Assembly: GCF_017352095.1 (NCBI RefSeq)
Contig: NZ_CP071463.1
Span: 1,674,001-1,738,000, forward strand
Length of the DNA: 64,000 nucleotides
Source: Natrinema longum
GTDB lineage: Archaea; Halobacteriota; Halobacteria; Halobacteriales; Natrialbaceae
Direction of reading: 5' to 3'
In this document: positions 1 through 64,000 of the stretch, piece by piece
How positions within the stretch are numbered: position 1 is the stretch's first letter
How the letters are laid out: every line of letters starts with the position of its first letter
Notes under the pieces: model-generated
What the model saw: only the letters and a program-made list of their open reading frames with translations
The model's database searches: none
What the model was told of the DNA's origin: nothing
Translations under genes and position numbers: made by a program

Positions 1-125
1 GCCTGCACGTACAGCGTCGGTCCCGGTGCGTCGCCGCGATAGATGTGGACCGTCGTCGTCAGCGCCACGCCCGAGGGCAGCCGGGCGAGGGTCACCTGTT
101 CCGCCGTGTGCGTCCCGTCGCTCAT
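1..125 (-). CDS. Succinylglutamate desuccinylase/aspartoacylase-family protein (N-terminal part, cut by window edge)
   Basis: Reading leftward from the ATG at 125, 41 codons are open to the window edge. The N-terminus contains a GVALTTTVHIYRGD stretch followed by PGPTLYVQA, the lead-in to the first zinc-ligand region of the AstE/AspA (M14-like) metallohydrolases; the ligand motif itself would lie just outside the window. These enzymes remove an acyl group from an amino-acid amide, but haloarchaeal members have no fixed substrate, so only the family is proposed. It diverges from the cyclophilin at 283, with 157 bases between the starts. The call rests on a short N-terminus and is moderate. Confidence 0.6.
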   Translation of the reverse strand, partial: MSDGTHTAEQVTLARLPSGVALTTTVHIYRGDAPGPTLYVQ

Positions 126-282
126 GGACGGGCGTTCCACGGCCGGCGGTATGTAGCTGCGGCCGACTGTCGATGGTGGCTCCCCTCACGTTCCGAACCG
201 AATCGGAAACGAACGGACGACCGGCGATCGCTCGTCGTGCTAGACCACTACCGTTTTCACTCGTCCTGCCATCCCGGTGAGT

Positions 283-801
283 ATGGGAGACGTTACTGCG
301 ACGCTGCACACCAACAAAGGCGACATCGAGGTCGAACTGTACGACGAACGCGCGCCCCGAACCGTCGACAACTTCGTCGGCCTCGCGACCGGCGGCAAGA
401 CCTGGACCGACCCCGAGACGGGCGAAGAGATCGAGGGCGAACCGCTGTACGACGACGTCGCGTTCCACCGCGTCATCGAGGACTTCATGATCCAGGGCGG
501 CGACCCGACCGAGACCGGTCGCGGCGGCCCCGGCTACCAGTTCGACGACGAGTTCCACGACGAGTTGCGCCACGACGACGAGGGCATCCTGAGCATGGCC
601 AACTCCGGGCCCGACACCAACGGCTCGCAGTTCTTCATCACGCTCGCGCCCCAGCCTCACCTCGACGACCGCCACGCCGTCTTCGGGAAAGTCACCGACG
701 GTATGGACGTCGTTCACGAAATCGGCAACGTCGACACCGACGCCAACGACCAGCCAAAAGAGGACGTCGTCCTCGAGTCCGTCGACGTCGACTACGAGTA
801 A
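283..801 (+). CDS. Cytoplasmic cyclophilin-type peptidyl-prolyl cis-trans isomerase
   Basis: A 172-residue single-domain cyclophilin that isomerises X-Pro peptide bonds during folding. The active-site signature is clear: F61-H62-R63 with the catalytic arginine, then Q71-G-G-D74, and later MANSGPDTNGSQFFIT and the HAVFGKV strand. There is no signal peptide, so it acts in the cytoplasm. I chose the ATG at 283; the in-frame GTG at 277 overlaps the GGTGA that probably serves as ribosome binding site. A second, nearly identical cyclophilin domain follows at 1010-1669, so this is one half of a tandem duplication. Confidence 0.93.
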   Translation: MGDVTATLHTNKGDIEVELYDERAPRTVDNFVGLATGGKTWTDPETGEEIEGEPLYDDVAFHRVIEDFMIQGGDPTETGRGGPGYQFDDEFHDELRHDDEGILSMANSGPDTNGSQFFITLAPQPHLDDRHAVFGKVTDGMDVVHEIGNVDTDANDQPKEDVVLESVDVDYE

Positions 802-1009
802 TACGGTCACCTGTCCGTCAGTGTCGGTGGGACCGGGACCGCCCTGTGGGGCCCCACCGGGAAATCGGGACAGCAAACCGTCTCAGTCGTCGGAGACCGA
901 TCGCAACCGCGTTCACGCTGCGTTCCGCGGTTCGTACGCTCGCTTCGAGCGGACTCGGTCACCGACGGAGGTTCGATACCATTAGTTCGACGCCGCCCAC
1001 AGGAGCGGT

Positions 1010-1669
1010 ATCACGCACTCTCGACGACTGCGACTGGCTGGAGCCGCCTCGAGTCTCGCCGCGCCCCTCGCCGGCTGTGCGAGCGATAGTCCGGACGACC
1101 CGGAGGAACGGAGCCCCGACACGAGCGATTCGACCGCGGATGGGGCCGCAAACGAGGGGACGAGAGCGACGTTGCAGACGAGTACGGGCAGCATCGAGGT
1201 CGAACTGTACGACGAACGCGCGCCCCGAACCGTCGACAACTTCGTCGGCCTCGCGACGGGTGCGCGCACGTGGATCGATCCCGAAACGGGCGCGGAGATC
1301 GAGGGCGAACCGCTGTACGACGACGTGCTCTTTCACCGCGTCATCGAGGGGTTCATGATCCAGACCGGCGATCCGACCGGCACCGGTCGCGGCGGCCCCG
1401 GCTACACCTTCGACGACGAGTTCCACCCCGAACTGCGCCACGACGACGCGGGCGTCCTCAGTATGGCCAACTCCGGACCCGACACCAACGGCTCGCAGTT
1501 CTTCATCACGCTCGCGCCCCAGCCCCACCTCAACGACCGCCACGCCGTCTTCGGGAAAGTCACCGACCGCATGGACGTCGTCCACGAAATCGGTAACGTC
1601 GACACCGACGCCGACGACCGGCCAAAAGAGGACGTCGTCCTCGAGTCGGTGACGATCGATTCCGCGTGA
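1010..1669 (+). CDS. TAT-lipoprotein cyclophilin (peptidyl-prolyl isomerase) with a non-canonical start codon
   Basis: The cyclophilin domain from about 1190 closely matches the preceding gene, including FHRVI and the NGSQFFIT strand, but QGGD has become QTGD. The open frame continues upstream and encodes a short basic twin-arginine segment (SRRLRLAG), a hydrophobic stretch and the lipobox LAGC at 1067-1078, then an acidic linker rich in D, S, E and T. That is a typical haloarchaeal TAT lipoprotein, so the mature enzyme would sit on the outer face of the membrane. The only good start position is ATC at 1010, four bases after AGGAG (1001-1005); no ATG, GTG or TTG occurs between the stop at 983 and the lipobox. 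A TTG at 1172 would remove the signal. Either ATC is used, or an ATG has mutated and the gene is dying. Confidence 0.75.
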   Translation: MTHSRRLRLAGAASSLAAPLAGCASDSPDDPEERSPDTSDSTADGAANEGTRATLQTSTGSIEVELYDERAPRTVDNFVGLATGARTWIDPETGAEIEGEPLYDDVLFHRVIEGFMIQTGDPTGTGRGGPGYTFDDEFHPELRHDDAGVLSMANSGPDTNGSQFFITLAPQPHLNDRHAVFGKVTDRMDVVHEIGNVDTDADDRPKEDVVLESVTIDSA

Positions 1670-1785
1670 CGACACCCGCCGCTTTCGAGTCGCAGCGGCG
1701 CTATCGCTGCGAGTCGCCGTCGACGGTTCCGGTCGACGATATCGGGCCAAGACGTTTTACGATCCGGGCTGGTGTGTAGGGGTGA

Positions 1786-4119
1786 ATGGGATCGTCGTCC
1801 ACCGACGCCGACCACCGCGCGCGGCTTCGTCGACAGGAGGTCGTCGCCGACCTCAGCCAGCAAGCCCTCGAGACCGGAGATCTCGACACGGTGCTCGAGG
1901 ACGCGGCGGCGGCCGTCGCAGCAACGCTCGACGTCGAATACTGTGCCGTCTTCGAGCGGCCGGTCGACGGCACCGACGCGGTACTCAGACAGGGGGCCGG
2001 CTGGCCGCCGGACCGGCTCGGATCGACGACGGTGGCTGCCGACCGCGACTCGCAGATCGGAACCGCGATTCGAGCTGTGGACCCGGTCGTCGTTGACGAT
2101 TTCGACGGCGAATCGCGGGCCACCCTCCCCGATCCACTCGGCGATCGCGACGCCGTCAGCGCTGCCGCCGCACGGATCGGGCCCGTCGACGAGCCGTGGG
2201 GCGTCCTGAGCGCCTATGCCATCGACCAGTGCGTGTATACCGACGACGACGTCGACTTCCTCGAGCGCGTCGCGGCCCTTCTCGAGTCGGCGATCGAAAC
2301 CGAGCGGGCGCGACGCGAACTCGAGCGGACGGAGCGCCGATTCGAGGCGATTTTCGAGGACCCGAACGTTCTCCTGGGGCTGCTCGAACCCGACGGCACG
2401 GTCGTCGACATCAACGGGACGGCGATGGAGTACATCGACGCCGACCTGGACGACGTGACCGGGGAGCCGTTCTGGGAGACGCCGTGGTGGGACGAGGACG
2501 ACGTGCGAGACGCTGTCCGGCAGTGGACCGAGCGGGCCGCCGCCGGCGAATACGTGACCTTTCAGGCGGCCCTCACGCGGCCGGACGGCCAGCAGTACGC
2601 GCTCGAGGGCGTTTTCAGACCCGTCACGGACGAGGCGGGCGAAGTCACCTCGGTCATCGTCTCCGACCGCGATGTCACCGAGCAGGTCGAACGCGAGAAC
2701 CGCCTCGAGCGCTACGAGACTATCGTCGAGGTGGTCAACGACGGCGTCTACGTCGTCGACGGGCAGGGCCAGTTCACGATGGCCAACGAGACGTACGCCG
2801 AGATGCTCGGCTACGAGCCCGCCGACCTCGTCGGCGAACACGTCTCCCGGGTCGTCGACGACGACGTGATCGATCGCGTTCGCGAACTCGAGGCGACGGC
2901 GACGGAAGACACGGACTGGTCGACGGTGGAAGCCCAACTCCGGACGGCCGACGGCGATCTCGTTCCCGTCGAGGCCACTTTCGCGATATTGCCCGACGAC
3001 GACAGCGCGTGGCATCGGGTCGGCATCACCCGGGACATCAGCGAGCGGAAGGCGCGGGAACGGGAACTCGAAGAATCCGAACGCCGGTATCGAACGCTCG
3101 TCGAGAACTTCCCCGACGGGGCAGTGGGACTGTACGACGAGGACCTCGAGTACCTCGTCGTCGGCGGCGAAGCGTTCGACGATCTCGGCGTCTCGGAGGA
3201 GGAGGTCACTGGTGTGACCCTCGACGAACGGTATCCGGACGACCTCGTCGCGGAGATCGAACCACACTTCCGAGCCGTCTTCGACGGCGAGTCGAACACG
3301 TTCGAGTATCAGGTCCGCGGCCGGGACGTCTGGGCGCATACCGTGCCCGTCCGCAACGAGGACGACGAGATCGTCGCAGGGATGGTCATGGTGCAGGACG
3401 TCACCGAGCGCCGGGAGTACGAACGGAAACTCGAGGAGTCGAACGAACGCCTCGAACGGTTCGCCTACGCCGCTTCCCACGACCTGCAGGAACCGCTCCG
3501 GATGGTCACGAGCTATCTCACCCTGCTCGAGAGCCGCTACGGCGACGCCTTCGACGAGGACGGGCGGGAATTCCTCGCGTTCGCGGTCGACGGTGCCGAG
3601 CGCATGCGCGAGATGATCGACGGGCACCTCGAGTACTCCCGCGTCGAAACTGAGGGAGATCCGTTCGAGCCAACGGACCTCGGGGACCTCGTCGACGACG
3701 TCCTCGCGGATCTCCAGTTCCGGATCGAGGAAACCGACGCCGAGATCACGGTCGGCGAGTTGCCCCGCGTGGAGGGCGACTCCAGCCAGTTGCGGCAGGT
3801 CTTCCAGAACCTGCTGTCGAACGCGATCACCTACAGCGGCGACGGCCCGCCGCGGGTTCACGTCGACGCCGAACGGCGGGACCAGGAATGGGTGCTCTCG
3901 GTCGCCGACGAGGGGATCGGGATCGATCCCGCCGACCAAGAGCGGGTGTTCACCATCTTCAATCGCCTCCACAGCCGCGAAGAGTACGAGGGAACGGGGA
4001 TCGGGCTCGCGCTCAGTGAACGAATCGTCGAGCGCCACGGTGGCGAGATCTGGGTCGACGCCGACCCCGGCGAGGGGGCGACGTTCTCCTTTACCCTACC
4101 GGCCTCCCACACACAGTAG
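1786..4119 (+). CDS. Multi-sensor histidine kinase (GAF, three PAS domains, HisKA, HATPase)
   Basis: A 777-residue soluble sensor kinase with no membrane segments, so it senses a cytoplasmic signal. Order: GAF-like domain at about 20-165, PAS at about 185-300, 306-420 and 430-550 joined by short coiled linkers (ERxxRELExxERR type), then HisKA with the H-box ASHDLQEP and phospho-accepting His565, and a C-terminal ATPase domain with the N-box NLLSNAI, G1 DEGIGI and G2 GTGIGLAL. The H-box SHDLQEP is of the bacteriophytochrome-like haloarchaeal type. No response regulator lies next to it, which is usual for orphan haloarchaeal kinases. The signal is unknown. Ends 77 bases before the SDR gene on the same strand. 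Confidence 0.93.
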   Translation: MGSSSTDADHRARLRRQEVVADLSQQALETGDLDTVLEDAAAAVAATLDVEYCAVFERPVDGTDAVLRQGAGWPPDRLGSTTVAADRDSQIGTAIRAVDPVVVDDFDGESRATLPDPLGDRDAVSAAAARIGPVDEPWGVLSAYAIDQCVYTDDDVDFLERVAALLESAIETERARRELERTERRFEAIFEDPNVLLGLLEPDGTVVDINGTAMEYIDADLDDVTGEPFWETPWWDEDDVRDAVRQWTERAAAGEYVTFQAALTRPDGQQYALEGVFRPVTDEAGEVTSVIVSDRDVTEQVERENRLERYETIVEVVNDGVYVVDGQGQFTMANETYAEMLGYEPADLVGEHVSRVVDDDVIDRVRELEATATEDTDWSTVEAQLRTADGDLVPVEATFAILPDDDSAWHRVGITRDISERKARERELEESERRYRTLVENFPDGAVGLYDEDLEYLVVGGEAFDDLGVSEEEVTGVTLDERYPDDLVAEIEPHFRAVFDGESNTFEYQVRGRDVWAHTVPVRNEDDEIVAGMVMVQDVTERREYERKLEESNERLERFAYAASHDLQEPLRMVTSYLTLLESRYGDAFDEDGREFLAFAVDGAERMREMIDGHLEYSRVETEGDPFEPTDLGDLVDDVLADLQFRIEETDAEITVGELPRVEGDSSQLRQVFQNLLSNAITYSGDGPPRVHVDAERRDQEWVLSVADEGIGIDPADQERVFTIFNRLHSREEYEGTGIGLALSERIVERHGGEIWVDADPGEGATFSFTLPASHTQ

Positions 4120-4196
4120 CACCGTCGATACATCCGAAGCCGGCGAATTCGAGGGGAACCCAATCCGTTTAGCCGCGTGCGGGTGAGGGACGACGT

Positions 4197-5141
4197 ATGG
4201 GATGGACTGCCGCCGACGTTCCCGACCAGCACGACCGAACGATCGTCATCACGGGCGCGAACAGCGGTATCGGTCTCGAGGCGACCCGCGAACTCGCGCG
4301 CAACGGGGCGCGGGTGATCATGGCCTGCCGGAGCGTCGAGCGCGCCAAGACGGCAGCCCGAGACGTGCAGGCGGAGGTTCCCGACGCCGACCTCAGCATC
4401 GCGCGGTGCGACCTGGGCGATCTCGAGTCGGTTCGAGCCGTCGGAGACGGACTCGAAGACGAGGAGATCGACGTCCTGATCAACAACGCCGGGGTCATGG
4501 CGGTCCCCCGATCGGAGACCGAAGACGGGTTCGAAACCCAATTCGGCGTCAACCATCTGGGCCACTTCGCGCTGACCGGCCTGTTGCTCGACGCACTCGC
4601 GACCGGCGGCGCGGAGCCGGCGCGGGTGGTCACCGTCTCGAGCGGCGTCCACGAACGGGGTGCGATCGACTTCGACGACCTCCAAAGCGAGGCGTCCTAC
4701 GACAAGTGGGACGCCTACGCCCAGTCGAAACTGGCGAACGTGCTCTTCGCGTACGAACTCGACCGACGGTTCCGCAGTGACGGCCGGAACGCCCGGAGTA
4801 TGGCGGTCCATCCGGGCTATGCGAACACGCGATTGCAGTTTCGCGGGCCCGAACAGAGCGGCAGCACCCTCCGAAAGGCGGCGATGACGGTGCTGAACGC
4901 GGTCGTCGCGCAGTCGGCCGAAATGGGCGCGCTACCGACCCTGTACGCCGCGACCGCGCCCGAAGCCGAGGGCGGTGCCTACTACGGCCCCGGCGGGTTC
5001 ATGAACATGCGGGGGACACCCGAACGACAGGCCTCCTCCGATCGATCCGACGACGAGGAGACGGCCCGGAAGCTCTGGGACGTCTCGAGGGAACTGACGG
5101 GGGTCACGTACGATTTGCCGGAGCCGACCGACGAGATCTGA
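4197..5141 (+). CDS. Short-chain dehydrogenase/reductase (retinol-dehydrogenase-like)
   Basis: A 314-residue NAD(P)-dependent oxidoreductase with the classical Rossmann signature TGANSGIG near residues 19-26, the NNAGVM strand end, the catalytic serine in VTVSSGVH and the YAQSK pair (Tyr-x3-Lys). The HPGYANTRL segment and the C-terminal shape match the RDH/WWOX-like branch that reduces aldehydes or ketones; the substrate is unknown. The start ATG at 4197 directly precedes MGWTAADVPDQ and leaves 77 bases to the upstream kinase, so it may be read from its own promoter. Confidence 0.9.
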   Translation: MGWTAADVPDQHDRTIVITGANSGIGLEATRELARNGARVIMACRSVERAKTAARDVQAEVPDADLSIARCDLGDLESVRAVGDGLEDEEIDVLINNAGVMAVPRSETEDGFETQFGVNHLGHFALTGLLLDALATGGAEPARVVTVSSGVHERGAIDFDDLQSEASYDKWDAYAQSKLANVLFAYELDRRFRSDGRNARSMAVHPGYANTRLQFRGPEQSGSTLRKAAMTVLNAVVAQSAEMGALPTLYAATAPEAEGGAYYGPGGFMNMRGTPERQASSDRSDDEETARKLWDVSRELTGVTYDLPEPTDEI

Positions 5142-5751
5142 GAGGCTCGACGGGGCAGTCGCCGACGATCGTACGGTGAGTACCCTGGTTCAGGTACGTT
5201 TCCAAAGAAGTTCCCGATTACATCAGATTCACATAGTAGATCGCAGCCGATTTTCCCGCGGAGAGCGCGGCGGGAACGGCGGTCTCTCGACGACAGCACC
5301 GTTCGAAGAGATCCGCTACTAGCGGCCTGCAAACGTCCGATACGCACGAAACCTTCGCATCATCGATCGGGCCGGATCCGATTTCGTCGACCATCGCTCA
5401 CGGACGCCGGACCAATCGACGCGGCGTCGCCGCCGCGACGGCGACCGGTTTCCGTCCTACTGCCGCCGTGCTCCGAGTTCTCGGGCGACTCGAGGCGGGG
5501 TTCGACTCCGTGGTGCTCCCCCCTCGAGCAGTCGGCCGCCGAACGGAGTTGAGTACGGGTCGTGTCGGATACGAATTATAGCTTTAAATCTGATATACGA
5601 TCTGTTCACCGCCGCTCCGAGCGCGAGTGATCACCACGACGGCACGTACTGATACCGCTCGCGTAACTGCGGTTTCGCCGCGCGGATCCGAAGATCCGAG
5701 ATCCGACGCGTGGGATCGATCGGTCGGCAGCGAACCGAGCGCTCGGGGCCG
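5142..5751. other. Non-coding gap of 610 bases with an AT-rich island
   Basis: No convincing gene is seen between the SDR stop and the end of the convergent 170-residue gene. The stretch holds a small hairpin just after the SDR and an AT-rich island at 5571-5602 (TTATAG, TTTAAATC, GATATAC) that looks like an archaeal promoter, although no recognisable coding gene follows it on the plus strand. Confidence 0.5.
5180..5197 (+). terminator. Hairpin 38 bases after the SDR stop
   Basis: GTACCCTG (5180-5187) pairs with CAGGTAC (5191-5197) with one bulged C and a three-base loop. There is no long T-run, so a termination role is only inferred from position. Confidence 0.35.
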
Positions 5752-6264
5752 TCAGTCCGTCAGCGGCGTCTCGGTACCGCGAACGCTGTCGACGATGACG
5801 TCGCCGTCGGGTCGGGACGCGATCCAGAACAGTTTGTGGGCGTCGACCGACTGCTCGAACGTGACCGCCGGCGCGGAGCCGACGGCGACCTTCCGGAGCG
5901 TCCACTTGAATACGGCGTCTTCCGCTTTCTCGAGGGCCTGGTCCCCGGAGAGGGCAGCGGGGACGACGAGCACGTCCTCGAGGGTCGTCGCGACGGTTTC
6001 GGGGAACACGTCGGCTCGGACGGCGAGGCGACGGGAGCGGTCGACGCTGACGACGTATTCGATGTCGCGGTCCGAGAGCAGCGGCCGCTCGATCGTCGCG
6101 ACGGCGTCCACGACCCGGTAGGGATAGGCGACCGCGCCGACGCGACCGGTCGAAACGACGTCCGCGCGGGCCACCGTCGGTTCGATGACGGTCAGCTCCG
6201 CCCGCTCCCGGTGTTGCCGGTCGCGCGTCGCCGGCTCGACGCCACCTCGGCGCGCGTCGCTCAT
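5752..6264 (-). CDS. Haloarchaeal hypothetical protein downstream of putP
   Basis: A 170-residue soluble, acidic protein whose ATG at 6264 directly abuts the putP stop codon (6267-6265), so it is almost certainly translated from the same mRNA. I see no named motif. The middle reads like an alternating strand protein (VARADVVSTGRVGAVAYPYRVVD, then IERPLLSDRDIEYVVSVDRSRR) and the C-terminal half has FKWTLRKVAVGSAPAV and FEQSVDAHKLFWIAS. Its fixed position suggests a role linked to solute uptake or its control, but that is inference from context only. Confidence 0.75.
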   Translation of the reverse strand: MSDARRGGVEPATRDRQHRERAELTVIEPTVARADVVSTGRVGAVAYPYRVVDAVATIERPLLSDRDIEYVVSVDRSRRLAVRADVFPETVATTLEDVLVVPAALSGDQALEKAEDAVFKWTLRKVAVGSAPAVTFEQSVDAHKLFWIASRPDGDVIVDSVRGTETPLTD

Positions 6265-7953
6265 CTATTCCTCACCCGTCTCCCAGTAGTCGCTGGCCGC
6301 GACGTGGGCGCGGATGTTGTCGGTCTCCGTGATCGCCTTCGGCTCGACGTCGCGCCCGCCGTCGGTGACGTACTCGGGAGTGCCGGTCGGATCGTCGCCG
6401 CTCGAGAGCGCCGACAGCGGTTTGTCGAAGGTGTCGAAGTGGTCGTCGACGCCCTCCGGAGGTCTCGTGAACAGGGAGACGACGATGAGCGTCGTCGTCG
6501 AGAGGATAAACGCCGGGAACAGTCCGTACACGCCGACGAGCCCGGAGAGGAACGCCGATCCGTCGACTGCACCCATGAGTCCGACGAGCTCGAGGACGGT
6601 CGAGAGCTGGGTCCACAGGAACATCGTCGCGGTGCCGACGATCATGCTCGCGACGGAGCCGGCCGCAGAAACCCGCTTCCACCACAGCGAAGCGATGAGC
6701 GTCGGGCCGATGGCCGCTCCGAGGCCGCCCCAGGCGTAATCGAGGACGAGCGTGTAGATGGGAGTGTTCTGTGCGATGTACGCGAAGACGATGCTCGCCC
6801 CGCCGAGGCCGAGCGTGACGAGTTGCGAGTATCGCACCAGCGACTCCTGACTCGCGTCCGGATTGACGTAGCCGTGGTAGACGTCCTCGACGATGGCACT
6901 CGTCGCAACGAGCAGTTGCGAGTCGGCGCTGGACATCATCGCGGCCAGTGCGGCCGCCAGAATGATCCCCGCGATCGCACCGGGGAAGAACTCGAGCGTG
7001 AGCATCGGCATAACGTTGTTCGGGTCTTCGATCCCGCTTTGACCGAAGACGACGAGTGCGTACAGTCCGACGAATCCGGCCCCGATGTACGCGATGAACA
7101 TGAACAGTTGCGCGACGAGCGCGGCGAGGCGCACGTTTTTGACCTCGTCGATGCCCATAAACCGGACCATCACGTGCGGGTTCCCGGGAATGCCGAGCCC
7201 GATCGCGGCGTAGCTGATGATCCCAAAGATGGCCGCCCAGCCGGTCATGCCGGCCGTGACGCTCGTGTAGGAACTCCCGACGGATGCGAGGTCCTCGAAC
7301 GGCAGTCCGTAGCTGGTAAACGCCAACACCGGCAGTATGATGAACGCGATCAGGATGATCGCGCCCTGGAAGTAGTCCGACCACGCGACGGCGAAGTAGC
7401 CACCGAGCATGGTGTAGCCGACGACGATGACGCCGCCCGCAAGGATTCCGACCAGCGACGAGACGCCGGTGAGGACCTCCAGCAGCGTCCCGGCGGCGAC
7501 GATCTGTGCGCCCACGTAGCCGCCCTCGAAGATCATCAGCACGAACGCGGAGACGCCTTTGACGTATCCGGTATCGTCCTGCAGACGCGTCTCGAAGAAC
7601 GTCGGCAACGTGACCGCTTTCACGACTTCCGTATACTTCCGGAGTCGCTTCGCGAGGCCGGCCCACGCGAACAGGTCGGCGGGGATCATCCCGAGCCCAT
7701 TATAAAACGCCATGACGCCGGTACCGAACGCGTCGCTTGGAACCCCCAGCGTGAGCCAGCCGCTCATCTCGGAGGCGCGTTCGGAAAAGCCCGTTACGAC
7801 GGGGCCGACGCTCCGACCCCCGATGACGTAATCGTCGACGGAGTCCATGAGTCGAGAGGAGTACAGTCCGATCCCGAGGAGAAAGAGGAGGTACACGGCG
7901 AACGTTCCGAGGACCCACGTGCCCGCCGACCCGGCAAGCCCGTCAGTTGCCAT
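6265..7953 (-). CDS. putP: Sodium:solute symporter, proline-type (PutP-like)
   Basis: A 562-residue SSS-family transporter with about 13 hydrophobic helices, moving a solute, most likely proline, into the cell with Na+. Family marks include FSERASEMSGWL in an early helix, the GGYFAVAWSDYFQG segment, and the AALAAMMSSADSQLLVATSAI signature helix. I start it at ATG 7953 (MATDGLAG), since translation further upstream only gives Cys-rich nonsense and would erase the small gene at 7943-8089. Its neighbours, proline dehydrogenase, a Bat-type regulator and a P5C-dehydrogenase-like enzyme, make proline the most likely substrate. The C-terminal tail of about 60 residues is soluble and acidic. Confidence 0.92.
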   Translation of the reverse strand: MATDGLAGSAGTWVLGTFAVYLLFLLGIGLYSSRLMDSVDDYVIGGRSVGPVVTGFSERASEMSGWLTLGVPSDAFGTGVMAFYNGLGMIPADLFAWAGLAKRLRKYTEVVKAVTLPTFFETRLQDDTGYVKGVSAFVLMIFEGGYVGAQIVAAGTLLEVLTGVSSLVGILAGGVIVVGYTMLGGYFAVAWSDYFQGAIILIAFIILPVLAFTSYGLPFEDLASVGSSYTSVTAGMTGWAAIFGIISYAAIGLGIPGNPHVMVRFMGIDEVKNVRLAALVAQLFMFIAYIGAGFVGLYALVVFGQSGIEDPNNVMPMLTLEFFPGAIAGIILAAALAAMMSSADSQLLVATSAIVEDVYHGYVNPDASQESLVRYSQLVTLGLGGASIVFAYIAQNTPIYTLVLDYAWGGLGAAIGPTLIASLWWKRVSAAGSVASMIVGTATMFLWTQLSTVLELVGLMGAVDGSAFLSGLVGVYGLFPAFILSTTTLIVVSLFTRPPEGVDDHFDTFDKPLSALSSGDDPTGTPEYVTDGGRDVEPKAITETDNIRAHVAASDYWETGEE

Positions 7954-8089
7954 GGTTCTCCCCCTCGTAGCGCCGTCGGAGCTGACGTTCTCTCTTTCCT
8001 TCCCAGACGTAATACACGGCGAGCAGTACCAGATACACGGCGAACGGCCCGAATAACCATAACAGTTCGACTGAGCCACTCTCAGGCAT
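7943..8089 (-). CDS. Symporter small accessory membrane protein, 48 residues
   Basis: Reading from ATG 8089 to TGA at 7945-7943 gives a 48-residue protein: an acidic N-terminus (MPESGSVELL), one hydrophobic helix (WLFGPFAVYLVLLAVYYVW) and a basic end (GKRERQLRRRYEGE). It overlaps the start of putP by 11 bases, so the two are probably translationally coupled. Tiny one-helix proteins just before SSS transporters are a recurring arrangement and are called symporter small accessory proteins; the best-known analogy is the small partner of a bacterial pantothenate symporter. It probably sits in the membrane with PutP and affects its assembly or transport, which is inference. Confidence 0.85.
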   Translation of the reverse strand: MPESGSVELLWLFGPFAVYLVLLAVYYVWEGKRERQLRRRYEGENHGN

Positions 8090-8275
8090 ACTGGCGTGTG
8101 CTTCCTACCCATACATAAGACTACCGAACTCCCGCTTTTCGACGCGAAACTGTTCATATGACAAAATACTGTCGCTAGCACTGGTCGAACGGTGAGTTTT
8201 CCGACCCGCTCGGTCCGGATCGGCTCGGCGCTCCGACGGAGACCGAGGCGTTCCTCCGGGGCGGCGGGGAACTCG

Positions 8276-9115
8276 TTACACGCCGACGACTGCCCGGAGC
8301 GCGAACAACGCGTTCTCCTTTCGCTCGCGGATCCGCCGGTAGAAGTACTGCATCCACTTGCCGCCGTAGGGGACGTACTGGTTGACCTCGTAGCCCTGCC
8401 GGGCGAGCTCCCGCTGTGCGTCCTCGCGAACGCCCATGAGCATCTGAATCTCGAAGGGCGTGCCGTACTCCTCGTGGAGATCGGTCGCGAGTTCGAGCAT
8501 CTGCGGGTCGTGGCTCCCGACGGCGACGCCGCGATCGAACTCGCGGAACAGGTACTCGAGGTGGGCCTCGTAGGCGTCGTTGACGGCCGACTTCGACTGG
8601 TGAGCGACCGACGACGGTTCGTCGTAGGCCCCTTTCACCAGCCGAACGGCGGCGGGAACGTCGGACAGTCGGCGCAAGTCGTCCCGCGTCCGTTTGAGGT
8701 TCGCCTGAATGGCGACGCCGACGCCGTGGGGGTGGTCGCGGGCCGTCGCTTCGACGGTGTCCAAGGTCGTATCCGTCGTCGTGTGATCTTCCATGTCACA
8801 CCAGACGAACACGTCCTCGTCGGCCCCGGCCTCGACGATCCGTTCGAAGTTCGCCGCGAAGACGTCGGGCCCGACGTCGATCCCGATCTGGGACGGTTTG
8901 ACCGAGATACAGCCGTCGAGGTCGCGGCGGGCCAGTTCGGAAACCAGCCGGCAGTACTCGTCGGCGTCCTCGTCCGCGGGGCCGCGCTCGTGGTAGTGTT
9001 CGCCGAGGAGGTTGACGATAGCGCCCAGTCCGTCGTCGTTGCAGTCCGCGACGTGATCTAACGTCCCCGAGGCGGTCGTGTCGGCGACGAAACGGCTCGC
9101 GATCGGCGGAATCAT
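8276..9115 (-). CDS. Proline dehydrogenase (FAD-dependent)
   Basis: A 279-residue monofunctional proline dehydrogenase that oxidises proline to pyrroline-5-carboxylate and passes electrons through FAD to the membrane quinone pool. Recognisable blocks: SVKPSQIG (second strand of the barrel), VWCDMEDHTTTD, AIQANLKRT, VRLVKGAYDEP with the lysine that contacts FAD, VAVGSHDP, and the C-terminal YVPYGGKWMQYFYRRIRERKEN with the two arginines that bind the proline carboxylate. Start ATG at 9115 (MIPPIASRF) fits the family; a longer reading frame upstream is not conserved-looking. It is followed by putP after about 190 bases and preceded by the regulator at 9201-9935 on the same strand. Confidence 0.95.
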   Translation of the reverse strand: MIPPIASRFVADTTASGTLDHVADCNDDGLGAIVNLLGEHYHERGPADEDADEYCRLVSELARRDLDGCISVKPSQIGIDVGPDVFAANFERIVEAGADEDVFVWCDMEDHTTTDTTLDTVEATARDHPHGVGVAIQANLKRTRDDLRRLSDVPAAVRLVKGAYDEPSSVAHQSKSAVNDAYEAHLEYLFREFDRGVAVGSHDPQMLELATDLHEEYGTPFEIQMLMGVREDAQRELARQGYEVNQYVPYGGKWMQYFYRRIRERKENALFALRAVVGV

Positions 9116-9200
9116 ACCGTATCGCTGGGATCGAGCGACCCTAAATGCATACCCGACCACAAGATTCTGCCTGAAGCGGCACGAAATGATCTGACTGCGG

Positions 9201-9935
9201 TCAGGCGTCGTCAGGGTTGAGCAGTTTCGCCTCGGCCTTCCGGAGGTGCTCGAGCAGCGTCGTCTTCGAGACGCCGAGTTCCTCGGCGAGTTCGCGCGTG
9301 CTGACCTCGCGGGGCCACGCGTAGTAGTCGCGTTCGCAGGCGAGTTCGAACGCTTCCCGCTGGCGGGGCGTCAGGCGATCGAGCCGGTCGGGCACGCCCG
9401 ACGGATCGCCCGCCGGTGAAGCGATCTTGCTGATCGTGATGGTGGCGTCGGTCTCGGCCCGGATCGCCTCGAGGCGGTCCCGGACCTCCGCCCGACCGTC
9501 GGCGACGAAGACCGGCCAGTGTTCGACGCCGCCCTCGACGCGGACCGACGCCTCGTGGATGAACCCGTGTGAGACGAGCGTTTCGCTGATGCTGTGTTCC
9601 GGCTCGTATTCGACGAACAGTTCGCGGGTCACGTTTCCCGGATCCGATGCCGTCCCCCCCGTACCCTGGCCGAGCTCGACCGTCGAGTGCGTCAACGGCG
9701 ACTCGTCGATGAACGCAACGAACTCGTCGAGTCGACCCGCCGTGTCGGCGTAGGCAGTGAAATGCCCCTTGACCGTCCCGTCGACGGTCCGGTGGGCCGT
9801 GTGAACGAGGAGGCCGGCATCGACCGCCTCGGTGGCCTGTAATCCCCAGCAATCGGGATGCCAGATCTCGAGCGTGAGTCGCGTCCCGTCGGCCGTCCCG
9901 GTCCCCGTCGTGGTCGTGGAACTCGTGCTACTCAT
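9201..9935 (-). CDS. Bacterio-opsin-activator-type HTH regulator of the proline genes
   Basis: A 244-residue regulator of the haloarchaeal HTH-10 (Bat) family. The N-terminal two thirds form an acidic sensor-like region (LTLEIWHPDCWGLQATEAVDAG opens it), and the C-terminus is the HTH domain LTPRQREAFELACERDYYAWPREV then TRELAEELGVSKTTLLEHLRKAE. It is transcribed away from the P5C dehydrogenase with 131 bases between the starts and towards proline dehydrogenase, so it very probably controls both sides of the island. Whether it binds proline is not visible. Confidence 0.88.
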   Translation of the reverse strand: MSSTSSTTTTGTGTADGTRLTLEIWHPDCWGLQATEAVDAGLLVHTAHRTVDGTVKGHFTAYADTAGRLDEFVAFIDESPLTHSTVELGQGTGGTASDPGNVTRELFVEYEPEHSISETLVSHGFIHEASVRVEGGVEHWPVFVADGRAEVRDRLEAIRAETDATITISKIASPAGDPSGVPDRLDRLTPRQREAFELACERDYYAWPREVSTRELAEELGVSKTTLLEHLRKAEAKLLNPDDA

Positions 9936-10066
9936 TATCGGTCTCGAACGTCAGTTCTCGTGTGAGCATTATAAACATGCTGTCTGTCGACGGCGTCCGA
10001 CCCCGACAGAGGGGCCCGACCATGGGAGGCCACTGTTATTCCTCCCCGATCGACGACCGATAGCGT

Positions 10067-11602
10067 ATGAGTCAGCAGACGACGGCCCGTCCCGAGCGCC
10101 ATTACATCGACGGTGAGTGGACCGACGGAGAGGGCGACGACACGTTCGAGAGCGAGAACCCGGCGACCGGCGAGACGCTTCGGACCTTCCACCGGGGAAC
10201 CGAAGCGGACGTCGACGCGGCCCTCGAGGCCGCGGACAGCGTCCAAGAGGAGTGGGAAGAACTGTCACACATCGATCGTGCGGAGTATCTGTGGGACATC
10301 TACCAGGAGCTTCGCGATCGGACGGACGAACTCGGCGAGATCGTCACGAAGGAGTGTGGCAAAGAGATCTCGGAAGGGAAAGCCGACGTCGTCGAGGCCG
10401 CACACATGGTCGAGTGGGCCGCCGGCAACGCCCGCCACCCCCACGGCGACGTCGTGCCCTCGGAGATCGGGAGCAAAGACGCGTACATGCGGCGGAAGCC
10501 CCGCGGCGTCGTCGGCTGCATCACGCCCTGGAACTTCCCGGTCGCGATCCCCTTCTGGCACATGGCCGTCTCGTTGGTCGAGGGCAACACCGTCGTCTGG
10601 AAGCCCGCCGAACAGACGCCGTGGTGCGCCCAGATCGTCGCCGAAATGTTCGAGGAAAGCGGCATCCCCGACGGCGTCTTCAACATGGTGCAGGGCTTTG
10701 GCGACGCGGGTGCCACTATCGTCGACGACCCGCGCGTCGACACCGTCCTCTTTACCGGCTCGGCCGAAGTCGGGCAGGAAGTCGCCCGCACCGTCGCCGA
10801 ACAGCCCGGCAAGCTCGCGGCCTGTGAGATGGGCGGCAAGAACGCGGTCGTCGTCACCGACGAGGCCGACCTCGACACGGCCGTCCACTCGGCCGTGATG
10901 AGTTCGTTCAAGACCACCGGTCAGCGCTGCGTCTCGGCCGAGCGCCTGATCGTCCACGAGGACGTCTACGACGAGTTCAAAGAGCGCTTCGTCGAGATCG
11001 CCGAGAACGTCGCCGTCGGCGATCCGCTCGCGGAAGACACCTTCATGGGGCCACTCGTCGAGGGCGAGCACAAGGAGAAGGTCCTCGAGTACAACGAACT
11101 CGCCCGAAGCGAAGACGTCGAGGTCCTCGTCGACCGCGACGAACTGGCCGACGACGAGATTCCGGACGGCCACGCCGAGGGCCACTGGGTCGGCCCCTTC
11201 GTCTACGAGGCCGATCACGAGGCGGACCTCCGCTGTACCCAGGAAGAGGTCTTCGGCCCCCACGTCGCACTCATGGAGTACTCGGGCGATATCGAAGACG
11301 CCGTCGAGATCCACAACGACACCGAGTACGGGCTCGCGGGCGCGATCATCTCCGAGGATTACCGCGAGGTCAACTACTACCGCGATAACGCCGAAGTCGG
11401 ACTCGCATACGGGAATCTCCCGTGTATCGGCGCGGAGGTTCACCTGCCGTTCGGTGGCGTCAAGAAGTCCGGGAACGGCTACCCGAGCGGTCGGGAAGTG
11501 ATCGAGGCCGTCACCGAACGCACCGCGTGGACGCTGAACAACTCGAACGACATCGAGATGGCACAGGGCCTGTCCGCGGACATCACGACGGACGATGACT
11601 GA
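10067..11602 (+). CDS. Aldehyde dehydrogenase, probably L-glutamate gamma-semialdehyde (P5C) dehydrogenase
   Basis: A 511-residue NAD(P)-dependent ALDH. Catalytic residues are visible: the general-base Glu in AACEMGGKNAVVV and the nucleophile Cys in TTGQRCVSAERL; cofactor binding is marked by TPWNFPVAIP and FTGSAEVGQ. Its position divergent from the proline regulator and near proline dehydrogenase supports the second step of proline breakdown, semialdehyde to glutamate. Sequence alone fits other semialdehydes too (the PFGGVKKSGNGYPSG end resembles aminoadipate-type ALDHs), so substrate is inferred from context. Its last codons overlap the zinc-finger microgene at 11595. Confidence 0.9.
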   Translation: MSQQTTARPERHYIDGEWTDGEGDDTFESENPATGETLRTFHRGTEADVDAALEAADSVQEEWEELSHIDRAEYLWDIYQELRDRTDELGEIVTKECGKEISEGKADVVEAAHMVEWAAGNARHPHGDVVPSEIGSKDAYMRRKPRGVVGCITPWNFPVAIPFWHMAVSLVEGNTVVWKPAEQTPWCAQIVAEMFEESGIPDGVFNMVQGFGDAGATIVDDPRVDTVLFTGSAEVGQEVARTVAEQPGKLAACEMGGKNAVVVTDEADLDTAVHSAVMSSFKTTGQRCVSAERLIVHEDVYDEFKERFVEIAENVAVGDPLAEDTFMGPLVEGEHKEKVLEYNELARSEDVEVLVDRDELADDEIPDGHAEGHWVGPFVYEADHEADLRCTQEEVFGPHVALMEYSGDIEDAVEIHNDTEYGLAGAIISEDYREVNYYRDNAEVGLAYGNLPCIGAEVHLPFGGVKKSGNGYPSGREVIEAVTERTAWTLNNSNDIEMAQGLSADITTDDD

Positions 11603-11693
11603 AACGACCTGTGGCCTCTGTGGGGGATCGACCGACGCACCGGAGGAGTGGTGTCGACGGTGTGGCTGGACGGGGCACTGCGGAGCCGACTAG
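11595..11693 (+). CDS. One-domain zinc-finger microprotein, 32 residues
   Basis: ATG at 11595 overlaps the last bases of the ALDH gene (stop at 11600-11602), in a different frame, and the frame closes at TAG 11691. The 32 residues carry two knuckles, C6-G-L-C9-G and C20-R-R-C23-G, plus H28-C29, giving the four ligands of a CPxCG-type finger. Haloarchaea encode many such microproteins under 70 residues, several of them affecting biofilm, swarming or stress phenotypes. Overlap with the ALDH stop implies coupled translation. The compact ligand spacing, not length, supports reality. Its partner or target is unknown. Confidence 0.75.
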   Translation: MTETTCGLCGGSTDAPEEWCRRCGWTGHCGAD

Positions 11694-12106
11694 TACCGTT
11701 CGACCCTGCAGTACGGGCGTAGACCGCCACTAGCGCCGACGGGCTGACCCGAACCGACACCCATCGAGATGACGCCTCGAGTGGCGGCGTTCCGACAGCG
11801 TGAACGATCCGGGCTCGGCCCCGACGGCGATCCAGTCCGGAGCCCTGCCCCGATGAGGACGGGAACGGCCGCTCGGCCGTTCACACGTCTCGAACGCGAC
11901 GCCGCAGATGGGCCCGGTGAGGCGTGTACTGACGGCGGGACCGCCGGTGGGAGGACCGAGCACGCGCACCGAGACGGGTGCCACGCCCCGATCGCCACTC
12001 GATTCCAGTACGATTTCGAGAAATAAAGTCGATCGGTGACGGATCGAACGAAACGGCGTTCACACATTCCGAACGCTTATGCGTCGACGGAACGGGACTT
12101 CGGACC
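11694..12106. other. Intergenic region with a hairpin and the IclR promoter
   Basis: No gene is seen in 413 bases. A perfect eight-base-pair stem (GAACGGCC/GGCCGTTC, loop GCTC) lies at 11863-11882. An AT-rich box CTTATG near 12075-12080 lies about 28 bases before the IclR ATG and suits a leaderless transcript. Confidence 0.5.
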
Positions 12107-12886
12107 ATGACGGACGAACGCCCCCGGCCGGTCAAGACGACGAAAACGTCGCTCGCGCTCGTTCGGGCGGTCCGAAACAGCGACGGGGCCACGCTGAGCG
12201 AGCTGGCCACCCGCCTCGAGTTGGCGAAAAGCACCGTCCACAATCACCTCCACACGCTGGTCGACGAGGGGTTTCTCGTCCGCGACGGGGACACCTACCA
12301 CGTCGGCCTCGAGTTCCTCCCGTTCGGCGAGCACGCGCGGGAGCGAAATCCGCTGTACGCGACGGCCCGAAGACGGGTCTACTCCCTCGCCGAAGAGACC
12401 GGACACGAAGCCGACTTCATCGTCGAAGAGAACGGCCGCGCGTACTCACTCGAGTACGCGATCGGCGAGTCGAGCCGACGCGGGTTCTCGGAGCTGGGAC
12501 CGTTTCGGGCGGGGAACCGGTTTTATATGCACAACTGCGCCTCGGGCAAGGCCATGCTGGCATCGATGCCCGAGCCCCGCATCCGAGCGATCCTCGATCG
12601 GTGGGGGCTTCCGTCGACGACCGACCAAACCCTCACCGACGAAACGGCGCTGTTCGACGAACTCGCGGCGGTCCGAGACCGCGGCTACGCGATCAACGAC
12701 GAGGAACTGATCGACGGGTACCGGTCCGTCGGCGCTTCCGTGACGAACCCCGACGGCGAGGTCGTCGGCGCGTTCTCGATCGGCGGTCCGACCTACCGCA
12801 TGGCCGTCGACGAATCGACCACGGAAGAGATCGGACGGCTGTTACTCGACGAAATCGAGTCGCTCGAGTCGGAACTGTTCCGATAG
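12107..12886 (+). CDS. IclR-family transcriptional regulator
   Basis: A 259-residue regulator with an N-terminal winged helix (SLALVRAVRNSDGATLSELATRLELAKSTVHNHLHTLVDEGFLVRDG) and an IclR effector-binding domain from about 80 onward, with the typical FSELGPFRAGNRFYMHNCASGKAMLASMP and GYAINDEELIDGYRSVGA blocks. IclR proteins bind small catabolites and control degradation genes. It faces no obvious target operon: the next gene, a ferredoxin, starts 640 bases away. I start at ATG 12107 (MTDERPRP), since the upstream extension has no domain character. Confidence 0.93.
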   Translation: MTDERPRPVKTTKTSLALVRAVRNSDGATLSELATRLELAKSTVHNHLHTLVDEGFLVRDGDTYHVGLEFLPFGEHARERNPLYATARRRVYSLAEETGHEADFIVEENGRAYSLEYAIGESSRRGFSELGPFRAGNRFYMHNCASGKAMLASMPEPRIRAILDRWGLPSTTDQTLTDETALFDELAAVRDRGYAINDEELIDGYRSVGASVTNPDGEVVGAFSIGGPTYRMAVDESTTEEIGRLLLDEIESLESELFR

Positions 12887-13526
12887 CATTACACACATAT
12901 GAGTGTAATCAACATCGTACGCAGAACGGCCGAGGAAACTTTTTTGATGTTTGTTGATAAAAATGGATGTAGCAGTCAAGAATAGTAAATTACAATCATA
13001 CTATGCGGTCTCAGCGCTCGAGGTCTCGTCCCGCCCGAAATAGAAGTCACGGAGCCGTCGGATATCCGTCGGTCAATCGGAGCGATCGATAGAACCCGCA
13101 GTGTCGTCGCCATCGGGTCCGGGCGCGGCCCCGAAGGGAGACGTGTTTTATCTACAGGAGCGGTGTGAGTACTCTCGTTCGGTTCGGAATCGACCACCGC
13201 GGACGAACAGCGATCGATGGACCGCAACACTGTTTCGTCGATCGGAACGGAACCGGACCGACCCCGTTTCGGACGGTTCTCTGCCGCGTTCTATTATACG
13301 CCTAATATTTCATATTTCGCATCTATTTGTGGCTCGATGGAGAGGAGAAGGATAGAATAAACGTCTATATAGTTTCTAAAGGACGCGGTACAGTCGACCA
13401 GCGCCGAAACAGGGGCCCGGTTTCGGGAGGGACGCCACGGAGGCCCACTGCTCGCCCACCCCCTCTCCGCACGCTGTCGCTCTCGCCAACCGTAACGCGA
13501 AAGACGGCTCGCTCGAACGAGTACAT
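12887..13526. other. AT-rich gap of 640 bases before the ferredoxin
   Basis: The stretch has a base composition quite unlike its neighbours at 12930-13010 and 13290-13385. I found no supported coding frame. TATTATACGCCTAATATTTCATATT around 13290-13315 and CTATATAG near 13368-13375 are promoter-like. It may hold an unrecognised RNA or be eroded foreign DNA. Confidence 0.45.
12888..12909. repeat. Perfect inverted repeat after iclR
   Basis: ATTACAC (12888-12894) and GTGTAAT (12903-12909) form a seven-base-pair dyad with an eight-base spacer, two bases after the IclR stop. A T-run (CTTTTTTG) follows at about 12938. It could be a terminator or a protein-binding dyad; the AT content and spacing fit either. 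Confidence 0.55.
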
Positions 13527-13868
13527 ATGAGCGACGACGACGGCATCCAGCGCGCCAGCGACGTCGGATCGAGCGACGCGCCGCCGGTGTCGGAGAAACC
13601 GTACAAGATCATCTTCGAGGCGAACAAGTGCTTCGGTGCGGGCAAGTGCGCCGAGGTCAGCGCCAACTGGGAGATGTCCATCGCCTCCGGCATGGCCCAG
13701 CCCACCGAGTACTTCTTCGGCGAGGAGGACCTCGAGCACAACGTCCGCGCCGCGGAGGTCTGCCCGGCGAAGAAAGACGACGGCTGTATCCACGTCGTCG
13801 ACCGCCGGACCGACGAGGAGATCGCGCCGGATCCCCACGGCGACGGGACGTTGAGCGTCGACTGGTAA
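13527..13868 (+). CDS. Single-cluster ferredoxin, probably 3Fe-4S
   Basis: A 113-residue acidic electron carrier. Cysteines are at 35, 41, 79 and 87; the pattern C35-x5-C41-x37-C79-Pro, with C79-P ending the cluster helix, fits a 3Fe-4S (or variant 4Fe-4S) ferredoxin of the kind that serves cytochrome P450s and other oxygenases, rather than the plant-type 2Fe-2S ferredoxin dominant in haloarchaea. The first 20 residues are a disordered acidic tail. Its partner is not encoded next to it; the ALDHs and MFS transporter downstream do not indicate one. The first ATG at 13527 is the only sensible start. Confidence 0.85.
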   Translation: MSDDDGIQRASDVGSSDAPPVSEKPYKIIFEANKCFGAGKCAEVSANWEMSIASGMAQPTEYFFGEEDLEHNVRAAEVCPAKKDDGCIHVVDRRTDEEIAPDPHGDGTLSVDW

Positions 13869-13925
13869 GGGCACGAATCGAAACGCACATCCCGACTCCG
13901 GGCCAATCCTCGAGTGCACTTCTGT

Positions 13926-14009
13926 GCGAGGGTAGCCAAGCAGGCCAACGGCGGTGGGCTTAAGACCCGCTCTCGTAGGAGTCCTTGGGTTCAAATCCCA
14001 ACCCTCGCA
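13926..14009 (+). tRNA. tRNA-Leu (anticodon UAA)
   Basis: An 84-base type II tRNA. GCGAGGG (13926-13932) pairs with CCCTCGC (14002-14008), with discriminator A at 14009. The anticodon stem GTGGG/CCCGC closes the loop CTTAAGA with TAA at 13961-13963; a long variable arm and the T-loop GTTCAAATC follow. No CCA is encoded. The identity elements (long variable arm and A discriminator) agree with leucine. Confidence 0.96.
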
Positions 14010-14129
14010 TGTCGCTGCGCACAACTCGCAAGCAGCGACTGCGTTCTTGGATTTGAATCAGACCGAGGTTCTGCGAGCACCGCGAGCAGGTTCTCGGGCG
14101 TGGTTCAAATCCCAACCCTCGCATGTCGC
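13988..14129 (+). repeat. Direct repeat of the tRNA-Leu 3' end (att-like)
   Basis: The 28 bases at 13988-14015 (T-arm, acceptor 3' strand and six bases beyond the gene) recur exactly at 14102-14129, 114 bases downstream. This is the arrangement left by an integrase that uses a tRNA 3' end as attachment site: one side rebuilds the tRNA, the other keeps the duplicated end. The 86 bases between the copies carry no gene. Confidence 0.7.
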
Positions 14130-14174
14130 GGCGAACGTATCGTGAGCGACTGCGGACGATCGATTCCGGACAGT

Positions 14175-15332
14175 TCAACTCGGAAGCCGTCCCCGCCACT
14201 CGAGGACGGCGAGGACGGCGATCGTGGCGGCGAGGAAAAGCGCGGCGCTGGCGAACACCGCGTCGTAGGAGTAGCCCCGCTCGATGAAGGCTCCGAGGGC
14301 GGAGGAACCGAGCGCCTGCGTCAACATCCAGGCGGAGCTGAACGCGGCGTAGGCGCTGCCACGCGTCGAATCGGGGAGCGTATCGAGGAGGTAGGTGTCC
14401 GTGGCCGGGAACAGGGCGTGGACGACGAACCCGAGGATCACGGTGATCACGCCGATCGCGAGCAGGCCTTCGACGAGCGTCAGCGCGAGCAGACACGCGG
14501 AGAACGCGCCGACGATTCCGAGCAGGTACGGCACGTGGGGGAGTCTGTCGGCCAGATCGCCGCCGACGAAAAACGCGGGAACGCCCGACGCGAAGACGAC
14601 CGTGAGCATCGCGCCCGCCGTTCGATCGGAGAGCCCTTTCGACTGCATGTACAGTTCGTAGAAGTTGAACACGCCCTGCCAGACGAACACCGCCGCGCCG
14701 ACGATCGCCAGTCCCGTGACGATGATGCGCCACTCCGAAAGCGCACTGCCGAGGAAGTCGCGGTCTTCTTCGCCCGCCGCCGGCATCTCGGTGTCCCTCG
14801 CAGCGAGCCACGTGTAGCCCGTTATCACTGCCGCGCCGACGGCGATCGCCCACAGCGAGAGTCGCCAGTCGACGAGCAGCGTCAGCGCGACGAACGGCGC
14901 GGCGATCACCGCCGCGATCTGGCTGGCCGCCCCGTGAATTCCCATGACACGCCCGACGCGGGACGGGTACAGTTCGCTCACGAGCGGATTCGCCGCGACG
15001 AAGTATATCCCGGAGGCGATCCCCATGAGGAAGGCACCGGCCATGAGGTGCCGGACCGTCGTCGCGGTCGCGGCCAGTCCGGACGAAACCGCGAGAACGA
15101 GCCCGGAGGCGACCACGACGCGGTGTCTCGGAACCTTCGTCAGGAGCCAGCCGGTCGGCAGTCGAAGGGATGCGCTCCCGACCCAGACGAGCGTCGCGAT
15201 CAATCCGGCAGTGGCCTCCCCGATCGGGAACTCGGTGATGAACACGTCCAGAAGCGGTGCGAAGACGATTCTGGCGAGATTGACGAGAAAGACGAGGCCA
15301 CAGAGGGACGCGAAGAGTCGGGAACGAGGCAC
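14175..15332 (-). CDS. Major facilitator superfamily transporter
   Basis: A 385-residue membrane protein with 12 predicted helices in two halves separated by the soluble loop DTEMPAAGEEDRDF. MFS marks include the loop 2-3 GWLLTKVPRHRVVVASG and GGDLADRLP in the matching second-half loop. The helix with LMGIASGIYFVAANPLVSELYP is typical of nitrate/sugar-phosphate-like MFS groups, but no substrate can be named. It is convergent with the tRNA and lies 72 bases after the ALDH at 15405 on the same strand, so the two may be co-transcribed. Confidence 0.9.
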   Translation of the reverse strand: MPRSRLFASLCGLVFLVNLARIVFAPLLDVFITEFPIGEATAGLIATLVWVGSASLRLPTGWLLTKVPRHRVVVASGLVLAVSSGLAATATTVRHLMAGAFLMGIASGIYFVAANPLVSELYPSRVGRVMGIHGAASQIAAVIAAPFVALTLLVDWRLSLWAIAVGAAVITGYTWLAARDTEMPAAGEEDRDFLGSALSEWRIIVTGLAIVGAAVFVWQGVFNFYELYMQSKGLSDRTAGAMLTVVFASGVPAFFVGGDLADRLPHVPYLLGIVGAFSACLLALTLVEGLLAIGVITVILGFVVHALFPATDTYLLDTLPDSTRGSAYAAFSSAWMLTQALGSSALGAFIERGYSYDAVFASAALFLAATIAVLAVLEWRGRLPS

Positions 15333-15404
15333 AGTCGGTGTTTCCGACAGCGGGCCTCAAGCGTTCCGAAAGCGAACGCCTCTGTGCCGAACTCCCTCCA
15401 GCCG

Positions 15405-16877
15405 TCAGAACGGGTACTCTCGAGGCTCGTGTTGAACCGAGATCCACTTCGTCGTCGTTAGCTCGTCCAAGATCTGCTCGCCGTTGTACCGGCCCATGCC
15501 AGACTGCTTCATCCCGCCGAAGGGAACGTGGGGCTCGTCGTTGATCGGCTGGTCGTTGATGTGGATCATGCCCGTCTCGATCCCGTCCGCGATCCGGCGG
15601 GCCTGCTCCACGTCCTCGCTGTGAACCGACCCCGACAGCCCGTGGATCGTATCGTTTGCCAGTTCGATCGCTTCCTCGTCGCTCGAGTACGGAATGACCG
15701 GCGCGACGGGGCCGAAGTGTTCGTTGCACGCCGCCGCCATGCCGTTATCGGCGTCGGAGAGCACGGTGGGTTCGACGACCAGCCCGTCCGCGTCACCGCC
15801 GGTCTCGAGGGTCGCACCCTCGTCGACGGACCGTTCGACGTAGTCGACGATCTGATCGCGCTGGCTCTCGTCGATGATGGGGCCGATGACCGTATCGCCG
15901 TCCGTCGGGTCGCCGGTCGGCAGCGAGGCGGCCCGGTCGGCGAGTGCATCGACGTAGTCGTCGTAGATGGACTCGTGGACGAGGTGGCGGTTCGTCGAAA
16001 TGCAGATCTGCCCCTGATGGAGGAACGAACCGAAGACGCCGCCATCGACGGCGCGATCCAGATCGGCCTCGTCGGTGACCACGTGGACGTTGTTCCCGCC
16101 GAGCTCGAGCGCGGGGAGCGCGCAGTTGCCCGCCGCTTTCTCGGCCACGCGCTGGCCGATCTCGGTCGAGCCGGTAAAGGCGAGGACCCGGGGGACCTCG
16201 TGGCCGGCGACCGCGTCGCCGATCTCGGAACCGCGCCCGGGAACGACGCTGAGGACGCCCTCGGGAACGCCGGCTTCCTCGAAGATCCGCGCGAGCAGGA
16301 GCCCGCCCGTGATCGGCGTGTTCGAGGCCGGTTTGAGGACGACCGCGTTCCCGGCCGCGATCGCGGGCGCGACCGCCCGCATCGAGAGGTGCAGCGGGAA
16401 GTTCCACGGGGAGATGACCCCGACGACGCCGACCGGCACTCGCTCGGCGATGTTCTCCTTCCCCGGGGTGATCGAGTCCATGTGCTGGCCGTCCATCCGG
16501 AAGGGGTAGCTCGCCGCCTGCTGCATCATCCCCCGCGCAGTTCCCAACTCGGCCTCGGACTTGACCTGCGTGCTGCCGGATTCGACGGCCAGCAGTTCGG
16601 CGATCTCCTCGCGGTGTGCGTCGACGAACTCGATGGCGGCGTTGAGTACGCCGGCTCGAGCCTGCGGCGGCTGCTGGCTCCACGCGTCCTGTGCCTCGGC
16701 GGCGGCCTCGTAGGCCCGATCGACGTCGGCCTCGGTGCCCGCCGGGATGGTCGCGATCTCTTCGCGCGTGTAAGGATTCTCGTCGACGATCGCGTCCCGG
16801 TCGCCGGTGTCGGTCCACTCGCCCGCGAGATACAACGACTCCCAGCCGCCTTCGGGTTCGAGGGGGAGATCAGTCAT
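15405..16877 (-). CDS. NAD(P)-dependent aldehyde dehydrogenase (aromatic-aldehyde type)
   Basis: A 490-residue ALDH with SPWNFPLHLS, FTGSTEIGQR, the general-base Glu in LELGGNNVHVV and the nucleophile Cys in HQGQICISTNRH. HQGQICIS and the ending KWISVQHEPREYPF are characteristic of the benzaldehyde/vanillin dehydrogenase branch. A close paralogue with the same ending is at 43257-44768. The transporter at 14175 on the same strand could supply or export its substrate, which is inference. Start ATG at 16877 gives the expected length. Confidence 0.92.
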   Translation of the reverse strand: MTDLPLEPEGGWESLYLAGEWTDTGDRDAIVDENPYTREEIATIPAGTEADVDRAYEAAAEAQDAWSQQPPQARAGVLNAAIEFVDAHREEIAELLAVESGSTQVKSEAELGTARGMMQQAASYPFRMDGQHMDSITPGKENIAERVPVGVVGVISPWNFPLHLSMRAVAPAIAAGNAVVLKPASNTPITGGLLLARIFEEAGVPEGVLSVVPGRGSEIGDAVAGHEVPRVLAFTGSTEIGQRVAEKAAGNCALPALELGGNNVHVVTDEADLDRAVDGGVFGSFLHQGQICISTNRHLVHESIYDDYVDALADRAASLPTGDPTDGDTVIGPIIDESQRDQIVDYVERSVDEGATLETGGDADGLVVEPTVLSDADNGMAAACNEHFGPVAPVIPYSSDEEAIELANDTIHGLSGSVHSEDVEQARRIADGIETGMIHINDQPINDEPHVPFGGMKQSGMGRYNGEQILDELTTTKWISVQHEPREYPF

Positions 16878-17009
16878 GCGGGCGCACTATCCCACCGGCG
16901 AAGAAAAGCACCAGACCGGCAGTCGCAACCAACGTCCGGGCGAACGTCCCGTCACTCGACCGGCTTTCCCGCTCGAATCGGCGGCCCGGCGAGTGGTGTC
17001 GGCCACTCC

Positions 17010-17441
17010 TCAGGCGAGCCGTTGGGGGAGCAGTACCGCAAGCGACACGTAGATCACCGCCGCGATGACGGACGTGGCGAGGACGCCGAGGAGGAGCGTC
17101 TGGGAGACGAGTCCCCAGGCGAACAGGAGGATTCCGGCCGGCATGAGTGCGAGCCCAGCCGCCGCCCGGTGGAAGCGACGGAGCGGATGGGACGTGTCCA
17201 TCGGCGGTGTCTCCTCGGGAGTGTGAGTTCCGTCGTCCGCCATCGCCACGGGAAGGAATAGGTACGTCCCGAGGCCGACCAGGAGTCCGACGAACGCACC
17301 GAACACGAGATCGTCGAACAACAGGAGGCCCAGATACGCGAACGCCGGCACGTCGAGGATACCGGCACCGATGCCGATCAGCGTGGCCATTCGCTGTCCG
17401 TTCTCGGTCGAGTTCAACTGGACATCGGGGGAATCGGACAT
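17010..17441 (-). CDS. Small membrane protein, four helices
   Basis: A 143-residue hypothetical protein with a short polar N-terminus and four hydrophobic stretches (about 17-38, 43-65, 90-112 and 116-138) separated by an acidic loop, DDGTHTPEETPPMDTSHP. I do not recognise a family. It lies between the ALDH and the DUF5806-like gene, all on the minus strand but separated by about 70-130 bases, so an operon is possible but not shown. Confidence 0.7.
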   Translation of the reverse strand: MSDSPDVQLNSTENGQRMATLIGIGAGILDVPAFAYLGLLLFDDLVFGAFVGLLVGLGTYLFLPVAMADDGTHTPEETPPMDTSHPLRRFHRAAAGLALMPAGILLFAWGLVSQTLLLGVLATSVIAAVIYVSLAVLLPQRLA

Positions 17442-17512
17442 CTATACCGTGACCGAATCACTGCACCCACAAGATAGTTCGCGGTCACGCGCCGCGGGAA
17501 CGGGCCTGTCGC

Positions 17513-18199
17513 CTACGCATCGCCGTCGGCGAGATCCTCCGCACGGAGCTCCTCGCTGGCTTCCCGAACTTCCCGCATGACACTCGAGATGCGTTCCTCG
17601 GCCTCGAGTTCGTCCTCGACGGAGAGGTCGACGCCCTCGACCTCGAGGAGGAACTTGGCGACCTCGGTGGCCTCGTACATCACGTCGTCGAGTTCCTCGG
17701 CGGTGAAGAAGTCACACATCGCGCCATAGAGGAAGGTCGCGCCGGCGGTTCGAACCTTGTCCTCGAACGACGAGCGGGCCTGATTGACCGCCTGCGGCGA
17801 GTAGGTGTCGGTCATGAACGGAACCAGCTCGGGCAGGTTCTCCCCGATCTTGGTCATTTCGACGCCGGTCTCGGTCCGAAAGTCCGAACAGAGGCGGGCG
17901 ATGGCCCACTCGCGGGCGGTGATGTAGGTCCGATCCCGCAGGAACTCGTTGACCCGATCGTACTGTGCGCCGTCCATCTTCGTAAATCGAGCGTACTTCT
18001 GCACGTCCTCGGGGACGTCGTTCGCCGCCGACTCGGGGTCCGGAACGCCCGGCATCGATCCGTCACTGTCGTCGGCTCGCTCGTCACCGGCCGTCGAAGC
18101 GGCCGCGTCACCGCTCGAGTCGTCGTCCGTTCCGGCCGACTGGTCGGTCCGTTCCCGACGGTCGGCGTCGGAACGGTCGACCGCCTCGTTGCCATCCAT
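17513..18199 (-). CDS. DUF5806-family haloarchaeal protein
   Basis: A 228-residue soluble protein. The first 65 residues are a disordered acidic tail rich in D, S and A; the rest is helical and highly conserved-looking (FTKMDGAQYDRVNEFLRDRT, FRTETGVEMTKIGENLPELVPFM, DTYSPQAVNQARSSFEDKVR). I recognise the core as the haloarchaea-specific DUF5806 family, whose function is unknown; the label is from memory. Start ATG at 18199 (MDGNEAVDR) is preferred over a further upstream GTG because the tail composition starts there. Confidence 0.8.
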   Translation of the reverse strand: MDGNEAVDRSDADRRERTDQSAGTDDDSSGDAAASTAGDERADDSDGSMPGVPDPESAANDVPEDVQKYARFTKMDGAQYDRVNEFLRDRTYITAREWAIARLCSDFRTETGVEMTKIGENLPELVPFMTDTYSPQAVNQARSSFEDKVRTAGATFLYGAMCDFFTAEELDDVMYEATEVAKFLLEVEGVDLSVEDELEAEERISSVMREVREASEELRAEDLADGDA

Positions 18200-18294
18200 G
18201 GGATTGACTTGCCAAACGGCGGCCAAAAGCGTTCCCCTCCCCCGTGAGCGGTCCGCCGGTCGACCGGAAACAGTCCGCGGCCGGGACGATCCGG

Positions 18295-20253
18295 TTACAG
18301 GTCGAGCCGCGACGCCACCTCCCAGGTCCGCTCGTCGAGAACGACGACCTCGTCGCCGCCGAAGACGGAGAGGTAGTCGTCGACGTACATCGCGCGAGTG
18401 CCGCGACCGCCGACGTCGACGCGGGCGACCTCCTCGAGGTCGCCGCCCCGGTAGTCGAAGACGTAGCTGTCGTCGCTGCCCGGAACGAAGAACACGCCGT
18501 GGTCCTCGTCCTGCAGGAAGGCCGTGTGGGTTCGACTGACGTCGCTGTAGCGCTCGTCCTCGAGGATCTTCGAATCGAGTTCGACGGGGTCCTCGCGATC
18601 GCTCACGTCGAAGAGCGTGACCTTGGGCCGGCGATCCTCCTGGCCGACCCCGAGCACGAGATCGTCCTCGAGCGGGTGGAGGTACTCCGAGAACCCGGGC
18701 AGTTTGAGTTTCCCCTCGACGACGGGGTCCGTCGGATCCGAGAGATCGAGCGTGTAGAAGGGATCGATCTCGCGGTAGGTGACGACGTGGCCCTCGTCAC
18801 CGTCGAAGCGGACGGAATACACCCGCTCGTCGATCCCGAGCCCGGTCACCGACCCGACCGTCTCGAGGTCCGAGTCGAGGACGTAGACGTCGTTCTCCGA
18901 GTCGGCCCCGTGGGTTCGGGGAATCGTCGTCGCGATCCGCAGGTGGGCGTCGTGTTCGTCCATCGAGAACTGATCGAGCGGGGTTCCGGGGACCTCCCCG
19001 CTCGCGTCGGCGGTCAACTCGCCGTCGATGTCGATGCGGACGATCCCGGTCGTCGTCAGGTCGCGCTGATTCGCCTCGGCGTGGGCCGCCAGCCCCTCCT
19101 CGAACGCGCGGCGGGCCGCGTCGCGCTCCTCGTCGTCCATCCCCGCGTACCAGTCGTCGAGGATCGCCCGGAGTTCGACCGCTTTCGCCCGGTCGGAGAT
19201 CCCGAGCGACTCGAGGGCGGCCACGCGCTCTCGCGTCTCGGCGTCGACCAGCGCAGTGCCGTTCTCGCTCGTCAGGTAGGAGTGTCGCAGTTCGTACTGT
19301 CCCGTCGAGCGAGTGTAGGAGAGGTAGATCCCGTTCTCGGAGACGTAGGTGGCCGACAGCGATCGCGAGCCGACGACGCTCTCCTCGCTCTCGAGGGTCC
19401 CCGTCTCGGGGTCGACGCGGGCGGCAGTGTAGACGGCGTCGGCGTCCGCGTCGGCGGCCGGACGAACGACGTCGGTACACTCGATGGCCCGGTCGCCGTA
19501 GGGCTCGATCGGGCAGGGGTCACTGCCCGGCCGGTCGACCAGGACGAGATAGAGGTCGCCGTCGAACAGGCGGGCGGTCTCGACGGACGCCTCGAGGTCG
19601 GTCCGCCACTCCCGCTGGGGATCGGCCGGGTCGCTCACGTCGTAGCCGGCGGCCGCCTCGTCGCCGAGGACGACGAGCGTCTCGCCCGTCAGGAGCAACT
19701 CCCCGGACAGCGGGATCGAGCCCACGGCTTCGGGGTCGGCGGGATCGCTCACGTCGACGACGCTCGTCTCCTCCCAGCTCGAGGCGTACCGATACCCCGC
19801 GTAGTAGACCGATTCGCCGTCGGTTTTCAGGACGTCCGGTTCGTCCAGCGCGGCCTCCTGGACGTTCGTCTCGGAGTATCGTGGCTCCCCGCCGCCACCG
19901 TCGCCCGAGGGTGCGGTAGTGACGCCCGACCCGCCGTCGGCCGCGTCGTCGGCCTCCATCGCGACGTCCTGTTCGGTCTCGACCGTCACGTCGGGCCCAC
20001 CCCCGCGAGTGATCGGCGAGGGCCCACTCACTCGACCCGTTCGTGACTGGTCGTCGAAGTACGCTGCAAAGGCCTCGTCGGAGGCGAACGTCGTCAATTC
20101 GGGCTCGCCGGCACCGTCGATCGGACTGCCGGCTCGCTCGTCGTCGGTTCCCGCAGTGCCCTCGTCCGTCAGCGCCGTCAGACCGGCCCCGAGGACCGAT
20201 CCCACGAGCAGCGCCGCGAGGGCGACCGCGATCAGCCGTCGTCGACTTGCCAT
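18295..20253 (-). CDS. Secreted or membrane-anchored beta-propeller protein
   Basis: A 652-residue extracellular protein. MASRRRLIAVALAALLVGSVLG is an N-terminal signal or anchor; a low-complexity acidic and glycine-rich linker follows to about 135, then a propeller belonging to the Beta_propel family (PF09826 type). Repeated blade elements are easy to see: DVSDPADPEAVGSIPLSG, DVSDPADPQREW, LDLSDPTDPVVEGKLKLPG, FDVSDREDPVELDSKIL. Members are cell-surface proteins of unknown ligand. A helical insertion (about 375-425, DRAKAVELRAILDDWYAGMDDEERDAARRAF) interrupts the propeller. Start ATG at 20253. A perfect hairpin lies in its upstream region. Confidence 0.88.
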   Translation of the reverse strand: MASRRRLIAVALAALLVGSVLGAGLTALTDEGTAGTDDERAGSPIDGAGEPELTTFASDEAFAAYFDDQSRTGRVSGPSPITRGGGPDVTVETEQDVAMEADDAADGGSGVTTAPSGDGGGGEPRYSETNVQEAALDEPDVLKTDGESVYYAGYRYASSWEETSVVDVSDPADPEAVGSIPLSGELLLTGETLVVLGDEAAAGYDVSDPADPQREWRTDLEASVETARLFDGDLYLVLVDRPGSDPCPIEPYGDRAIECTDVVRPAADADADAVYTAARVDPETGTLESEESVVGSRSLSATYVSENGIYLSYTRSTGQYELRHSYLTSENGTALVDAETRERVAALESLGISDRAKAVELRAILDDWYAGMDDEERDAARRAFEEGLAAHAEANQRDLTTTGIVRIDIDGELTADASGEVPGTPLDQFSMDEHDAHLRIATTIPRTHGADSENDVYVLDSDLETVGSVTGLGIDERVYSVRFDGDEGHVVTYREIDPFYTLDLSDPTDPVVEGKLKLPGFSEYLHPLEDDLVLGVGQEDRRPKVTLFDVSDREDPVELDSKILEDERYSDVSRTHTAFLQDEDHGVFFVPGSDDSYVFDYRGGDLEEVARVDVGGRGTRAMYVDDYLSVFGGDEVVVLDERTWEVASRLDL

Positions 20254-20293
20254 ATTCCCGTACACCGGGCCCCGTAACAAGGGGGCACCGCTA

Positions 20294-20313
20294 GGTGAAA
20301 GGACACTTTCACC
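20294..20313. promoter_or_regulatory. Perfect hairpin/dyad between divergent genes
   Basis: GGTGAAAG (20294-20301) and CTTTCACC (20306-20313) form an eight-base-pair palindrome with loop GACA. It lies 41 bases before the propeller ATG and 117 before the thiolase, so it may be an operator for the propeller gene or an RNA hairpin in its leader. Confidence 0.5.
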
Positions 20314-20399
20314 GAGGCGACGGACGCACCGCGAAAGCCGGCCATTCGTCGCCGTTCAAACCGATAAACGCTTTTCCCGCCCTCGAGAGTTCGACCGGA

Positions 20400-20405
20400 T
20401 TTAAG
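20400..20405 (+). promoter_or_regulatory. TATA-like box of the thiolase gene
   Basis: TTTAAG lies 25 bases before the ATG at 20430, the right distance for a leaderless archaeal transcript in an otherwise GC-rich region. Confidence 0.5.
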
Positions 20406-20429
20406 TTCGTGAGGGGCATGCGGTAGTAT

Positions 20430-21566
20430 ATGTCACAGACGCCAGTCGTAGTCAAGGCAGTACGGACGCCACAGGGGAAAGAAGACGGCGTGTACGCCGA
20501 CGTTCGCAGCGAAGACCTCTCGGTGCCGCTGATCGACGAGATTCTGGCCGAAACCGGCCTCTCCGGCGAGGAGATCGACGATCTGATGTGGGGTTGTGCC
20601 CAGCAACGCGAGGAGCAAGACAACAACCTCGCCCGCGTCATCGCCCTGCTCTCCGAGCTGGGCGAGTCGGTTCCGGCGACGACGATCAACCGCTGGTGTG
20701 CCTCCTCGATGCAGTCGGTCATCTCCGCCTCCGACGCCATCGCGGCCGGCAACCGAGACGCCATCATCGCCGGCGGCGTCGAGAGCATGAGCCGCGTCGC
20801 GATGGGCGAGAGCTACGGCCACATCCACCCGAAGATCTCCGAGCTGTACGACCTCGGGGACCTCCAGATGGGAATGACCGCCGAGAAAGTCGCCGAGGAG
20901 TACGGCGTCAGCCGCGAGGAACAGGACGAGTACGCCGCCCGCAGCCAGCAACGCGCCACCGAGGCGACCGAGGACGGCCGGTTCGACGACGAAATCGTCC
21001 CGATCGAAACCGAGGACGGCACCGTCGAGGAAGACGAGGGCATCCGACCGGGCACGACCCCCGAGAAACTCGCCGAACTCCCAACCGTCTTCAAGGAAGA
21101 CGGGACCGTCACGCCCGGTAACGCCTCCCAGATCTCCGACGGCGCGTCCGCCCTGCTGATCACCAGCGAGGCCTTCGCCGAGGAACACGACCTCGAGATC
21201 ATGGCCGAGGTCGGCCGGAACAACGTCGCCGGCGTCGACCCCACCGTCATGGGAATCGGCCCGGTCCCGGCGACGCGGGGCCTGCTCGAGCGCAACGGCC
21301 GCGACGTCGACGAGTACGATCTCGTCGAACTCAACGAGGCCTTCGCGAGCCAGTCGATCTACTCCCGCGACGAACTCGGCATCGATCCCGAGATCTTCAA
21401 CGTCAACGGCGGCGCAATCGCGCTCGGCCACCCGCTGGGGGCCTCGGGCGCTCGCCTCCCCGTCACCCTGATCCACGAACTCCAGAAGCGCGGCGGCGGC
21501 CTCGGGCTGGCGACGCTGTGTGTCGGCTTCGGACAGGGTGCGGCGATCGAGTTCGACGTCAACTGA
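20430..21566 (+). CDS. Acetyl-CoA C-acyltransferase (thiolase)
   Basis: A 378-residue thiolase that cleaves 3-ketoacyl-CoA or condenses acetyl-CoA. All three catalytic elements are present: the acyl-accepting Cys in [11 protein letters not shown], the His in [16 protein letters not shown] and the base Cys in [11 protein letters not shown]. The lid region [29 protein letters not shown] is the usual thiolase loop, and NEAFASQ precedes the His motif. The family cannot separate beta-oxidation from acetoacetyl-CoA synthesis without closer comparison. No other beta-oxidation gene is adjacent; an acyl-CoA ligase lies at 27858. Confidence 0.95.
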
Positions 21567-21603
21567 GACGATTGATCTGGGCCTTTTGGTCCAGGTTTTG
21601 CAA

Positions 21604-21860
21604 GCGAGGAGCGCGGTTCGGAACGAGCGAAGCGAGTGAGAACCGCGGAACGCGAATAGCGAGGGCCGCACTGCGTCCCTCGGACCATGCGAGCGGGCCG
21701 TCGGCCCGCGAGCAGACGGGGAACGAAGTGACCCGTGAGCGGTGTGACGAGCGAGACGAAAGCACGTGGTGGCGCGCGCTGTCGGCCGCCCGAGTGATAC
21801 CGAGGGCGGCCGAAAAAGCCGCGCGAGGGATGAGCGAGCGACTCCGGAGCGAGCGAATCG
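21604..21860. repeat. Hairpin-rich intergenic repeat block
   Basis: The 500-base gap after the thiolase holds no gene but several stacked inverted repeats: CGCGGTTC (21612-21619) with GAACCGCG (21640-21647), CGAGGG (21660-21665) with CCCTCG (21677-21682), and GCGGGCC (21693-21699) with GGCCCGC (21703-21709). Phrases such as GAACGAGCGAAGCGAGTGAG also occur, in variant form, in the hairpin array at 50616-50648. This is a dispersed haloarchaeal intergenic repeat style. The remainder to 22068 holds the promoter of the next gene (TTTATAC at 22040-22046). Confidence 0.65.
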
Positions 21861-22068
21861 GTTGGGGAGGGTGTGGCAACCCACACCCATCGACGGACGA
21901 CTGCCCCGAACCGGCGGCTCTCACGGCCGCGACGACAGCCGGTCCGTCCCAACGCTCGATGCGACACGGGCGTTCACGTCGTCGGCTCGAAGGCGATGCT
22001 CCCCGACTTCGAGGTCGGAACGCACGTCGTGGCCGGTCATTTTATACGCTCGAGTCCTACGCCCACCT

Positions 22069-22383
22069 ATGAACACGGGTCTCCTCGCGATCCTCGTCGG
22101 GATCCCGCTCGCCTGGCATCTCGGGTTGACCGCCGTAGCCTACTACGACGCCGGCCGGGTCGGCCTCGAGCCGCCGAAAAAGTGGGCGGCGATCACCTTC
22201 TGTATCCCGCTGATCGGCTTTTTCATCTACCTCTTCGAGCGCAGCGAGCTGTCGTACGATCCGGAGAACGATCCGTACCGAGGGAACAACGTCAACATTC
22301 ATCCCTCGCGAGCCGACGACACGTCACTGCCCTCACGCGGTGACGACCGGCTCTCGCCGGCCGAGGAGGGAGACGACGAGTAA
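22069..22383 (+). CDS. Small two-helix membrane protein, PLDc_N-like
   Basis: A 104-residue protein with two hydrophobic helices (LLAILVGIPLAWHLGLTAVAYY and AITFCIPLIGFFIYLF) joined by DAGRVGLEPPKKW, then a soluble acidic tail of about 45 residues. The helix, PKKWA loop, helix layout resembles the N-terminal membrane segment found before phospholipase D nucleases and in free-standing haloarchaeal proteins, where no function is known. TTTATAC 23 bases before the ATG supports the start at 22069. Confidence 0.75.
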   Translation: MNTGLLAILVGIPLAWHLGLTAVAYYDAGRVGLEPPKKWAAITFCIPLIGFFIYLFERSELSYDPENDPYRGNNVNIHPSRADDTSLPSRGDDRLSPAEEGDDE

Positions 22384-22466
22384 CCCTCGAGGGAGGACAG
22401 GGGCCGGGCTCGAGCGCCGCCAGGGGGTCGGAGATTCAAGCCGCTGGCGAACGAACGAACACCGTG

Positions 22467-23219
22467 ATGTCCACCCACGGAACGATCACCCTCGTCCCCA
22501 GCGTTCACTTCTCGCCGACGCATCGCCGTCGCGTCCGGGAGACGATCCGCGAGGCGGAGCCCGACCTCGTCGCCGTCGAACTCGACGAGTCCCGTTTCGA
22601 GCGCCTCGAGCGCGCCGCCGACCCGGCTCTCGACGACCTGACCCGTCAGTTGCCACCACCGGCCGCGGCCGCGTCCGGCGTGCTACGGGCACTCCAGCGC
22701 ACGATCGTCCGGTCGTACGGCCTCGATCCCGAGCAGACCGACATGGAGGCAGCCATCGAGACTGCCGCCGAACGGAATCTCGACGTCGCGCTCGTCGACG
22801 AGCCGATCGACGAGATCGTGTCGGCCCTCGCGCGTCGGTTCGGGCCGCTGACGATCCCGAAAACGATGGTCCGAATGCAGTCGATGGGACCGGAGGAGTA
22901 CGCCGAGCAGTTCGACCTGCTGGCGCTCCCGTTCGAAGAGATCACGAGCGGCGACGACGTCCAGCCGGCGATCGACCACCTGCGGCGGCTGTTCCCCGAG
23001 ATCGCGGCGGTCGTGATCGATCGACGCGATCGAGCGATGGCACGGCGACTCCACGCCCTCCGCCGCGAGGGCGCGGACGTGGTCGCAGTCATCGGCGCGG
23101 GCCACCACAACGGCATCCAGCGACGGCTCGAGGAGCTGGCGGTCCACGACGACGAGCCGCGGCCGATCGTTCCGATCAGATCGCCCGATCGAACGGTCAC
23201 TCGAATTCCGATCGACTGA
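22467..23219 (+). CDS. TraB/GumN-family protein
   Basis: A 250-residue protein of the TraB family. Signature pieces are the opening TLVPSVHFSPTHRRRVRE with the conserved His, then PDLVAVELDESRFERL, LVDEPIDEI and the closing VVAVIGAGHHNGI. Archaeal and bacterial members (plasmid pheromone shutdown TraB, GumN) are thought to be proteases or hydrolases related to Tiki, but this haloarchaeal form lacks the membrane helices of the longer TraB proteins and its activity is unproven. I start at ATG 22467; the GTG three bases upstream is an equal alternative. Confidence 0.85.
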   Translation: MSTHGTITLVPSVHFSPTHRRRVRETIREAEPDLVAVELDESRFERLERAADPALDDLTRQLPPPAAAASGVLRALQRTIVRSYGLDPEQTDMEAAIETAAERNLDVALVDEPIDEIVSALARRFGPLTIPKTMVRMQSMGPEEYAEQFDLLALPFEEITSGDDVQPAIDHLRRLFPEIAAVVIDRRDRAMARRLHALRREGADVVAVIGAGHHNGIQRRLEELAVHDDEPRPIVPIRSPDRTVTRIPID

Positions 23220-23298
23220 GATGGGCTGTGTCACGGGTACTCGACGCACCCGCGAGCAGCCGACCGGCCGTTCGTCGGGAAAAGAATCGCCGTCGAAA

Positions 23299-24987
23299 TC
23301 AGTCGTCGGCCGGTGCAGCGCCGCTTCCGCCCTCGAACCGCGTCTCGGGGACGGTGCCGTCGTCGTTCCAGCCGCGTTCGGCGTAGTACTCGTCGAGCCC
23401 CTGTTCGAACGCCGGAATCTCGTATGGGAGTCGGTCGTCGCTACGGTCGAACCCACGCTGGTTGTTGAAGTGTCGTTCCATCGCGACGACCTCGCCGCCG
23501 AGTGCGAGCAACTCGTCGTAGTCGGCGTCCAGCAGCGTCTCCATGCGCTCCTCGCTCAGGAAGTCCCGCGAGAACTTACAGAAGACGGCGCTGTCCTTGA
23601 TCGCGTTGATGTTCTCGAGTTCGACGACTTTCGGTGGCTTGCCCTCGAGACCGTCCTTGTCGAAGGCGTCGTCGGCGTCGACGAGCGGGTACTCGTAGGG
23701 GTAGAACTCGGCGTACATGTGGTCGGCACCGCGATTCGAGGTGGCGAAGGCCAGTCCCTGGCCGTTCAAGGTGCGGCCGTCGTGGGCGGCGAACTCCATG
23801 CCCTTGACCGACCAGTTCTCGACGCCGAGGTCCTCGTGGACGCGGTCGACGCCCTCCGCGAGCGTGTCGCCGACGTCCTCGCGGTAGGCGATCTTCTCGA
23901 CGAGGTCGTGAATGAGGTCGACGTTGCCGAACTCGTCCTCGCTGGCGAGGTAGGCCGCGACGGTGTCCCCACAGGAGATCGCGTCCAGCCCGTACACGTC
24001 ACAGAGCTTGTTCGACTTCATCACGTCGACGATGTCGTCGACGCCCGAGTTCGGTCCGAACGCCATCAGCGTCTCGAACTCGGGGCCCTCGGTCTCGAGG
24101 CCCGACTCCTCGTCTCGCGTCGGGAGTTTGCAGGCGAAGGCACACGACGAGCAAGTGCCTTTCTTGTACTTCTTCTCCTCGACGCGGTCGCCGCTGACGC
24201 CCTCGATGCCCTCGAAGGAGAGTTCCGAGAAGTAGTAACTCGGCAGGGCCTCGACCATGTTCGCGTACTCGGCGACGGAGGTCGTCCCCTGATCCCGCAT
24301 CGGGCTGTCGGAGTTGGCGGCCTCGCCGTGGATCTCCATCTGGAGCGGCGGGATCTCGATCTCGGTGGTCGAGTCGCCGTCGAAGGTGATCGCCTTGACG
24401 TTTTTCGAGCCCAGAACGGCACCGAGCCCACCGCGGCCGAAGGCTCGCTCCTCGGAGGTCATGATCGAGGCGAAGCGAACGTCGTTCTCACCGGCTGGGC
24501 CGATAACCGTCGTGTGCTCCGAGCCGAGGTCGTGTTCGTCCTCGAGGTACTCGCAGGTCTCGGGAACGGTCGCTTCTTCGAGTTCCGGGACCGCCTCGAA
24601 CTCGACGCCCTCGTCGGTAACGTGGACGATCACGAGTTCGTCGCTCGCGCCGGTGATCTCGACGGCGCTGTATCCCGTGCCGGTGAAGTTCCGCGAGAGG
24701 AACCCGCCGGCGTTCGAGGAGAGCAACCCGTCGGTCAGCGGCGAGAGACCCGTCGCCGACATCCGACCGGTGAAACTCATCGTCGAGTATTGCATCGGCC
24801 CCGTCGCGAAGTACAGCCGGTTGTCGCTCCCCAGCGGATCGGCGTCGAACGGGATCCGATCGTGTGCGAGTTTCGTCCCGAGCGCCCGCCCCCCGATATA
24901 CGACTCGAGGAGGCCGTCGATCTCCTCGGTCTCCGCAGTTCGCTCGCCGACGTCGATCGAACACAGCGGTCCCCGTACGTGTTTCAT
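23299..24987 (-). CDS. Aldehyde:ferredoxin oxidoreductase-family tungsten enzyme
   Basis: A 562-residue AOR-family oxidoreductase that would bind a tungsten- (or molybdenum-) bis-pterin and one 4Fe-4S cluster. Cluster ligands are visible: C279, C282 and C286 in GTCSSCAFACKLP, with C339 (ISCGD) or C329 as the fourth. The N-terminal domain has YIGGRALGTKLAHDRIP, and the pterin-binding middle has GRGGLGAVLGSKNVKAI and TEGPEFETLMAFGPNSG. It oxidises aldehydes or a related substrate and donates electrons to ferredoxin. It is 562 residues, shorter than the 600-plus of hyperthermophile AORs, which is common in haloarchaeal paralogues. No dedicated ferredoxin is adjacent. Confidence 0.92.
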   Translation of the reverse strand: MKHVRGPLCSIDVGERTAETEEIDGLLESYIGGRALGTKLAHDRIPFDADPLGSDNRLYFATGPMQYSTMSFTGRMSATGLSPLTDGLLSSNAGGFLSRNFTGTGYSAVEITGASDELVIVHVTDEGVEFEAVPELEEATVPETCEYLEDEHDLGSEHTTVIGPAGENDVRFASIMTSEERAFGRGGLGAVLGSKNVKAITFDGDSTTEIEIPPLQMEIHGEAANSDSPMRDQGTTSVAEYANMVEALPSYYFSELSFEGIEGVSGDRVEEKKYKKGTCSSCAFACKLPTRDEESGLETEGPEFETLMAFGPNSGVDDIVDVMKSNKLCDVYGLDAISCGDTVAAYLASEDEFGNVDLIHDLVEKIAYREDVGDTLAEGVDRVHEDLGVENWSVKGMEFAAHDGRTLNGQGLAFATSNRGADHMYAEFYPYEYPLVDADDAFDKDGLEGKPPKVVELENINAIKDSAVFCKFSRDFLSEERMETLLDADYDELLALGGEVVAMERHFNNQRGFDRSDDRLPYEIPAFEQGLDEYYAERGWNDDGTVPETRFEGGSGAAPADD

Positions 24988-25142
24988 AGTACCATAGTGA
25001 TCGACACGGCCGCAAAACGGTATCGGTTTTTCCGGCGCGTCTCCTCAACAAAACGGATATATGATAGGTTCTGAGAGCGGGGAACCACGGCTATCGGTGA
25101 TATGTGGGCGTCTTTATCTACCCGTGGTGTCTGGTCCCGTGC

Positions 25143-25736
25143 ATGTCCCAGCCGGACGAATCGACCGAGACGACGACCATCGACGACATCTACGAGCAAC
25201 TCGAGACGCTCGAGGAGACGGTCGATACGTCGGACGAACGGACGGAGGTCCGTCGGACCATGCGGCTGGTCAGTCGGCTCTCACACAACCCGACCGTCGG
25301 AAAGGTCATCACCGGCTTCACCCGGAAGGACAAGGCAGAGGCGTTCGTGGGCAGCGTCGTCATCGGCCTCCCGATGCTGGTCGAGGACGGCGTCATGAGC
25401 ATCGGCGCGTTCCTCGCGACCCACCCGCCCCTGTTGGTCGTGAACCTCGCGTTCACGGTCGCGCTCGTCATCGGCATCCTCTACGTCGCCGACTTCCGGG
25501 AGGTACAGATCCACAACCCCTACTTCGGTCTGGTTCCGCGTCGCCCGGTCTGGGTGTTGCTCATCGCGTTCGCGACCGCTGCGGGCCTGCTGACGCTGTG
25601 GGGCCGGGTAACCTGGGACGAGCCGTGGATCAATCTCTGTCAGGTCTCGGTCGTCTTTACCGCGATGGCGCTTGGCGGCTCGCTGGGAGATATCCTGCCC
25701 GGCGAAGCCGAACACCTGCCCGTAGACGACTCCTGA
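25143..25736 (+). CDS. DUF2391-family integral membrane protein
   Basis: A 197-residue protein: a soluble charged N-terminus of about 55 residues with a coiled-coil look (TIDDIYEQLETLEETVDTSDERTEVRRTM), then four hydrophobic helices from about residue 75 (FVGSVVIGLPMLVEDG, LLVVNLAFTVALVIGILYV, PVWVLLIAFATAAGLLTLW and VSVVFTAMALGGSLGDIL). This matches the DUF2391/TIGR02587 membrane family, function unknown. I start at ATG 25143 (MSQPDEST); an earlier ATG at 25104 would add a Cys-Pro leader without sense. Confidence 0.82.
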   Translation: MSQPDESTETTTIDDIYEQLETLEETVDTSDERTEVRRTMRLVSRLSHNPTVGKVITGFTRKDKAEAFVGSVVIGLPMLVEDGVMSIGAFLATHPPLLVVNLAFTVALVIGILYVADFREVQIHNPYFGLVPRRPVWVLLIAFATAAGLLTLWGRVTWDEPWINLCQVSVVFTAMALGGSLGDILPGEAEHLPVDDS

Positions 25737-25774
25737 GCAGCGTTCGCACCGACGCGCTCAGCTCGAGCTGACGC

Positions 25775-27706
25775 TTATACCGGTTTGCCACACTGTTCGA
25801 TCGCCTCGCGAACCGCCTCGGTCCGGCCGATGAGCGTAATGTGATCACCGTGCTGGAGTTCGACGTCGGGGGTCGGCACTTCGCTCGTCCCGTTGCGGCT
25901 CACGAGGGCGATGAGGACGCCGTTCGGGAGCTCCCCGCCGAGATCGACGATCTGCTGTCCGACGAGGGCCTCGTTGGTGACCTCGATTTCCTGTACGTCG
26001 CCGGAACGACCGAGTTCGGACATCCAGTTCGAGAGCGCGGGGCGTTCGATCTGGTTGTCGATCGCCCACGCGGTCGACTCGGCCGCCGAGATCGTCTCGA
26101 CGCCGAGATTCTCGAAGGCCGACGCGTTCGACGGCTGGTTCGCCCGGGCAATCACGTTCTCGACGTCGAAGTTCGACTGCGCGAGCTGTGCCACGAGGAG
26201 GTTCGCGTCGTCGTCGCCGGTCGCCGCGACGACGGTTCTGGCGTTCTCCGCACCGGCCCCGCGTAACACATCGACATCGGTCCCGTCGCCCTCGCGGGCA
26301 GTGAATCCGTCGTTGCGAAGCTCTTCGAGGACCGACCGATCCTCCTCGATCAGTACTACGTTTTCGCCGCGCGCTTCGAGCCGTTCTGCCAGCGAGCGAC
26401 CGACGCGGCCGCCGCCGATGATGAGTACACGCATGGGTATCACGTCGAGTTTCTCCGCGATCTGCCGGGCCAGGCCGCCCTCGAGGACGACCGACACGAG
26501 GATGACGAGGAAGACCGTTCCGACGAGCAGGTCCGCGCCAGGCGGGTTCGTCGGCGGGGCACCGCCCTCCGAGACCCCGGTCTGCAGCCGGATCGCGAAC
26601 AGAGTCGCGACCGACGCGGGGATAATACCCCGCGGGCCGACGAAGCTCATGAACAGCGTCTCCCGGAACGTAAACCGGTCGCCTCGGGTCGTCAGAAAGA
26701 CCAAAAGCGGTCGCAAGACGAACATCACAGCCACGACGACGGCCACGCCGCCGAGCCCGAGCGCGAACAACTGCTCGAACTCGAGCAGTGCCGCGAGCGT
26801 GATGAAGACGAACGAGAGGACGATCAGCGTAATGTCGCCTTTGAACGCCTCGATCTCCTCCTCGTAGGGGAGTCCGGCGTTGCCGAGGATCAGTCCGGCC
26901 GTGGCCGCGGCCGCCACGCCCGCCTCCGAGAAGACGTAATCGGCCGCCCCAAAGGCGACGATCGCTCCCGCGAGGGTGAGCAACCGGGCGTTTTGCGGTG
27001 CGTTGTCCGGCGAGAGATCGACGTACTGGAGCACCGACCAGACGACCGCGGCGACGACGACGCCGACGAGGAGTCCCGTCCCGAGCCGCTCAGCGAACAG
27101 TTGCAGGTAGATATCGGCGTGGGTCTCCTGAACGGTCATCGCTTTGAACAGTACGACCGCGAGGATCGCCGCCGTCACGTCGTTGACGATCCCCTCCGTC
27201 TCGAGAGTTGCTGCGACCCGATCCCGGACGGGGACGACCTTCAGAATCGGCGTGACGACCGTCGGTCCCGTCGCGATCAGGAGCGCACCGATCAACAGCG
27301 CGATGTCCCAGTTGGCACCGAGAAAGAACCGGACCGCGCCGGCGGTGCCGAGAAACGCGATGGCCGCGCCGATCGTGGTCAGCCGTACCACGGCCGCTGG
27401 TGCCTTTTTGATCTTGTCGATCTTGAGATGGAACGCCCCCTCGAACACGATGATGGCGACCGAGAGCCCGACGATCGTCGAGAGTCCGCTCTCGCCGAAG
27501 GAGTCGATGGTCAACACGCCGAGCCCTTCCGGTCCGATCGCGACGCCGGAGGCAATGAGAAAGAGGACGCTCGGAACGCGGAATCGGGCCGAAAGAAGCT
27601 GTGAGACGACGCCGAGACCGACGATCGAGGCGACCAGGAGGAGCAAATCGGCACCGCCTTCTGCCCCGGTCATAGTCGTCGCTGTCGCCCTGCGTTCGGT
27701 CGACAT
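25775..27706 (-). CDS. CPA-type cation:proton antiporter with C-terminal TrkA-N and TrkA-C domains
   Basis: A 643-residue fusion: 12-13 membrane helices at about 20-400, a NAD-binding RCK (TrkA-N) domain at about 412-530 opening with VLIIGGGRVGRSLAERLEARGENVVLIEED, and a TrkA-C domain to the end (EIEVTNEALVGQQIVDLGGELPNGVLIALV). The membrane part has the antiporter helix ATGPTVVTPIL and GIVNDVTAAILAVVLFKA, with the Asp of the ND pair. It exchanges Na+ or K+ for H+, gated by nucleotide binding to the RCK part. ATG 27706 and ATG 27673 (MTGAEGGAD) are both possible starts; the second puts the first helix nearer the N-terminus. Confidence 0.92.
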   Translation of the reverse strand: MSTERRATATTMTGAEGGADLLLLVASIVGLGVVSQLLSARFRVPSVLFLIASGVAIGPEGLGVLTIDSFGESGLSTIVGLSVAIIVFEGAFHLKIDKIKKAPAAVVRLTTIGAAIAFLGTAGAVRFFLGANWDIALLIGALLIATGPTVVTPILKVVPVRDRVAATLETEGIVNDVTAAILAVVLFKAMTVQETHADIYLQLFAERLGTGLLVGVVVAAVVWSVLQYVDLSPDNAPQNARLLTLAGAIVAFGAADYVFSEAGVAAAATAGLILGNAGLPYEEEIEAFKGDITLIVLSFVFITLAALLEFEQLFALGLGGVAVVVAVMFVLRPLLVFLTTRGDRFTFRETLFMSFVGPRGIIPASVATLFAIRLQTGVSEGGAPPTNPPGADLLVGTVFLVILVSVVLEGGLARQIAEKLDVIPMRVLIIGGGRVGRSLAERLEARGENVVLIEEDRSVLEELRNDGFTAREGDGTDVDVLRGAGAENARTVVAATGDDDANLLVAQLAQSNFDVENVIARANQPSNASAFENLGVETISAAESTAWAIDNQIERPALSNWMSELGRSGDVQEIEVTNEALVGQQIVDLGGELPNGVLIALVSRNGTSEVPTPDVELQHGDHITLIGRTEAVREAIEQCGKPV

Positions 27707-27857
27707 ACTGACGCTGCTGGTCCGTCCATTCGCCTCGACAGACTCAGTCCAACCGGTTAACTCCTGTGAGAACCGGCCGTGCTGTCGTTGGCAACCCAGT
27801 ACCGAGCCGCTCGAACCTCGTGAGAGAGTGAACGCGACCGTACCCCGCCGGGAACGC

Positions 27858-29804
27858 TCAATCGTCTCCGTAGATCCGTTCGATGCGGTCCTCGAACCGC
27901 TCGAGGATGACGCGTCGTTTCTTCTTCATCGTCGGGGTGAGCATGTCGTTTTCCTCCGTGAACTCCAGGGGCACGAGTTCGAACTGCTTGATCGTCTCGT
28001 GTTTCTCGAAGTTCTCGTTGACTCTGTCGACCTCCTGCTGGACGTATTCGCGGACCCGGTCGTCGTCACAGATCGCTTCGGGGTCGTCGGGCAGATCGAT
28101 CCCCTCCGTGTCGGCCCAGTCGCGGATGTGGGGCGTGTTGGGGACCAGCAACGCGCCGATGAACTTCTCGCCGTCCCCGACGACCATCGCCTGCTCGACG
28201 ATCTCGCTGGCGGCGAAGGCGTCCTCGATCGGGCCGGGTGCGACGTTTTTCCCCGTCGAGAGGACGATGATCTGTTTGACCCGATCGCGGAACTCGAGGT
28301 AGCCGTCGGGCCGCAGGTGGACGATGTCACCGGTCCGGAACCAGCCGTCCTGCGTGAACGCACCCTCGGTCGCCCCGGGTTTGTTCAAGTAGCCCTGCGT
28401 GACGTTCGGTCCCTTGACGAGGAGTTCGCCGACCTCGCCGGGGTCGTCTTCGAACGCCTCCTGGTCGGCGACGGTCTCGTCGACTCGCAGGTCGACGTTG
28501 ACGAGCGCCGGACCGATCGTTCCGATCTTCACCTCCTCGGGCGGGGTGCTCGTGACGACCGGTGACGTCTCGGTCAGCCCGTACCCCTCGTAGATCGGGA
28601 GCCCCATCGCGTGATAGAGCCGACAGAGTTCCGGCGAGAGGCTCCCGCCGCCGCTGATGAGGATCTCGATATCGCTGCCCAGCGCCTCCCGAACCGACGA
28701 GAAGACGAGTTTGTCGGCCAGTGCCTGCTTGGCGTTCAGAATCGCTCCCGGCGAGTCGGTCCGCTGATACTCGACGCCGACGTCCGTGGCCCACTCGAAG
28801 ATCCGTTCGGAGATCGCCGATCCGCTGGCCTCCTCGCGGATGGCGTCGTAGATCTTCTCGTAGACGCGAGGGACGCTCGTGGCCGCCGTCGGGCTGACCG
28901 TGCTGAAATCCTCCTGGAGCGTGTCCGGACTCTCCGCGTAGGCGACACAGGCACCGCTCGCAAAGAGCACGAAGTGGCCGGCCGTCCGCTCGAAGACGTG
29001 TGCCAGCGGCAGGTACGACATCGCCAGCGACTCGTCGTCCAACACCGGTACGTCGTCGCCCTTGTCCGGCCGCGGCCCGATCCGCTTTCGGATCCCGTTG
29101 ACGTTCGACCGGAAGTTCTTGTGGGTCAACTGTACCCCTTTGGGCTGGCCCGTCGTTCCGCTCGTGTAGATCAGGCTCGCCAGATCGTCGAATTCGGTCT
29201 CCTCGATCCGCTGTTCGTAGGCCTCGAGGTCGAACGTTTCCTCGCCGCGAGCGTATACCTCACCGAGCGTCAGGATATCGTCGCGGTCGTCGTAGCCGTC
29301 GAAGTCGTCGATCGAGACGATGAACTCGAGGTCCAGATCGGCCTCGACTTCGAGGACGTTCTCGAGGAGGGCCTCGTTCTCGACGACGACGCCGTCGGCG
29401 TCGGGGTCGTCGAGCAGGTATCGGACCTGATTCGGCGAGGAACTCGTGTAGACGGTCGTGACGACTGCGCCGGCCCCCAGCAGGGCGAAGTCCGACTGGG
29501 CCCACTCCATTCGGGTGTTCGAGAAGAGGCCGATCCGATCCCCCGCCTCGACTCCCAGGTCACGAAACCCTGCCGAGAGCATGCGAACGACGTCGCGCAT
29601 CTCGGCGTAGGAGATCGTTCCGAACTCGCCGGACGTCGCAGCGGGAAGCACCGACCCGGTGAGCGACCGGTCGTAGACGCCGCCTTTGTACTTCTGTGCC
29701 GGCCGATTCGCATTACGCTCGGCCGAGTCCTCGAACATCCGTGCGAGCGTCGTCTCCCCGATGACCTCGTCCTCGTACTCTCGTTCGGCATCCCGCCAGT
29801 CCAT
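27858..29804 (-). CDS. Long-chain fatty-acid--CoA ligase (AMP-forming)
   Basis: A 648-residue acyl-adenylate enzyme that joins a fatty acid to CoA with ATP. The ATP loop LIYTSGTTGQPKGVQLTHKN, the A5 motif YEGYGLTETSPV, A7 GWFRTGDI, A8 YLEFRDRVKQIIVLSTGKNVAPGPIE and the C-terminal lysine region TPTMKKKRRVI are present. The length and LSTGKNVAPGPIE match the long-chain (FadD15/ACSBG-like) branch. With the thiolase at 20430 it may serve lipid or side-chain breakdown. The 150 bases to the antiporter and a repeat-bearing upstream region suggest that it is transcribed alone. Confidence 0.93.
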   Translation of the reverse strand: MDWRDAEREYEDEVIGETTLARMFEDSAERNANRPAQKYKGGVYDRSLTGSVLPAATSGEFGTISYAEMRDVVRMLSAGFRDLGVEAGDRIGLFSNTRMEWAQSDFALLGAGAVVTTVYTSSSPNQVRYLLDDPDADGVVVENEALLENVLEVEADLDLEFIVSIDDFDGYDDRDDILTLGEVYARGEETFDLEAYEQRIEETEFDDLASLIYTSGTTGQPKGVQLTHKNFRSNVNGIRKRIGPRPDKGDDVPVLDDESLAMSYLPLAHVFERTAGHFVLFASGACVAYAESPDTLQEDFSTVSPTAATSVPRVYEKIYDAIREEASGSAISERIFEWATDVGVEYQRTDSPGAILNAKQALADKLVFSSVREALGSDIEILISGGGSLSPELCRLYHAMGLPIYEGYGLTETSPVVTSTPPEEVKIGTIGPALVNVDLRVDETVADQEAFEDDPGEVGELLVKGPNVTQGYLNKPGATEGAFTQDGWFRTGDIVHLRPDGYLEFRDRVKQIIVLSTGKNVAPGPIEDAFAASEIVEQAMVVGDGEKFIGALLVPNTPHIRDWADTEGIDLPDDPEAICDDDRVREYVQQEVDRVNENFEKHETIKQFELVPLEFTEENDMLTPTMKKKRRVILERFEDRIERIYGDD

Positions 29805-29948
29805 ATATGCGTGCGAGTGGTTCCCGTGCGATAAAACGTGATGAAACTGGTTGCATCGTTGATAGCGTTTATAACCCTTCCGCGAACCGGCGAAAAATCC
29901 CGGTCATAGCCGGTTTCGGCCACGTGACGGAAACGGACCGACGGCCAC

Positions 29949-30024
29949 GGAACCGACAGACGGTCGACGGAACCGACAGACGGTCGACGGAACCGACAGA
30001 CGGTCGACGGAACCTGACAGACGG
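29949..30024. repeat. 20-base tandem repeat, about 3.8 copies
   Basis: Units starting GGAACCGACAGACGG and ending TCGAC lie at 29949-29968, 29969-29988 and 29989-30008 without a mismatch, then a diverged partial unit to 30024 with one inserted T. They sit between the start of the acyl-CoA ligase and the end of the MBL gene. Identical copies suggest recent expansion. Confidence 0.9.
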
Positions 30025-30052
30025 GGGGTGGTCGAGACGAGCGGGAACGGCG

Positions 30053-30973
30053 TCACTCCCGGTGGTCGAGATAGCCGAGGACGCCGCGGGTGTTCAGCCT
30101 CGCCTCGGCGCTCGACTTCTCCTCGCCCCAGACGTCGTCCATCTCGGCCGCTTCGGCGAAGTGGTCGACGACCGTCTCGTCGTCCGCGAGCTCTCGGCGC
30201 TTGGCGGCGACCGCGTCGACCCACTCCTCGAGGACCGTCGCGTACTCCTCGAGTGCCCCCTCGACGTCGTCGCCGATGTAGCGCGGCCCGAAGTGGGGGT
30301 AGCAGAACACGTTCGGATCGAGTTCGGCCAGCGTCTCGAGGTCCGCGAGACACTGCTCGAGGTCGAAGTTCGACGGCGGTGACGTTTCCCTGATCTGCTC
30401 GGTTTCGGGCACCCAGATGCCGGCGGCGTCGGCGACGAAAACGGCGTCGTTGGCGAGGTCCTCGAAGACGACCTGGTGGGGTGCGTGACCGGGAGCCTCG
30501 TGGGCGCGCAGGTCGTGGGTCCCGAGGTCGATCGTGTCGCCGTCTTCGATCTCGACGATCCGCTCTTCCGGGATCGGCTCCGGCTCCACGTAGTACTCCC
30601 ACTGTTCGCCGACGGCGTTTTTCGTCCCCGCGACCAGCCGCGAGGGGTCGGCCATGTGGTCGGCCCCGAGGGCGGGGACGTAGACGTCGGCGTTCGGGTA
30701 GTCCGCCGCGAGAAAGCCTGCACCGCCCGCGTGGTCGAGATGAACGTGTGTCAGTGCGATGACCTCGAGGTCGTCCTGTGCGATCCCGACCTCGTCGAGT
30801 GCGTCACGAAGCAAATCGTAGTTGGTTCCGATGCCGGTGTCGACGACGGCGGGACGGTCGTCGTCGAGGACGTAGACGGCCCCGTATTCGCTCGTGTCGT
30901 ACATTCCGGTATCGAGATAGTAGAGATCCGAACAGTCACCGGCCGTGACTTCGCGAACGTCTCCGATTGCCAT
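30053..30973 (-). CDS. MBL-fold metallohydrolase
   Basis: A 306-residue metallo-beta-lactamase-fold enzyme with the dinuclear metal motif THVHLDHAGG, an early PAVVDTGIGTNYD, the later HEAPGHAPHQ histidine and AVFVADAAG with the bridging Asp. The fold covers glyoxalase II, lactonases and many hydrolases; the C-terminal helical extension of about 80 residues (VEGALEEYATVLEEWVDAVAAKRREL) resembles the single-domain glyoxalase-II-like group but the substrate is not identifiable. Start ATG at 30973. Confidence 0.9.
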   Translation of the reverse strand: MAIGDVREVTAGDCSDLYYLDTGMYDTSEYGAVYVLDDDRPAVVDTGIGTNYDLLRDALDEVGIAQDDLEVIALTHVHLDHAGGAGFLAADYPNADVYVPALGADHMADPSRLVAGTKNAVGEQWEYYVEPEPIPEERIVEIEDGDTIDLGTHDLRAHEAPGHAPHQVVFEDLANDAVFVADAAGIWVPETEQIRETSPPSNFDLEQCLADLETLAELDPNVFCYPHFGPRYIGDDVEGALEEYATVLEEWVDAVAAKRRELADDETVVDHFAEAAEMDDVWGEEKSSAEARLNTRGVLGYLDHRE

Positions 30974-31235
30974 ATCTGTAGCCTGTCATCGGACAGCATA
31001 AAAGCTCGCGTCGCGGCGACCTCCCGTGACGACGACGACGTCCGCGACCGTCGATTTCGCCGAGGCCGCGTCTTCGTGGCGACGTTGCCACGCGCCACGG
31101 TGGACGGCACCGCCGCCGCAGATCGCAGCGACTGGACGTCACTGTACACCCGGTCGCACAACGTCAATACCCGATCGAACGACGTCGATACACACCCGGT
31201 CGCAGGAGGGCACTAGGGTCGGTCTGGACCCCGTT

Positions 31236-32165
31236 TCAGTGGTTACGACAGCTCGAGTCCTCGGTCGACTGCTTCCATTCGCCGATGCCGGAGGGATCGA
31301 GGTGGACGTGTGCGTCTCCGACGTCCTCGACCCCCCGCAGACGGTCGACCAGCGCCGATTCGATGTCGTGGGCCTCCCGGAACGGCATGTCGCCGTCGAC
31401 CTCGACGTGGACCTCCACCTCGAGGACGGTCCCGTCGTAGAAGACGGTCAGGTCGTGGACGCCCTCGACGGCGGGGTGGCCTCCCAGGCAGTCGGTGATC
31501 TCGGCGCGTTTCTGCGGGCCGGGTGCGGCACCGATGAGGTAATCGACGTTTTCCCTGCCGATCTCGACCCCCTGATAGACGACCAGCAGGCTGACGAGCC
31601 CGCCCGCGATGGGGTCGAGCATCGGGAGATCGACCAGCACGCCGAGGACGCCGACGATCGCGGCGACCGAGGTATAGATGTCGTTCAGACAGTCTTTCGC
31701 GAGCGCCGCGAGCGCGGTCGACTGCAGGGACTCGTTGATGCCGATCGTGTAGCGATAGACCAGATACATATCGGCGATCGAGAACGCGAGCGCCACGAGC
31801 AACAGGACGCTGAACTCGATATCGGGGCCGGCGACGAGCCCCTCGACGGACCGGTAGAGCAGGTTCAATCCGAGGAGTGCGATCACCGCACCGACGAACA
31901 GCGCCGTCAGGGGCTCGATTCGGGTGTGGCCGTGTGGGTGGGTATCGTCGGGTTCGTCGAACGCACTTCGCCCCCAGACGAGGACGACGACGCTCGCGAC
32001 GAGATCCGCGACGGAGTGGGCCGCGTCCGCGAGCAGTGCGACGCTCCCGAAGACGTACCCCGCCGCTCCCTCGGCGACGATCTTCACGACGTTGCCGAGG
32101 ACGTTCGCCCACGACGCCCGCGCGAACGCACTCCGGCCGCCGTCCGCGCCACCGGCTTCGGACAT
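31236..32165 (-). CDS. Cation diffusion facilitator family transporter
   Basis: A 309-residue metal exporter, six helices plus a C-terminal cytoplasmic dimerisation domain (VEGVHDLTVFYDGTVLEVEVHVEVDGDMPF). Metal-site pieces: LADAAHSVADL in helix 2 and KDCLNDIYTS in helix 5. The second is a DxxxD motif, which in this family is associated with manganese rather than zinc (HxxxD); the first is HxxxD-like, so metal identity is open. The short His-rich HPHGHTRIEP loop lies between helices 3 and 4. I start at ATG 32165 (MSEAGGADGG); a dyad lies immediately upstream. It diverges from the crcB pair. Confidence 0.92.
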   Translation of the reverse strand: MSEAGGADGGRSAFARASWANVLGNVVKIVAEGAAGYVFGSVALLADAAHSVADLVASVVVLVWGRSAFDEPDDTHPHGHTRIEPLTALFVGAVIALLGLNLLYRSVEGLVAGPDIEFSVLLLVALAFSIADMYLVYRYTIGINESLQSTALAALAKDCLNDIYTSVAAIVGVLGVLVDLPMLDPIAGGLVSLLVVYQGVEIGRENVDYLIGAAPGPQKRAEITDCLGGHPAVEGVHDLTVFYDGTVLEVEVHVEVDGDMPFREAHDIESALVDRLRGVEDVGDAHVHLDPSGIGEWKQSTEDSSCRNH

Positions 32166-32185
32166 GACTGGTCCTAGAGCCAGTC
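32166..32185 (-). promoter_or_regulatory. Dyad touching the start codon of the CDF gene
   Basis: GACTGG (32166-32171) and CCAGTC (32180-32185) with an eight-base spacer begin one base upstream of the CDF start codon. Occupation by a regulator here would block initiation, and as RNA it could form a hairpin. A metal-responsive operator is a guess from position. Confidence 0.4.
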
Positions 32186-32274
32186 TAACCTTGGGTCTTT
32201 TCGTTCCGTTCCTCGAGTCGATGGCAGCCCCATCGCAATCATCAAGACGAGCCGCTGAGAGGGAGCAGACGACT

Positions 32275-32327
32275 GGGCGCTGGGGGCCGCCCGATCCACC
32301 CGCCAAGCGGGTCGTGCCGGCTCACGT
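32275..32327 (+). ncRNA. Candidate fluoride (crcB-motif) riboswitch
   Basis: 61 bases before the first crcB ATG a structure resembles the fluoride riboswitch: GGGC (32275-32278) pairs with GCCC (32289-32292) around a ten-base loop; a second hairpin ACCCG (32298-32302)/CGGGT (32308-32312) follows; and GGCTC (32319-32323) can pair back to GGGCC in the first loop as the pseudoknot. Element order and loop length match the bacterial class as I remember it. Several nucleotides highly conserved in that class are changed here (the first GAUG reads GCUG), so it may be a divergent form or chance. Confidence 0.4.
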
Positions 32328-32387
32328 CCCCGGTCGACGCAACACGTGTCACGCGTCGATCGGCCGACGCTCCCGCCGAACACCGCC

Positions 32388-32795
32388 ATGACAGACGCTC
32401 ACCCTCTCGTTCGACTCGAGACGCTCGCATTGATCGCCGTCGGCGGCTTCGCCGGCTCGAACCTCCGGTTCTTCGCGATGGGGCAGTTCCCGGACGTGCC
32501 GTCGATCGTCATCGTCAACGCCGTGGGGAGCGCCGTCCTCGCCGTGCTGGTGTACGAGGCGGAGTATACGGGTCATCTCACGTCCCGAACCCGGCTCGTC
32601 TTCACGACGGGGTTTCTCTCCTCGCTGACGACCTACAGCACGTTCGCGCTCCAGACCGCGCTCGCCTCGAGTCCGCTCGCGGTGGTGGGAATCGTCGCCG
32701 CCAACTACGGACTCGGAGCCGCCGGCGTGCTCGTGGGACGAGGGATCGCGCGCCGAATCGCGGGCCCGCACTTGGCAGGTGGTGAGCCAACATGA
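32388..32795 (+). CDS. crcB: CrcB/Fluc fluoride channel, subunit 1
   Basis: A 135-residue four-helix membrane protein of the Fluc family, which lets fluoride leave the cell passively. Marks: GGFAGSNLRFFAMGQF, the NAVGSAVLAVLVYE helix with the conserved Asn, and TGFLSSLTTYSTFALQT with the phenylalanine-box region. It overlaps the second crcB by ATGA (32792-32795). Two adjacent genes are expected to form an antiparallel heterodimer, unlike the homodimers of single-gene species. I start at ATG 32388 (MTDAHPLV). Confidence 0.93.
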   Translation: MTDAHPLVRLETLALIAVGGFAGSNLRFFAMGQFPDVPSIVIVNAVGSAVLAVLVYEAEYTGHLTSRTRLVFTTGFLSSLTTYSTFALQTALASSPLAVVGIVAANYGLGAAGVLVGRGIARRIAGPHLAGGEPT

Positions 32796-33205
32796 GTCCG
32801 GTCGGAACGGTCCTCACGGCGCTCGTCACCCTCGATCCCGAACCGGCCCACGTCGTCGGCACTGGCGGCGCGATCGGCGCGATCCTCCGGTACTGGGTCG
32901 GCCAGCGAATCGCCGGACGGGTCCCGAACGACCGCCTGCCCCTCTCGACGTTCGTGGTCAACGTCGTCGGCAGCTTCCTCTTCGGCCTCGCCGTCTTTGC
33001 CGGTGTGAGTGAATCGACGCTCCGGCTCGTCGGAACCGGCATCTGTGGGTCGTTCACCACGTTCTCCTCGTTCTCCGTCGAAACGGTTCGGCTGTACGAG
33101 CGCGGCGACCGCGTCCGTGCGATCGGCAACGCCACGGCCAATCTCGCCGGGTCGCTCTCGGCGATCGCCCTCGCGTGGGGGGTCGTCGCCGTCGCCCCCG
33201 TCTGA
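32792..33205 (+). CDS. crcB: CrcB/Fluc fluoride channel, subunit 2
   Basis: A 137-residue partner of the upstream channel protein, with GGAIGAILRYWVGQR, NVVGSFLFGLAVF and TGICGSFTTFSSFSVETVRL (both phenylalanines of the fluoride pathway region present). The start overlaps the previous stop (ATGA) and is preceded by AGGTGGTGA, a good ribosome binding site, so the two subunits are made in coupled amounts. About 22 extra residues at the N-terminus precede the first helix. Confidence 0.93.
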   Translation: MSPVGTVLTALVTLDPEPAHVVGTGGAIGAILRYWVGQRIAGRVPNDRLPLSTFVVNVVGSFLFGLAVFAGVSESTLRLVGTGICGSFTTFSSFSVETVRLYERGDRVRAIGNATANLAGSLSAIALAWGVVAVAPV

Positions 33206-33417
33206 GACGGCCGACTGTCGGTCAGTGCCGGCCCAGCCGCGACCCGCAGTGGGGTGGACCGGGACCCGGCAACAACAGCCCGGTTGAAAACCGACCGGCA
33301 AACGGAAGCGCATCCGTTAGCGATCGTTCAGAAGTGGTACCGACCCACACGGTCTCGAGCGATTCGATCGCGTTCGATCCACGGTAGGTTTATGGTTGGA
33401 CTCCGTCATTCGCCGCC

Positions 33418-33993
33418 ATGGAGGCTCGCCGAGACGCGTGGCAAATCTACCGCGAGTCACTCCCGATTCTTATCGTCAGCCTCGCTGGTGGGATTTTCGC
33501 AGGGTCAGTACTCGGCTCCGAGGGAATGACCGAAGGGTTCGAACGGTTTCCGGGGCTGTTGTTGTTACTCCCGGCCTTCCTCGCGACCCGCGGGAACGTC
33601 TACGGCGCGATGGGGGCGCGGATCTCGAGTGGGCTCCACCAGGGGATGATCGATCCGTCGTTCTCGTGGAATCGGCGGCTGGTCAACGCCGTCGCCGCCT
33701 CCTTCATCAACGGGATCGGCATCTCGGTGTTCATCGGCGTCCTCTCGTGGGCCATCCTGTGGGTGCTGGGACGAGACTCCGCTGGGTTGATCGAACTCGT
33801 CGGTATCATGCTGATCTCGGGCGTCCTGACCTCGACGACGCTGATCTTCGGCTTGCTGGCGCTGGTCTTTGCGAGCTACGAGCGCGGGCTCGACCCCGAT
33901 AACCTGATCGGACCGATCGTTACCACGCTCGGCGACGTCTTCGGCGTCGTCTTCCTGTTCGTCGCCATCACCGTCGTGGGAGGGATCTTCTAA
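33418..33993 (+). CDS. MgtE-like divalent cation transporter, first half-domain
   Basis: A 191-residue membrane protein with five helices, equal to one integral MgtE/SLC41 domain without the N-terminal and CBS regulatory domains of bacterial MgtE. Family marks are RESLPILIVSLAGGIFAG, LLLLLPAFLATRGNVYGAMGARISSGLHQG and, near the end, IVTTLGDVFGVVFLF with the Asp that lines the Mg2+ site. Its TAA stop shares one base with the next gene's ATG, so the two halves are translated together and probably form the pore as a heterodimer. Confidence 0.9.
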   Translation: MEARRDAWQIYRESLPILIVSLAGGIFAGSVLGSEGMTEGFERFPGLLLLLPAFLATRGNVYGAMGARISSGLHQGMIDPSFSWNRRLVNAVAASFINGIGISVFIGVLSWAILWVLGRDSAGLIELVGIMLISGVLTSTTLIFGLLALVFASYERGLDPDNLIGPIVTTLGDVFGVVFLFVAITVVGGIF

Positions 33994-34574
33994 TGGCGGC
34001 CACCGGTCCCGACGAACCGACCGACACCTGGGCGATTCGCAGCATCGTCGCCACGATGTTTCCCATCCTGCTCGTCCTCTCGATGCTCGAGATGGGATCC
34101 GGGTACGTCCTCGAGGAACTCGAGGAGACCTACCTCACGAACCCCACGTTGCTGGTGCTCGTCCCGGTGATGATCGGGATGGGCGGCAACCTCGGCGCGA
34201 TCCTCTCCTCGCGGCTCTCGACGCGGCTCCACCTGGGGCTCCTCGAGTTCGATCCTCGAGACGACGTTCTCTGGACGAACATCCTGGCGATCCTGGGACT
34301 GGCAGCGACGATCTTCACGGCGCTTGGCATCACTGCCTGGCTGGTCGGCCACCTCATCGCGGCACCGATGGCACTTACTGACCTCCTGCTCATCTCGGTC
34401 ATCAGCGGCATGCTGCTCGCCGTGATCGCGATCGTCCTCAGTATCGCCGCGACCTACGTCTCCTACACGCAGGGGCTCGATCCCGACGACACGACGATTC
34501 CGGTCGTGACAAACCTCTGTGACATCCTCGGCGTGATCGTCCTCTCTGGGATCGCGATCGTCGTCCTGAACTGA
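33993..34574 (+). CDS. MgtE-like divalent cation transporter, second half-domain
   Basis: A 193-residue partner to the preceding gene, with MFPILLVLSMLEMGSGYVLEELEE, LLVLVPVMIGMGGNLGAILSSRLSTRLHLG and IPVVTNLCDILGVIVLS (Asp again in the metal-site helix). In eukaryotic SLC41 both halves are fused; here they are separate genes overlapping by a single base (TAATG). No CBS domain is present in either, so regulation must come from elsewhere, possibly from the convergent PhoU/TrkA-C protein at 34737. Substrate could be Mg2+ or another divalent ion. Confidence 0.9.
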   Translation: MAATGPDEPTDTWAIRSIVATMFPILLVLSMLEMGSGYVLEELEETYLTNPTLLVLVPVMIGMGGNLGAILSSRLSTRLHLGLLEFDPRDDVLWTNILAILGLAATIFTALGITAWLVGHLIAAPMALTDLLLISVISGMLLAVIAIVLSIAATYVSYTQGLDPDDTTIPVVTNLCDILGVIVLSGIAIVVLN

Positions 34575-34736
34575 GACCGGCCGCTGGGACACGCACGAGG
34601 CGACGGTCCAAGCGAAGCGACTCGCGTCTCGCGGGCAGTAGATGGCTCGAGAAGGGACGTTCTCCCGTCGTATCTTCACCTTGTGACGGGAACCACTTAA
34701 AGCGGAGCCGCAGCGGGCAGTCGTCGACGGCCCGCG

Positions 34737-35945
34737 TTACGCCGACGCGAGTTCCCGAAACGCCGCCGCGGCCGTTCGAGTCCCCTTCGAGATGAGCACG
34801 TCGCCGCCGCGCAGTTCGGCGTCGGCGTCGGCGACCAGCAGCCACCCTTCGTCCGGCCGGCGGATGGCGATCACCGACATCGTCGACTCGGCGTCGGGAA
34901 CCCCCGCAGTCACGTCGGTACCGTCGAGATCGCTCCCCTCGGTGACCTCGACGCGGGTGATGATCTCGTCGCTCTCCTGAACGGCGACCTGTACGACCGG
35001 GTGGACGTCGATATCCCGGAGGACGCCCTCGCTGATCTCGATCGCGGCGTCGCTGATCCGCTCCGTACAGTTCCCCAACTGGATCAGTCCACGCAGGGAG
35101 ACCGGATCCGGCGCGTCGGCGGCCGCCCGGAGCGTCCAGGCCTCGAAGCGCGACTGCATCGCGTCGACCTCGACCTCGAGATTGCGGACCTCTTCGGCGA
35201 GTTCCTCGCTGTCGAAGAGGACGCTGCTGTAGGCCAGATCGACCGCCAGCTCGGAGAAATCCTTCATGTGGATGATCGTGTCCACGGCCCGCTCGAGGTC
35301 GTCGATGTCGGGCGTCTCGGCGATCGGTGCCTCGTAGACCTCGCCGGTCATCGTCTCGCAGACGCCGCCGATCGCCGCGTCGGGGCCCCGGAGGAGTGCG
35401 ACATCGTCGGCCTCGACGCGGGTCGTCGGGCCGGGATTGAGCAGCCAGTCGCTGCCCCGCCGAAGCGCGATCACGCGCACGCCGGTCTCGGACTCGAGAT
35501 CGATGTCCTCGAGCGTTCGCCCGGCGTAGGGGGAGTCCGCCGCGACGACGCCCCGCAGGAGCGCTTCGGCGGCGTCGGGGAGTGCGGCCCGCATCGCCTC
35601 CGGCAGGCCCATATCCTCGAGGACGATCTTCGCGATGTCGCCTGCGGCGTCGCTGATCGCGTCCGCGGCCCCGACGATCCCCAGCACGGGGGCGAGCTGT
35701 TCCGCGTCGGCCGGCTTCCGGGCGGCCATCAGGAGGCTCATTCGCGCGCGAAGCTCGAGGACGTTCATCCGCTCTTCGAGTCGGAGGACCTCCGTCGCCA
35801 GTGGCTCGCTCCGGTGGAGCACGGCCGAGTACGAGAGGTCGATCAACAGCTCGGCGGTGTCTTTCATCTCGACGAGCACGTCCTTGACGCTGACGGGCTC
35901 GTACTCGATCGGGGCCGACGATGCCTCGCCCTCGAGCGGGTCCAT
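34737..35945 (-). CDS. PhoU-TrkA_C-PhoU-TrkA_C regulatory protein
   Basis: A 402-residue soluble protein built as an internal duplication. Each half opens with a PhoU-like helical bundle (VLVEMKDTAELLIDLSYSAVLHRSEPLATEVLRLEERM and, in the second half, IIHMKDFSELAVDLAYSSVLFDSEELAEEVRNLEVEV) and ends in a TrkA-C fold (GVRVIALRRGSDWLLNPGPTTRVEADDVALLRG; MSVIAIRRPDEGWLLVADADAELRGGDVLISKG). TrkA-C domains bind nucleotides such as cyclic-di-AMP and gate ion channels. Its position, tail to tail with the split MgtE genes, suggests that it is their regulatory subunit. It is often labelled potassium channel family, but no pore helix is present. Confidence 0.85.
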   Translation of the reverse strand: MDPLEGEASSAPIEYEPVSVKDVLVEMKDTAELLIDLSYSAVLHRSEPLATEVLRLEERMNVLELRARMSLLMAARKPADAEQLAPVLGIVGAADAISDAAGDIAKIVLEDMGLPEAMRAALPDAAEALLRGVVAADSPYAGRTLEDIDLESETGVRVIALRRGSDWLLNPGPTTRVEADDVALLRGPDAAIGGVCETMTGEVYEAPIAETPDIDDLERAVDTIIHMKDFSELAVDLAYSSVLFDSEELAEEVRNLEVEVDAMQSRFEAWTLRAAADAPDPVSLRGLIQLGNCTERISDAAIEISEGVLRDIDVHPVVQVAVQESDEIITRVEVTEGSDLDGTDVTAGVPDAESTMSVIAIRRPDEGWLLVADADAELRGGDVLISKGTRTAAAAFRELASA

Positions 35946-36058
35946 ACCTCGAGAGTCGACCCGCCGACCAAAAAAGCGTTTCCCGCCGGCCGGTTGCGGT
36001 GCGCCCGGCGGACGCCCTTCCGACACGGTTTTGCCCGGGCGCGAAGAACGCACGATCA

Positions 36059-37438
36059 ATGCTCGACCGGACCTATCTGCGCGAGAACCCCGACGAGGTA
36101 CGCGAGGCCCTCGACGACCGTGGGGCTGACGTCGATATCGACGAGTTCCTCGAACTCGACGAACGCTGGCGGGAGCTGAAAGCCCGCGGCGACGACCTGC
36201 GCCACGACCGTAATCAGGTCTCGAAAAAGATCGGCGAACTCGTCGCCGAAGGGAAAGACGAGGAGCGCGAGGAAGCCCTCGAGCGCTCGCGGGAACTCAA
36301 AGCCGAGATCGAGGAAATCGAGGAAGAGGGCACAGCCCTCGAGGACGAACTCCGGGAACGGCTGTTCGAGATCCCACAGCTCCCCCACGAGAGCGTTCCG
36401 CTGGGCGTCGACGAACGCCACAACGTCGAGGACCGACGGTGGGGTTTCGACGAACCCCACGACCTCCCCGACGAGGTCACCCCCCACTACGAACTCGGCG
36501 AGGAACTGGACATCATCGACGAGGAACGGGCCGCCAAGACGACCGGTGCCGGCTTCTATTTCCTCAAAGGCGAGGGCGCACAGCTCGAACACGCCCTGAT
36601 CCAGTTCATGATGGACGTCCACCGCGAGCAGGGGTACGTCGACGTCTTCCCGCCGGTTCCAGTCAAGAGCACGTCCATGCGGGGCACCGGCCAGCTCCCG
36701 AAGTTCGCCGACGACGCCTACCGGCTGGGCGGGAGCAACGAGGAAGCGTACGAGGACGACGACCTCTGGCTCTGTCCCACCGCGGAGGTCCCCGTCACCA
36801 ACATGTACGCCGGCGAGATCCTGCTGGACGACGACCTCCCGCTGAAACACCAGGCCTACACCCCGAACTTCCGCCGTGAGGCCGGCGAGCACGGCACCGA
36901 AACGCGGGGCATCGTCCGCGTCCACCAGTTCAACAAGGTCGAACTCGTCAACTTCGTCGAACCCGAGGAGAGCTACGACCGCCTCGAGGAACTCCTCGGG
37001 GAAGCCGAAGAAGTTCTCAAACGGCTCGAACTCCCCTACCGAATCCTCGATCTCTGTACCGGCGACCTGACCTTCGCCAGCGCCAAGACCTACGACATCG
37101 AGGTCTGGGCCCCCGGCGACGACATGGACGACGGCCCCGACGAGGGTGGCCGCTGGCTCGAGGTCTCGAGCGCGTCGAACTTCGAGGACTTCCAGGCCCG
37201 CCGCGCCGGCCTGCGTTACCGGCCCGAGCGCCACGAATCGGCCGAGTATCTACACACCCTGAACGCCTCCGGGCTCGCGATTCCCCGGGTCATGGTCGCC
37301 ATCCTCGAGTACTACCAGAACGAGGACGGCACGGTGACGATCCCCGAGCCCCTGCGGCCGTACATGGGCGGGAAAGAGGTCATCGAGGGCCACGAGAAGG
37401 TCGGCGAGAGCGCGGTGGGTGCAGGCGAGCGAGAGTGA
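36059..37438 (+). CDS. serS: Serine--tRNA ligase
   Basis: A 459-residue class II aminoacyl-tRNA synthetase of the common (bacterial-type) form. The N-terminal coiled-coil arm that grips the tRNA-Ser variable arm is at about 30-105; motif 2 appears in TPNFRREAGEHGTETRGIVRVHQFNKVE, and motif 3 in LNASGLAIPRVMVAILEYYQNEDGTVTIPEPLRPYMGG. TAEVP holds the serine-binding Thr. ATG 36059 (MLDRTYLREN) is the family's standard start. It diverges from the regulator at 34737-35945, with 113 bases between starts. Confidence 0.97.
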   Translation: MLDRTYLRENPDEVREALDDRGADVDIDEFLELDERWRELKARGDDLRHDRNQVSKKIGELVAEGKDEEREEALERSRELKAEIEEIEEEGTALEDELRERLFEIPQLPHESVPLGVDERHNVEDRRWGFDEPHDLPDEVTPHYELGEELDIIDEERAAKTTGAGFYFLKGEGAQLEHALIQFMMDVHREQGYVDVFPPVPVKSTSMRGTGQLPKFADDAYRLGGSNEEAYEDDDLWLCPTAEVPVTNMYAGEILLDDDLPLKHQAYTPNFRREAGEHGTETRGIVRVHQFNKVELVNFVEPEESYDRLEELLGEAEEVLKRLELPYRILDLCTGDLTFASAKTYDIEVWAPGDDMDDGPDEGGRWLEVSSASNFEDFQARRAGLRYRPERHESAEYLHTLNASGLAIPRVMVAILEYYQNEDGTVTIPEPLRPYMGGKEVIEGHEKVGESAVGAGERE

Positions 37439-37544
37439 GCGCCGCTTCGGTCGACGCGTAACGCGATGTCACGGCGAGGGCCGTGATCGACGGTCACCGT
37501 TCTGACAGCGGAAAAACTATACTCCGGAGACAGCACTGATACGT

Positions 37545-37688
37545 ATGCACATCAGTATCCACCAGAAAGTAATCGCATCCGTCGTCGGAATACTGATCGT
37601 CCTCGGGATGTTCCTGTTTTCGTGGTTACTCGCGTTGCTGGCTGCGCTGGTGATGGTTCCGCTCTACGTAAAGATCCTGACAGCGTAA
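37545..37688 (+). CDS. 47-residue single-pass or hairpin membrane protein
   Basis: ATG 37545 to TAA 37686-37688 gives MHISIHQKVIASVVGILIVL followed by a second hydrophobic stretch, MFLFSWLLALLAALVMVPLY, and a short basic tail (VKILTA). The composition is almost entirely hydrophobic, so it would form one long or two short helices. ACTATA at about 37516-37521, 24 bases upstream, is a well-placed TATA-like box for a leaderless message. I do not recognise a family. The regular hydrophobicity and the promoter support a real gene in an otherwise empty interval. Confidence 0.6.
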   Translation: MHISIHQKVIASVVGILIVLGMFLFSWLLALLAALVMVPLYVKILTA

Positions 37689-37827
37689 CGACGCGGGGTG
37701 TCGTCGTTTCTGGACGAATGAGCCACCGGCGGGAGGAGACGGCCCAGCTCGGAGAACCGAGAGTTGGGGCTCTCGAGAGCCCGATTCGAACGAATAGAGA
37801 GCGATCGGAAAGCGAGTCAGCAGCGAG

Positions 37828-40014
37828 TTATATGTAGTCGATGCTCGGCGGCAACTCGAGTTTCATGCCCTTGCGCTCGCGGATCTCCATGATCTTGTCG
37901 CGCTGGAGGGAATCGGACATGACCTCGAAGCCGGCGTTCTCGGTGTTCCAGGAGGCACGGCCCTCGGTCGCGGAGCGAATGTCACTCGCGAAGCCGATCA
38001 TCTCGCCGACGGGCGCGATGCCCTCGACGACCATCAGATCGCCTTCCTGGTACATGTCGTCGACGCGGCCACGGCGGCCCTGAATCTCGCCCGAGGCTGC
38101 GCCCATGTGGTCGTTGGGCACGTCGATGCGGACGTCCTGCATCGGCTCGAGCATCTTGATCTGGCCGTCGATCAGCGCCTTGTGGACGGCCTCGCGGGTC
38201 GCGGGAATGACCTGTGCCGGACCGCGGTGGATGGTGTCCTCGTGGAGTCGTGCGTCGTGCAGGCGAATGAGCGATCCCTGGACCGGCTCGTTGGCCAGCG
38301 GACCGTTGTCGAGGGCCTCCTCGAGCCCCTCGATGACGAGTTCCATCGTCTCGTTGAGGTGCTGGATCCCCTTCGTGTCGTCGATCAGGATGTTCGTCCC
38401 GTGCATGTGCTCGACGTTCTGGGACGTGTCCTTGTCCATACCGGCGTCCTGCAGGGCTTCACGACGGTCCTGCTCGGGCATGTCCATCGAGGCCTCGCCG
38501 AGCTGGATCGTCTCGACGATCTCGTCGGCCATCGGTTCGATGGAGATGTAGAAGCGGTTGTGGCGGTTGGGCGAGATTCCCTCGACCTGATCGCTCGCGC
38601 GCTGGGGCTGTTCGCGGTAGACGACGATCGGTTCGCCAGTGTTGACCGGGATCCCCTGGTTCTTCTCGATACGCTGGGTGATGACCTCGAGGTGGAGCTC
38701 ACCCTGCCCGGAGATCAGGTGTTCGCCCGTCTCCTCGTTGATCTCGATCTGGATCGTCGGGTCCTCCTTGGAGACCTGTCGAAGCGTCTCGATCAGCTTC
38801 GGCAGGTCGTCCATGTTCTTCGCCTCGACGGACTTCGTGATGACCGGCTCGGAGATGTGTTCGATCGACTCGAAGGGCGTCATCTCGACGCTCGAGACGG
38901 TCGAGCCCGCGATCGCGTCCTTGAGACCGGTGACGGCGGCGATGTTCCCGGCGGGAACCTCGTCGACCTCCTCGCGTTCCCCGCCCATGTAGACGCCGAC
39001 GGACTGGATGCGGTTCTTGCCCGCAGTCCCGGAGACGTACAGCTCCTGGCCCTTCTCGAGGGTGCCCGAGAAGACGCGGCCACTGGCGACTTCGCCCGCG
39101 TGGGGGTCCATCGCGATGTCGGTGACCATCAGGACGACTTCGCCGTCCTCGTCGACCAGCCGCATCTGTTCGGCGATCTCGGACTGGTCGTCGCCACGCC
39201 AGACGCGGGGGATACGGCGCGGCTGGGCGTTGATCGGGTTCGGGAAGTGCTCACAGACCATGTCGAGCACGACGTCCGACAGCGGCGTCCGCTCGTGGAG
39301 CTCCTGGCGCTTGTCGGAGCGCTCGAGTTCCATGATCTCGCCGAAGTCCATGCCGGTACGCTGCATCGACGGCATGGAGACGCCCCACTTGTAGAGGGCG
39401 GAGCCGAAGCCGACGGTGCCTTCTTCGACGGAGACGGTCCAGTCGTCGATGTCGTCCATGTCCTCGGTCATCCCGCGGATGAGTTCGTTGACGTCGCGGA
39501 TGACCGCGAGGAGTCGCTCCTGCATCTCCTCGGGCCCCTCCTGGAGCTCGGAGATGAGGCGGTCGACCTTGTTGATGAACAGGGTCGGCTTGACGCCCTC
39601 TCGGAGCGCCTGACGAAGCACCGTCTCGGTCTGGGGCATCGCCCCTTCGACGGCGTCGACGACGACGAGCGCACCGTCGACGGCGCGCATCGCTCGAGTC
39701 ACGTCGCCACCGAAGTCGACGTGGCCCGGCGTGTCGATGAGGTTGATCAGGTGGTTCTGATCCTCGTACTCGTGGGTCATCGAAACGTTGGCCGCGTCGA
39801 TGGTGATCCCGCGTTCCTGCTCGTCTTCCTCGGTGTCCATCGCGAGCTGCTCGCCGGCAGTCTCGTCGGAGATCATGCCGGCACCTGCCAGCAGATTGTC
39901 TGTCAGCGTCGTTTTCCCGTGGTCGACGTGAGCGGCGATGGCGATGTTCCGGATGTTCTCCGGGTCGTCCATCAGCCGTTCACACTCCTGTACGATCTTC
40001 TTGCGTCGGCCCAT
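37828..40014 (-). CDS. fusA: Translation elongation factor EF-2
   Basis: A 728-residue GTPase that moves tRNAs and mRNA through the ribosome. G-domain motifs: AHVDHGKTT (G1, about 28-36), RGITID (G2), DTPGHVD (G3) and NKVD (G4). Domain IV carries the diphthamide target His596 in TIHRGPAQ, the archaeal/eukaryal signature absent from bacterial EF-G. The N-terminus [15 protein letters not shown] is standard. The start faces the DUF5781 gene across a shared 252-base promoter region. It is separated from rps7/rps12 by that gene on the opposite strand. Confidence 0.98.
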
Positions 40015-40266
40015 ATATCCCCCAATACCGCCAGCGGGGTCAAAAGGGTAGTGTTTCGTCCCCGCCGGATTTCGTCGTGTTTCCCGTCACGAACGGTGAA
40101 ATATCCAATTTGAGTGAGTGAATCCGTCTCATAATGGGGCCATCCGATTCGATCGACGGCCCTCGAGCGCCGTTCGACGGAACCGGTACCAGCGGGGACA
40201 CGCGAACGTCCCCCGGACGACCGCACAAAAGAGTCAAATTCCGTCGGCCCCTTGCTAAGATCACAC

Positions 40267-41022
40267 ATGGATATACGCGTCCAGGGATCGGGCCCGACCG
40301 CACCGTTTCTCAGTGCCCGCGATCTCTTCGAAACCGAACAGGAGCTCTCCTTGCCGGTCCACGTCCAGCTCCGGGACGACCCCGACGAACGGACCTGGGC
40401 CGCCCACTACGACGACCGTCACGTCCTCAACATCTCGAAACAGGCCGCCTCCTCGGCGATGGCGCGCGAACTCGCCCTCCACGAGTTCGCCCACATGGCC
40501 CGCCACGAACAGCAACACCCCTCCCACACCCAGTCGACCGAAGAAGTCCTCTATCTCGCGCTGGCGGGCAAAAGCGTCGAGCGCCGCAAGCTCTCACACT
40601 GTTACCAGATCGCGAATCACATGAAAGACATCTACGCCGACGACATCACGCTCTCGGTCGGCCCCGGCGAGAAACTGCTCGCGTTCCTCGAGTCGAGTCT
40701 CGCGACGGCAGTCGCCGACCGCCCGGGGACGCCGCCGCGACCGGGCTTCGAGCGGCTCTCCGCGAGCGCCGATCCGGAGATCACGGCCGTCAACGCGGCG
40801 TTCGCGTTGGCGCTCGCGGAACGACACGACCTCGTCGACGAGGACCACCGCTTGTACGACCTCGCACACGCGGCCGCGATGGACGCCCCCGAAATCGACT
40901 TCGAGGGGTTCAAACACCGATTCCGGGAGCTCGTGCGGGAACCCGATACGAGCACCTACCGGCAGGTCCTCGTGGACGCGACCCGCTCGTACGTCGGCAG
41001 CGAGGGACGTGCTGCCGACTGA
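40267..41022 (+). CDS. DUF5781-family protein with HExxH motif
   Basis: A 251-residue soluble protein with a zincin motif, ALHEFAHMARHEQ (H72, E73, H76), and a likely third ligand region downstream (HCYQIANHMKDIYADD). I recognise it as the haloarchaeal DUF5781 family, from memory; the motif suggests a zinc metalloprotease or at least a zinc protein. No signal peptide is present, so it is cytoplasmic. Its gene sits between EF-2 and rps7 on the opposite strand, a placement I recall in Haloferax too, which hints at a link to translation, but that is inference. I start at ATG 40267, not the TTG at 40252. Confidence 0.82.
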   Translation: MDIRVQGSGPTAPFLSARDLFETEQELSLPVHVQLRDDPDERTWAAHYDDRHVLNISKQAASSAMARELALHEFAHMARHEQQHPSHTQSTEEVLYLALAGKSVERRKLSHCYQIANHMKDIYADDITLSVGPGEKLLAFLESSLATAVADRPGTPPRPGFERLSASADPEITAVNAAFALALAERHDLVDEDHRLYDLAHAAAMDAPEIDFEGFKHRFRELVREPDTSTYRQVLVDATRSYVGSEGRAAD

Positions 41023-41146
41023 GACGGGAAAACAGCCGGCTGTCGGACACGCGCCGTTCGAGCCGAACGGACGGAGCGGGCGACGATACCCGAGCGGCGC
41101 TCGGTGGAGAGCGATCCGATACCGGAGAAAAATCGACGAACTCGCG

Positions 41147-41755
41147 TTAGCGTGCGGCTGCCGCGACGCGCTCTTTCTCTTCTTTCTGACTGACCGCGTA
41201 GGTCTGGACGTCGTAGTTGGACGCGCCGATGAGCTGGCTGGCGATGGCCTCCTCGACGTCGGTCGTCGTCTTGAACGAGTCGTTGTAGACGCCCTCGGCG
41301 AGGAACTTCAGCGCCTGGTCGACCCGTCGCTGCGGGGCCACGTCGACGGCCTTCGGGACCGAGATACCACCGTATTTCAGGCGGACGGTCTCCTCTCGGG
41401 GAGCCGCGTTCTCGACGGCCGTGACGAGCACCTGAATCGGGTTCTCCTCGGTGCGCTCGTGGATGATCTCGAACGCGTCACGGACGTGGTTGAGCGACTG
41501 CTGTTTCTTACCCGTGTTCTCCTCGGTCTGCATCAGGCGGTTGATGAACCGCTCGACGATGGAGATCTGGGACTTCTTGAACTGCTTGCCGGCGTGACGA
41601 CCCGCGGTGTGGGCGACGGGGGTCACCGTGATGTAGCGCTCGGTCGAGGGGTCGGCGTACTCGAGTTCGCCGAGCTCCCACGTTCCGAACAGCTTCGCCG
41701 ACACGTCTGCGCCACCGGCCGGGGCGTCCGGATCCGGTTGATCTTCTGCCGCCAT
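41147..41755 (-). CDS. rps7: 30S ribosomal protein uS7
   Basis: A 202-residue small-subunit head protein that contacts the 3' domain of 16S rRNA and the E site. The body matches uS7: KLFGTWELGELEYADPSTERYI, KSQISIVERFINRLMQTEENTGKK, NPIQVLVTAVENAAPREETVRLKYGGI, and PQRRVDQALKFLAEG. An acidic 20-residue N-terminal tail (AAEDQPDPDAPAGGAD) is the halophilic addition. Its ATG at 41755 lies two bases after the uS12 stop, so the two are an operon. Confidence 0.98.
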   Translation of the reverse strand: MAAEDQPDPDAPAGGADVSAKLFGTWELGELEYADPSTERYITVTPVAHTAGRHAGKQFKKSQISIVERFINRLMQTEENTGKKQQSLNHVRDAFEIIHERTEENPIQVLVTAVENAAPREETVRLKYGGISVPKAVDVAPQRRVDQALKFLAEGVYNDSFKTTTDVEEAIASQLIGASNYDVQTYAVSQKEEKERVAAAAR

Positions 41756-41757
41756 GG

Positions 41758-42186
41758 TTATCGCACCGGTTTTTCCGCGTTCCCGCGAACGAGTTCTTTC
41801 AGTGCGACGCCGTTGACCTTGTCGACCTTGTAGTTGACACCGGAGAGGTCGCCCATCGCACGACCCTTCGCCCCACCGATCCCGGCGATGGTGACTTCGT
41901 CGTGTTCGTCGATGAACGAAATAGCGCCGTCACCGGGACAGAAGGCGGTGACCTGCTTGCCGTTCTTGATCAGCTGCACTCGGACGCACTTTCGGATCGC
42001 CGAGTTGGGCTGTTTGGCTTCGATGCCGACCTTTTCGAGTACGATACCGCGAGCCTGGGGTGCACCCTCGAGCGGGTCGGACTTCTCGCGAAGTCCGCGG
42101 GCGCGGCGCGCGTAGTCAGAGTCGGACCACCGCTGATTCTGGCGGTCCTTCTTGAGCTTGCGCGCGGCGTATTTGCCGTTTGCCAT
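41758..42186 (-). CDS. rps12: 30S ribosomal protein uS12
   Basis: A 142-residue decoding-centre protein, first gene of the pair with uS7. Conserved [27 protein letters not shown] and [27 protein letters not shown] are diagnostic for the archaeal/eukaryal (S23) form. ATG 42186 ([16 protein letters not shown]) fits the family; the reading frame runs on upstream without sense. The usual upstream neighbour in haloarchaea, nusA with the RNA polymerase genes, is absent here: a divergent V4R gene follows instead. Confidence 0.98.
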
Positions 42187-42546
42187 GGGCGTCGCTATCC
42201 GACGGAGGCACTTAAGCAACCCGTTTCCGCGCGGCGTTACGGCTCGAGAATCGACGACGAGGGGGAACGAAGCGATTTCAGCGCGTTTCGTCGCCGGAGA
42301 CGTACGCTGGCGTCGGATCCGGTCGCGTTCGGATCGGTAGCGCTTCCGTTCGCGAGGACCGTTCGCTTCCGATGCGATCGTATCGTCGGACGAAACGATC
42401 CGGCAGTCGGCACCTCGTTCGATTCGCTGCCCCCGAGCCGTGACCCGAGTCCTGTATCGAAGGACGGATCGATCGATCCAGGTATATAATCTTACCGGAT
42501 CAGCAGCTAAAGTTATTAGTCAGATCGGACATGTCGTGTACTCGTT
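42187..42546. promoter_or_regulatory. Divergent promoter region between rps12 and the V4R gene
   Basis: No gene is seen in these 360 bases. TATATAAT at 42483-42490 and AGTTATTAG at 42511-42519 are AT boxes in a GC-rich setting; the second lies about 28 bases before the ATG of the V4R gene and suits a leaderless message. The rps12 promoter must lie in the first 60-100 bases but shows no strong box. Confidence 0.5.
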
Positions 42547-43182
42547 ATGGCTACACTGAACAGTTGGATCAAGCGACTCATCGGCAGCGCCGACGAGGAG
42601 TCCCAGTCGAGCGATGAACTGCAGGCAGTAGACGATCGAATCGGATTCGAGGCGTCACTCGAGGACGCGGAAGTGATCGGTCGAAGTCCCCTGTCGTACG
42701 TCGCTGCTGGCGAGTCGGTCTCGTCGTTCGTGGGAAAACAGGTCTCTTTCAAACTCGCCGAATACGGACTCGAGGACATCGAACCCGACGAGTGGTATCC
42801 GCTCCAGATCCCGCTCGCCATGCTGTACGACATGCGCGACGAGTACGGCGACGTCAGGATGCGGAATATGGGCCAGAACATCCCCCAGCACGTCGAATTT
42901 CCGCCGGATCTTTCCGAAGTCGATAACGCGTTACGGGCGATCGATACGGCCTACCACCAGAACCACCGCGGCAGCGAGATCGGCTCCTACGAGTTCCGAC
43001 AGGAGGGAGCGAACGAGGGGGTGATGATCTGTGAGAACCCCTATCCGTGCGAATTCGACAAGGGACTCATCAAGGGCGTCGCGAAGAAGTTCGCCGACAA
43101 CCCCGTGCAGGTCGAGGAAGTCGGCGATCAGTGTCGATCGGACGGCGATCACCGCTGTGAGTATCGCGTCGAATGGCTCTGA
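42547..43182 (+). CDS. V4R (4-vinyl-reductase-type) domain protein
   Basis: A 211-residue soluble protein. The N-terminal 50 residues are a polar linker; from about 90 the sequence follows the V4R/HNOB-like fold, ending in CENPYPCEFDKGLIKGVAKKF then QCRSDGDHRCEYRVEW, the cysteine-rich element typical of this small-molecule-binding domain. V4R domains sense hydrocarbons or bind tetrapyrrole precursors and often sit in regulators; here it is alone, without a DNA-binding or kinase part. Its ligand is unknown. It diverges from the ribosomal proteins. Confidence 0.75.
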   Translation: MATLNSWIKRLIGSADEESQSSDELQAVDDRIGFEASLEDAEVIGRSPLSYVAAGESVSSFVGKQVSFKLAEYGLEDIEPDEWYPLQIPLAMLYDMRDEYGDVRMRNMGQNIPQHVEFPPDLSEVDNALRAIDTAYHQNHRGSEIGSYEFRQEGANEGVMICENPYPCEFDKGLIKGVAKKFADNPVQVEEVGDQCRSDGDHRCEYRVEWL

Positions 43183-43256
43183 GCGGTCTCGTGTCGTAAC
43201 CGACGACGGGGCCGTTCGAACCGATCGCACCGGTTCCGGAACGTGGGGTGACCGAC

Positions 43257-44768
43257 TCAGTACGGATACTCTCTCGGTTCGCGCTGAACCGAGATCCACT
43301 TCACCGTCGTCAGCGTCTCGAGGATCCACTCGTCGTTGTACCGACCCATTCCCGATGCGCCGACGCCGCCGAACGCGACGTGCGGTTCGTCGTTCAACGG
43401 CTGGTCGTTGATGTGGACCATGCCGGTCTCCATCGCGTCGGCCACGTCACGCGCCCGGGCGACATCCGCCGAGTGAACCGATCCCGACAGCCCGTATTCG
43501 GTGTCGTTGGCGATCCGAATCGCCTCCTCGTCGGTTTCGAAGGGAACGACCGGCGCGACCGGGCCGAAGTGTTCGTTGCAGGCGACCGGCATGTCGCTGG
43601 TGACATCCGACAGCACCGTCGGCTCGACGAACAGCCCCTCGTAGTCGCCGCCGGCCTCGACCGTCGCACCGCGCTCGACCGACTCCTCGAGGAAGCCGAC
43701 GATCTTGTCGCGTTGACTCTCGTTGATGACCGGTCCGACGAGGGTCCCCTCCTCGAGGGGATCGCCGATGGGGAGTTGCTCGGCGCGGTCGGCCAGTCCC
43801 GCCACGTACTCGTCGTACAGCGATTCGTGAACCAGATGGCGGTTGATCGAAATACACTCCTGTCCCTGATGGGTGAACGATCCGAACGCGCCGGCGTCGA
43901 TCGCCCGCTCGAGGTCGGCGTCTTCGAGGACGATGTGTGCGTTGTTTCCGCCCAGTTCGAGTGCGGGTTCCGTGTACGCACCGACGGCACGCTGGCCGAC
44001 GCCGCGTCCGACTTCCGAAGAGCCGGTAAACGACATCACCGACGGAACCGAGTGACCCGAGAAGTGGTCGCCGATCTCGTGACCGTAGCCGGGGACGACG
44101 TTCAGGACGCCCGCCGGGAGACCGGCCTCCTCGAAGACCTTCGCGAGGACGAGTCCGCCCGTTATCGGGGTGTGTTCGTCGGGTTTTAACACCACGCTGT
44201 TGCCGAGCGCGATGGCGGGTGCGACGACGCGACTGGAGAGATACAGCGGGAAGTTCCACGGCGTGATGACGCCGACGACGCCGGCCGGTTCGCGCACGAG
44301 GAGATTCTCCTTCCCGGGGGTAACCGAGTCCTTACGGCGACCGCCGTCGCGCATCGCCAGCCCGGCGCCGACCTCCATCGTCCCCTGTGCGAGTTGGGTC
44401 TCGAAATCCGCTTTCAGCTCGACGCCGCCGCACTCGACCGCGAACAACGTCGCGAGGTCGTCGGCGTACTCGCCCAGCAACCGACAGGCCTCGGACACGA
44501 TACTGGCGCGCTCCTGGGGTGGCCGCTCCGCCCACGCCGCCTGTGCCTCATCCGCGATCGCGTACGCCTCGTCGACGTCGTCCTCGGTCCCCGAGGGGAC
44601 CGTCGTCAGGCGCGTCCGCGTCGCGGGGTTTTCGACGTCGATCAGGTCACGGTCATCCGCGGGAACCCACTCCCCGTCGAGATACAGCGCGTTCCATCCG
44701 GTTTCCGGCGCGATCTCGAGTTCGTCGACGGCGATCTCGTCGGCGGGTTCCGCATTCGTATTCGTCAT
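43257..44768 (-). CDS. NAD(P)-dependent aldehyde dehydrogenase, paralogue of the one at 15405
   Basis: A 503-residue ALDH with TPWNFPLYLSSRV, FTGSSEVGRGVG, LELGGNNAHIVLE (general-base Glu) and HQGQECISINRHL (nucleophile Cys). It shares long blocks and the end KWISVQREPREYPY with the enzyme at 15405-16877, but carries an extra acidic N-terminal tail of about 15 residues and the substitution of Ile by Glu before the catalytic Cys, a change inside the active-site pocket that could alter substrate choice. A short dyad (ATCCA/TGGAT) lies just upstream of the ATG. It is convergent with the V4R gene. Confidence 0.92.
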   Translation of the reverse strand: MTNTNAEPADEIAVDELEIAPETGWNALYLDGEWVPADDRDLIDVENPATRTRLTTVPSGTEDDVDEAYAIADEAQAAWAERPPQERASIVSEACRLLGEYADDLATLFAVECGGVELKADFETQLAQGTMEVGAGLAMRDGGRRKDSVTPGKENLLVREPAGVVGVITPWNFPLYLSSRVVAPAIALGNSVVLKPDEHTPITGGLVLAKVFEEAGLPAGVLNVVPGYGHEIGDHFSGHSVPSVMSFTGSSEVGRGVGQRAVGAYTEPALELGGNNAHIVLEDADLERAIDAGAFGSFTHQGQECISINRHLVHESLYDEYVAGLADRAEQLPIGDPLEEGTLVGPVINESQRDKIVGFLEESVERGATVEAGGDYEGLFVEPTVLSDVTSDMPVACNEHFGPVAPVVPFETDEEAIRIANDTEYGLSGSVHSADVARARDVADAMETGMVHINDQPLNDEPHVAFGGVGASGMGRYNDEWILETLTTVKWISVQREPREYPY

Positions 44769-45022
44769 GTGAATCCATCTACCGGTGGATCCGGCTTATT
44801 CATTTGGTTCTGACATTCACGATTGTGGACTATCGAGATCGCTTTCGGAGCGTCGCTCGCCGACTCCGCGGGCGTTTCGATCGCCGAGTGACGGTCGGAG
44901 CGTGGGTTAGCGGCGCTGGGAAGACGAGCGGTTCCCGAACGGCGTTCGATCGATCGACCGCGGCGAGAGCGATCCCGTTACCGATTCGCGTGTGGGCCGG
45001 GGCCCAGTAATAGCAGCCCCTC

Positions 45023-45898
45023 TCAGAGGTCCGTCCGCCGAAACCGGACGTAGCCGATCGCGACGGGGACGACCAGCCAGACCAGTAAGACGACGATGCC
45101 GAACCAGTCCTGAAGGTAGAACGGCGCGTCACCCGGGTAGCGCTCGGCGGGGGTCATCCCGTATGCCTCCATCGACTGGAGGCCGTACTGAAACTGGAAC
45201 GGATACAGCGATCCCTCGACGAGGCTACTGGCAAGGTTCGTGTAGGCGAAGATCGGGTTGAACTGGTCGAGGACCAGGTACCACGTCTCGGCCTCGACCG
45301 GCGGCCCCTCGTCGTAGAGGAGGTAGTAGGGGCCGGCGGTGAGCAGCTCCCACAGCGCGACGAACACCATATAGAAGCCGACGACGATGGCCATCGACTT
45401 GCCGCGGGTAGAGACGGCGGCGGAAACGCCGACGGCCAGACCGACGAACGTGGTCCCGAAGAGCAGCGATACGGCCCCAAAGCCCAGCCAGTCGACGAAC
45501 GGCACCGCGCCGAAGAGAACGGCTCCGAGGACCAGCGAGACGAGGAAGGCGAGCGCGATTGCGAGTCCGACGACGCCCATGCGACCGACTAGCTTTCCGA
45601 AGACGACGTCCGTCCGGTTGGGCGGGAGTCCCAACAGGAGTTTGATACTCCCCGAGCGACGCTCGCCGACGACGGCCATGTAACCGGCGATCAGTGCTGC
45701 GATCGGGATGATCACCTGCAACGGCGTTCCGAGGAAGCTCAGTGCCTCGGCCGCAGTCACGTCGTCGACCGTGTACCAGATCCCGACGTAGCCGACCACG
45801 ACGAGACCGACGAGCAACCCGATCAGCGACCAGAGGAGTTTCGAGCGGCCGGCGTCGTCGAACTCCTTTCGCGCGACAGTGGCAACGTGGCCGGTCAT
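45023..45898 (-). CDS. ABC-2-type exporter permease
   Basis: A 291-residue membrane protein with six helices: one near the N-terminus (LLWSLIGLLVGLVVVGYVG), five more clustered from residue 60, and a last helix (FGIVVLLVWLVVPVAIGYV). The N-terminus RKEFDDAGRSKLLW and the block GERRSGSIKLLLGLPPNRTDVVFGKLVGR are typical of NosY/copper ABC-2 permeases. Its start (ATG 45898) overlaps the ATPase stop by four bases, so both make one exporter. The exported substrate is unknown; an HTH regulator and Sensor operon start on the opposite strand 99 bases beyond the ATPase. Confidence 0.9.
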   Translation of the reverse strand: MTGHVATVARKEFDDAGRSKLLWSLIGLLVGLVVVGYVGIWYTVDDVTAAEALSFLGTPLQVIIPIAALIAGYMAVVGERRSGSIKLLLGLPPNRTDVVFGKLVGRMGVVGLAIALAFLVSLVLGAVLFGAVPFVDWLGFGAVSLLFGTTFVGLAVGVSAAVSTRGKSMAIVVGFYMVFVALWELLTAGPYYLLYDEGPPVEAETWYLVLDQFNPIFAYTNLASSLVEGSLYPFQFQYGLQSMEAYGMTPAERYPGDAPFYLQDWFGIVVLLVWLVVPVAIGYVRFRRTDL

Positions 45899-46887
45899 TG
45901 CGCCACCCCCGGTTCCGTCCCCGTGGGGCCCCCATCGCTCGTTCCGGACTCCGCCGCCTCCCCCGTTCGCTCGCTTTCGCCCCCGTTCGTCAAGGCGGTA
46001 AACAGCGACTCGAGCGAGACCTCCTCGATCCGCACGTCCCGAATCGTCGCGCCACCGTCGTCGAGTTGGGTGACGGCGCTCGCCTTCGCCGCCGGATCGG
46101 CGACCGATAGTTCGAGGGTTCGCCCGGACGCCGTCGTGTCGACGACCCCTTCAAGGTCGGTGACGAGATCGCGAGCCCACTCGGCGGGGTCCGCGAGGGT
46201 GAGCGTCATCGTCGCGCCGCCGCCCAGCTCCTCGCGGAGCCCGTCGATCGTATCGACGGCGACGAGTTCGCCGTCGTCCAACACGCCGATCCGATCACAG
46301 ACCGCCTCGACGTGTTCCAAGATGTGACTCGAGAAGAAGACGGTCGTGCCGCGTTCGGCCTCGCTGCGAACGAGGTCCTGCATCTCGCGGATCCCGTGGG
46401 GATCGAGCCCGGTCGAAGGCTCGTCCATGATCAGCAGGTCGGGATCGCCGACCAGCGCCACACCGGTCGCGAGCCGCTGGCGCATTCCCTTGGAGTAGTC
46501 GCCGGCCGGCCGCGCGCCGTCCTCGGCCGAAAGTCCGACGCGTCGCAGGATCTCGTCGGGGTCGTCGTCGGCGTCTTTCGTCTTGCTGGCGAACTCGATG
46601 TGCCGTCGGCCCGACAGGCGCGGGTAGACGTCGAACCCCTCCGGGAGGACGCCGACCCGGGGACTGATCGCGTCGGCGTCCGCCTGAGCGTCGTAGCCCA
46701 GTACCGTCGCCGATCCAGCCGTCGGGCGGGTGAGATCGAGTAGCATGTTGATCGTCGTCGACTTCCCGGCCCCGTTGGGACCCAGAAAGCCAAACACCTC
46801 GCCGTCGTCGACGGTCAGATCGAGATCGTCGACGGCCGTGAGGGAGCCGTACTCCTTGGTCAAGCCGCTCGTCTCGATCGCGGTCAT
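45895..46887 (-). CDS. ABC transporter ATP-binding protein
   Basis: A 330-residue nucleotide-binding subunit for the permease behind it. Walker A LGPNGAGKSTTINMLL, Q-loop in VGVLPEGFDVYPRLSGRRHIEF, signature YSKGMRQRLATG, Walker B LLIMDEPSTGLDPHG and H-loop FFSSHILEHV are all intact. The last 100 residues are the usual regulatory extension ending in an acidic tail (GESERTGEAAESGTSDGGPTG). Its start faces the HTH gene at 46987, leaving 99 bases for two promoters. Confidence 0.93.
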   Translation of the reverse strand: MTAIETSGLTKEYGSLTAVDDLDLTVDDGEVFGFLGPNGAGKSTTINMLLDLTRPTAGSATVLGYDAQADADAISPRVGVLPEGFDVYPRLSGRRHIEFASKTKDADDDPDEILRRVGLSAEDGARPAGDYSKGMRQRLATGVALVGDPDLLIMDEPSTGLDPHGIREMQDLVRSEAERGTTVFFSSHILEHVEAVCDRIGVLDDGELVAVDTIDGLREELGGGATMTLTLADPAEWARDLVTDLEGVVDTTASGRTLELSVADPAAKASAVTQLDDGGATIRDVRIEEVSLESLFTALTNGGESERTGEAAESGTSDGGPTGTEPGVAQ

Positions 46888-46955
46888 CTCGACGACCTAC
46901 CACAGCGGAAAGGATAACCACCAGCCACGATTTCACGCAGCGAAACTGTGGGTTC

Positions 46956-46963
46956 TTTTATAT
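46956..46963 (+). promoter_or_regulatory. TATA-like box of the HTH/Sensor operon
   Basis: TTTTATAT lies 24 bases before the ATG at 46987 and is the strongest AT box in the divergent interval. A leaderless start is implied. Confidence 0.55.
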
Positions 46964-46986
46964 CCTCCTGTCATACGAACGACCGA

Positions 46987-47328
46987 ATGCCCGACGATGA
47001 GGACCGAGAAGTGCTCGCCCTACTCGACGACGAGTATGCACGCCGTATCCTCATCGCCGCCAGTGAGGAACCCATGTCCGTCGAGCGACTCACCGAGTGC
47101 TGTGACGCCTCGCCACCGACGATCTACCGGCGGATCGACCGGCTCGCGGATCAGGGGTTCCTCGACGAATACCAGGAGCTCGATCCCGATGGACACCACT
47201 ACAAGACCTACAGCACGCGACTCGAGCGCGTGGCGATCGAGATCGCCGAGGGCTCGATGGAGATGGACGTGTACCGCCGCGACGAGGACCCCGCCGACCG
47301 GTTCACCAGACTGTTCGAGGACCTGTGA
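46987..47328 (+). CDS. Winged-helix (ArsR-like) transcriptional regulator
   Basis: A 113-residue DNA-binding protein: REVLALLDDEYARRILIAASEEPMSVERLTECCDASPPTIYRRIDRLADQGFLDEYQEL is a standard winged helix with the recognition helix in SPPTIYRRIDRL. The short C-terminal part (KTYSTRLERVAIEIAEGSMEMDVY) forms the dimer helix. CC in the HTH is common in this haloarchaeal group and need not bind metal. It is the first gene of an operon with two small membrane proteins and a Sensor-domain protein; its stop overlaps the next start (GTGA). Confidence 0.88.
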   Translation: MPDDEDREVLALLDDEYARRILIAASEEPMSVERLTECCDASPPTIYRRIDRLADQGFLDEYQELDPDGHHYKTYSTRLERVAIEIAEGSMEMDVYRRDEDPADRFTRLFEDL

Positions 47329-47657
47329 TCGACATGTTCGGACCACCACTGCAAACGGTCGAAAGCGGAGGCGGAACGACGACGGTCGCCGTCGCCGTCT
47401 TCCTCGGACAGGCTATCGCGTTCGTGATCGCGTGTTGGATCGCAAAGCGGTCCTACGACGGCTACCGGGACGTCCGCCGGACGCCCCTGCTGTGGCTCGC
47501 GCTCGGGATCACGCTGCTGGCCGCGGTCCCGACGGTCCTTCGGTTCCTGTTGCCGACGCTGCTCGGTGCGTCGTCGGTGACGACGACCGTCCTCGCGAGC
47601 GTCAGCGAGATCGCCGGCCTCACGGCGATCCTCTATACCGTCTACGGCCGTCCGTGA
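47325..47657 (+). CDS. Small three-helix membrane protein (DUF7521-like), first copy
   Basis: A 110-residue protein with three hydrophobic helices (VAVAVFLGQAIAFVIACWIAK, LWLALGITLLAAVPTVLRFLL and TTVLASVSEIAGLTAILYTVY), a basic loop after the first (RSYDGYRDVRRTP), and almost no soluble part. I recognise the layout as the haloarchaeal family often placed after an HTH regulator, named DUF7521 as far as I recall. GTG 47325 overlaps the regulator stop (GTGA) and has a GAGG at a workable distance; ATG 47334 is an alternative. Confidence 0.75.
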   Translation: MIDMFGPPLQTVESGGGTTTVAVAVFLGQAIAFVIACWIAKRSYDGYRDVRRTPLLWLALGITLLAAVPTVLRFLLPTLLGASSVTTTVLASVSEIAGLTAILYTVYGRP

Positions 47658-47700
47658 ACGGAATCGCCGCCGTTCGAGCCGACTCTCGGAGGTGGGAAGA

Positions 47701-48057
47701 GTGACCGTCGGTGTCGGTGCCCTCGGCGTCGGTTCGCTCCCCGTCCTCGAGGCCGCACCGACGGCCTTCGGGCTCGACGAGGAGACGACGATCTTCTTCG
47801 CCGGACTGGCCAGCGCCGCCCTCGGCACGGTCGTGGCGTGGACGGCCTATCGGGGCTACGCTCGCAACGACAGTCGGCCGATGCTGTTCCTGGCTATCGG
47901 CGTCGCGTTCCTGACGGCCGTCCCGTTCGTGCTCGCGTACGCGGTCGATCTGGTTGCGGACGTAACGGACGCGATCGTCCTGCTCGTCGTCACTGCTTGC
48001 CATCTGGTCGGACTCGTCGCGATCGTTCGCTCGTTCAGGAGGCCTGATTCAGCATGA
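47701..48057 (+). CDS. Small three-helix membrane protein (DUF7521-like), second copy
   Basis: A 118-residue paralogue of the preceding gene, again with three helices and the basic-aromatic loop after the first (TAYRGYARNDSRPMLFLAIG, against SYDGYRDVRRTPLLWLALG in copy one). The start is decided by GGAGGTG at 47688-47694, a near-perfect ribosome binding site six bases before GTG 47701; a GTG at 47692 lies inside that site. Its stop overlaps the Sensor-domain start by four bases (ATGA). Two copies in tandem may form a heteromeric membrane unit. Confidence 0.75.
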   Translation: MTVGVGALGVGSLPVLEAAPTAFGLDEETTIFFAGLASAALGTVVAWTAYRGYARNDSRPMLFLAIGVAFLTAVPFVLAYAVDLVADVTDAIVLLVVTACHLVGLVAIVRSFRRPDSA

Positions 48058-48917
48058 AATCCACACGGACGTCATCACCGCTTGCCGCAGGGAGAACCGC
48101 TCTCGACCGCCTTCGAGGCTGGCTTCGCTGGTTCGTCGGCGTCGTCGTTCGCAAACGGACCTACGCCAACGTCGCGTACCTCCTGCTCGCGTTTCCCCTC
48201 GGGATCGGCTACTTCACGGTCCTCGTGACCGGCATCGCGATCCCGGCTGGCCTCACGTTCGGGCTCGTCGACATGGCGAGGACGGAACCCGTCGCCTTGC
48301 TGATCGCCGGCATCCCCCTCCTACTGGTGCTGTTGTGTATCGGCATTCCGACCGTCCTGGTCGTCCTGTTCGCCTCGGTCGAGTTGACCGCCCTCGAGCG
48401 AGTCCTCGCCGATCGGTTGCTCGACACCGATATCCCGACGGCCGACCCGGCTCCGACGCTCCGCGAGCGGGTACGACGGCTCGTCTTCGATCGGGGGACG
48501 TGGAAAGGCGTCGGCTACCTGGGTAGCAAGTTCGTGCTCGGGTTGGCCACGTTTTTCCTCCTCGCGTTCGGGGTCACGTTCACGTTCGTGCTGGTCGCCG
48601 CGCCGCTTCACTACCGAAATCAACTGGTCGGTATTCACCTCGGCGGCCCGGTCGAGTTCGTCCCCGAACTCACGTACCAACACGCCGGCTGGGTCATCGA
48701 CGTCGTCTCTCCGGTCCCCCTCTCACTCGCCGAGGGCGAACTGATCTCGTTCTATATCGATTCGCTCGGGGAAGCGCTGGCCCTCTCGGCGATCGGCGTG
48801 CTAGTCGGACTCGTCGTTCTCCACCTGTTCAACGCTGTCGCGTGGCTGTTCGCGCGGTACACGGAGCTGTTGCTTCGGGACACCCAACCGTCGATATTCA
48901 GCGAACCGCCGGAATAG
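48054..48917 (+). CDS. Sensor-domain (PF13796-like) membrane protein
   Basis: A 287-residue protein with a short polar N-terminus, paired helices (NVAYLLLAFPLGIGYFTVLVTGI and ALLIAGIPLLLVLLCIGIPTVLVVLFASVE), a soluble connector (ADRLLDTDIPTADPAPTLRERVRRLVFDRGTW), then a second pair after residue 155 and a last helix near 250. WKGVGYLGSKFVLGLATFFLL is the hallmark of the putative-sensor domain. In actinobacteria this domain heads histidine kinases; here it stands alone, without kinase or DNA-binding part, and depends on the HTH protein of its operon. AGGAGG at 48037-48042 supports the start. Confidence 0.85.
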   Translation: MKSTRTSSPLAAGRTALDRLRGWLRWFVGVVVRKRTYANVAYLLLAFPLGIGYFTVLVTGIAIPAGLTFGLVDMARTEPVALLIAGIPLLLVLLCIGIPTVLVVLFASVELTALERVLADRLLDTDIPTADPAPTLRERVRRLVFDRGTWKGVGYLGSKFVLGLATFFLLAFGVTFTFVLVAAPLHYRNQLVGIHLGGPVEFVPELTYQHAGWVIDVVSPVPLSLAEGELISFYIDSLGEALALSAIGVLVGLVVLHLFNAVAWLFARYTELLLRDTQPSIFSEPPE

Positions 48918-49247
48918 GAGAGCACCGACGGCCGACGTCGTTCGCCGCGACTGGCGACGGTGGGGACGCCGCAGTCGTCCCGATCCCTCAATCGTTTGGG
49001 AACAGTGGTATCACCGAGACACGCCAAGACGGCGTTGCGGCAGGAGCACCCACCACCAACTCCCCTGCCGTGAGCCTCCCGCCACCCGATCCCGCTCTCC
49101 CGTTTTGGGCTCGGTGCTCGAGACGGTCACAGCCGCTGCCATCGATCACCTCATCGAACGGGCAATCCGTGCCGCGTGAACGCGTCCGGAAACACGGCCG
49201 TCACCGGACCGAAGGAGTGTTTTGTGTGCAGTCCGTCCTAGTCACCA
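48918..49247. other. Intergenic region before sufS
   Basis: 330 bases without a supported gene. The composition is like the surroundings and no strong TATA-like box or dyad is seen; the last 30 bases before the sufS ATG include GTTTTGTGTG, the only AT-richer stretch. Confidence 0.4.
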
Positions 49248-50495
49248 ATGAGTCAACAGAACCTCGAGTCGCTCGACGTCGGGGCGATCCGGGAGGAGTT
49301 CCCGATCCTCCAGCGGGAGTTCAACGACGAGCAACTCGTCTACCTCGACAACGCGGCGACGACCCAGACGCCCGATCCGGTCATCGACGCGATGAGCGAC
49401 TACTATCGGGAGTACAACGCCAACGTCCATCGGGGCATCCACCACCTGAGCCAGGAAGCCTCGATCGCCTACGAGGAGGCCCACGACCGCGTCGCCGAAT
49501 TCATCGGCGCGAGCGGCGGCCGCGAGGAGATCGTCTTCACCAAGAACACGACCGAGGCCGAGAACCTGGTCGCCTACTCGTGGGGGCTCAACGAGCTCGG
49601 CCCCGGCGACGAGATCGTCCTCACCGAGATGGAACACCACGCCTCGCTGGTCACCTGGCAACAGATCGGCAAACGCACGGGAGCCGACGTGAAATACATC
49701 CGGATCGACGAGGACGGCCGCCTCGACATGGACCACGCGCGAGAGCTCGTCACCGACGACACCGCGATGGTCTCGGCGGTCCACGTCTCGAACACGCTCG
49801 GCACCGTCAACCCCGTTTCCGACCTCGTCGAGATCGCCCACGACCACGACGCCCTGGCCTTCATCGACGGCGCACAGGCCGTCCCCAACCGGCCCGTCGA
49901 CCTCGAGGCCATCGACGCCGACTTCTACGCCTTCTCGGGCCACAAGATGGCCGGCCCCACCGGAATCGGGGCACTCTACGGCAAGAAGGAGATCCTCGAG
50001 GAGATGCAGCCCTACCTCTACGGCGGCGACATGATCACGAAGGTCACCTTCGAGGAGTCGACCTGGAACGAACTCCCCTGGAAGTTCGAGGCCGGGACGC
50101 CCCAGATCGCCGAAGCCGTCGGCCTCGTCGCCGCGATCGACTACCTCGAGGAGATCGGTATGGAACGCATCGAAGCCCACGAGGAGGAGATGGCCCGCTA
50201 CGCCTACGAGCAATTGGCCGCCGAAGACGACGTCGAGATCTACGGCCCCGAGCCCGGGCCGGAACGGGGCGGGCTGGTCGGCTTCAACCTCGAGGGCGTC
50301 CACGCCCACGACCTCGCCTCGATCATGAACGATCACGCGGTCGCGATCCGCGCCGGCGACCACTGCACCCAGCCACTCCACGACAAACTCGGCGTGGCGG
50401 CGTCCGCTCGAGCCTCCTTCTACGTCTACAACACGAAAGCGGAGGTCGACAAACTGGTCGACGCCATCGATGACGCGCGTCAGCTCTTTAGCTGA
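49248..50495 (+). CDS. sufS: Cysteine desulfurase SufS
   Basis: A 415-residue PLP enzyme that takes sulfur from cysteine for iron-sulfur cluster assembly. The PLP lysine is K233 in SGHKMAGPTGIGALYG and the persulfide cysteine is C373 in AGDHCTQPLHDKLGV; NVHRGIHHLS and KNTTEAENLVAYSWG are group II (SufS) markers. Haloarchaea usually keep sufBCD elsewhere, and none is adjacent here. The coding end is odd: the last codons (RQLFS, stop) form the left arm of a strong hairpin, and that hairpin is repeated 200 bases downstream. Confidence 0.96.
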   Translation: MSQQNLESLDVGAIREEFPILQREFNDEQLVYLDNAATTQTPDPVIDAMSDYYREYNANVHRGIHHLSQEASIAYEEAHDRVAEFIGASGGREEIVFTKNTTEAENLVAYSWGLNELGPGDEIVLTEMEHHASLVTWQQIGKRTGADVKYIRIDEDGRLDMDHARELVTDDTAMVSAVHVSNTLGTVNPVSDLVEIAHDHDALAFIDGAQAVPNRPVDLEAIDADFYAFSGHKMAGPTGIGALYGKKEILEEMQPYLYGGDMITKVTFEESTWNELPWKFEAGTPQIAEAVGLVAAIDYLEEIGMERIEAHEEEMARYAYEQLAAEDDVEIYGPEPGPERGGLVGFNLEGVHAHDLASIMNDHAVAIRAGDHCTQPLHDKLGVAASARASFYVYNTKAEVDKLVDAIDDARQLFS

Positions 50496-50500
50496 CGCGC
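50475..50500 (+). terminator. Hairpin that includes the sufS stop codon
   Basis: GCGCGTCAGCT (50475-50485) and AGCTGACGCGC (50490-50500) pair without a mismatch around CTTT. The stop TGA (50493-50495) lies in the right arm. The stability of 11 pairs suggests an effect on transcript end or decay, though it lacks a U-tract. Confidence 0.6.
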
Positions 50501-50845
50501 GAGGGACGTCTTGCCGAGCACCGCAAGGCAAGGCTCGAAGCGGCGAAGCCGCTTCGTAGACGCACGACAGTTGTTCGCGTAAGCGAACAACAGAGTGCGA
50601 GGAGGTGTCGACGACGTTTTCGCGAGCGAACGAAGTGAGCGAGTGAACGCCAGCAAGAGCGAAGCTCTTGCCCGGCGCGTCAGCTCTTTAGCTGACGCGT
50701 GAGGGACGTCTTGCCGAGCAACGTCGTTCGAAGCGGCGGAGCCGTTTCGTGATGACGAGAGACCCTTGGTCTCTCGAACCACGAGGCAAGGCTCGAAGCG
50801 GCGAAGCCGCTTCGTAGACTACGACAGTTGTTCGCGGAAGCGAAC
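50475..50845. repeat. Array of nine or more hairpins with internal duplications
   Basis: Within 370 bases I count perfect or nearly perfect hairpins with three- or four-base loops at 50475-50500, 50536-50556 (CGAAGCGGC/GCCGCTTCG), 50570-50591 (GTTGTTCGC/GCGAACAAC), 50653-50671, 50675-50700, 50729-50749, 50756-50776 (CGAGAGACC/GGTCTCTCG), 50794-50814 and 50830-50845. The 46-base block 50475-50520 recurs at 50675-50720 with one change, exactly 200 bases on; 36 bases at 50526-50561 recur exactly at 50784-50819. Confidence 0.85.
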
Positions 50846-50894
50846 GCCGACCGCGAGGACGGCGATCGGTTCCGTCACGTGACGTTCGAGTCGC

Positions 50895-50918
50895 TCTACG
50901 CGAAACAAAGGGGTTGTG
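50895..50918 (+). promoter_or_regulatory. ORB-like element 1
   Basis: TCTACGCGAAACAAAGGGG followed by TTGTG. The GAAACAAAGGGG core matches the archaeal origin recognition box exactly; the left dyad half is degenerate. Confidence 0.6.
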
Positions 50919-50990
50919 CCGATCGAACCCGTCAGCCACGCGCCATACAGCAGCGCGAGTTCGATCGTCAGACGACACTACGTCGCGCGG

Positions 50991-51016
50991 TCTCCATCCG
51001 AAACGAAGGGGTTCAG
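50991..51016 (+). promoter_or_regulatory. ORB-like element 2
   Basis: TCTCCATCCGAAACGAAGGG, then GTTCAG. Same orientation as element 1, 96 bases further on, with GAAACGAAGGGG as core. Confidence 0.6.
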
Positions 51017-51350
51017 CCGATGAGATGCCGAGATCGTCGCGTCGACAGTGAGCGACGAGTTGCCCCACGTCGTCACCGTCCGTCACCACAAGCCGAGGCC
51101 GTACTCGAGTACGGTATCGACCGCGTGCAGTCGTTCGGCCGGCATCGAACCGACGACGCTCGCCACTCACTGCTCGATGGAGACGCCGACCACGGACGGA
51201 AACCTCACGGTGGACGGGCATCGACCGCTCGGGCACCTCGCCGAGGCAGGTAGTAGCCTCCCGTAACCCGCAGCCACCGCGGTTGAGCGACCGGCCCACG
51301 CCGGTCCCGTTCCGAAAGGGGGTGGGGAAGGGAAGCATTTATTAGCGTGC

Positions 51351-51370
51351 TTTTCCTCTGTTTCGTTTGC
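51351..51370 (-). promoter_or_regulatory. Weaker ORB-like element in inverted orientation
   Basis: On the minus strand the sequence reads GCAAACGAAACAGAGGAAAA. The CGAAACAGAGG part fits but the G-string is incomplete. It lies at the edge of the AT-rich stretch, opposite in direction to elements 1 and 2. Confidence 0.4.
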
Positions 51371-51455
51371 ATCAACTGGACCTGCATCGGGTCTCTGGAA
51401 CGGTGTATCCTCTCCAGGAAGCTATCACACCGTCGGATTCCGCTGTACTCGTTCG

Positions 51456-51480
51456 GGTTCCACTCGAAATAGAGGGGTGC
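51456..51480 (+). promoter_or_regulatory. ORB-like element 3, next to the orc1 start
   Basis: GGTTCCACTCGAAATAGAGG followed by GGTGC. This is the best full-length match, with both the TTCCACT dyad half and the G-string, changed only at GAAAC to GAAAT. Being 11 bases from the orc1 ATG it could also let Orc1 limit its own synthesis. Confidence 0.65.
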
Positions 51481-51490
51481 TGTACGACGA

Positions 51491-53260
51491 ATGTCAGACG
51501 ACAACTCGGAGATCACAGGTTCGGACGACGTCGACGGAACGAGCGGCTTCTCGACGGATTTCGAGGACGCGGACCTCGGCGACGAAGAGTCGAACCAGGG
51601 GTTGTTTGACGACCTGCTCAGCGGCGAGCCGATCTTCGAGAACAAGGAAGTCCTCCGGCCGTCCTACACGCCCCACGAACTCCCCCACCGGAGCGATCAG
51701 ATCAACAAGATGGCGACGATCCTGGTCGCCGCACTCCGGGGGGAAACGCCGTCGAACATTCTCATCTACGGCAAGACCGGGACCGGAAAAACTGCGAGCG
51801 CCAAGTTCGTCAGCAAAGAACTCGAGAGCACCTCCCAGAAGTACAGCGTCCCGTGTGACGTCGAATACATCAACTGCGAGGTCACGGATACCCAGTATCG
51901 CGTCCTCGCACAGCTCGCGAACAAGTTCATCGAGAAGAACAAAGGGCGAATCGACGACCGAATCGACGAACTCGAGTCGCTGCGAGACGCCACAGAGGAG
52001 TACGACGCCACCGCGGACGACGACGCCCACGCGGGTGACGATCCGACCGATCGAACGGCCGAGGAGACGGCATCCGACCCGTTCGATTTCGTCTCGAGCG
52101 AGGAGACTGAGTCGCGATCAGCCGTTTCATCTGGAACCGAATCGAGCGCCGAGTCCGGCGATTCTCCAGCCGAAACGAGGGGGTCTTCGGATCCAGCATC
52201 GCCGCCAGTTACCGGAACGGAACCCGGAGACGCCGACGGCCCCGGTCGCGACGGTGAGACCGCCATCGACGCGACCCCGCAGGAACCGGCCCACCCCCTC
52301 GAGTCGACGCCGTTCGGGACGCGCGCCGAGGTCGACGACCGAATCGCGGAACTCGAGGAGGACAAGGAATCCTTCGAAGAGGTGCCGATGACCGGCTGGC
52401 CGACCGATCGCGTCTACAGCGTCTTCTTCGACGCCGTCGACTACGACGAGCGGGTCGTCGTCATCATGCTCGACGAGATCGACAAGCTCGTCGAGAAGAG
52501 CGGCGACGACACCCTCTACAACCTCTCGCGGATGAATTCGGAACTCGAGAACTCGCGGGTATCGATCATCGGGATCAGTAACGATCTCAAGTTCACCGAC
52601 TTCCTCGATCCGCGGGTCAAGTCGTCGCTGGGCGAAGAGGAGATCGTCTTCCCGCCCTACGACGCGAACCAGCTCCGGGACATCCTCAAACACCGATCGG
52701 AGGTCGCGTTCAAGGGCAACGCGCTCTCCGACGACGTGATCCCGCTGTGTGCGGCCTTCGCCGCACAGGAACACGGCGACGCGCGACGCGCGCTGGATCT
52801 CCTTCGGACCGCGGGCGAACTGGCCGAACGATCCCAGGCGGAAACGATCGTCGAGGAACACGTCCGGCAGGCCCAGGACAAGATCGAACTCGACCGCGTC
52901 GTGGAGGTCGTCCGAACCCTGCCCACCCAGAGCAAACTCGTCCTCTTCGCGATCATCCTGCTCGAGAAAAACGGCGTTCACAGCATCAACACGGGCGAAG
53001 TGTTCAACATTTACAAACGCCTCTGCGAGGAGATCGACGCGGACGTCCTGACCCAGCGGCGAGTGACCGACCTCATCAGCGAACTCGACATGCTCGGCAT
53101 CGTCAACGCCGTCGTCGTCTCGAAGGGGCGATACGGCCGCACCAAGGAGATCAGCCTGTCGGTGCCCCTCGAGGAAACGGAGGCCGTCCTCGTGAGCGAT
53201 TCCCGGCTGAGCGATATCGACGACATCCAGCCGTTCGTACAGGCCCGATTCGAGAACTGA
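51491..53260 (+). CDS. orc1: Orc1/Cdc6 replication initiator
   Basis: A 589-residue origin-binding AAA+ ATPase. Residues 1-45 are an acidic tail; VLRPSYTPHELPHRSDQI leads into the AAA+ core with Walker A GKTGTGKT at 94-101 and Walker B MLDEIDKL with Asp328-Glu329; the sensor 1 region is IIGISND, and the C-terminal winged helix from about 480 (EVVRTLPTQSKLVLFAIILLEK) reads the ORB. Between Walker A and B lies an acidic, low-complexity insertion at about 165-265 rich in D, E, S, T and P, making the protein longer than the roughly 400 residues of most archaeal Orc1. It lies beside the ORB cluster it is expected to bind. Confidence 0.97.
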   Translation: MSDDNSEITGSDDVDGTSGFSTDFEDADLGDEESNQGLFDDLLSGEPIFENKEVLRPSYTPHELPHRSDQINKMATILVAALRGETPSNILIYGKTGTGKTASAKFVSKELESTSQKYSVPCDVEYINCEVTDTQYRVLAQLANKFIEKNKGRIDDRIDELESLRDATEEYDATADDDAHAGDDPTDRTAEETASDPFDFVSSEETESRSAVSSGTESSAESGDSPAETRGSSDPASPPVTGTEPGDADGPGRDGETAIDATPQEPAHPLESTPFGTRAEVDDRIAELEEDKESFEEVPMTGWPTDRVYSVFFDAVDYDERVVVIMLDEIDKLVEKSGDDTLYNLSRMNSELENSRVSIIGISNDLKFTDFLDPRVKSSLGEEEIVFPPYDANQLRDILKHRSEVAFKGNALSDDVIPLCAAFAAQEHGDARRALDLLRTAGELAERSQAETIVEEHVRQAQDKIELDRVVEVVRTLPTQSKLVLFAIILLEKNGVHSINTGEVFNIYKRLCEEIDADVLTQRRVTDLISELDMLGIVNAVVVSKGRYGRTKEISLSVPLEETEAVLVSDSRLSDIDDIQPFVQARFEN

Positions 53261-53587
53261 ACGGACGGTTCCGACGGGCCAGCGACGGTGGTGCTGTCGT
53301 CGCGACTGCACTCCGGACACGCTTTTTGGACTGTTTCTGCCGGCCTACGGACAGGCATCGCTCTCGAGTCCGGCGTTCGACGTCGAGAGCGGCGGACGCG
53401 ATCCGTCGATCGGCGCCGCCGACGGTCGGAGCGTAACGACCGGACGGACGACGAGTCGAACGGACACGGAGAAGACGGATCGGAACGGTCGGTTCGGCGA
53501 CCGATTCGGACGGACGAGGGTCCGTCAGTGACGGCGCACCCGCGAACCGCCCTGGGTTGCACCGGGCCAGCGGGATAGGGGACCGTC
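53261..53587. terminator. Convergent gap after orc1 with a T-run
   Basis: 327 bases without a gene between orc1 and the convergent signal peptidase. GCTTTTTGG at 53319-53327 is the only T-run and may end orc1 transcripts; otherwise the stretch is GC-rich and featureless. Confidence 0.4.
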
Positions 53588-54535
53588 TCAGCGACGAGAC
53601 CGACCGATCGCCATCACAGCGACGGCACCCGCGCTGGCGATTCCGACGACACCGGCGACCCCTGTGGCACCCGGGCCTGCAGGTATCGGTCCGGCCGTCG
53701 CCGGCGTCGGTCCCTGCAGTGGCTGGCTCGCGGGCGACGTCGGGACGAGCGTTCCGCCGAAGAGCCTGTCGAAGGTCAGGCGGATGTGACCGAGCCACGG
53801 AATCCGGAACATCGCCTTACCGGTGACCCACTCGGGTTTGACGACGTCGCTGATCCCGTTCCCGTACTGATCGTACCCGCTGTTGGCGTCCCCTTTCGTG
53901 ACGAATCCCGCGTGATCCGGGCGACAGGTATCGACTTCGGCACAGGTCGCGTCACCGATGACGTCCTCGTCGGCCTTGGTCTCGACCCAGTTTTCGTCTT
54001 CCTCGACCCAGAAGTGGGCACGGTGGATCACCGGCGTCTGCGTCGGATCACCGTTGGGCTGGTAGATGATGACGTCACCGGGCTTGCCGAACTTCTCGTA
54101 TCCGGTTTCCCGGCCGTTCTCGAGCGTGACGACGCCCGTGTCTTCGACGGCGGCGTCGTTGCCGAATCGGTCGTCGTCGACGACGAAGATGAGATCGCCC
54201 TCCTGCATGTTCGGCGTCATACTGGGGCTCTCGACGGCGACGAGTGGCGGCCAGATCCCGCTCACGGCAAACAGGAGGAGCCCGACGACCGCGACGATCG
54301 CGACGCTGCTCAGGACGTCCCGCGTTATCATGACGGTCTCGTCGTCAGTGTTGAGAAACCAGCGAAGAATCCCGTCGTCTTCGATCGTGACCGGGTCGCG
54401 GTCGGCATCGGGCCCGTCCCGTGACGATTCCTCGGGCGCAGGTGATCGGTGCGAAGGCTCGGCACGTCGATCGTGCTGCTCGGAATCGTCGTCACCGGAA
54501 TCGCCGGGTGGCTCCCCGGGGTTAGGACCGCTCAT
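53588..54535 (-). CDS. sec11: Signal peptidase I (Sec11 type), first of two
   Basis: A 315-residue membrane protease that removes Sec signal peptides. It has a long acidic cytoplasmic N-terminus (about 65 residues), one membrane helix (VAIVAVVGLLLFAVSGIWPPL), then the catalytic core: nucleophile Ser in VESPSMTPNMQEGDLIFVVDD, the catalytic His of PVIHRAHFWVEE and the Asp in FVTKGDANSGYDQ. This Ser/His/Asp arrangement is the archaeal and ER type. The C-terminus adds a proline/alanine-rich linker and a second helix. I start at ATG 54535 (MSGPNPGE). It is convergent with orc1, and this placement is typical for haloarchaeal oriC1. Confidence 0.95.
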   Translation of the reverse strand: MSGPNPGEPPGDSGDDDSEQHDRRAEPSHRSPAPEESSRDGPDADRDPVTIEDDGILRWFLNTDDETVMITRDVLSSVAIVAVVGLLLFAVSGIWPPLVAVESPSMTPNMQEGDLIFVVDDDRFGNDAAVEDTGVVTLENGRETGYEKFGKPGDVIIYQPNGDPTQTPVIHRAHFWVEEDENWVETKADEDVIGDATCAEVDTCRPDHAGFVTKGDANSGYDQYGNGISDVVKPEWVTGKAMFRIPWLGHIRLTFDRLFGGTLVPTSPASQPLQGPTPATAGPIPAGPGATGVAGVVGIASAGAVAVMAIGRSRR

Positions 54536-54622
54536 CGTCACTCGTTTTGCCGGGCCTCCCAATCAACTTTCTGTTCGTCCCCGATCCGTTCGGAACTGAT
54601 CGTCGAAGTCACTCCAGCGACA

Positions 54623-55504
54623 CTACGGGCCGCGATCGCCGACGGCTGTTCCGAGCAGGACGAGCGCGAGCACGCCCGTCGCGATGAGGATGGCGGACGA
54701 CCCGACACCGGTCAGGACGCGGATGGAATCGACACCCAGCCCGATCTGGCCCAGCCACGGGATCCGAACCATCGCCTTGCCGGTGATCCACTCCGGGCTG
54801 ATGACGGTGGTATCCGAACCCGAACGGGGGAGCTGGTCGTAGGCGGGGTTGGCGTCGCCTTTCGTGACGAACCCGTCGTGGGGTGCTGGACACGAGACGA
54901 TCTCCGCACAGGTCACCTCGTTTTGCGAACGGAATTCGCCTTTCGTCCGCACCCAGTTTTCGCCTTCCTCGACCCAGAAGTGAGCACGATGGATCACCGG
55001 CGTCCGCGTCGGATCACCGTCCGGTATGAATACGATGACGTCGCCGGCGGCACCCAACCGTTCGTGATCCGTCTGGCGGCCGATGTCGCGGGGGACGATG
55101 CCGGTCCCCTCGACGGCGTTCTCGCCCGCGAACCTGCTTTCGTCGACGATGAAAACCAGATCGCCCTCCTGAACGTTCGGTTCCATACTGCCGCTCTCGA
55201 CGGCGACCAACAGCGGCCAGGCCCCACTGACCGCGAACAAGAGCATGTTGACGGCCCCGACGAGCGCGAGAATCACGGCGATGTCCCGGCAGACGGAGAC
55301 TGTTCGATCGTCGGTCTCGAGCAGCCAGCGGACGACCCCGTCGTCCTCGATCGTGACCCCCTCGTCGCTGGGTGATCGGGTGCGAGTCGCGGCCGTCGGT
55401 CCCTGATCGTCGGCGTCGTCCGATGGAGCCGGAGGGGAATCCGGGTTCGGTGCCCGGGATTCGGCTCGGTCACGGTTCCGATCGCCGTCGTCAGGCCTCT
55501 CCAT
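54623..55504 (-). CDS. Signal peptidase I (Sec11 type), tandem paralogue
   Basis: A 293-residue second copy with the same layout: acidic tail, a shared TIEDDGVVRWLLETDDRTV lead, a membrane helix, then VESGSMEPNVQEGDLVFIVDE with the Ser, VIHRAHFWVEEGENW with the His and FVTKGDANPAYDQ with the Asp. All catalytic positions are kept, so it should be active. The end differs, with a shorter linker and a last helix SAILIATGVLALVLLGTAV. Start ATG 55504 (MERPDDGD), with a GTG one codon upstream. It lies 87 bases ahead of the first copy in the same direction and diverges from polD1. Confidence 0.94.
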   Translation of the reverse strand: MERPDDGDRNRDRAESRAPNPDSPPAPSDDADDQGPTAATRTRSPSDEGVTIEDDGVVRWLLETDDRTVSVCRDIAVILALVGAVNMLLFAVSGAWPLLVAVESGSMEPNVQEGDLVFIVDESRFAGENAVEGTGIVPRDIGRQTDHERLGAAGDVIVFIPDGDPTRTPVIHRAHFWVEEGENWVRTKGEFRSQNEVTCAEIVSCPAPHDGFVTKGDANPAYDQLPRSGSDTTVISPEWITGKAMVRIPWLGQIGLGVDSIRVLTGVGSSAILIATGVLALVLLGTAVGDRGP

Positions 55505-55660
55505 CACTAGCCGATTTCGGGGAGTACGGTATCAACCTTCCGGCAAGTCCGCGCCGTCTTCGACGGATCCCTGCCGCGATATTGTTCGTCCGTTGACTTC
55601 TCTGGGCCCCGTCGGACGGGAATCCGCTATCCTTTTGCTCTCGCCCTCGAATCCGTTCGT

Positions 55661-57244
55661 GTGCCACTCGAGGCTCCCGCTCGGATCGTCAGTGAACTCA
55701 CGAGCCGTGGGTACAACGCGGAACGGGAGGCTGTGACCCGACTCGCGGCAGCCGACGATCCGACCGCGGCCCTCGAGCGCGTCCTCGAGACGGTCCCCGA
55801 GGACGCGCTCGTTGTTCGAACCGACCACGTACGGAAGGCCCTCTCGACGGCCGGGACGGACGGTCCGGCTGGCTCCGAATCCGGGCCCGACGCCGGCAGC
55901 GGCGACGAATCCCCGTCGGCCGATGTTCCCCCCTCCGTTTCAACTGGAACCAGCGCGGCTTTGGGGCGTGAATCGGCGGGACGGGCTCCAGTCGAAACGG
56001 AGGGGTCACCCACCGCGAACCGCTCGGCCGATCCGGCACAGCGATCGCTCGAGATCGTCGGCGATATGACGGGACAGAGCACGGGAACGGGCGAGTACAG
56101 CGATTTCGTCTCGGTTTTCCGTGATCGGTTGGATCGACTCGGAGCGAAACTTCGGGGGCGAGTCAACCATCGGCCGGCGACGGCCATTCAGGACATGCCG
56201 GGCGGCAGCGAGGTGGCGATGGTCGGGCTGGTCAACGACATCCGATCGACCGCCAGCGGCCACTGGTTGATCGAACTCGAGGACGCAACGGGAACGTTCC
56301 CGTGGCTGGTGATGAAGGACCGAGAGTACGTCGACCTCGTCGACGAGTTGCTCTGTGACGAGGTGCTGGCGATGGAGGGGACGCTGGCGGACGATTCGGG
56401 GATCGCTTTCGTCGACTCGATGCACTTCCCGGACGTTCCGCGGACCCACGAGCCGTCGACGGCGGATCGTCACGTGCAGGCGGCGCTGATCAGCGACATC
56501 CACGTCGGCAGCCAGGAGTTCATGGCCGACGCGTGGAACGCGTTCGCCGACTGGCTCCACACCCCGGAGGCCCAGCACGTCGAGTACCTGCTGCTCGCGG
56601 GCGACATGGTCGAGGGCGTCGGCGTCTACCCCGATCAGGACGAGGAACTCGACATCGTCGACATCTACGAGCAATACGAGGCGTTCAGCGAACACCTGAA
56701 GAAAATACCCGGCGACATCGAGGTCGTCATGATCCCGGGCAACCACGACGCCGTTCGGCTTGCCGAACCCCAGCCGGGATTCGACGAGGAACTCCGGGAG
56801 ATCATGTCCGCACACGACCCCCAAATCGTGAGCAACCCCTCGATGGTGACCCTCGAGGGCGTCTCCGTGTTGATGTACCACGGCGTCTCGCTGGACGAGG
56901 TCATCGCCGAGTTGCCCGAGGCGAAGGCCAGCTACGACGATCCGCACAAGGCGATGTACCACCTCCTCAAGAAACGCCACGTCGCGCCGCAGTTCGGGGG
57001 CCATACCCGGCTGGCACCCGAGGAGAAGGACTACCTCATCATCGACGAGGTCCCCGACATCTTCCATACGGGCCACGTCCACAAACTCGGCTTCGGCAAG
57101 TACCACGACGTGCTCGCGATCAACTCCGGTTGCTGGCAGGCCCAGACCGACTTCCAGAAGAGCGTCAACATCGACCCCGACGCCGGCTTCGCCCCGATCG
57201 TCGACCTGGACACGCTCGACGTGACCGTCCAGAAGTTCAGCTGA
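55661..57244 (+). CDS. polD1: DNA polymerase D (PolII) small subunit DP1
   Basis: A 527-residue exonuclease subunit of the archaeal replicative polymerase PolD. The N-terminal domain (about 1-60, IVSELTSRGYNAEREAVTRL) binds the large subunit, a long disordered linker runs to about 130, then an OB-fold (AMVGLVNDIRSTASGHWLIELED) and a calcineurin-like phosphatase domain with D279-I-H281, GDMVEGVG, G-N361-H362-D363 and TGHVH. These are the Mn2+-binding nuclease motifs, all intact. The start is GTG 55661 (PLEAPARIV). Its large subunit gene is not in the window. It belongs to the oriC1 set with orc1 and sec11. Confidence 0.97.
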   Translation: MPLEAPARIVSELTSRGYNAEREAVTRLAAADDPTAALERVLETVPEDALVVRTDHVRKALSTAGTDGPAGSESGPDAGSGDESPSADVPPSVSTGTSAALGRESAGRAPVETEGSPTANRSADPAQRSLEIVGDMTGQSTGTGEYSDFVSVFRDRLDRLGAKLRGRVNHRPATAIQDMPGGSEVAMVGLVNDIRSTASGHWLIELEDATGTFPWLVMKDREYVDLVDELLCDEVLAMEGTLADDSGIAFVDSMHFPDVPRTHEPSTADRHVQAALISDIHVGSQEFMADAWNAFADWLHTPEAQHVEYLLLAGDMVEGVGVYPDQDEELDIVDIYEQYEAFSEHLKKIPGDIEVVMIPGNHDAVRLAEPQPGFDEELREIMSAHDPQIVSNPSMVTLEGVSVLMYHGVSLDEVIAELPEAKASYDDPHKAMYHLLKKRHVAPQFGGHTRLAPEEKDYLIIDEVPDIFHTGHVHKLGFGKYHDVLAINSGCWQAQTDFQKSVNIDPDAGFAPIVDLDTLDVTVQKFS

Positions 57245-57312
57245 TACGACCGGACAGCAGTATGGGCCACCTCGCGGCGTCGACCGAAACCGCGTTCGGG
57301 TCGCGTTTTCGA

Positions 57313-58116
57313 TCAGTCGGTGAGTCCGTACCCGATCTTGAACAGATAGACGTCGATCGCCAGGACGAGGACGGTCGCCGCGGTGAGCACGCCAAGCGAG
57401 ACCAGCGGCGCGAAGTCGGTATAGGGGGCGGGCAAGATACCGACGCCGATCAGGTCCGAGTGGCCCAGCAATCCGTACCGGACGCTGTCGACCATGTAGA
57501 CCATCGGGTTCAGCAGGGAGAGGTTCACCTGCCAGGCGTAGTCGAACGTCTCGAGGGAGTAAAAGACCGCGCCGAAGAACACCAGCGGCCGGAGGATGAA
57601 CTGGTTCATGACGGTCAAGTCGTCGAAATCCCTGGCGATGAGCCCGCCGATGATGCCGAAGCCGGCGAACAGCGACGTGATGACGACCATCGTGGCCACG
57701 AGGTAGAGCCCGTGCTTGATACCGATCGACACGAACAGCCGGCCGACGACGGCGATGATGACCCCGACGACGAGCCCTCGAACCGCGCTGGCACCGACGT
57801 AGGCGACGACCATCTCGACGTACGACAGCGGCGAGGTCAGCGTCTCGTGGATGTACTCGTTCCATCTGCCGTGGAAGATCGAGAACGAGGCGTTCTCGAA
57901 GGCGTTGGATATCGCGCCCAGCACGATGAGGCCGGGCACGATGAAGAGGATGTAATCGAAGCCCGCGATCTTGTCGATCCGGTTGCCAAGGATCACGCCG
58001 AAGACGGCGAAGTAGAGGACGTTCGTGATCGCCGGCGGCATGAACGTGTTCTTCGGGCGGCGGACGAACCGCAAGATTTCCCGCCGAAAGAGCGCGCGGA
58101 AACCGACCGACAGCAT
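57313..58116 (-). CDS. ABC-2-type exporter permease (DrrB-like)
   Basis: A 267-residue membrane protein with six helices and the ABC-2 signature regions: FRREILRFVRRPKNTF at the N-terminus, ENASFSIFHGRWNEYIHETLTSPLSYVEMV before helix 3, and MNQFILRPLVFFGAVFYSLETFDYAWQ, which is the classic DrrB/NodJ motif of drug or polysaccharide exporters. It starts at the last base of the ATPase stop (58116), so the two are translated as a pair. Substrate unknown. Confidence 0.92.
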   Translation of the reverse strand: MLSVGFRALFRREILRFVRRPKNTFMPPAITNVLYFAVFGVILGNRIDKIAGFDYILFIVPGLIVLGAISNAFENASFSIFHGRWNEYIHETLTSPLSYVEMVVAYVGASAVRGLVVGVIIAVVGRLFVSIGIKHGLYLVATMVVITSLFAGFGIIGGLIARDFDDLTVMNQFILRPLVFFGAVFYSLETFDYAWQVNLSLLNPMVYMVDSVRYGLLGHSDLIGVGILPAPYTDFAPLVSLGVLTAATVLVLAIDVYLFKIGYGLTD

Positions 58117-59132
58117 CAGGCGACACCCTCCTGTTCGCGCTTGCGTTTCGCCGACGCGTCGTCACGGCCGTCGTCGCCCCCGTCCGCGCTCTCGGCCGAC
58201 GACCGGGTCACGGTCCGGTCCTCGCTCCGCGTCAGGTCGACGAAGATCTCCTCGAGCGAGGTCCGGGTAATCTCGAGGTCGACGATCTCGTGACCGCTGG
58301 CCTCGAGGTCGTTGAGCAGTCGCGGCGCGGTCGAGCCGCCGTCGTCGACGCGAACCTCGAGGCGATCCCCGGAGACCGTCGTTTCGTGTGCGTACGCGCC
58401 GAGAGCGGGTGTGGTAGCGGGAGCAGACGCGAGGCGGACGGCGATGGTGTCGGTCCCCCGGCCTTTCAGTTCGTCCGGGGTCGCGACGGTCACCTTCCGT
58501 CCCTCGTTCATGATCGCGACGCGATCACAGAGGCGTTCGGCCTCCTCGATGTAGTGGGTCGTCAGCAGGATCGTCGTCCCCTCCTCGTTGAGTTCGGTCA
58601 CGAGTTCCCAGAGGTCGTGACGCAACTGGACGTCGACGCCGGCGGTCGGCTCGTCGAGAATGAGCAGGTCCGGGTCGGTCACCAGCGCTCGAGCGAGCAG
58701 GAGCCGGCGTTTCATCCCCCCGGAGAGCCAGTCGAAGCGCTCGTCGCGCTTGTCGTAGATCCCGACGCGCTTGAGGACCTCGTCGGCCCGGTCGGCAGCC
58801 TCGTCCTCGGGGATCCCGTGGTAACCGGCCTTGTGCGTCAGGACCTCCTTGATCGGGAAGAACCGATCCACGTTGAACTCCTGGGGTGCGAGCCCGATCG
58901 CGTCGCGGGCCTGCTGGTACTCGGTTTCGACATCGTGGCCGAAGACCCGCGCCTCGCCGCCGGTCTTGCGGACCAGGCCGACCAGCGTGTTGATGAACGT
59001 CGTCTTGCCCGCGCCGTTCGGGCCGAGCAAGCCGAAGAACTCGCCTTCCTCGACGGTCAGCGATAGCTCCTGGAGAGCGCGTAGATCACCATACTCCTTG
59101 ACGAGATCGACCGTCTCGATGGCCGGTGGCAT
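58116..59132 (-). CDS. ABC transporter ATP-binding protein (DrrA-like)
   Basis: A 338-residue ATPase for the following permease. Walker A LGPNGAGKTTFINTLVG, Q-loop LAPQEFNVDRFF, signature LSGGMKRRLLLARAL, Walker B LLILDEPTAGVDVQ and H-loop TTHYIEEAERL are intact. After the domain comes the typical regulatory C-terminus (DELKGRGTDTIAVRLA) and a charged tail of about 45 residues, ASAKRKREQEGVA at the end. I start at ATG 59132 (MPPAIETVDLV), since the extension upstream has no family character. Confidence 0.94.
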   Translation of the reverse strand: MPPAIETVDLVKEYGDLRALQELSLTVEEGEFFGLLGPNGAGKTTFINTLVGLVRKTGGEARVFGHDVETEYQQARDAIGLAPQEFNVDRFFPIKEVLTHKAGYHGIPEDEAADRADEVLKRVGIYDKRDERFDWLSGGMKRRLLLARALVTDPDLLILDEPTAGVDVQLRHDLWELVTELNEEGTTILLTTHYIEEAERLCDRVAIMNEGRKVTVATPDELKGRGTDTIAVRLASAPATTPALGAYAHETTVSGDRLEVRVDDGGSTAPRLLNDLEASGHEIVDLEITRTSLEEIFVDLTRSEDRTVTRSSAESADGGDDGRDDASAKRKREQEGVA

Positions 59133-59222
59133 CGATGCAGTGTCGGCCCCGGCTACGGTTAAACCGTTGGTTCGCAGAACCTGCCGCTGGAATCCGTGTT
59201 CGTGAACGTCACCCACCCGCGC

Positions 59223-60452
59223 TCAGTCCGCACGTCCCGGCCGACTCGAGGGAGCGATCGCGCCGCTTTGCTGGACGATGTCGAAGGCGGTCATCACGTC
59301 GGTCCGCGAGATCAGTCCCACGAGATCACCGTCGTCTTCTCGCAGCGTCTCGCCGCGCTGAGGGTCAGCCGACCGATGAGCCGCGCTATCGACCACGAGC
59401 AGCCGCCCGATGTCGTGTTCTCGCATCCGCTCGATGGCCGTCATCGCGTCCGAGTCAGGGGAAATCGTCTGTAACTCCGTCGTCATCACGTCCCCGACGG
59501 TGTAGGCCTCGCGCTCGACCGGGTCGACCTCGCGGGCGTCGCTCAGCGTGACGAGTCCGATCAGCCGCTCGCCCTCGAACGCGTCGCCCTCGACGACCGG
59601 ATACCCGGTGTGGCGCTCGGTGAACATCCGCTGAATCAGTTCCGCGACCGTCGTCTCGGGCTCGACGGTGTGGAGGTCCTCGGCCGTCGTCATGATGTCG
59701 CCGACGGTGACGTCCTGGAAGGCCGCCTTCATCGTCACCTGCTGGGCCTCGCTCGAGGCGGCGATGTAGACGAAGAAGGCGACGCCGATGAGGATGATGT
59801 TGAACGCGAGCAGGCCGAACAGACCCATGAAGACCGCGAACAGTTTCCCGACGCTGGCGGCCTGCTGGGTCGCCTGTGCGTAGGGCCGTCGGCGAGCGAG
59901 CAACGCCCGCAGCACCCGTCCGCCGTCCATCGGGAACGCGGGGAGCATATTGAAGACGGCGAGTGCGACGTTCAAAACGGCGAGGTAACCGAGAACGAAC
60001 CGAACGCCGCCGAGGCTCTCGGGGGTAACGAAGAACAGCGCGTAGGAGCCGACACCGACCAGAACGCTGACGATCGGACCGGCGACGGCGATGTTGAGTT
60101 CCTGTCGCCAGTCCTCGGGCATCTCCGAGAAGGCGGCGATCCCGCCGAACAGCCAGAGCGTGATCGAATCGATCGGAAACCCGTACCGTCGGGCGGTCAG
60201 CGAGTGGCCGAGTTCGTGGAGGACGACGCCGACGAACAGCCCGATCGCGGCAGCCAATCCCAGGAACCACGGCATCAGGCCGCTGGTGATGGTGGCGGTA
60301 TCGATCCCCGCAGCCAGTCCGTCGTTCAGTATCCCCGCGACGTCTTCGATCTGGCTCCCGATGAGATACGCGAACAGCGGGAGCACCAGCAGGAAGGTCA
60401 GATCCAACTTGATCGGTATCCCGAACAGGGAGCCGATCCGGAAACTCCTCAT
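59223..60452 (-). CDS. Site-2 protease (M50) with two CBS domains
   Basis: A 409-residue intramembrane zinc protease. Helix 2 carries the active site LHELGHSLTARRYG (H79, E80, H83); the second metal-binding motif is in FNMLPAFPMDGGRVLRALLA. Six helices end near 235, followed by CBS domains at about 245-310 (VGDIMTTAEDLHTVEPETTVAEL) and 320-395 (VGDVMTTELQTISPDSDAMTAIERM). CBS-bearing S2P enzymes are gated by nucleotides. They cut membrane-tethered regulators such as anti-sigma-type factors in bacteria; archaeal targets are unknown. Start ATG 60452 (MRSFRIGSLFGIP). It lies next to the HtpX/PspAB stress genes in divergent orientation. Confidence 0.93.
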   Translation of the reverse strand: MRSFRIGSLFGIPIKLDLTFLLVLPLFAYLIGSQIEDVAGILNDGLAAGIDTATITSGLMPWFLGLAAAIGLFVGVVLHELGHSLTARRYGFPIDSITLWLFGGIAAFSEMPEDWRQELNIAVAGPIVSVLVGVGSYALFFVTPESLGGVRFVLGYLAVLNVALAVFNMLPAFPMDGGRVLRALLARRRPYAQATQQAASVGKLFAVFMGLFGLLAFNIILIGVAFFVYIAASSEAQQVTMKAAFQDVTVGDIMTTAEDLHTVEPETTVAELIQRMFTERHTGYPVVEGDAFEGERLIGLVTLSDAREVDPVEREAYTVGDVMTTELQTISPDSDAMTAIERMREHDIGRLLVVDSAAHRSADPQRGETLREDDGDLVGLISRTDVMTAFDIVQQSGAIAPSSRPGRAD

Positions 60453-60628
60453 AGGGATTAGTTTCGGCGGCGGACCCTTAAACACGCCGCCGAGATTCCC
60501 GATCGGTCGCGCGGGCGTCCGGTGGGACTCGAGACAGTGGTCGAACGCGGCGACCGATGAGTCGTCTCCCGACGGGAGCGTTCGACAGACCGGAACGCGT
60601 ATCGTTCTCGAGTTTGATCGGTGAATAA

Positions 60629-61270
60629 ATGGACCGACGACGGTATCTCGAGGGCTGTGTCGGCATCGCCTCGCTCGCTGCCGGCTGTTCCGGACTCGGA
60701 CCTACCGAGACGGGGTCGAACGGCAACGGAAACAGCAGTGAGGGCCCGACCGGGGACGACACGGGGAACGCGGGCTCCGACGGCGATTCGCCGACGGAGA
60801 ACGCGCTTCGGATCGGGCGGTGGGGGCTAGTGACGGAGCGAACGGCGACCAGACCGTCGTCGGTCCGGCTGGTCGATCGGGTCGTTTTCGACCGGTTCGA
60901 CGACGACGACGTCGTCTGGACGCCCGATCGGGGGTCCCAGTACTGCTTCGTCCGGATCGATCTGAAAGTCCTCGAGGCACCCGACGGAGAGCTGGTCGCG
61001 TATCCGGATCCGTACGAATACCGCGTCCGCGCGGACGGTCGGCCCGTCCACCCCCGCTCCGCTCCCGAGCGGACGGGAGCGGTCGTCGAACCGATCAGGG
61101 CTGGGTACGCCGTCGGACAGGGGAGTGGTGCGGAGGGCGTCGTCTCTCACAACGCGCTCGCGTTCGAGGTTCCCGACGACGTGACACCGGCCGACCTCCG
61201 GATCGAATACGAGGACGACGCGAACGGGGAGACCCTGATCTGGGCTCCCGACGAGGCGCTCGAGGAGTGA
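60629..61270 (+). CDS. TAT lipoprotein of unknown function
   Basis: A 213-residue exported protein. MDRRRYLEGCVGIASLAAGCSG contains a twin-arginine motif and the lipobox LAAGC with Cys20, then a glycine/asparagine/acid linker to about 57. The mature domain (VVWTPDRGSQYCFVRIDLKVLEAPDGELV, ending NGETLIWAPDEALEE) looks like a beta-sandwich similar to DUF4352-type surface domains, which I cannot confirm. It starts 24 bases after an AT pair and 177 bases from the divergent S2P protease. Given the HtpX and PspAB genes behind it, an envelope role is plausible. Confidence 0.82.
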   Translation: MDRRRYLEGCVGIASLAAGCSGLGPTETGSNGNGNSSEGPTGDDTGNAGSDGDSPTENALRIGRWGLVTERTATRPSSVRLVDRVVFDRFDDDDVVWTPDRGSQYCFVRIDLKVLEAPDGELVAYPDPYEYRVRADGRPVHPRSAPERTGAVVEPIRAGYAVGQGSGAEGVVSHNALAFEVPDDVTPADLRIEYEDDANGETLIWAPDEALEE

Positions 61271-61372
61271 CGCCGTCCCGGGAGCCGACGGGAGCGCTGA
61301 CGGCCGACGGACGCGACGATGTGCGACCGTCTCGGCAGGGTACTTATCTCGCCGGAGCCCCTCAGTTCAGGT

Positions 61373-62266
61373 ATGAACTGGCAGGCGGATTGGGGGCTGC
61401 GGTTTCGGATGTTCGTAACGATGTTCCTGCTGTTTGCGCTGTACATCGTTTTCGCCGGCGCGCTCACCCTGTATCTCGGCGGCGGTCTGCTCATGATCGT
61501 GGTCCTGTTCGGCGGGTTCTCGCTCGTGCAGTACTACTTCAGCGATACGCTGACGCTGAAGAGCATGGGTGCGAAGACGGTCTCGGCCAACGAGTACCCG
61601 CAACTCCACGCCTCGATCGAACGGCTCTCCCAGCAGGCCGACCTCCCGAAACCGACGGTCGCGGTCGTCGACTCGAGCGTGCCAAACGCCTTCGCGACCG
61701 GCCGCAACCAGAAAAACGCCGCCGTCTGCGTGACGACCGGACTCGTGAACACGCTCGACCAGGACGAACTCGACGGCGTCCTGGCACACGAACTCGCCCA
61801 CGTCAAAAATCGCGACATGATGGTGATGACGATCGCCTCCTTCCTCTCGACGATCGCGTTCATGATCGTTCGCTGGGGGGCGTTCTTCGGCGGGGGGCAC
61901 GGTCGTGGCGGCGGCCGCGAGGGCGGTGGCGGCGGTATCATCGTCGCGATCCTCGTCTCGCTGGTGGTCTGGATCGTCAGCTACCTGCTCATTCGGGCGC
62001 TCTCCCGGTACCGCGAGTACGCCGCCGACCGCGGGGCTGCCGCCATCACCGGCAACCCCTCCGCGCTCGCCTCCGCGCTACTGAAGATCTCCGGGCGGAT
62101 GGACAAGGTCCCAAAAGACGACATGCGCGAGGAGGCCGAGATGAACGCCTTCTTCATCATCCCGATCAAGTCCGGCATCGTCGGCCGGCTCTTCTCGACG
62201 CATCCGCCGACCGAGCGCCGCGTCGAGCAGCTTCGGGACCTCGAGCGCGAAATGCAATCTTTCTAA
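61373..62266 (+). CDS. htpX: HtpX membrane zinc metalloprotease
   Basis: A 297-residue M48 protease that degrades damaged membrane proteins. Two N-terminal helices (FVTMFLLFALYIVFAGALTLYLGGGLLMIVVLFGG) precede the catalytic HELAHVKNRD (H139, E140, H143) in LDGVLAHELAHV; a second helix pair flanks a glycine-rich loop, and the third ligand is in YREYAADRGAAAITGNPSALASALLKI. Start ATG 61373 (MNWQADWG), with TACTTATC about 30 bases upstream. pspAB follows 24 bases after the stop, so they form an operon. Confidence 0.96.
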   Translation: MNWQADWGLRFRMFVTMFLLFALYIVFAGALTLYLGGGLLMIVVLFGGFSLVQYYFSDTLTLKSMGAKTVSANEYPQLHASIERLSQQADLPKPTVAVVDSSVPNAFATGRNQKNAAVCVTTGLVNTLDQDELDGVLAHELAHVKNRDMMVMTIASFLSTIAFMIVRWGAFFGGGHGRGGGREGGGGGIIVAILVSLVVWIVSYLLIRALSRYREYAADRGAAAITGNPSALASALLKISGRMDKVPKDDMREEAEMNAFFIIPIKSGIVGRLFSTHPPTERRVEQLRDLEREMQSF

Positions 62267-62290
62267 GGAACTGGCTCCGTCACACGACCT

Positions 62291-62896
62291 ATGGGACTAC
62301 TCGACGGACTCCGCGCGATCCTCGGCTCGCGCGCCGAGGCCGACGCCGGACGCGACGCCGACCCCGACGACCTCTTCGGGATGAGCACCGCCTATCTCAC
62401 GATGCAGGCCGATCTGGGCTACGAGTCGCTGGACGTCGGTGCGCTCTGTTTCTCCGGCGTCGACTCGACGGACTTCCGGGACGCCGTCGACGAGGTCGAG
62501 GCGATCCTCGAGGCCGGACAGGAAGAGACCGGCACCGACTTCTCGGTCACGTCCGACGACCACGGCTATCACTGGGTGATTCTCGCGGACGACGACCCGG
62601 AGGACCTGATCACGAGCATGCACTTCGCCGCGGACACCTTCATCGAGCACGGCTACGGCTCGCGGTTGCTCGCGGCCGTCTTCGCCTACGAAAACCGAGA
62701 CGGGGAAGCCTACTGGATCTACTCCTTCCGGCGCGGACGCTTCTATCCGTTCGTTCCCCGGTCCGGGCGGGAACGGGACTCGAGCGCGGAGTTTACCCTC
62801 GAGTCGGCGTTAGACGGCGAACTCGAGATCGAGCGAGAGAAGGAGTACTGGTATCCGCTCTGGCCCAGCGAGCGCGGGACCCATCCCTGGGAGTGA
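62291..62896 (+). CDS. pspAB: PspA-associated protein PspAB
   Basis: A 201-residue soluble protein of the PspAB family, which accompanies HtpX in archaea and actinobacteria and is linked to PspA-type envelope stress response. Features: MGLLDGLRAILGS start, DPDDLFGMSTAYLTMQADLGYESL, HGYHWVILADDDPEDLITSMHFAADTFIEHGYGSRLLAAVFAYEN, and the end YWYPLWPSERGTHPWE. The conserved-looking aromatic C-terminus suggests a protein interaction site. Its exact biochemical action is not known; the pair with htpX here is the usual context. Confidence 0.88.
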   Translation: MGLLDGLRAILGSRAEADAGRDADPDDLFGMSTAYLTMQADLGYESLDVGALCFSGVDSTDFRDAVDEVEAILEAGQEETGTDFSVTSDDHGYHWVILADDDPEDLITSMHFAADTFIEHGYGSRLLAAVFAYENRDGEAYWIYSFRRGRFYPFVPRSGRERDSSAEFTLESALDGELEIEREKEYWYPLWPSERGTHPWE

Positions 62897-63213
62897 ACGC
62901 GGTGTTGGGGAGGCAGACGGCAGTAGCGGCGGCTGTCGCTTCGTGTTTCGGTCCTCCCCTCGCAGGTCTCTCCCAAACTGTGTAGGAGTCACCGGTATTG
63001 CAGTGGCACGCGTAACGAGAGGTACGCGGCAGGAAGCCACATCATCACAACTGCGCCATACACCAGTTGCCTCCCCCTTTTCCTGCCGCACCCGTTTCCG
63101 TAGTGGCGAGCCGCCGGCTCGAGCAGCGGCGGCTATCGACGCGAGAGCGGCGGAGGGACAGCGCGTCGCCGTCCCACCCACTGTTATAGCGATTCGGTCG
63201 GTACCCCTTCGCA
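62897..63213. other. Intergenic region with a long-range inverted repeat
   Basis: No gene is visible. GCGGCAGGAA (63026-63035) and TTCCTGCCGC (63080-63089) form a perfect ten-base-pair stem with a 44-base loop, a structure that could be part of an RNA or a binding dyad. TGTTATAGCG at 63182-63191 lies 23 bases before the next start and looks like its promoter. Confidence 0.5.
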
Positions 63214-64000
63214 GTGACCGAGTGGAATCAGTACAAGGGAGATTCGCACAATTCGGGACTCCGGCGCGATCTCGAGGGACCGGTCCGCGTGGGCGAGGCG
63301 TGGACGGCCGACCTTGCCGGTGCGGTGGGGTCGCCGATACTCGATCGCGACACCGTCTACGTCGGCACGACTCGCGGGAACTGCTACGCCCTCGAGGCCG
63401 AGACCGGTCGCCGTCGATGGACCGTCGAGACCGCGGCGGCGACCGACGCGACGCCGATCCTCGCCCGCGAGCGACTGTTTCTCGGAGCGGGTGATGGAAC
63501 CGTCTACGCGCTCGATCCCGCCACCGGCGAGGAGCAGTGGCGCGCCGAGCTACCGGGCTCGCTCGAGTCCGCGCTCGCCCTCTCGGCGGGCCGACTCTAC
63601 GCCGGACATTCGGCCGGGCTATCCGCGCTCGAGGCCGAAACGGGAACGCAACTGTGGAACCACGAGACCGAATCGGCCGTCGTCGGCGCGCCGGCGGTCG
63701 CCGACGGGCGCGAGGGCGAGCAGCGCCGCTCGGCCCTGGATTGGGACCAGGAAGAGACATTCGAGTCGCTGGAGCCGTCCCAACTCGACGCGGACCGACG
63801 ACCGGATCCCGAGCACCGCTGGGGGGCGACTCAGGAACGCGTGTTCGCCGGAACCGCCGACGGGACGGTGCTGGCGCTCGAGGCCGAAACCGCCGAGGAG
63901 TGCTGGTCCGCGCCGGTCGGCGGTGCCGTCGCCGGCGGCCCGACGATCGCCGACGGCCGGGTCTACGTCGGCGACGATGGCGGCACGATGGTCGCGCTGG
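63214..64000 (+). CDS. PQQ-like beta-propeller repeat protein (cut by window edge)
   Basis: An open frame of 262 codons from GTG 63214 to the window end, with no stop. It repeats a blade motif of the PQQ/BamB type: VYVGTTRGNCYALEAETGRRRWTVE, LGAGDGTVYALDPATGEEQW, YAGHSAGLSALEAETGTQLW, FAGTADGTVLALEAETAEECW, VYVGDDGGTMVAL. Lack of a signal peptide in the part seen suggests a cytoplasmic member, common in haloarchaea, of unknown ligand. A non-repeat stretch (FESLEPSQLDADRRPDPEHRW) interrupts the blades near residue 195. The GTG start is supported by the AT box 23 bases upstream. Confidence 0.85.
   Translation, partial: MTEWNQYKGDSHNSGLRRDLEGPVRVGEAWTADLAGAVGSPILDRDTVYVGTTRGNCYALEAETGRRRWTVETAAATDATPILARERLFLGAGDGTVYALDPATGEEQWRAELPGSLESALALSAGRLYAGHSAGLSALEAETGTQLWNHETESAVVGAPAVADGREGEQRRSALDWDQEETFESLEPSQLDADRRPDPEHRWGATQERVFAGTADGTVLALEAETAEECWSAPVGGAVAGGPTIADGRVYVGDDGGTMVAL

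Follow-up and report, generated by a model that had tools for sequence, protein, structure and literature searches.

A locus in the haloarchaeon Natrinema longum raises the question of how a membrane sensor protein with no kinase beside it might control transcription. The window analyzed here is a 64,000-nucleotide stretch of contig NZ_CP071463.1 (positions 1,674,001 to 1,738,000, forward strand). In it, an operon encodes a winged-helix regulator (HTH), two small membrane proteins (D1 and D2), and a stand-alone Sensor-domain protein, and an ABC-2 exporter is encoded divergently. Little is understood of how haloarchaea detect damage to their membrane and surface, and PSP components are distributed patchily among archaea (PMC9239133). 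A first-pass annotation of the window suggested that the membrane proteins pass a signal directly to the regulator.

Locus organization

The divergent exporter and the operon HTH, D1, D2, and Sensor were read in the window as first annotated, and gene coordinates and Pfam scores confirm both the four-gene operon and its distance from the exporter on the other strand (Table 1). The HTH start and the minus-strand ATPase start (46887) are separated by 99 bases. HTH and D1 overlap by 4 bases, as do D2 and Sensor. D1 and D2 are separated by a 43-base gap containing a strong ribosome binding site (GGAGGTG). The annotation of a Sensor without a kinase also holds: a domain search at the locus found no kinase in the operon or its immediate neighbors, and neither the histidine kinase nor the receiver domain of a two-component system is encoded there. 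Beyond the set, the next genes code for an aldehyde dehydrogenase and for a cysteine-desulfurase-type aminotransferase of class V. In Natrinema, Natribaculum, Halostella, and one further genome (G140), the aminotransferase gene (window 49248-50495) is a conserved neighbor downstream of the Sensor operon.

Table 1. Features of the exporter and Sensor operon, in window coordinates
Feature	Position	Strand	Basis
ABC-2 permease of the exporter	45023..45898	-	ABC2_membrane_2, 161 bits; follows the ATPase gene
ABC ATPase of the exporter, DrrA-like	45895..46887	-	ABC_tran, 88 bits; drrA is the best NCBIfam match, below cut-off
Exporter promoter, TATA-like box (minus-strand GGTTATCC)	46912..46919	-	Sequence; TA conserved in Natrinema alignment
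Predicted operator, inverted repeat CCACGATTTC-N7-GAAACTGTGG	46925..46951	.	Conserved in Natrinema
TATA box of the operon promoter, TTTTATATC	46956..46964	+	Sequence and Natrinema alignment
Winged-helix regulator (HTH_20)	46987..47328	+	Pfam, 31.2 bits, over cut-off; alignment
HTH C-terminal tail motif DRFTRLF, proposed DUF7521 docking site	47296..47316	+	Motif tracks pairing
D1, small membrane protein, DUF7521-like, three predicted helices	47325..47657	+	26.8 bits vs cut-off 27; hydropathy
Ribosome binding site GGAGGTG ahead of D2	47688..47694	+	Sequence
D2, small membrane protein, DUF7521, GTG start	47701..48057	+	41.2 bits vs cut-off 27
Stand-alone Sensor-domain membrane protein (PF13796)	48054..48917	+	101.9 bits vs cut-off 28.2

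The HTH matches HTH_20 over cut-off (31.2 bits) and scores 16.6 bits against PadR (PF03551, cut-off 27). HTH_20 is its only match over cut-off, and it is not of the GntR family expected of a YtrA-type regulator. A sequence search of the PDB returned only generic archaeal ArsR-like regulators. By hydropathy, D1 has three membrane segments, and D2 has three as well as a weak fourth at its N-terminus. D1 falls just under the cut-off for DUF7521 (PF24365), and its family assignment is backed by relatives and by a D1-D2 fusion. The predicted model of D2 (pLDDT 65) is too weak for fold search or comparison.

The Sensor is 97% identical to that of N. ejinorense. Its AlphaFold model (pLDDT 88.6) has long membrane helices. 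No PDB relative of the model was found by Foldseek, VIA-align gave low Z scores only, and a sequence search of the PDB found no relative. Bacterial PF13796 relatives adjoin LiaF-TM proteins (in Chloroflexi) and response regulators, and certain of them are longer reading frames with kinase neighbors or domains.

Pairing of DUF7521 with regulators

DUF7521 and Sensor were searched for in 145 haloarchaeal genomes, and DUF7521 was found in 144. In 40 DUF7521 loci sampled irrespective of Sensors, an HTH of the same subfamily is encoded directly upstream in 33. Matches outside Halobacteria are weaker; of six upstream genes tested by Pfam in the phylum's other classes, five encode an Lrp/AsnC regulator and one a winged-helix protein. 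These DUF7521-like genes overlap or follow the Lrp/AsnC genes, which makes Lrp/AsnC a second type of regulator sharing this membrane partner. Since regulators of more than one type pair with DUF7521, the family travels with DNA-binding regulators, and the deeper conserved unit is a regulator plus DUF7521. With an HTH upstream in haloarchaea and Lrp/AsnC elsewhere, DUF7521 probably acts as a membrane partner to the regulator. A full-text search across 5.39 million papers returned no mention of DUF7521.

Salinarchaeum laminariae encodes D1 and D2 as one 235-residue ORF with two DUF7521 domains (L182:5164-5868). This single example hints that D1 and D2 function as a pair. The fusion seems to have an additional linker helix, which would leave both DUF7521 halves equally oriented. 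Fusions of HTH to DUF7521 were also sought and none were found.

The regulators carry a distinctive C-terminal tail. In the alignment, HTHs of the four-gene operon have the near-invariant ending ADRFTRLYEG, and those paired with a single DUF7521 end in ADERLAELWSEV. The tail pattern was fixed as [DE][RTQK][FLIV][AT]x[LMI][WYF]. Across five whole genomes, it is present in 18 of 26 DUF7521-paired HTH relatives versus 1 of 15 unpaired ones (p=1e-4), and coordinates place a DUF7521 gene after the lone "unpaired" carrier. In the joint set, the strict motif is present in 93/113 paired and 0/13 unpaired HTHs. On the tree, tail and pairing change together, in two independent pairs on starred branches and never in the opposite direction, with no significance. 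Because supported independent changes are few, the link is suggestive rather than proof. The distribution suggests that the tail is a docking element for DUF7521, and it is offered as a candidate site.

Operator and promoters

The predicted operator (46925–46951; consensus CCACRGTTTC-N7-GAAACYGTGG) lies between the TATA boxes of the exporter and the operon, with its arms ending 4-5 bases from each. The HTH start codon follows the operon TATA box by approximately 23-31 bases, a spacing consistent with a leaderless transcript. Among 29 Natrinema genomes, every one that yielded the junction of HTH and exporter carries the repeat there. Its core, GTTTC-N7-GAAAC, is found at the same distance before HTH, and always with a spacer of 7, in Natribaculum and Halostella as well as in three other genomes. 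The core is present in 11 of 113 regions upstream of HTH genes (0.06 expected from shuffles). From the position of the operator against the two TATA boxes, both promoters are predicted to be repressed.

The N. longum genome has 11 sites of the core, including IclR and other promoters. Some lie immediately upstream of IclR regulator genes and one at a divergent HTH_20/CopA-type ATPase promoter. The core seems to be common to several winged-helix regulators and was dropped as a regulon mark; the extended repeat alone was used because the core is not specific. The extended repeat is also found before a beta-helix membrane-protein gene and a CPBP protease gene in the same genome. The beta-helix protein (genome 1217330-1218430) is predicted to be secreted, has about four membrane helices, and matches no Pfam family at E<=0.001. 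Its operator copy is conserved in 6 of the 29 Natrinema genomes, decayed in two that lack the operon, and absent in the rest. With the site missing from most operon-bearing Natrinema, a genus-wide regulon at this gene was rejected. The CPBP/Rce1-like membrane protease gene has a copy with 3 mismatches just upstream (site 2912849).

Proposed mechanism

What has been computed is the operon with its conservation, the pairing of regulators with DUF7521, the motif in the HTH tail, the fusion of D1 to D2, and the operator-like repeat. We give an even chance to a reading in which these parts form a membrane-coupled, kinase-free transcription switch that responds to envelope disturbance. An HTH dimer is predicted to bind the inverted repeat abutting both TATA boxes, and when bound would repress its own operon and the divergent exporter. 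D1 and D2 may form a membrane heterodimer that offers a cytoplasmic loop and C-terminus to the HTH tail. The tail would dock on DUF7521, which would hold or release the HTH. The Sensor, joined in other genera by a Toastrack lipoprotein, may convey a disturbance of the membrane or surface to the paired DUF7521 proteins, with the signal and its direction both conjectural. The pair would then alter or sequester the HTH, opening the operon and exporter.

The envelope theme is drawn from the Toastrack proteins, from the bacterial Sensor relatives near LiaF-type proteins and response regulators, from the HAAS-PadR-Toastrack proposal, and from Listeria LltR. The direct signal from membrane protein to regulator that was first suggested gains from the class-wide HTH-DUF7521 pairing, the tail that tracks it, and the Lrp/AsnC pairing elsewhere; the coupling itself is still a proposal.

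The main alternative is that the HTH is a simple autorepressor. It would sense a cytoplasmic ligand or titrate itself, and D1, D2, Sensor, and the exporter would be regulated membrane protectors or modifiers that send it no signal, much as for YtrA. Sulfolobus acidocaldarius YtrA, whose operon also encodes a membrane protein, is an autorepressor with a regulon of two targets (PMC6746942), and Listeria LltR represses its own DUF1700-DUF4097 operon (PMC6624303). The predicted operator at the operon's own promoter fits autorepression as well as it fits the switch. However, autorepression leaves unexplained why nearly every DUF7521 gene follows a regulator gene, with two regulator types, and why HTHs have the tail motif when paired with DUF7521 and lack it when unpaired. 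It is weaker than the switch on pairing and tail, and we regard it as possible at fairly low probability.

If the switch is real, nearly every haloarchaeon has at least one, and often several, in which a membrane protein directly controls a DNA-binding protein, and DUF7521 gains a function. The operator, the docking tail, and the natural fusion of the partner pair make the switch directly testable in a genetically tractable group.

Conservation of the gene set

Sensor was found in 87 of the 145 genomes, and the regions around Sensors were searched with profiles grown from the window's proteins. HTH, DUF7521, and Sensor are encoded together at 40 of 86 haloarchaeal Sensor loci in many families, where random placement would give about 1% of Sensor loci; related genomes in these counts are not independent of each other. 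Two DUF7521 genes are present at 35 of the 40 loci and one at the others. A scan of 84,980 genomes also found the layout in Halorussus, Natronococcus, Halorubrum, Halobellus, Halorientalis, and others. The position of the Sensor varies: it is downstream in the operon, divergent from HTH, or both. In a tree of 106 Sensors, the operon, divergent, and lone types fall in separate clades. The window's clade (n=10; Natrinema, Natribaculum, Halostella, and one more) has HTH-D1-D2-Sensor without exception. The remaining 46 of the 86 loci, about half, have no adjacent HTH-DUF7521, so the Sensor is able to work without them.

Ten of the 40 HTH-DUF7521-Sensor loci, from four lineages (Natrinema and three others), carry the exporter. 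Among the surveyed loci, all 10 close relatives of the permease adjoin HTH-DUF7521-Sensor. Two Natrinema keep the exporter and operator after deletions in HTH-D1-D2-Sensor. In one (G095), HTH residue 91 is fused in frame to Sensor residue 221; in the other (G325), HTH, D1, and D2 are lost. From its occurrence at a quarter of loci in these lineages and its retention after the deletions, the exporter is a lineage-specific recruit to a conserved HTH-DUF7521-Sensor core. The co-occurrence across haloarchaea that the first-pass annotation made the test of its set thus stands for the core in many families and not for the exporter, which it had counted as a member.

A Toastrack (DUF4097) Tat lipoprotein is encoded at 18 of the 40 loci but at just 1 of the 46 Sensor loci that lack HTH-DUF7521 (p=1.7e-6). 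No locus of the 40 has both exporter and Toastrack (p=8e-4, kinship uncorrected), and no Toastrack was found in the window's genome.

The exporter also bears on a second alternative, in which the Natrinema locus is a resistance or self-immunity cassette that senses an antimicrobial, such as a halocin or other membrane-active compound, and expels it. The divergent exporter shares the predicted operator in Natrinema, drrA is the best NCBIfam match of its ATPase (below cut-off), and a repeat copy precedes the membrane protease gene. Export is not the general purpose of the set because the exporter is missing from 30 of 40 loci, and the two Natrinema with deletions retain exporter and operator without HTH-D1-D2-Sensor. 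A search of the halocin-immunity literature found nothing, and we consider this cassette unlikely. A loose cluster of genes with no common function would fit the half of Sensors found elsewhere without HTH-DUF7521, and is refuted, with hardly any probability left to it, by the overlapping genes, the conservation in many families, and the ten-Sensor subclade that is always in this operon.

Comparison with known systems

The first-pass annotation knew of no described function for the set; its layout has two precedents: the bacterial HAAS-PadR-Toastrack systems, proposed as a kinase-free alternative to two-component systems (PMC11237479), and the YtrA operon. As with YtrA, the regulator gene heads an operon that also encodes a membrane protein, a palindromic operator and autorepression are predicted here from the operator-like repeat, and the regulon would be small with another membrane-protein locus. 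Unlike the HTH, YtrA is a GntR-family regulator with a different membrane protein and no Sensor, and there is no sign of signaling by its membrane protein.

The Lia systems of Firmicutes (LiaFSR/LiaIH) share the envelope-stress theme, Toastrack, and 4-TM proteins, and bacterial Sensor relatives are found near LiaF-TM; Lia differs in having a histidine kinase and response regulator, neither of which is at the Natrinema locus. Bacterial histidine and serine/threonine kinases carry the same PF13796 sensor domain family, whereas the Sensor here and most haloarchaeal copies examined are stand-alone proteins of about 210-290 residues.

HAAS (DUF1700)-PadR-Toastrack systems are the closest in layout: a stand-alone winged-helix regulator is encoded with a small helical or membrane partner, no kinase is at the locus, and Toastrack and multi-TM sensor proteins are nearby, with Toastrack at 18/40 of the related loci. 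The parts differ. The regulator is of the HTH_20 type rather than PadR, the partner is DUF7521 rather than DUF1700/HAAS, the sensor is PF13796, and the window's genome has an ABC-2 exporter in place of Toastrack. Searched at E<=0.1, D1, D2, and Sensor gave no match to DUF1700. With the regulator below the PadR cut-off and DUF1700 absent, the set is, by these domain assignments, not a member of HAAS-PadR, yet would work like it with non-homologous parts. It looks like an archaeal counterpart, made of other parts, of the kinase-free stress switch proposed in bacteria. More broadly, and at somewhat less than an even chance, DUF7521 may be the membrane half of an archaeal one-component signaling system, combined with two or more unrelated kinds of regulator (HTH_20-like in haloarchaea and Lrp/AsnC in related classes) and docked in haloarchaea by the C-terminal tail. 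Such a system, present in almost every haloarchaeon, would parallel HAAS-PadR by convergence, without homology.
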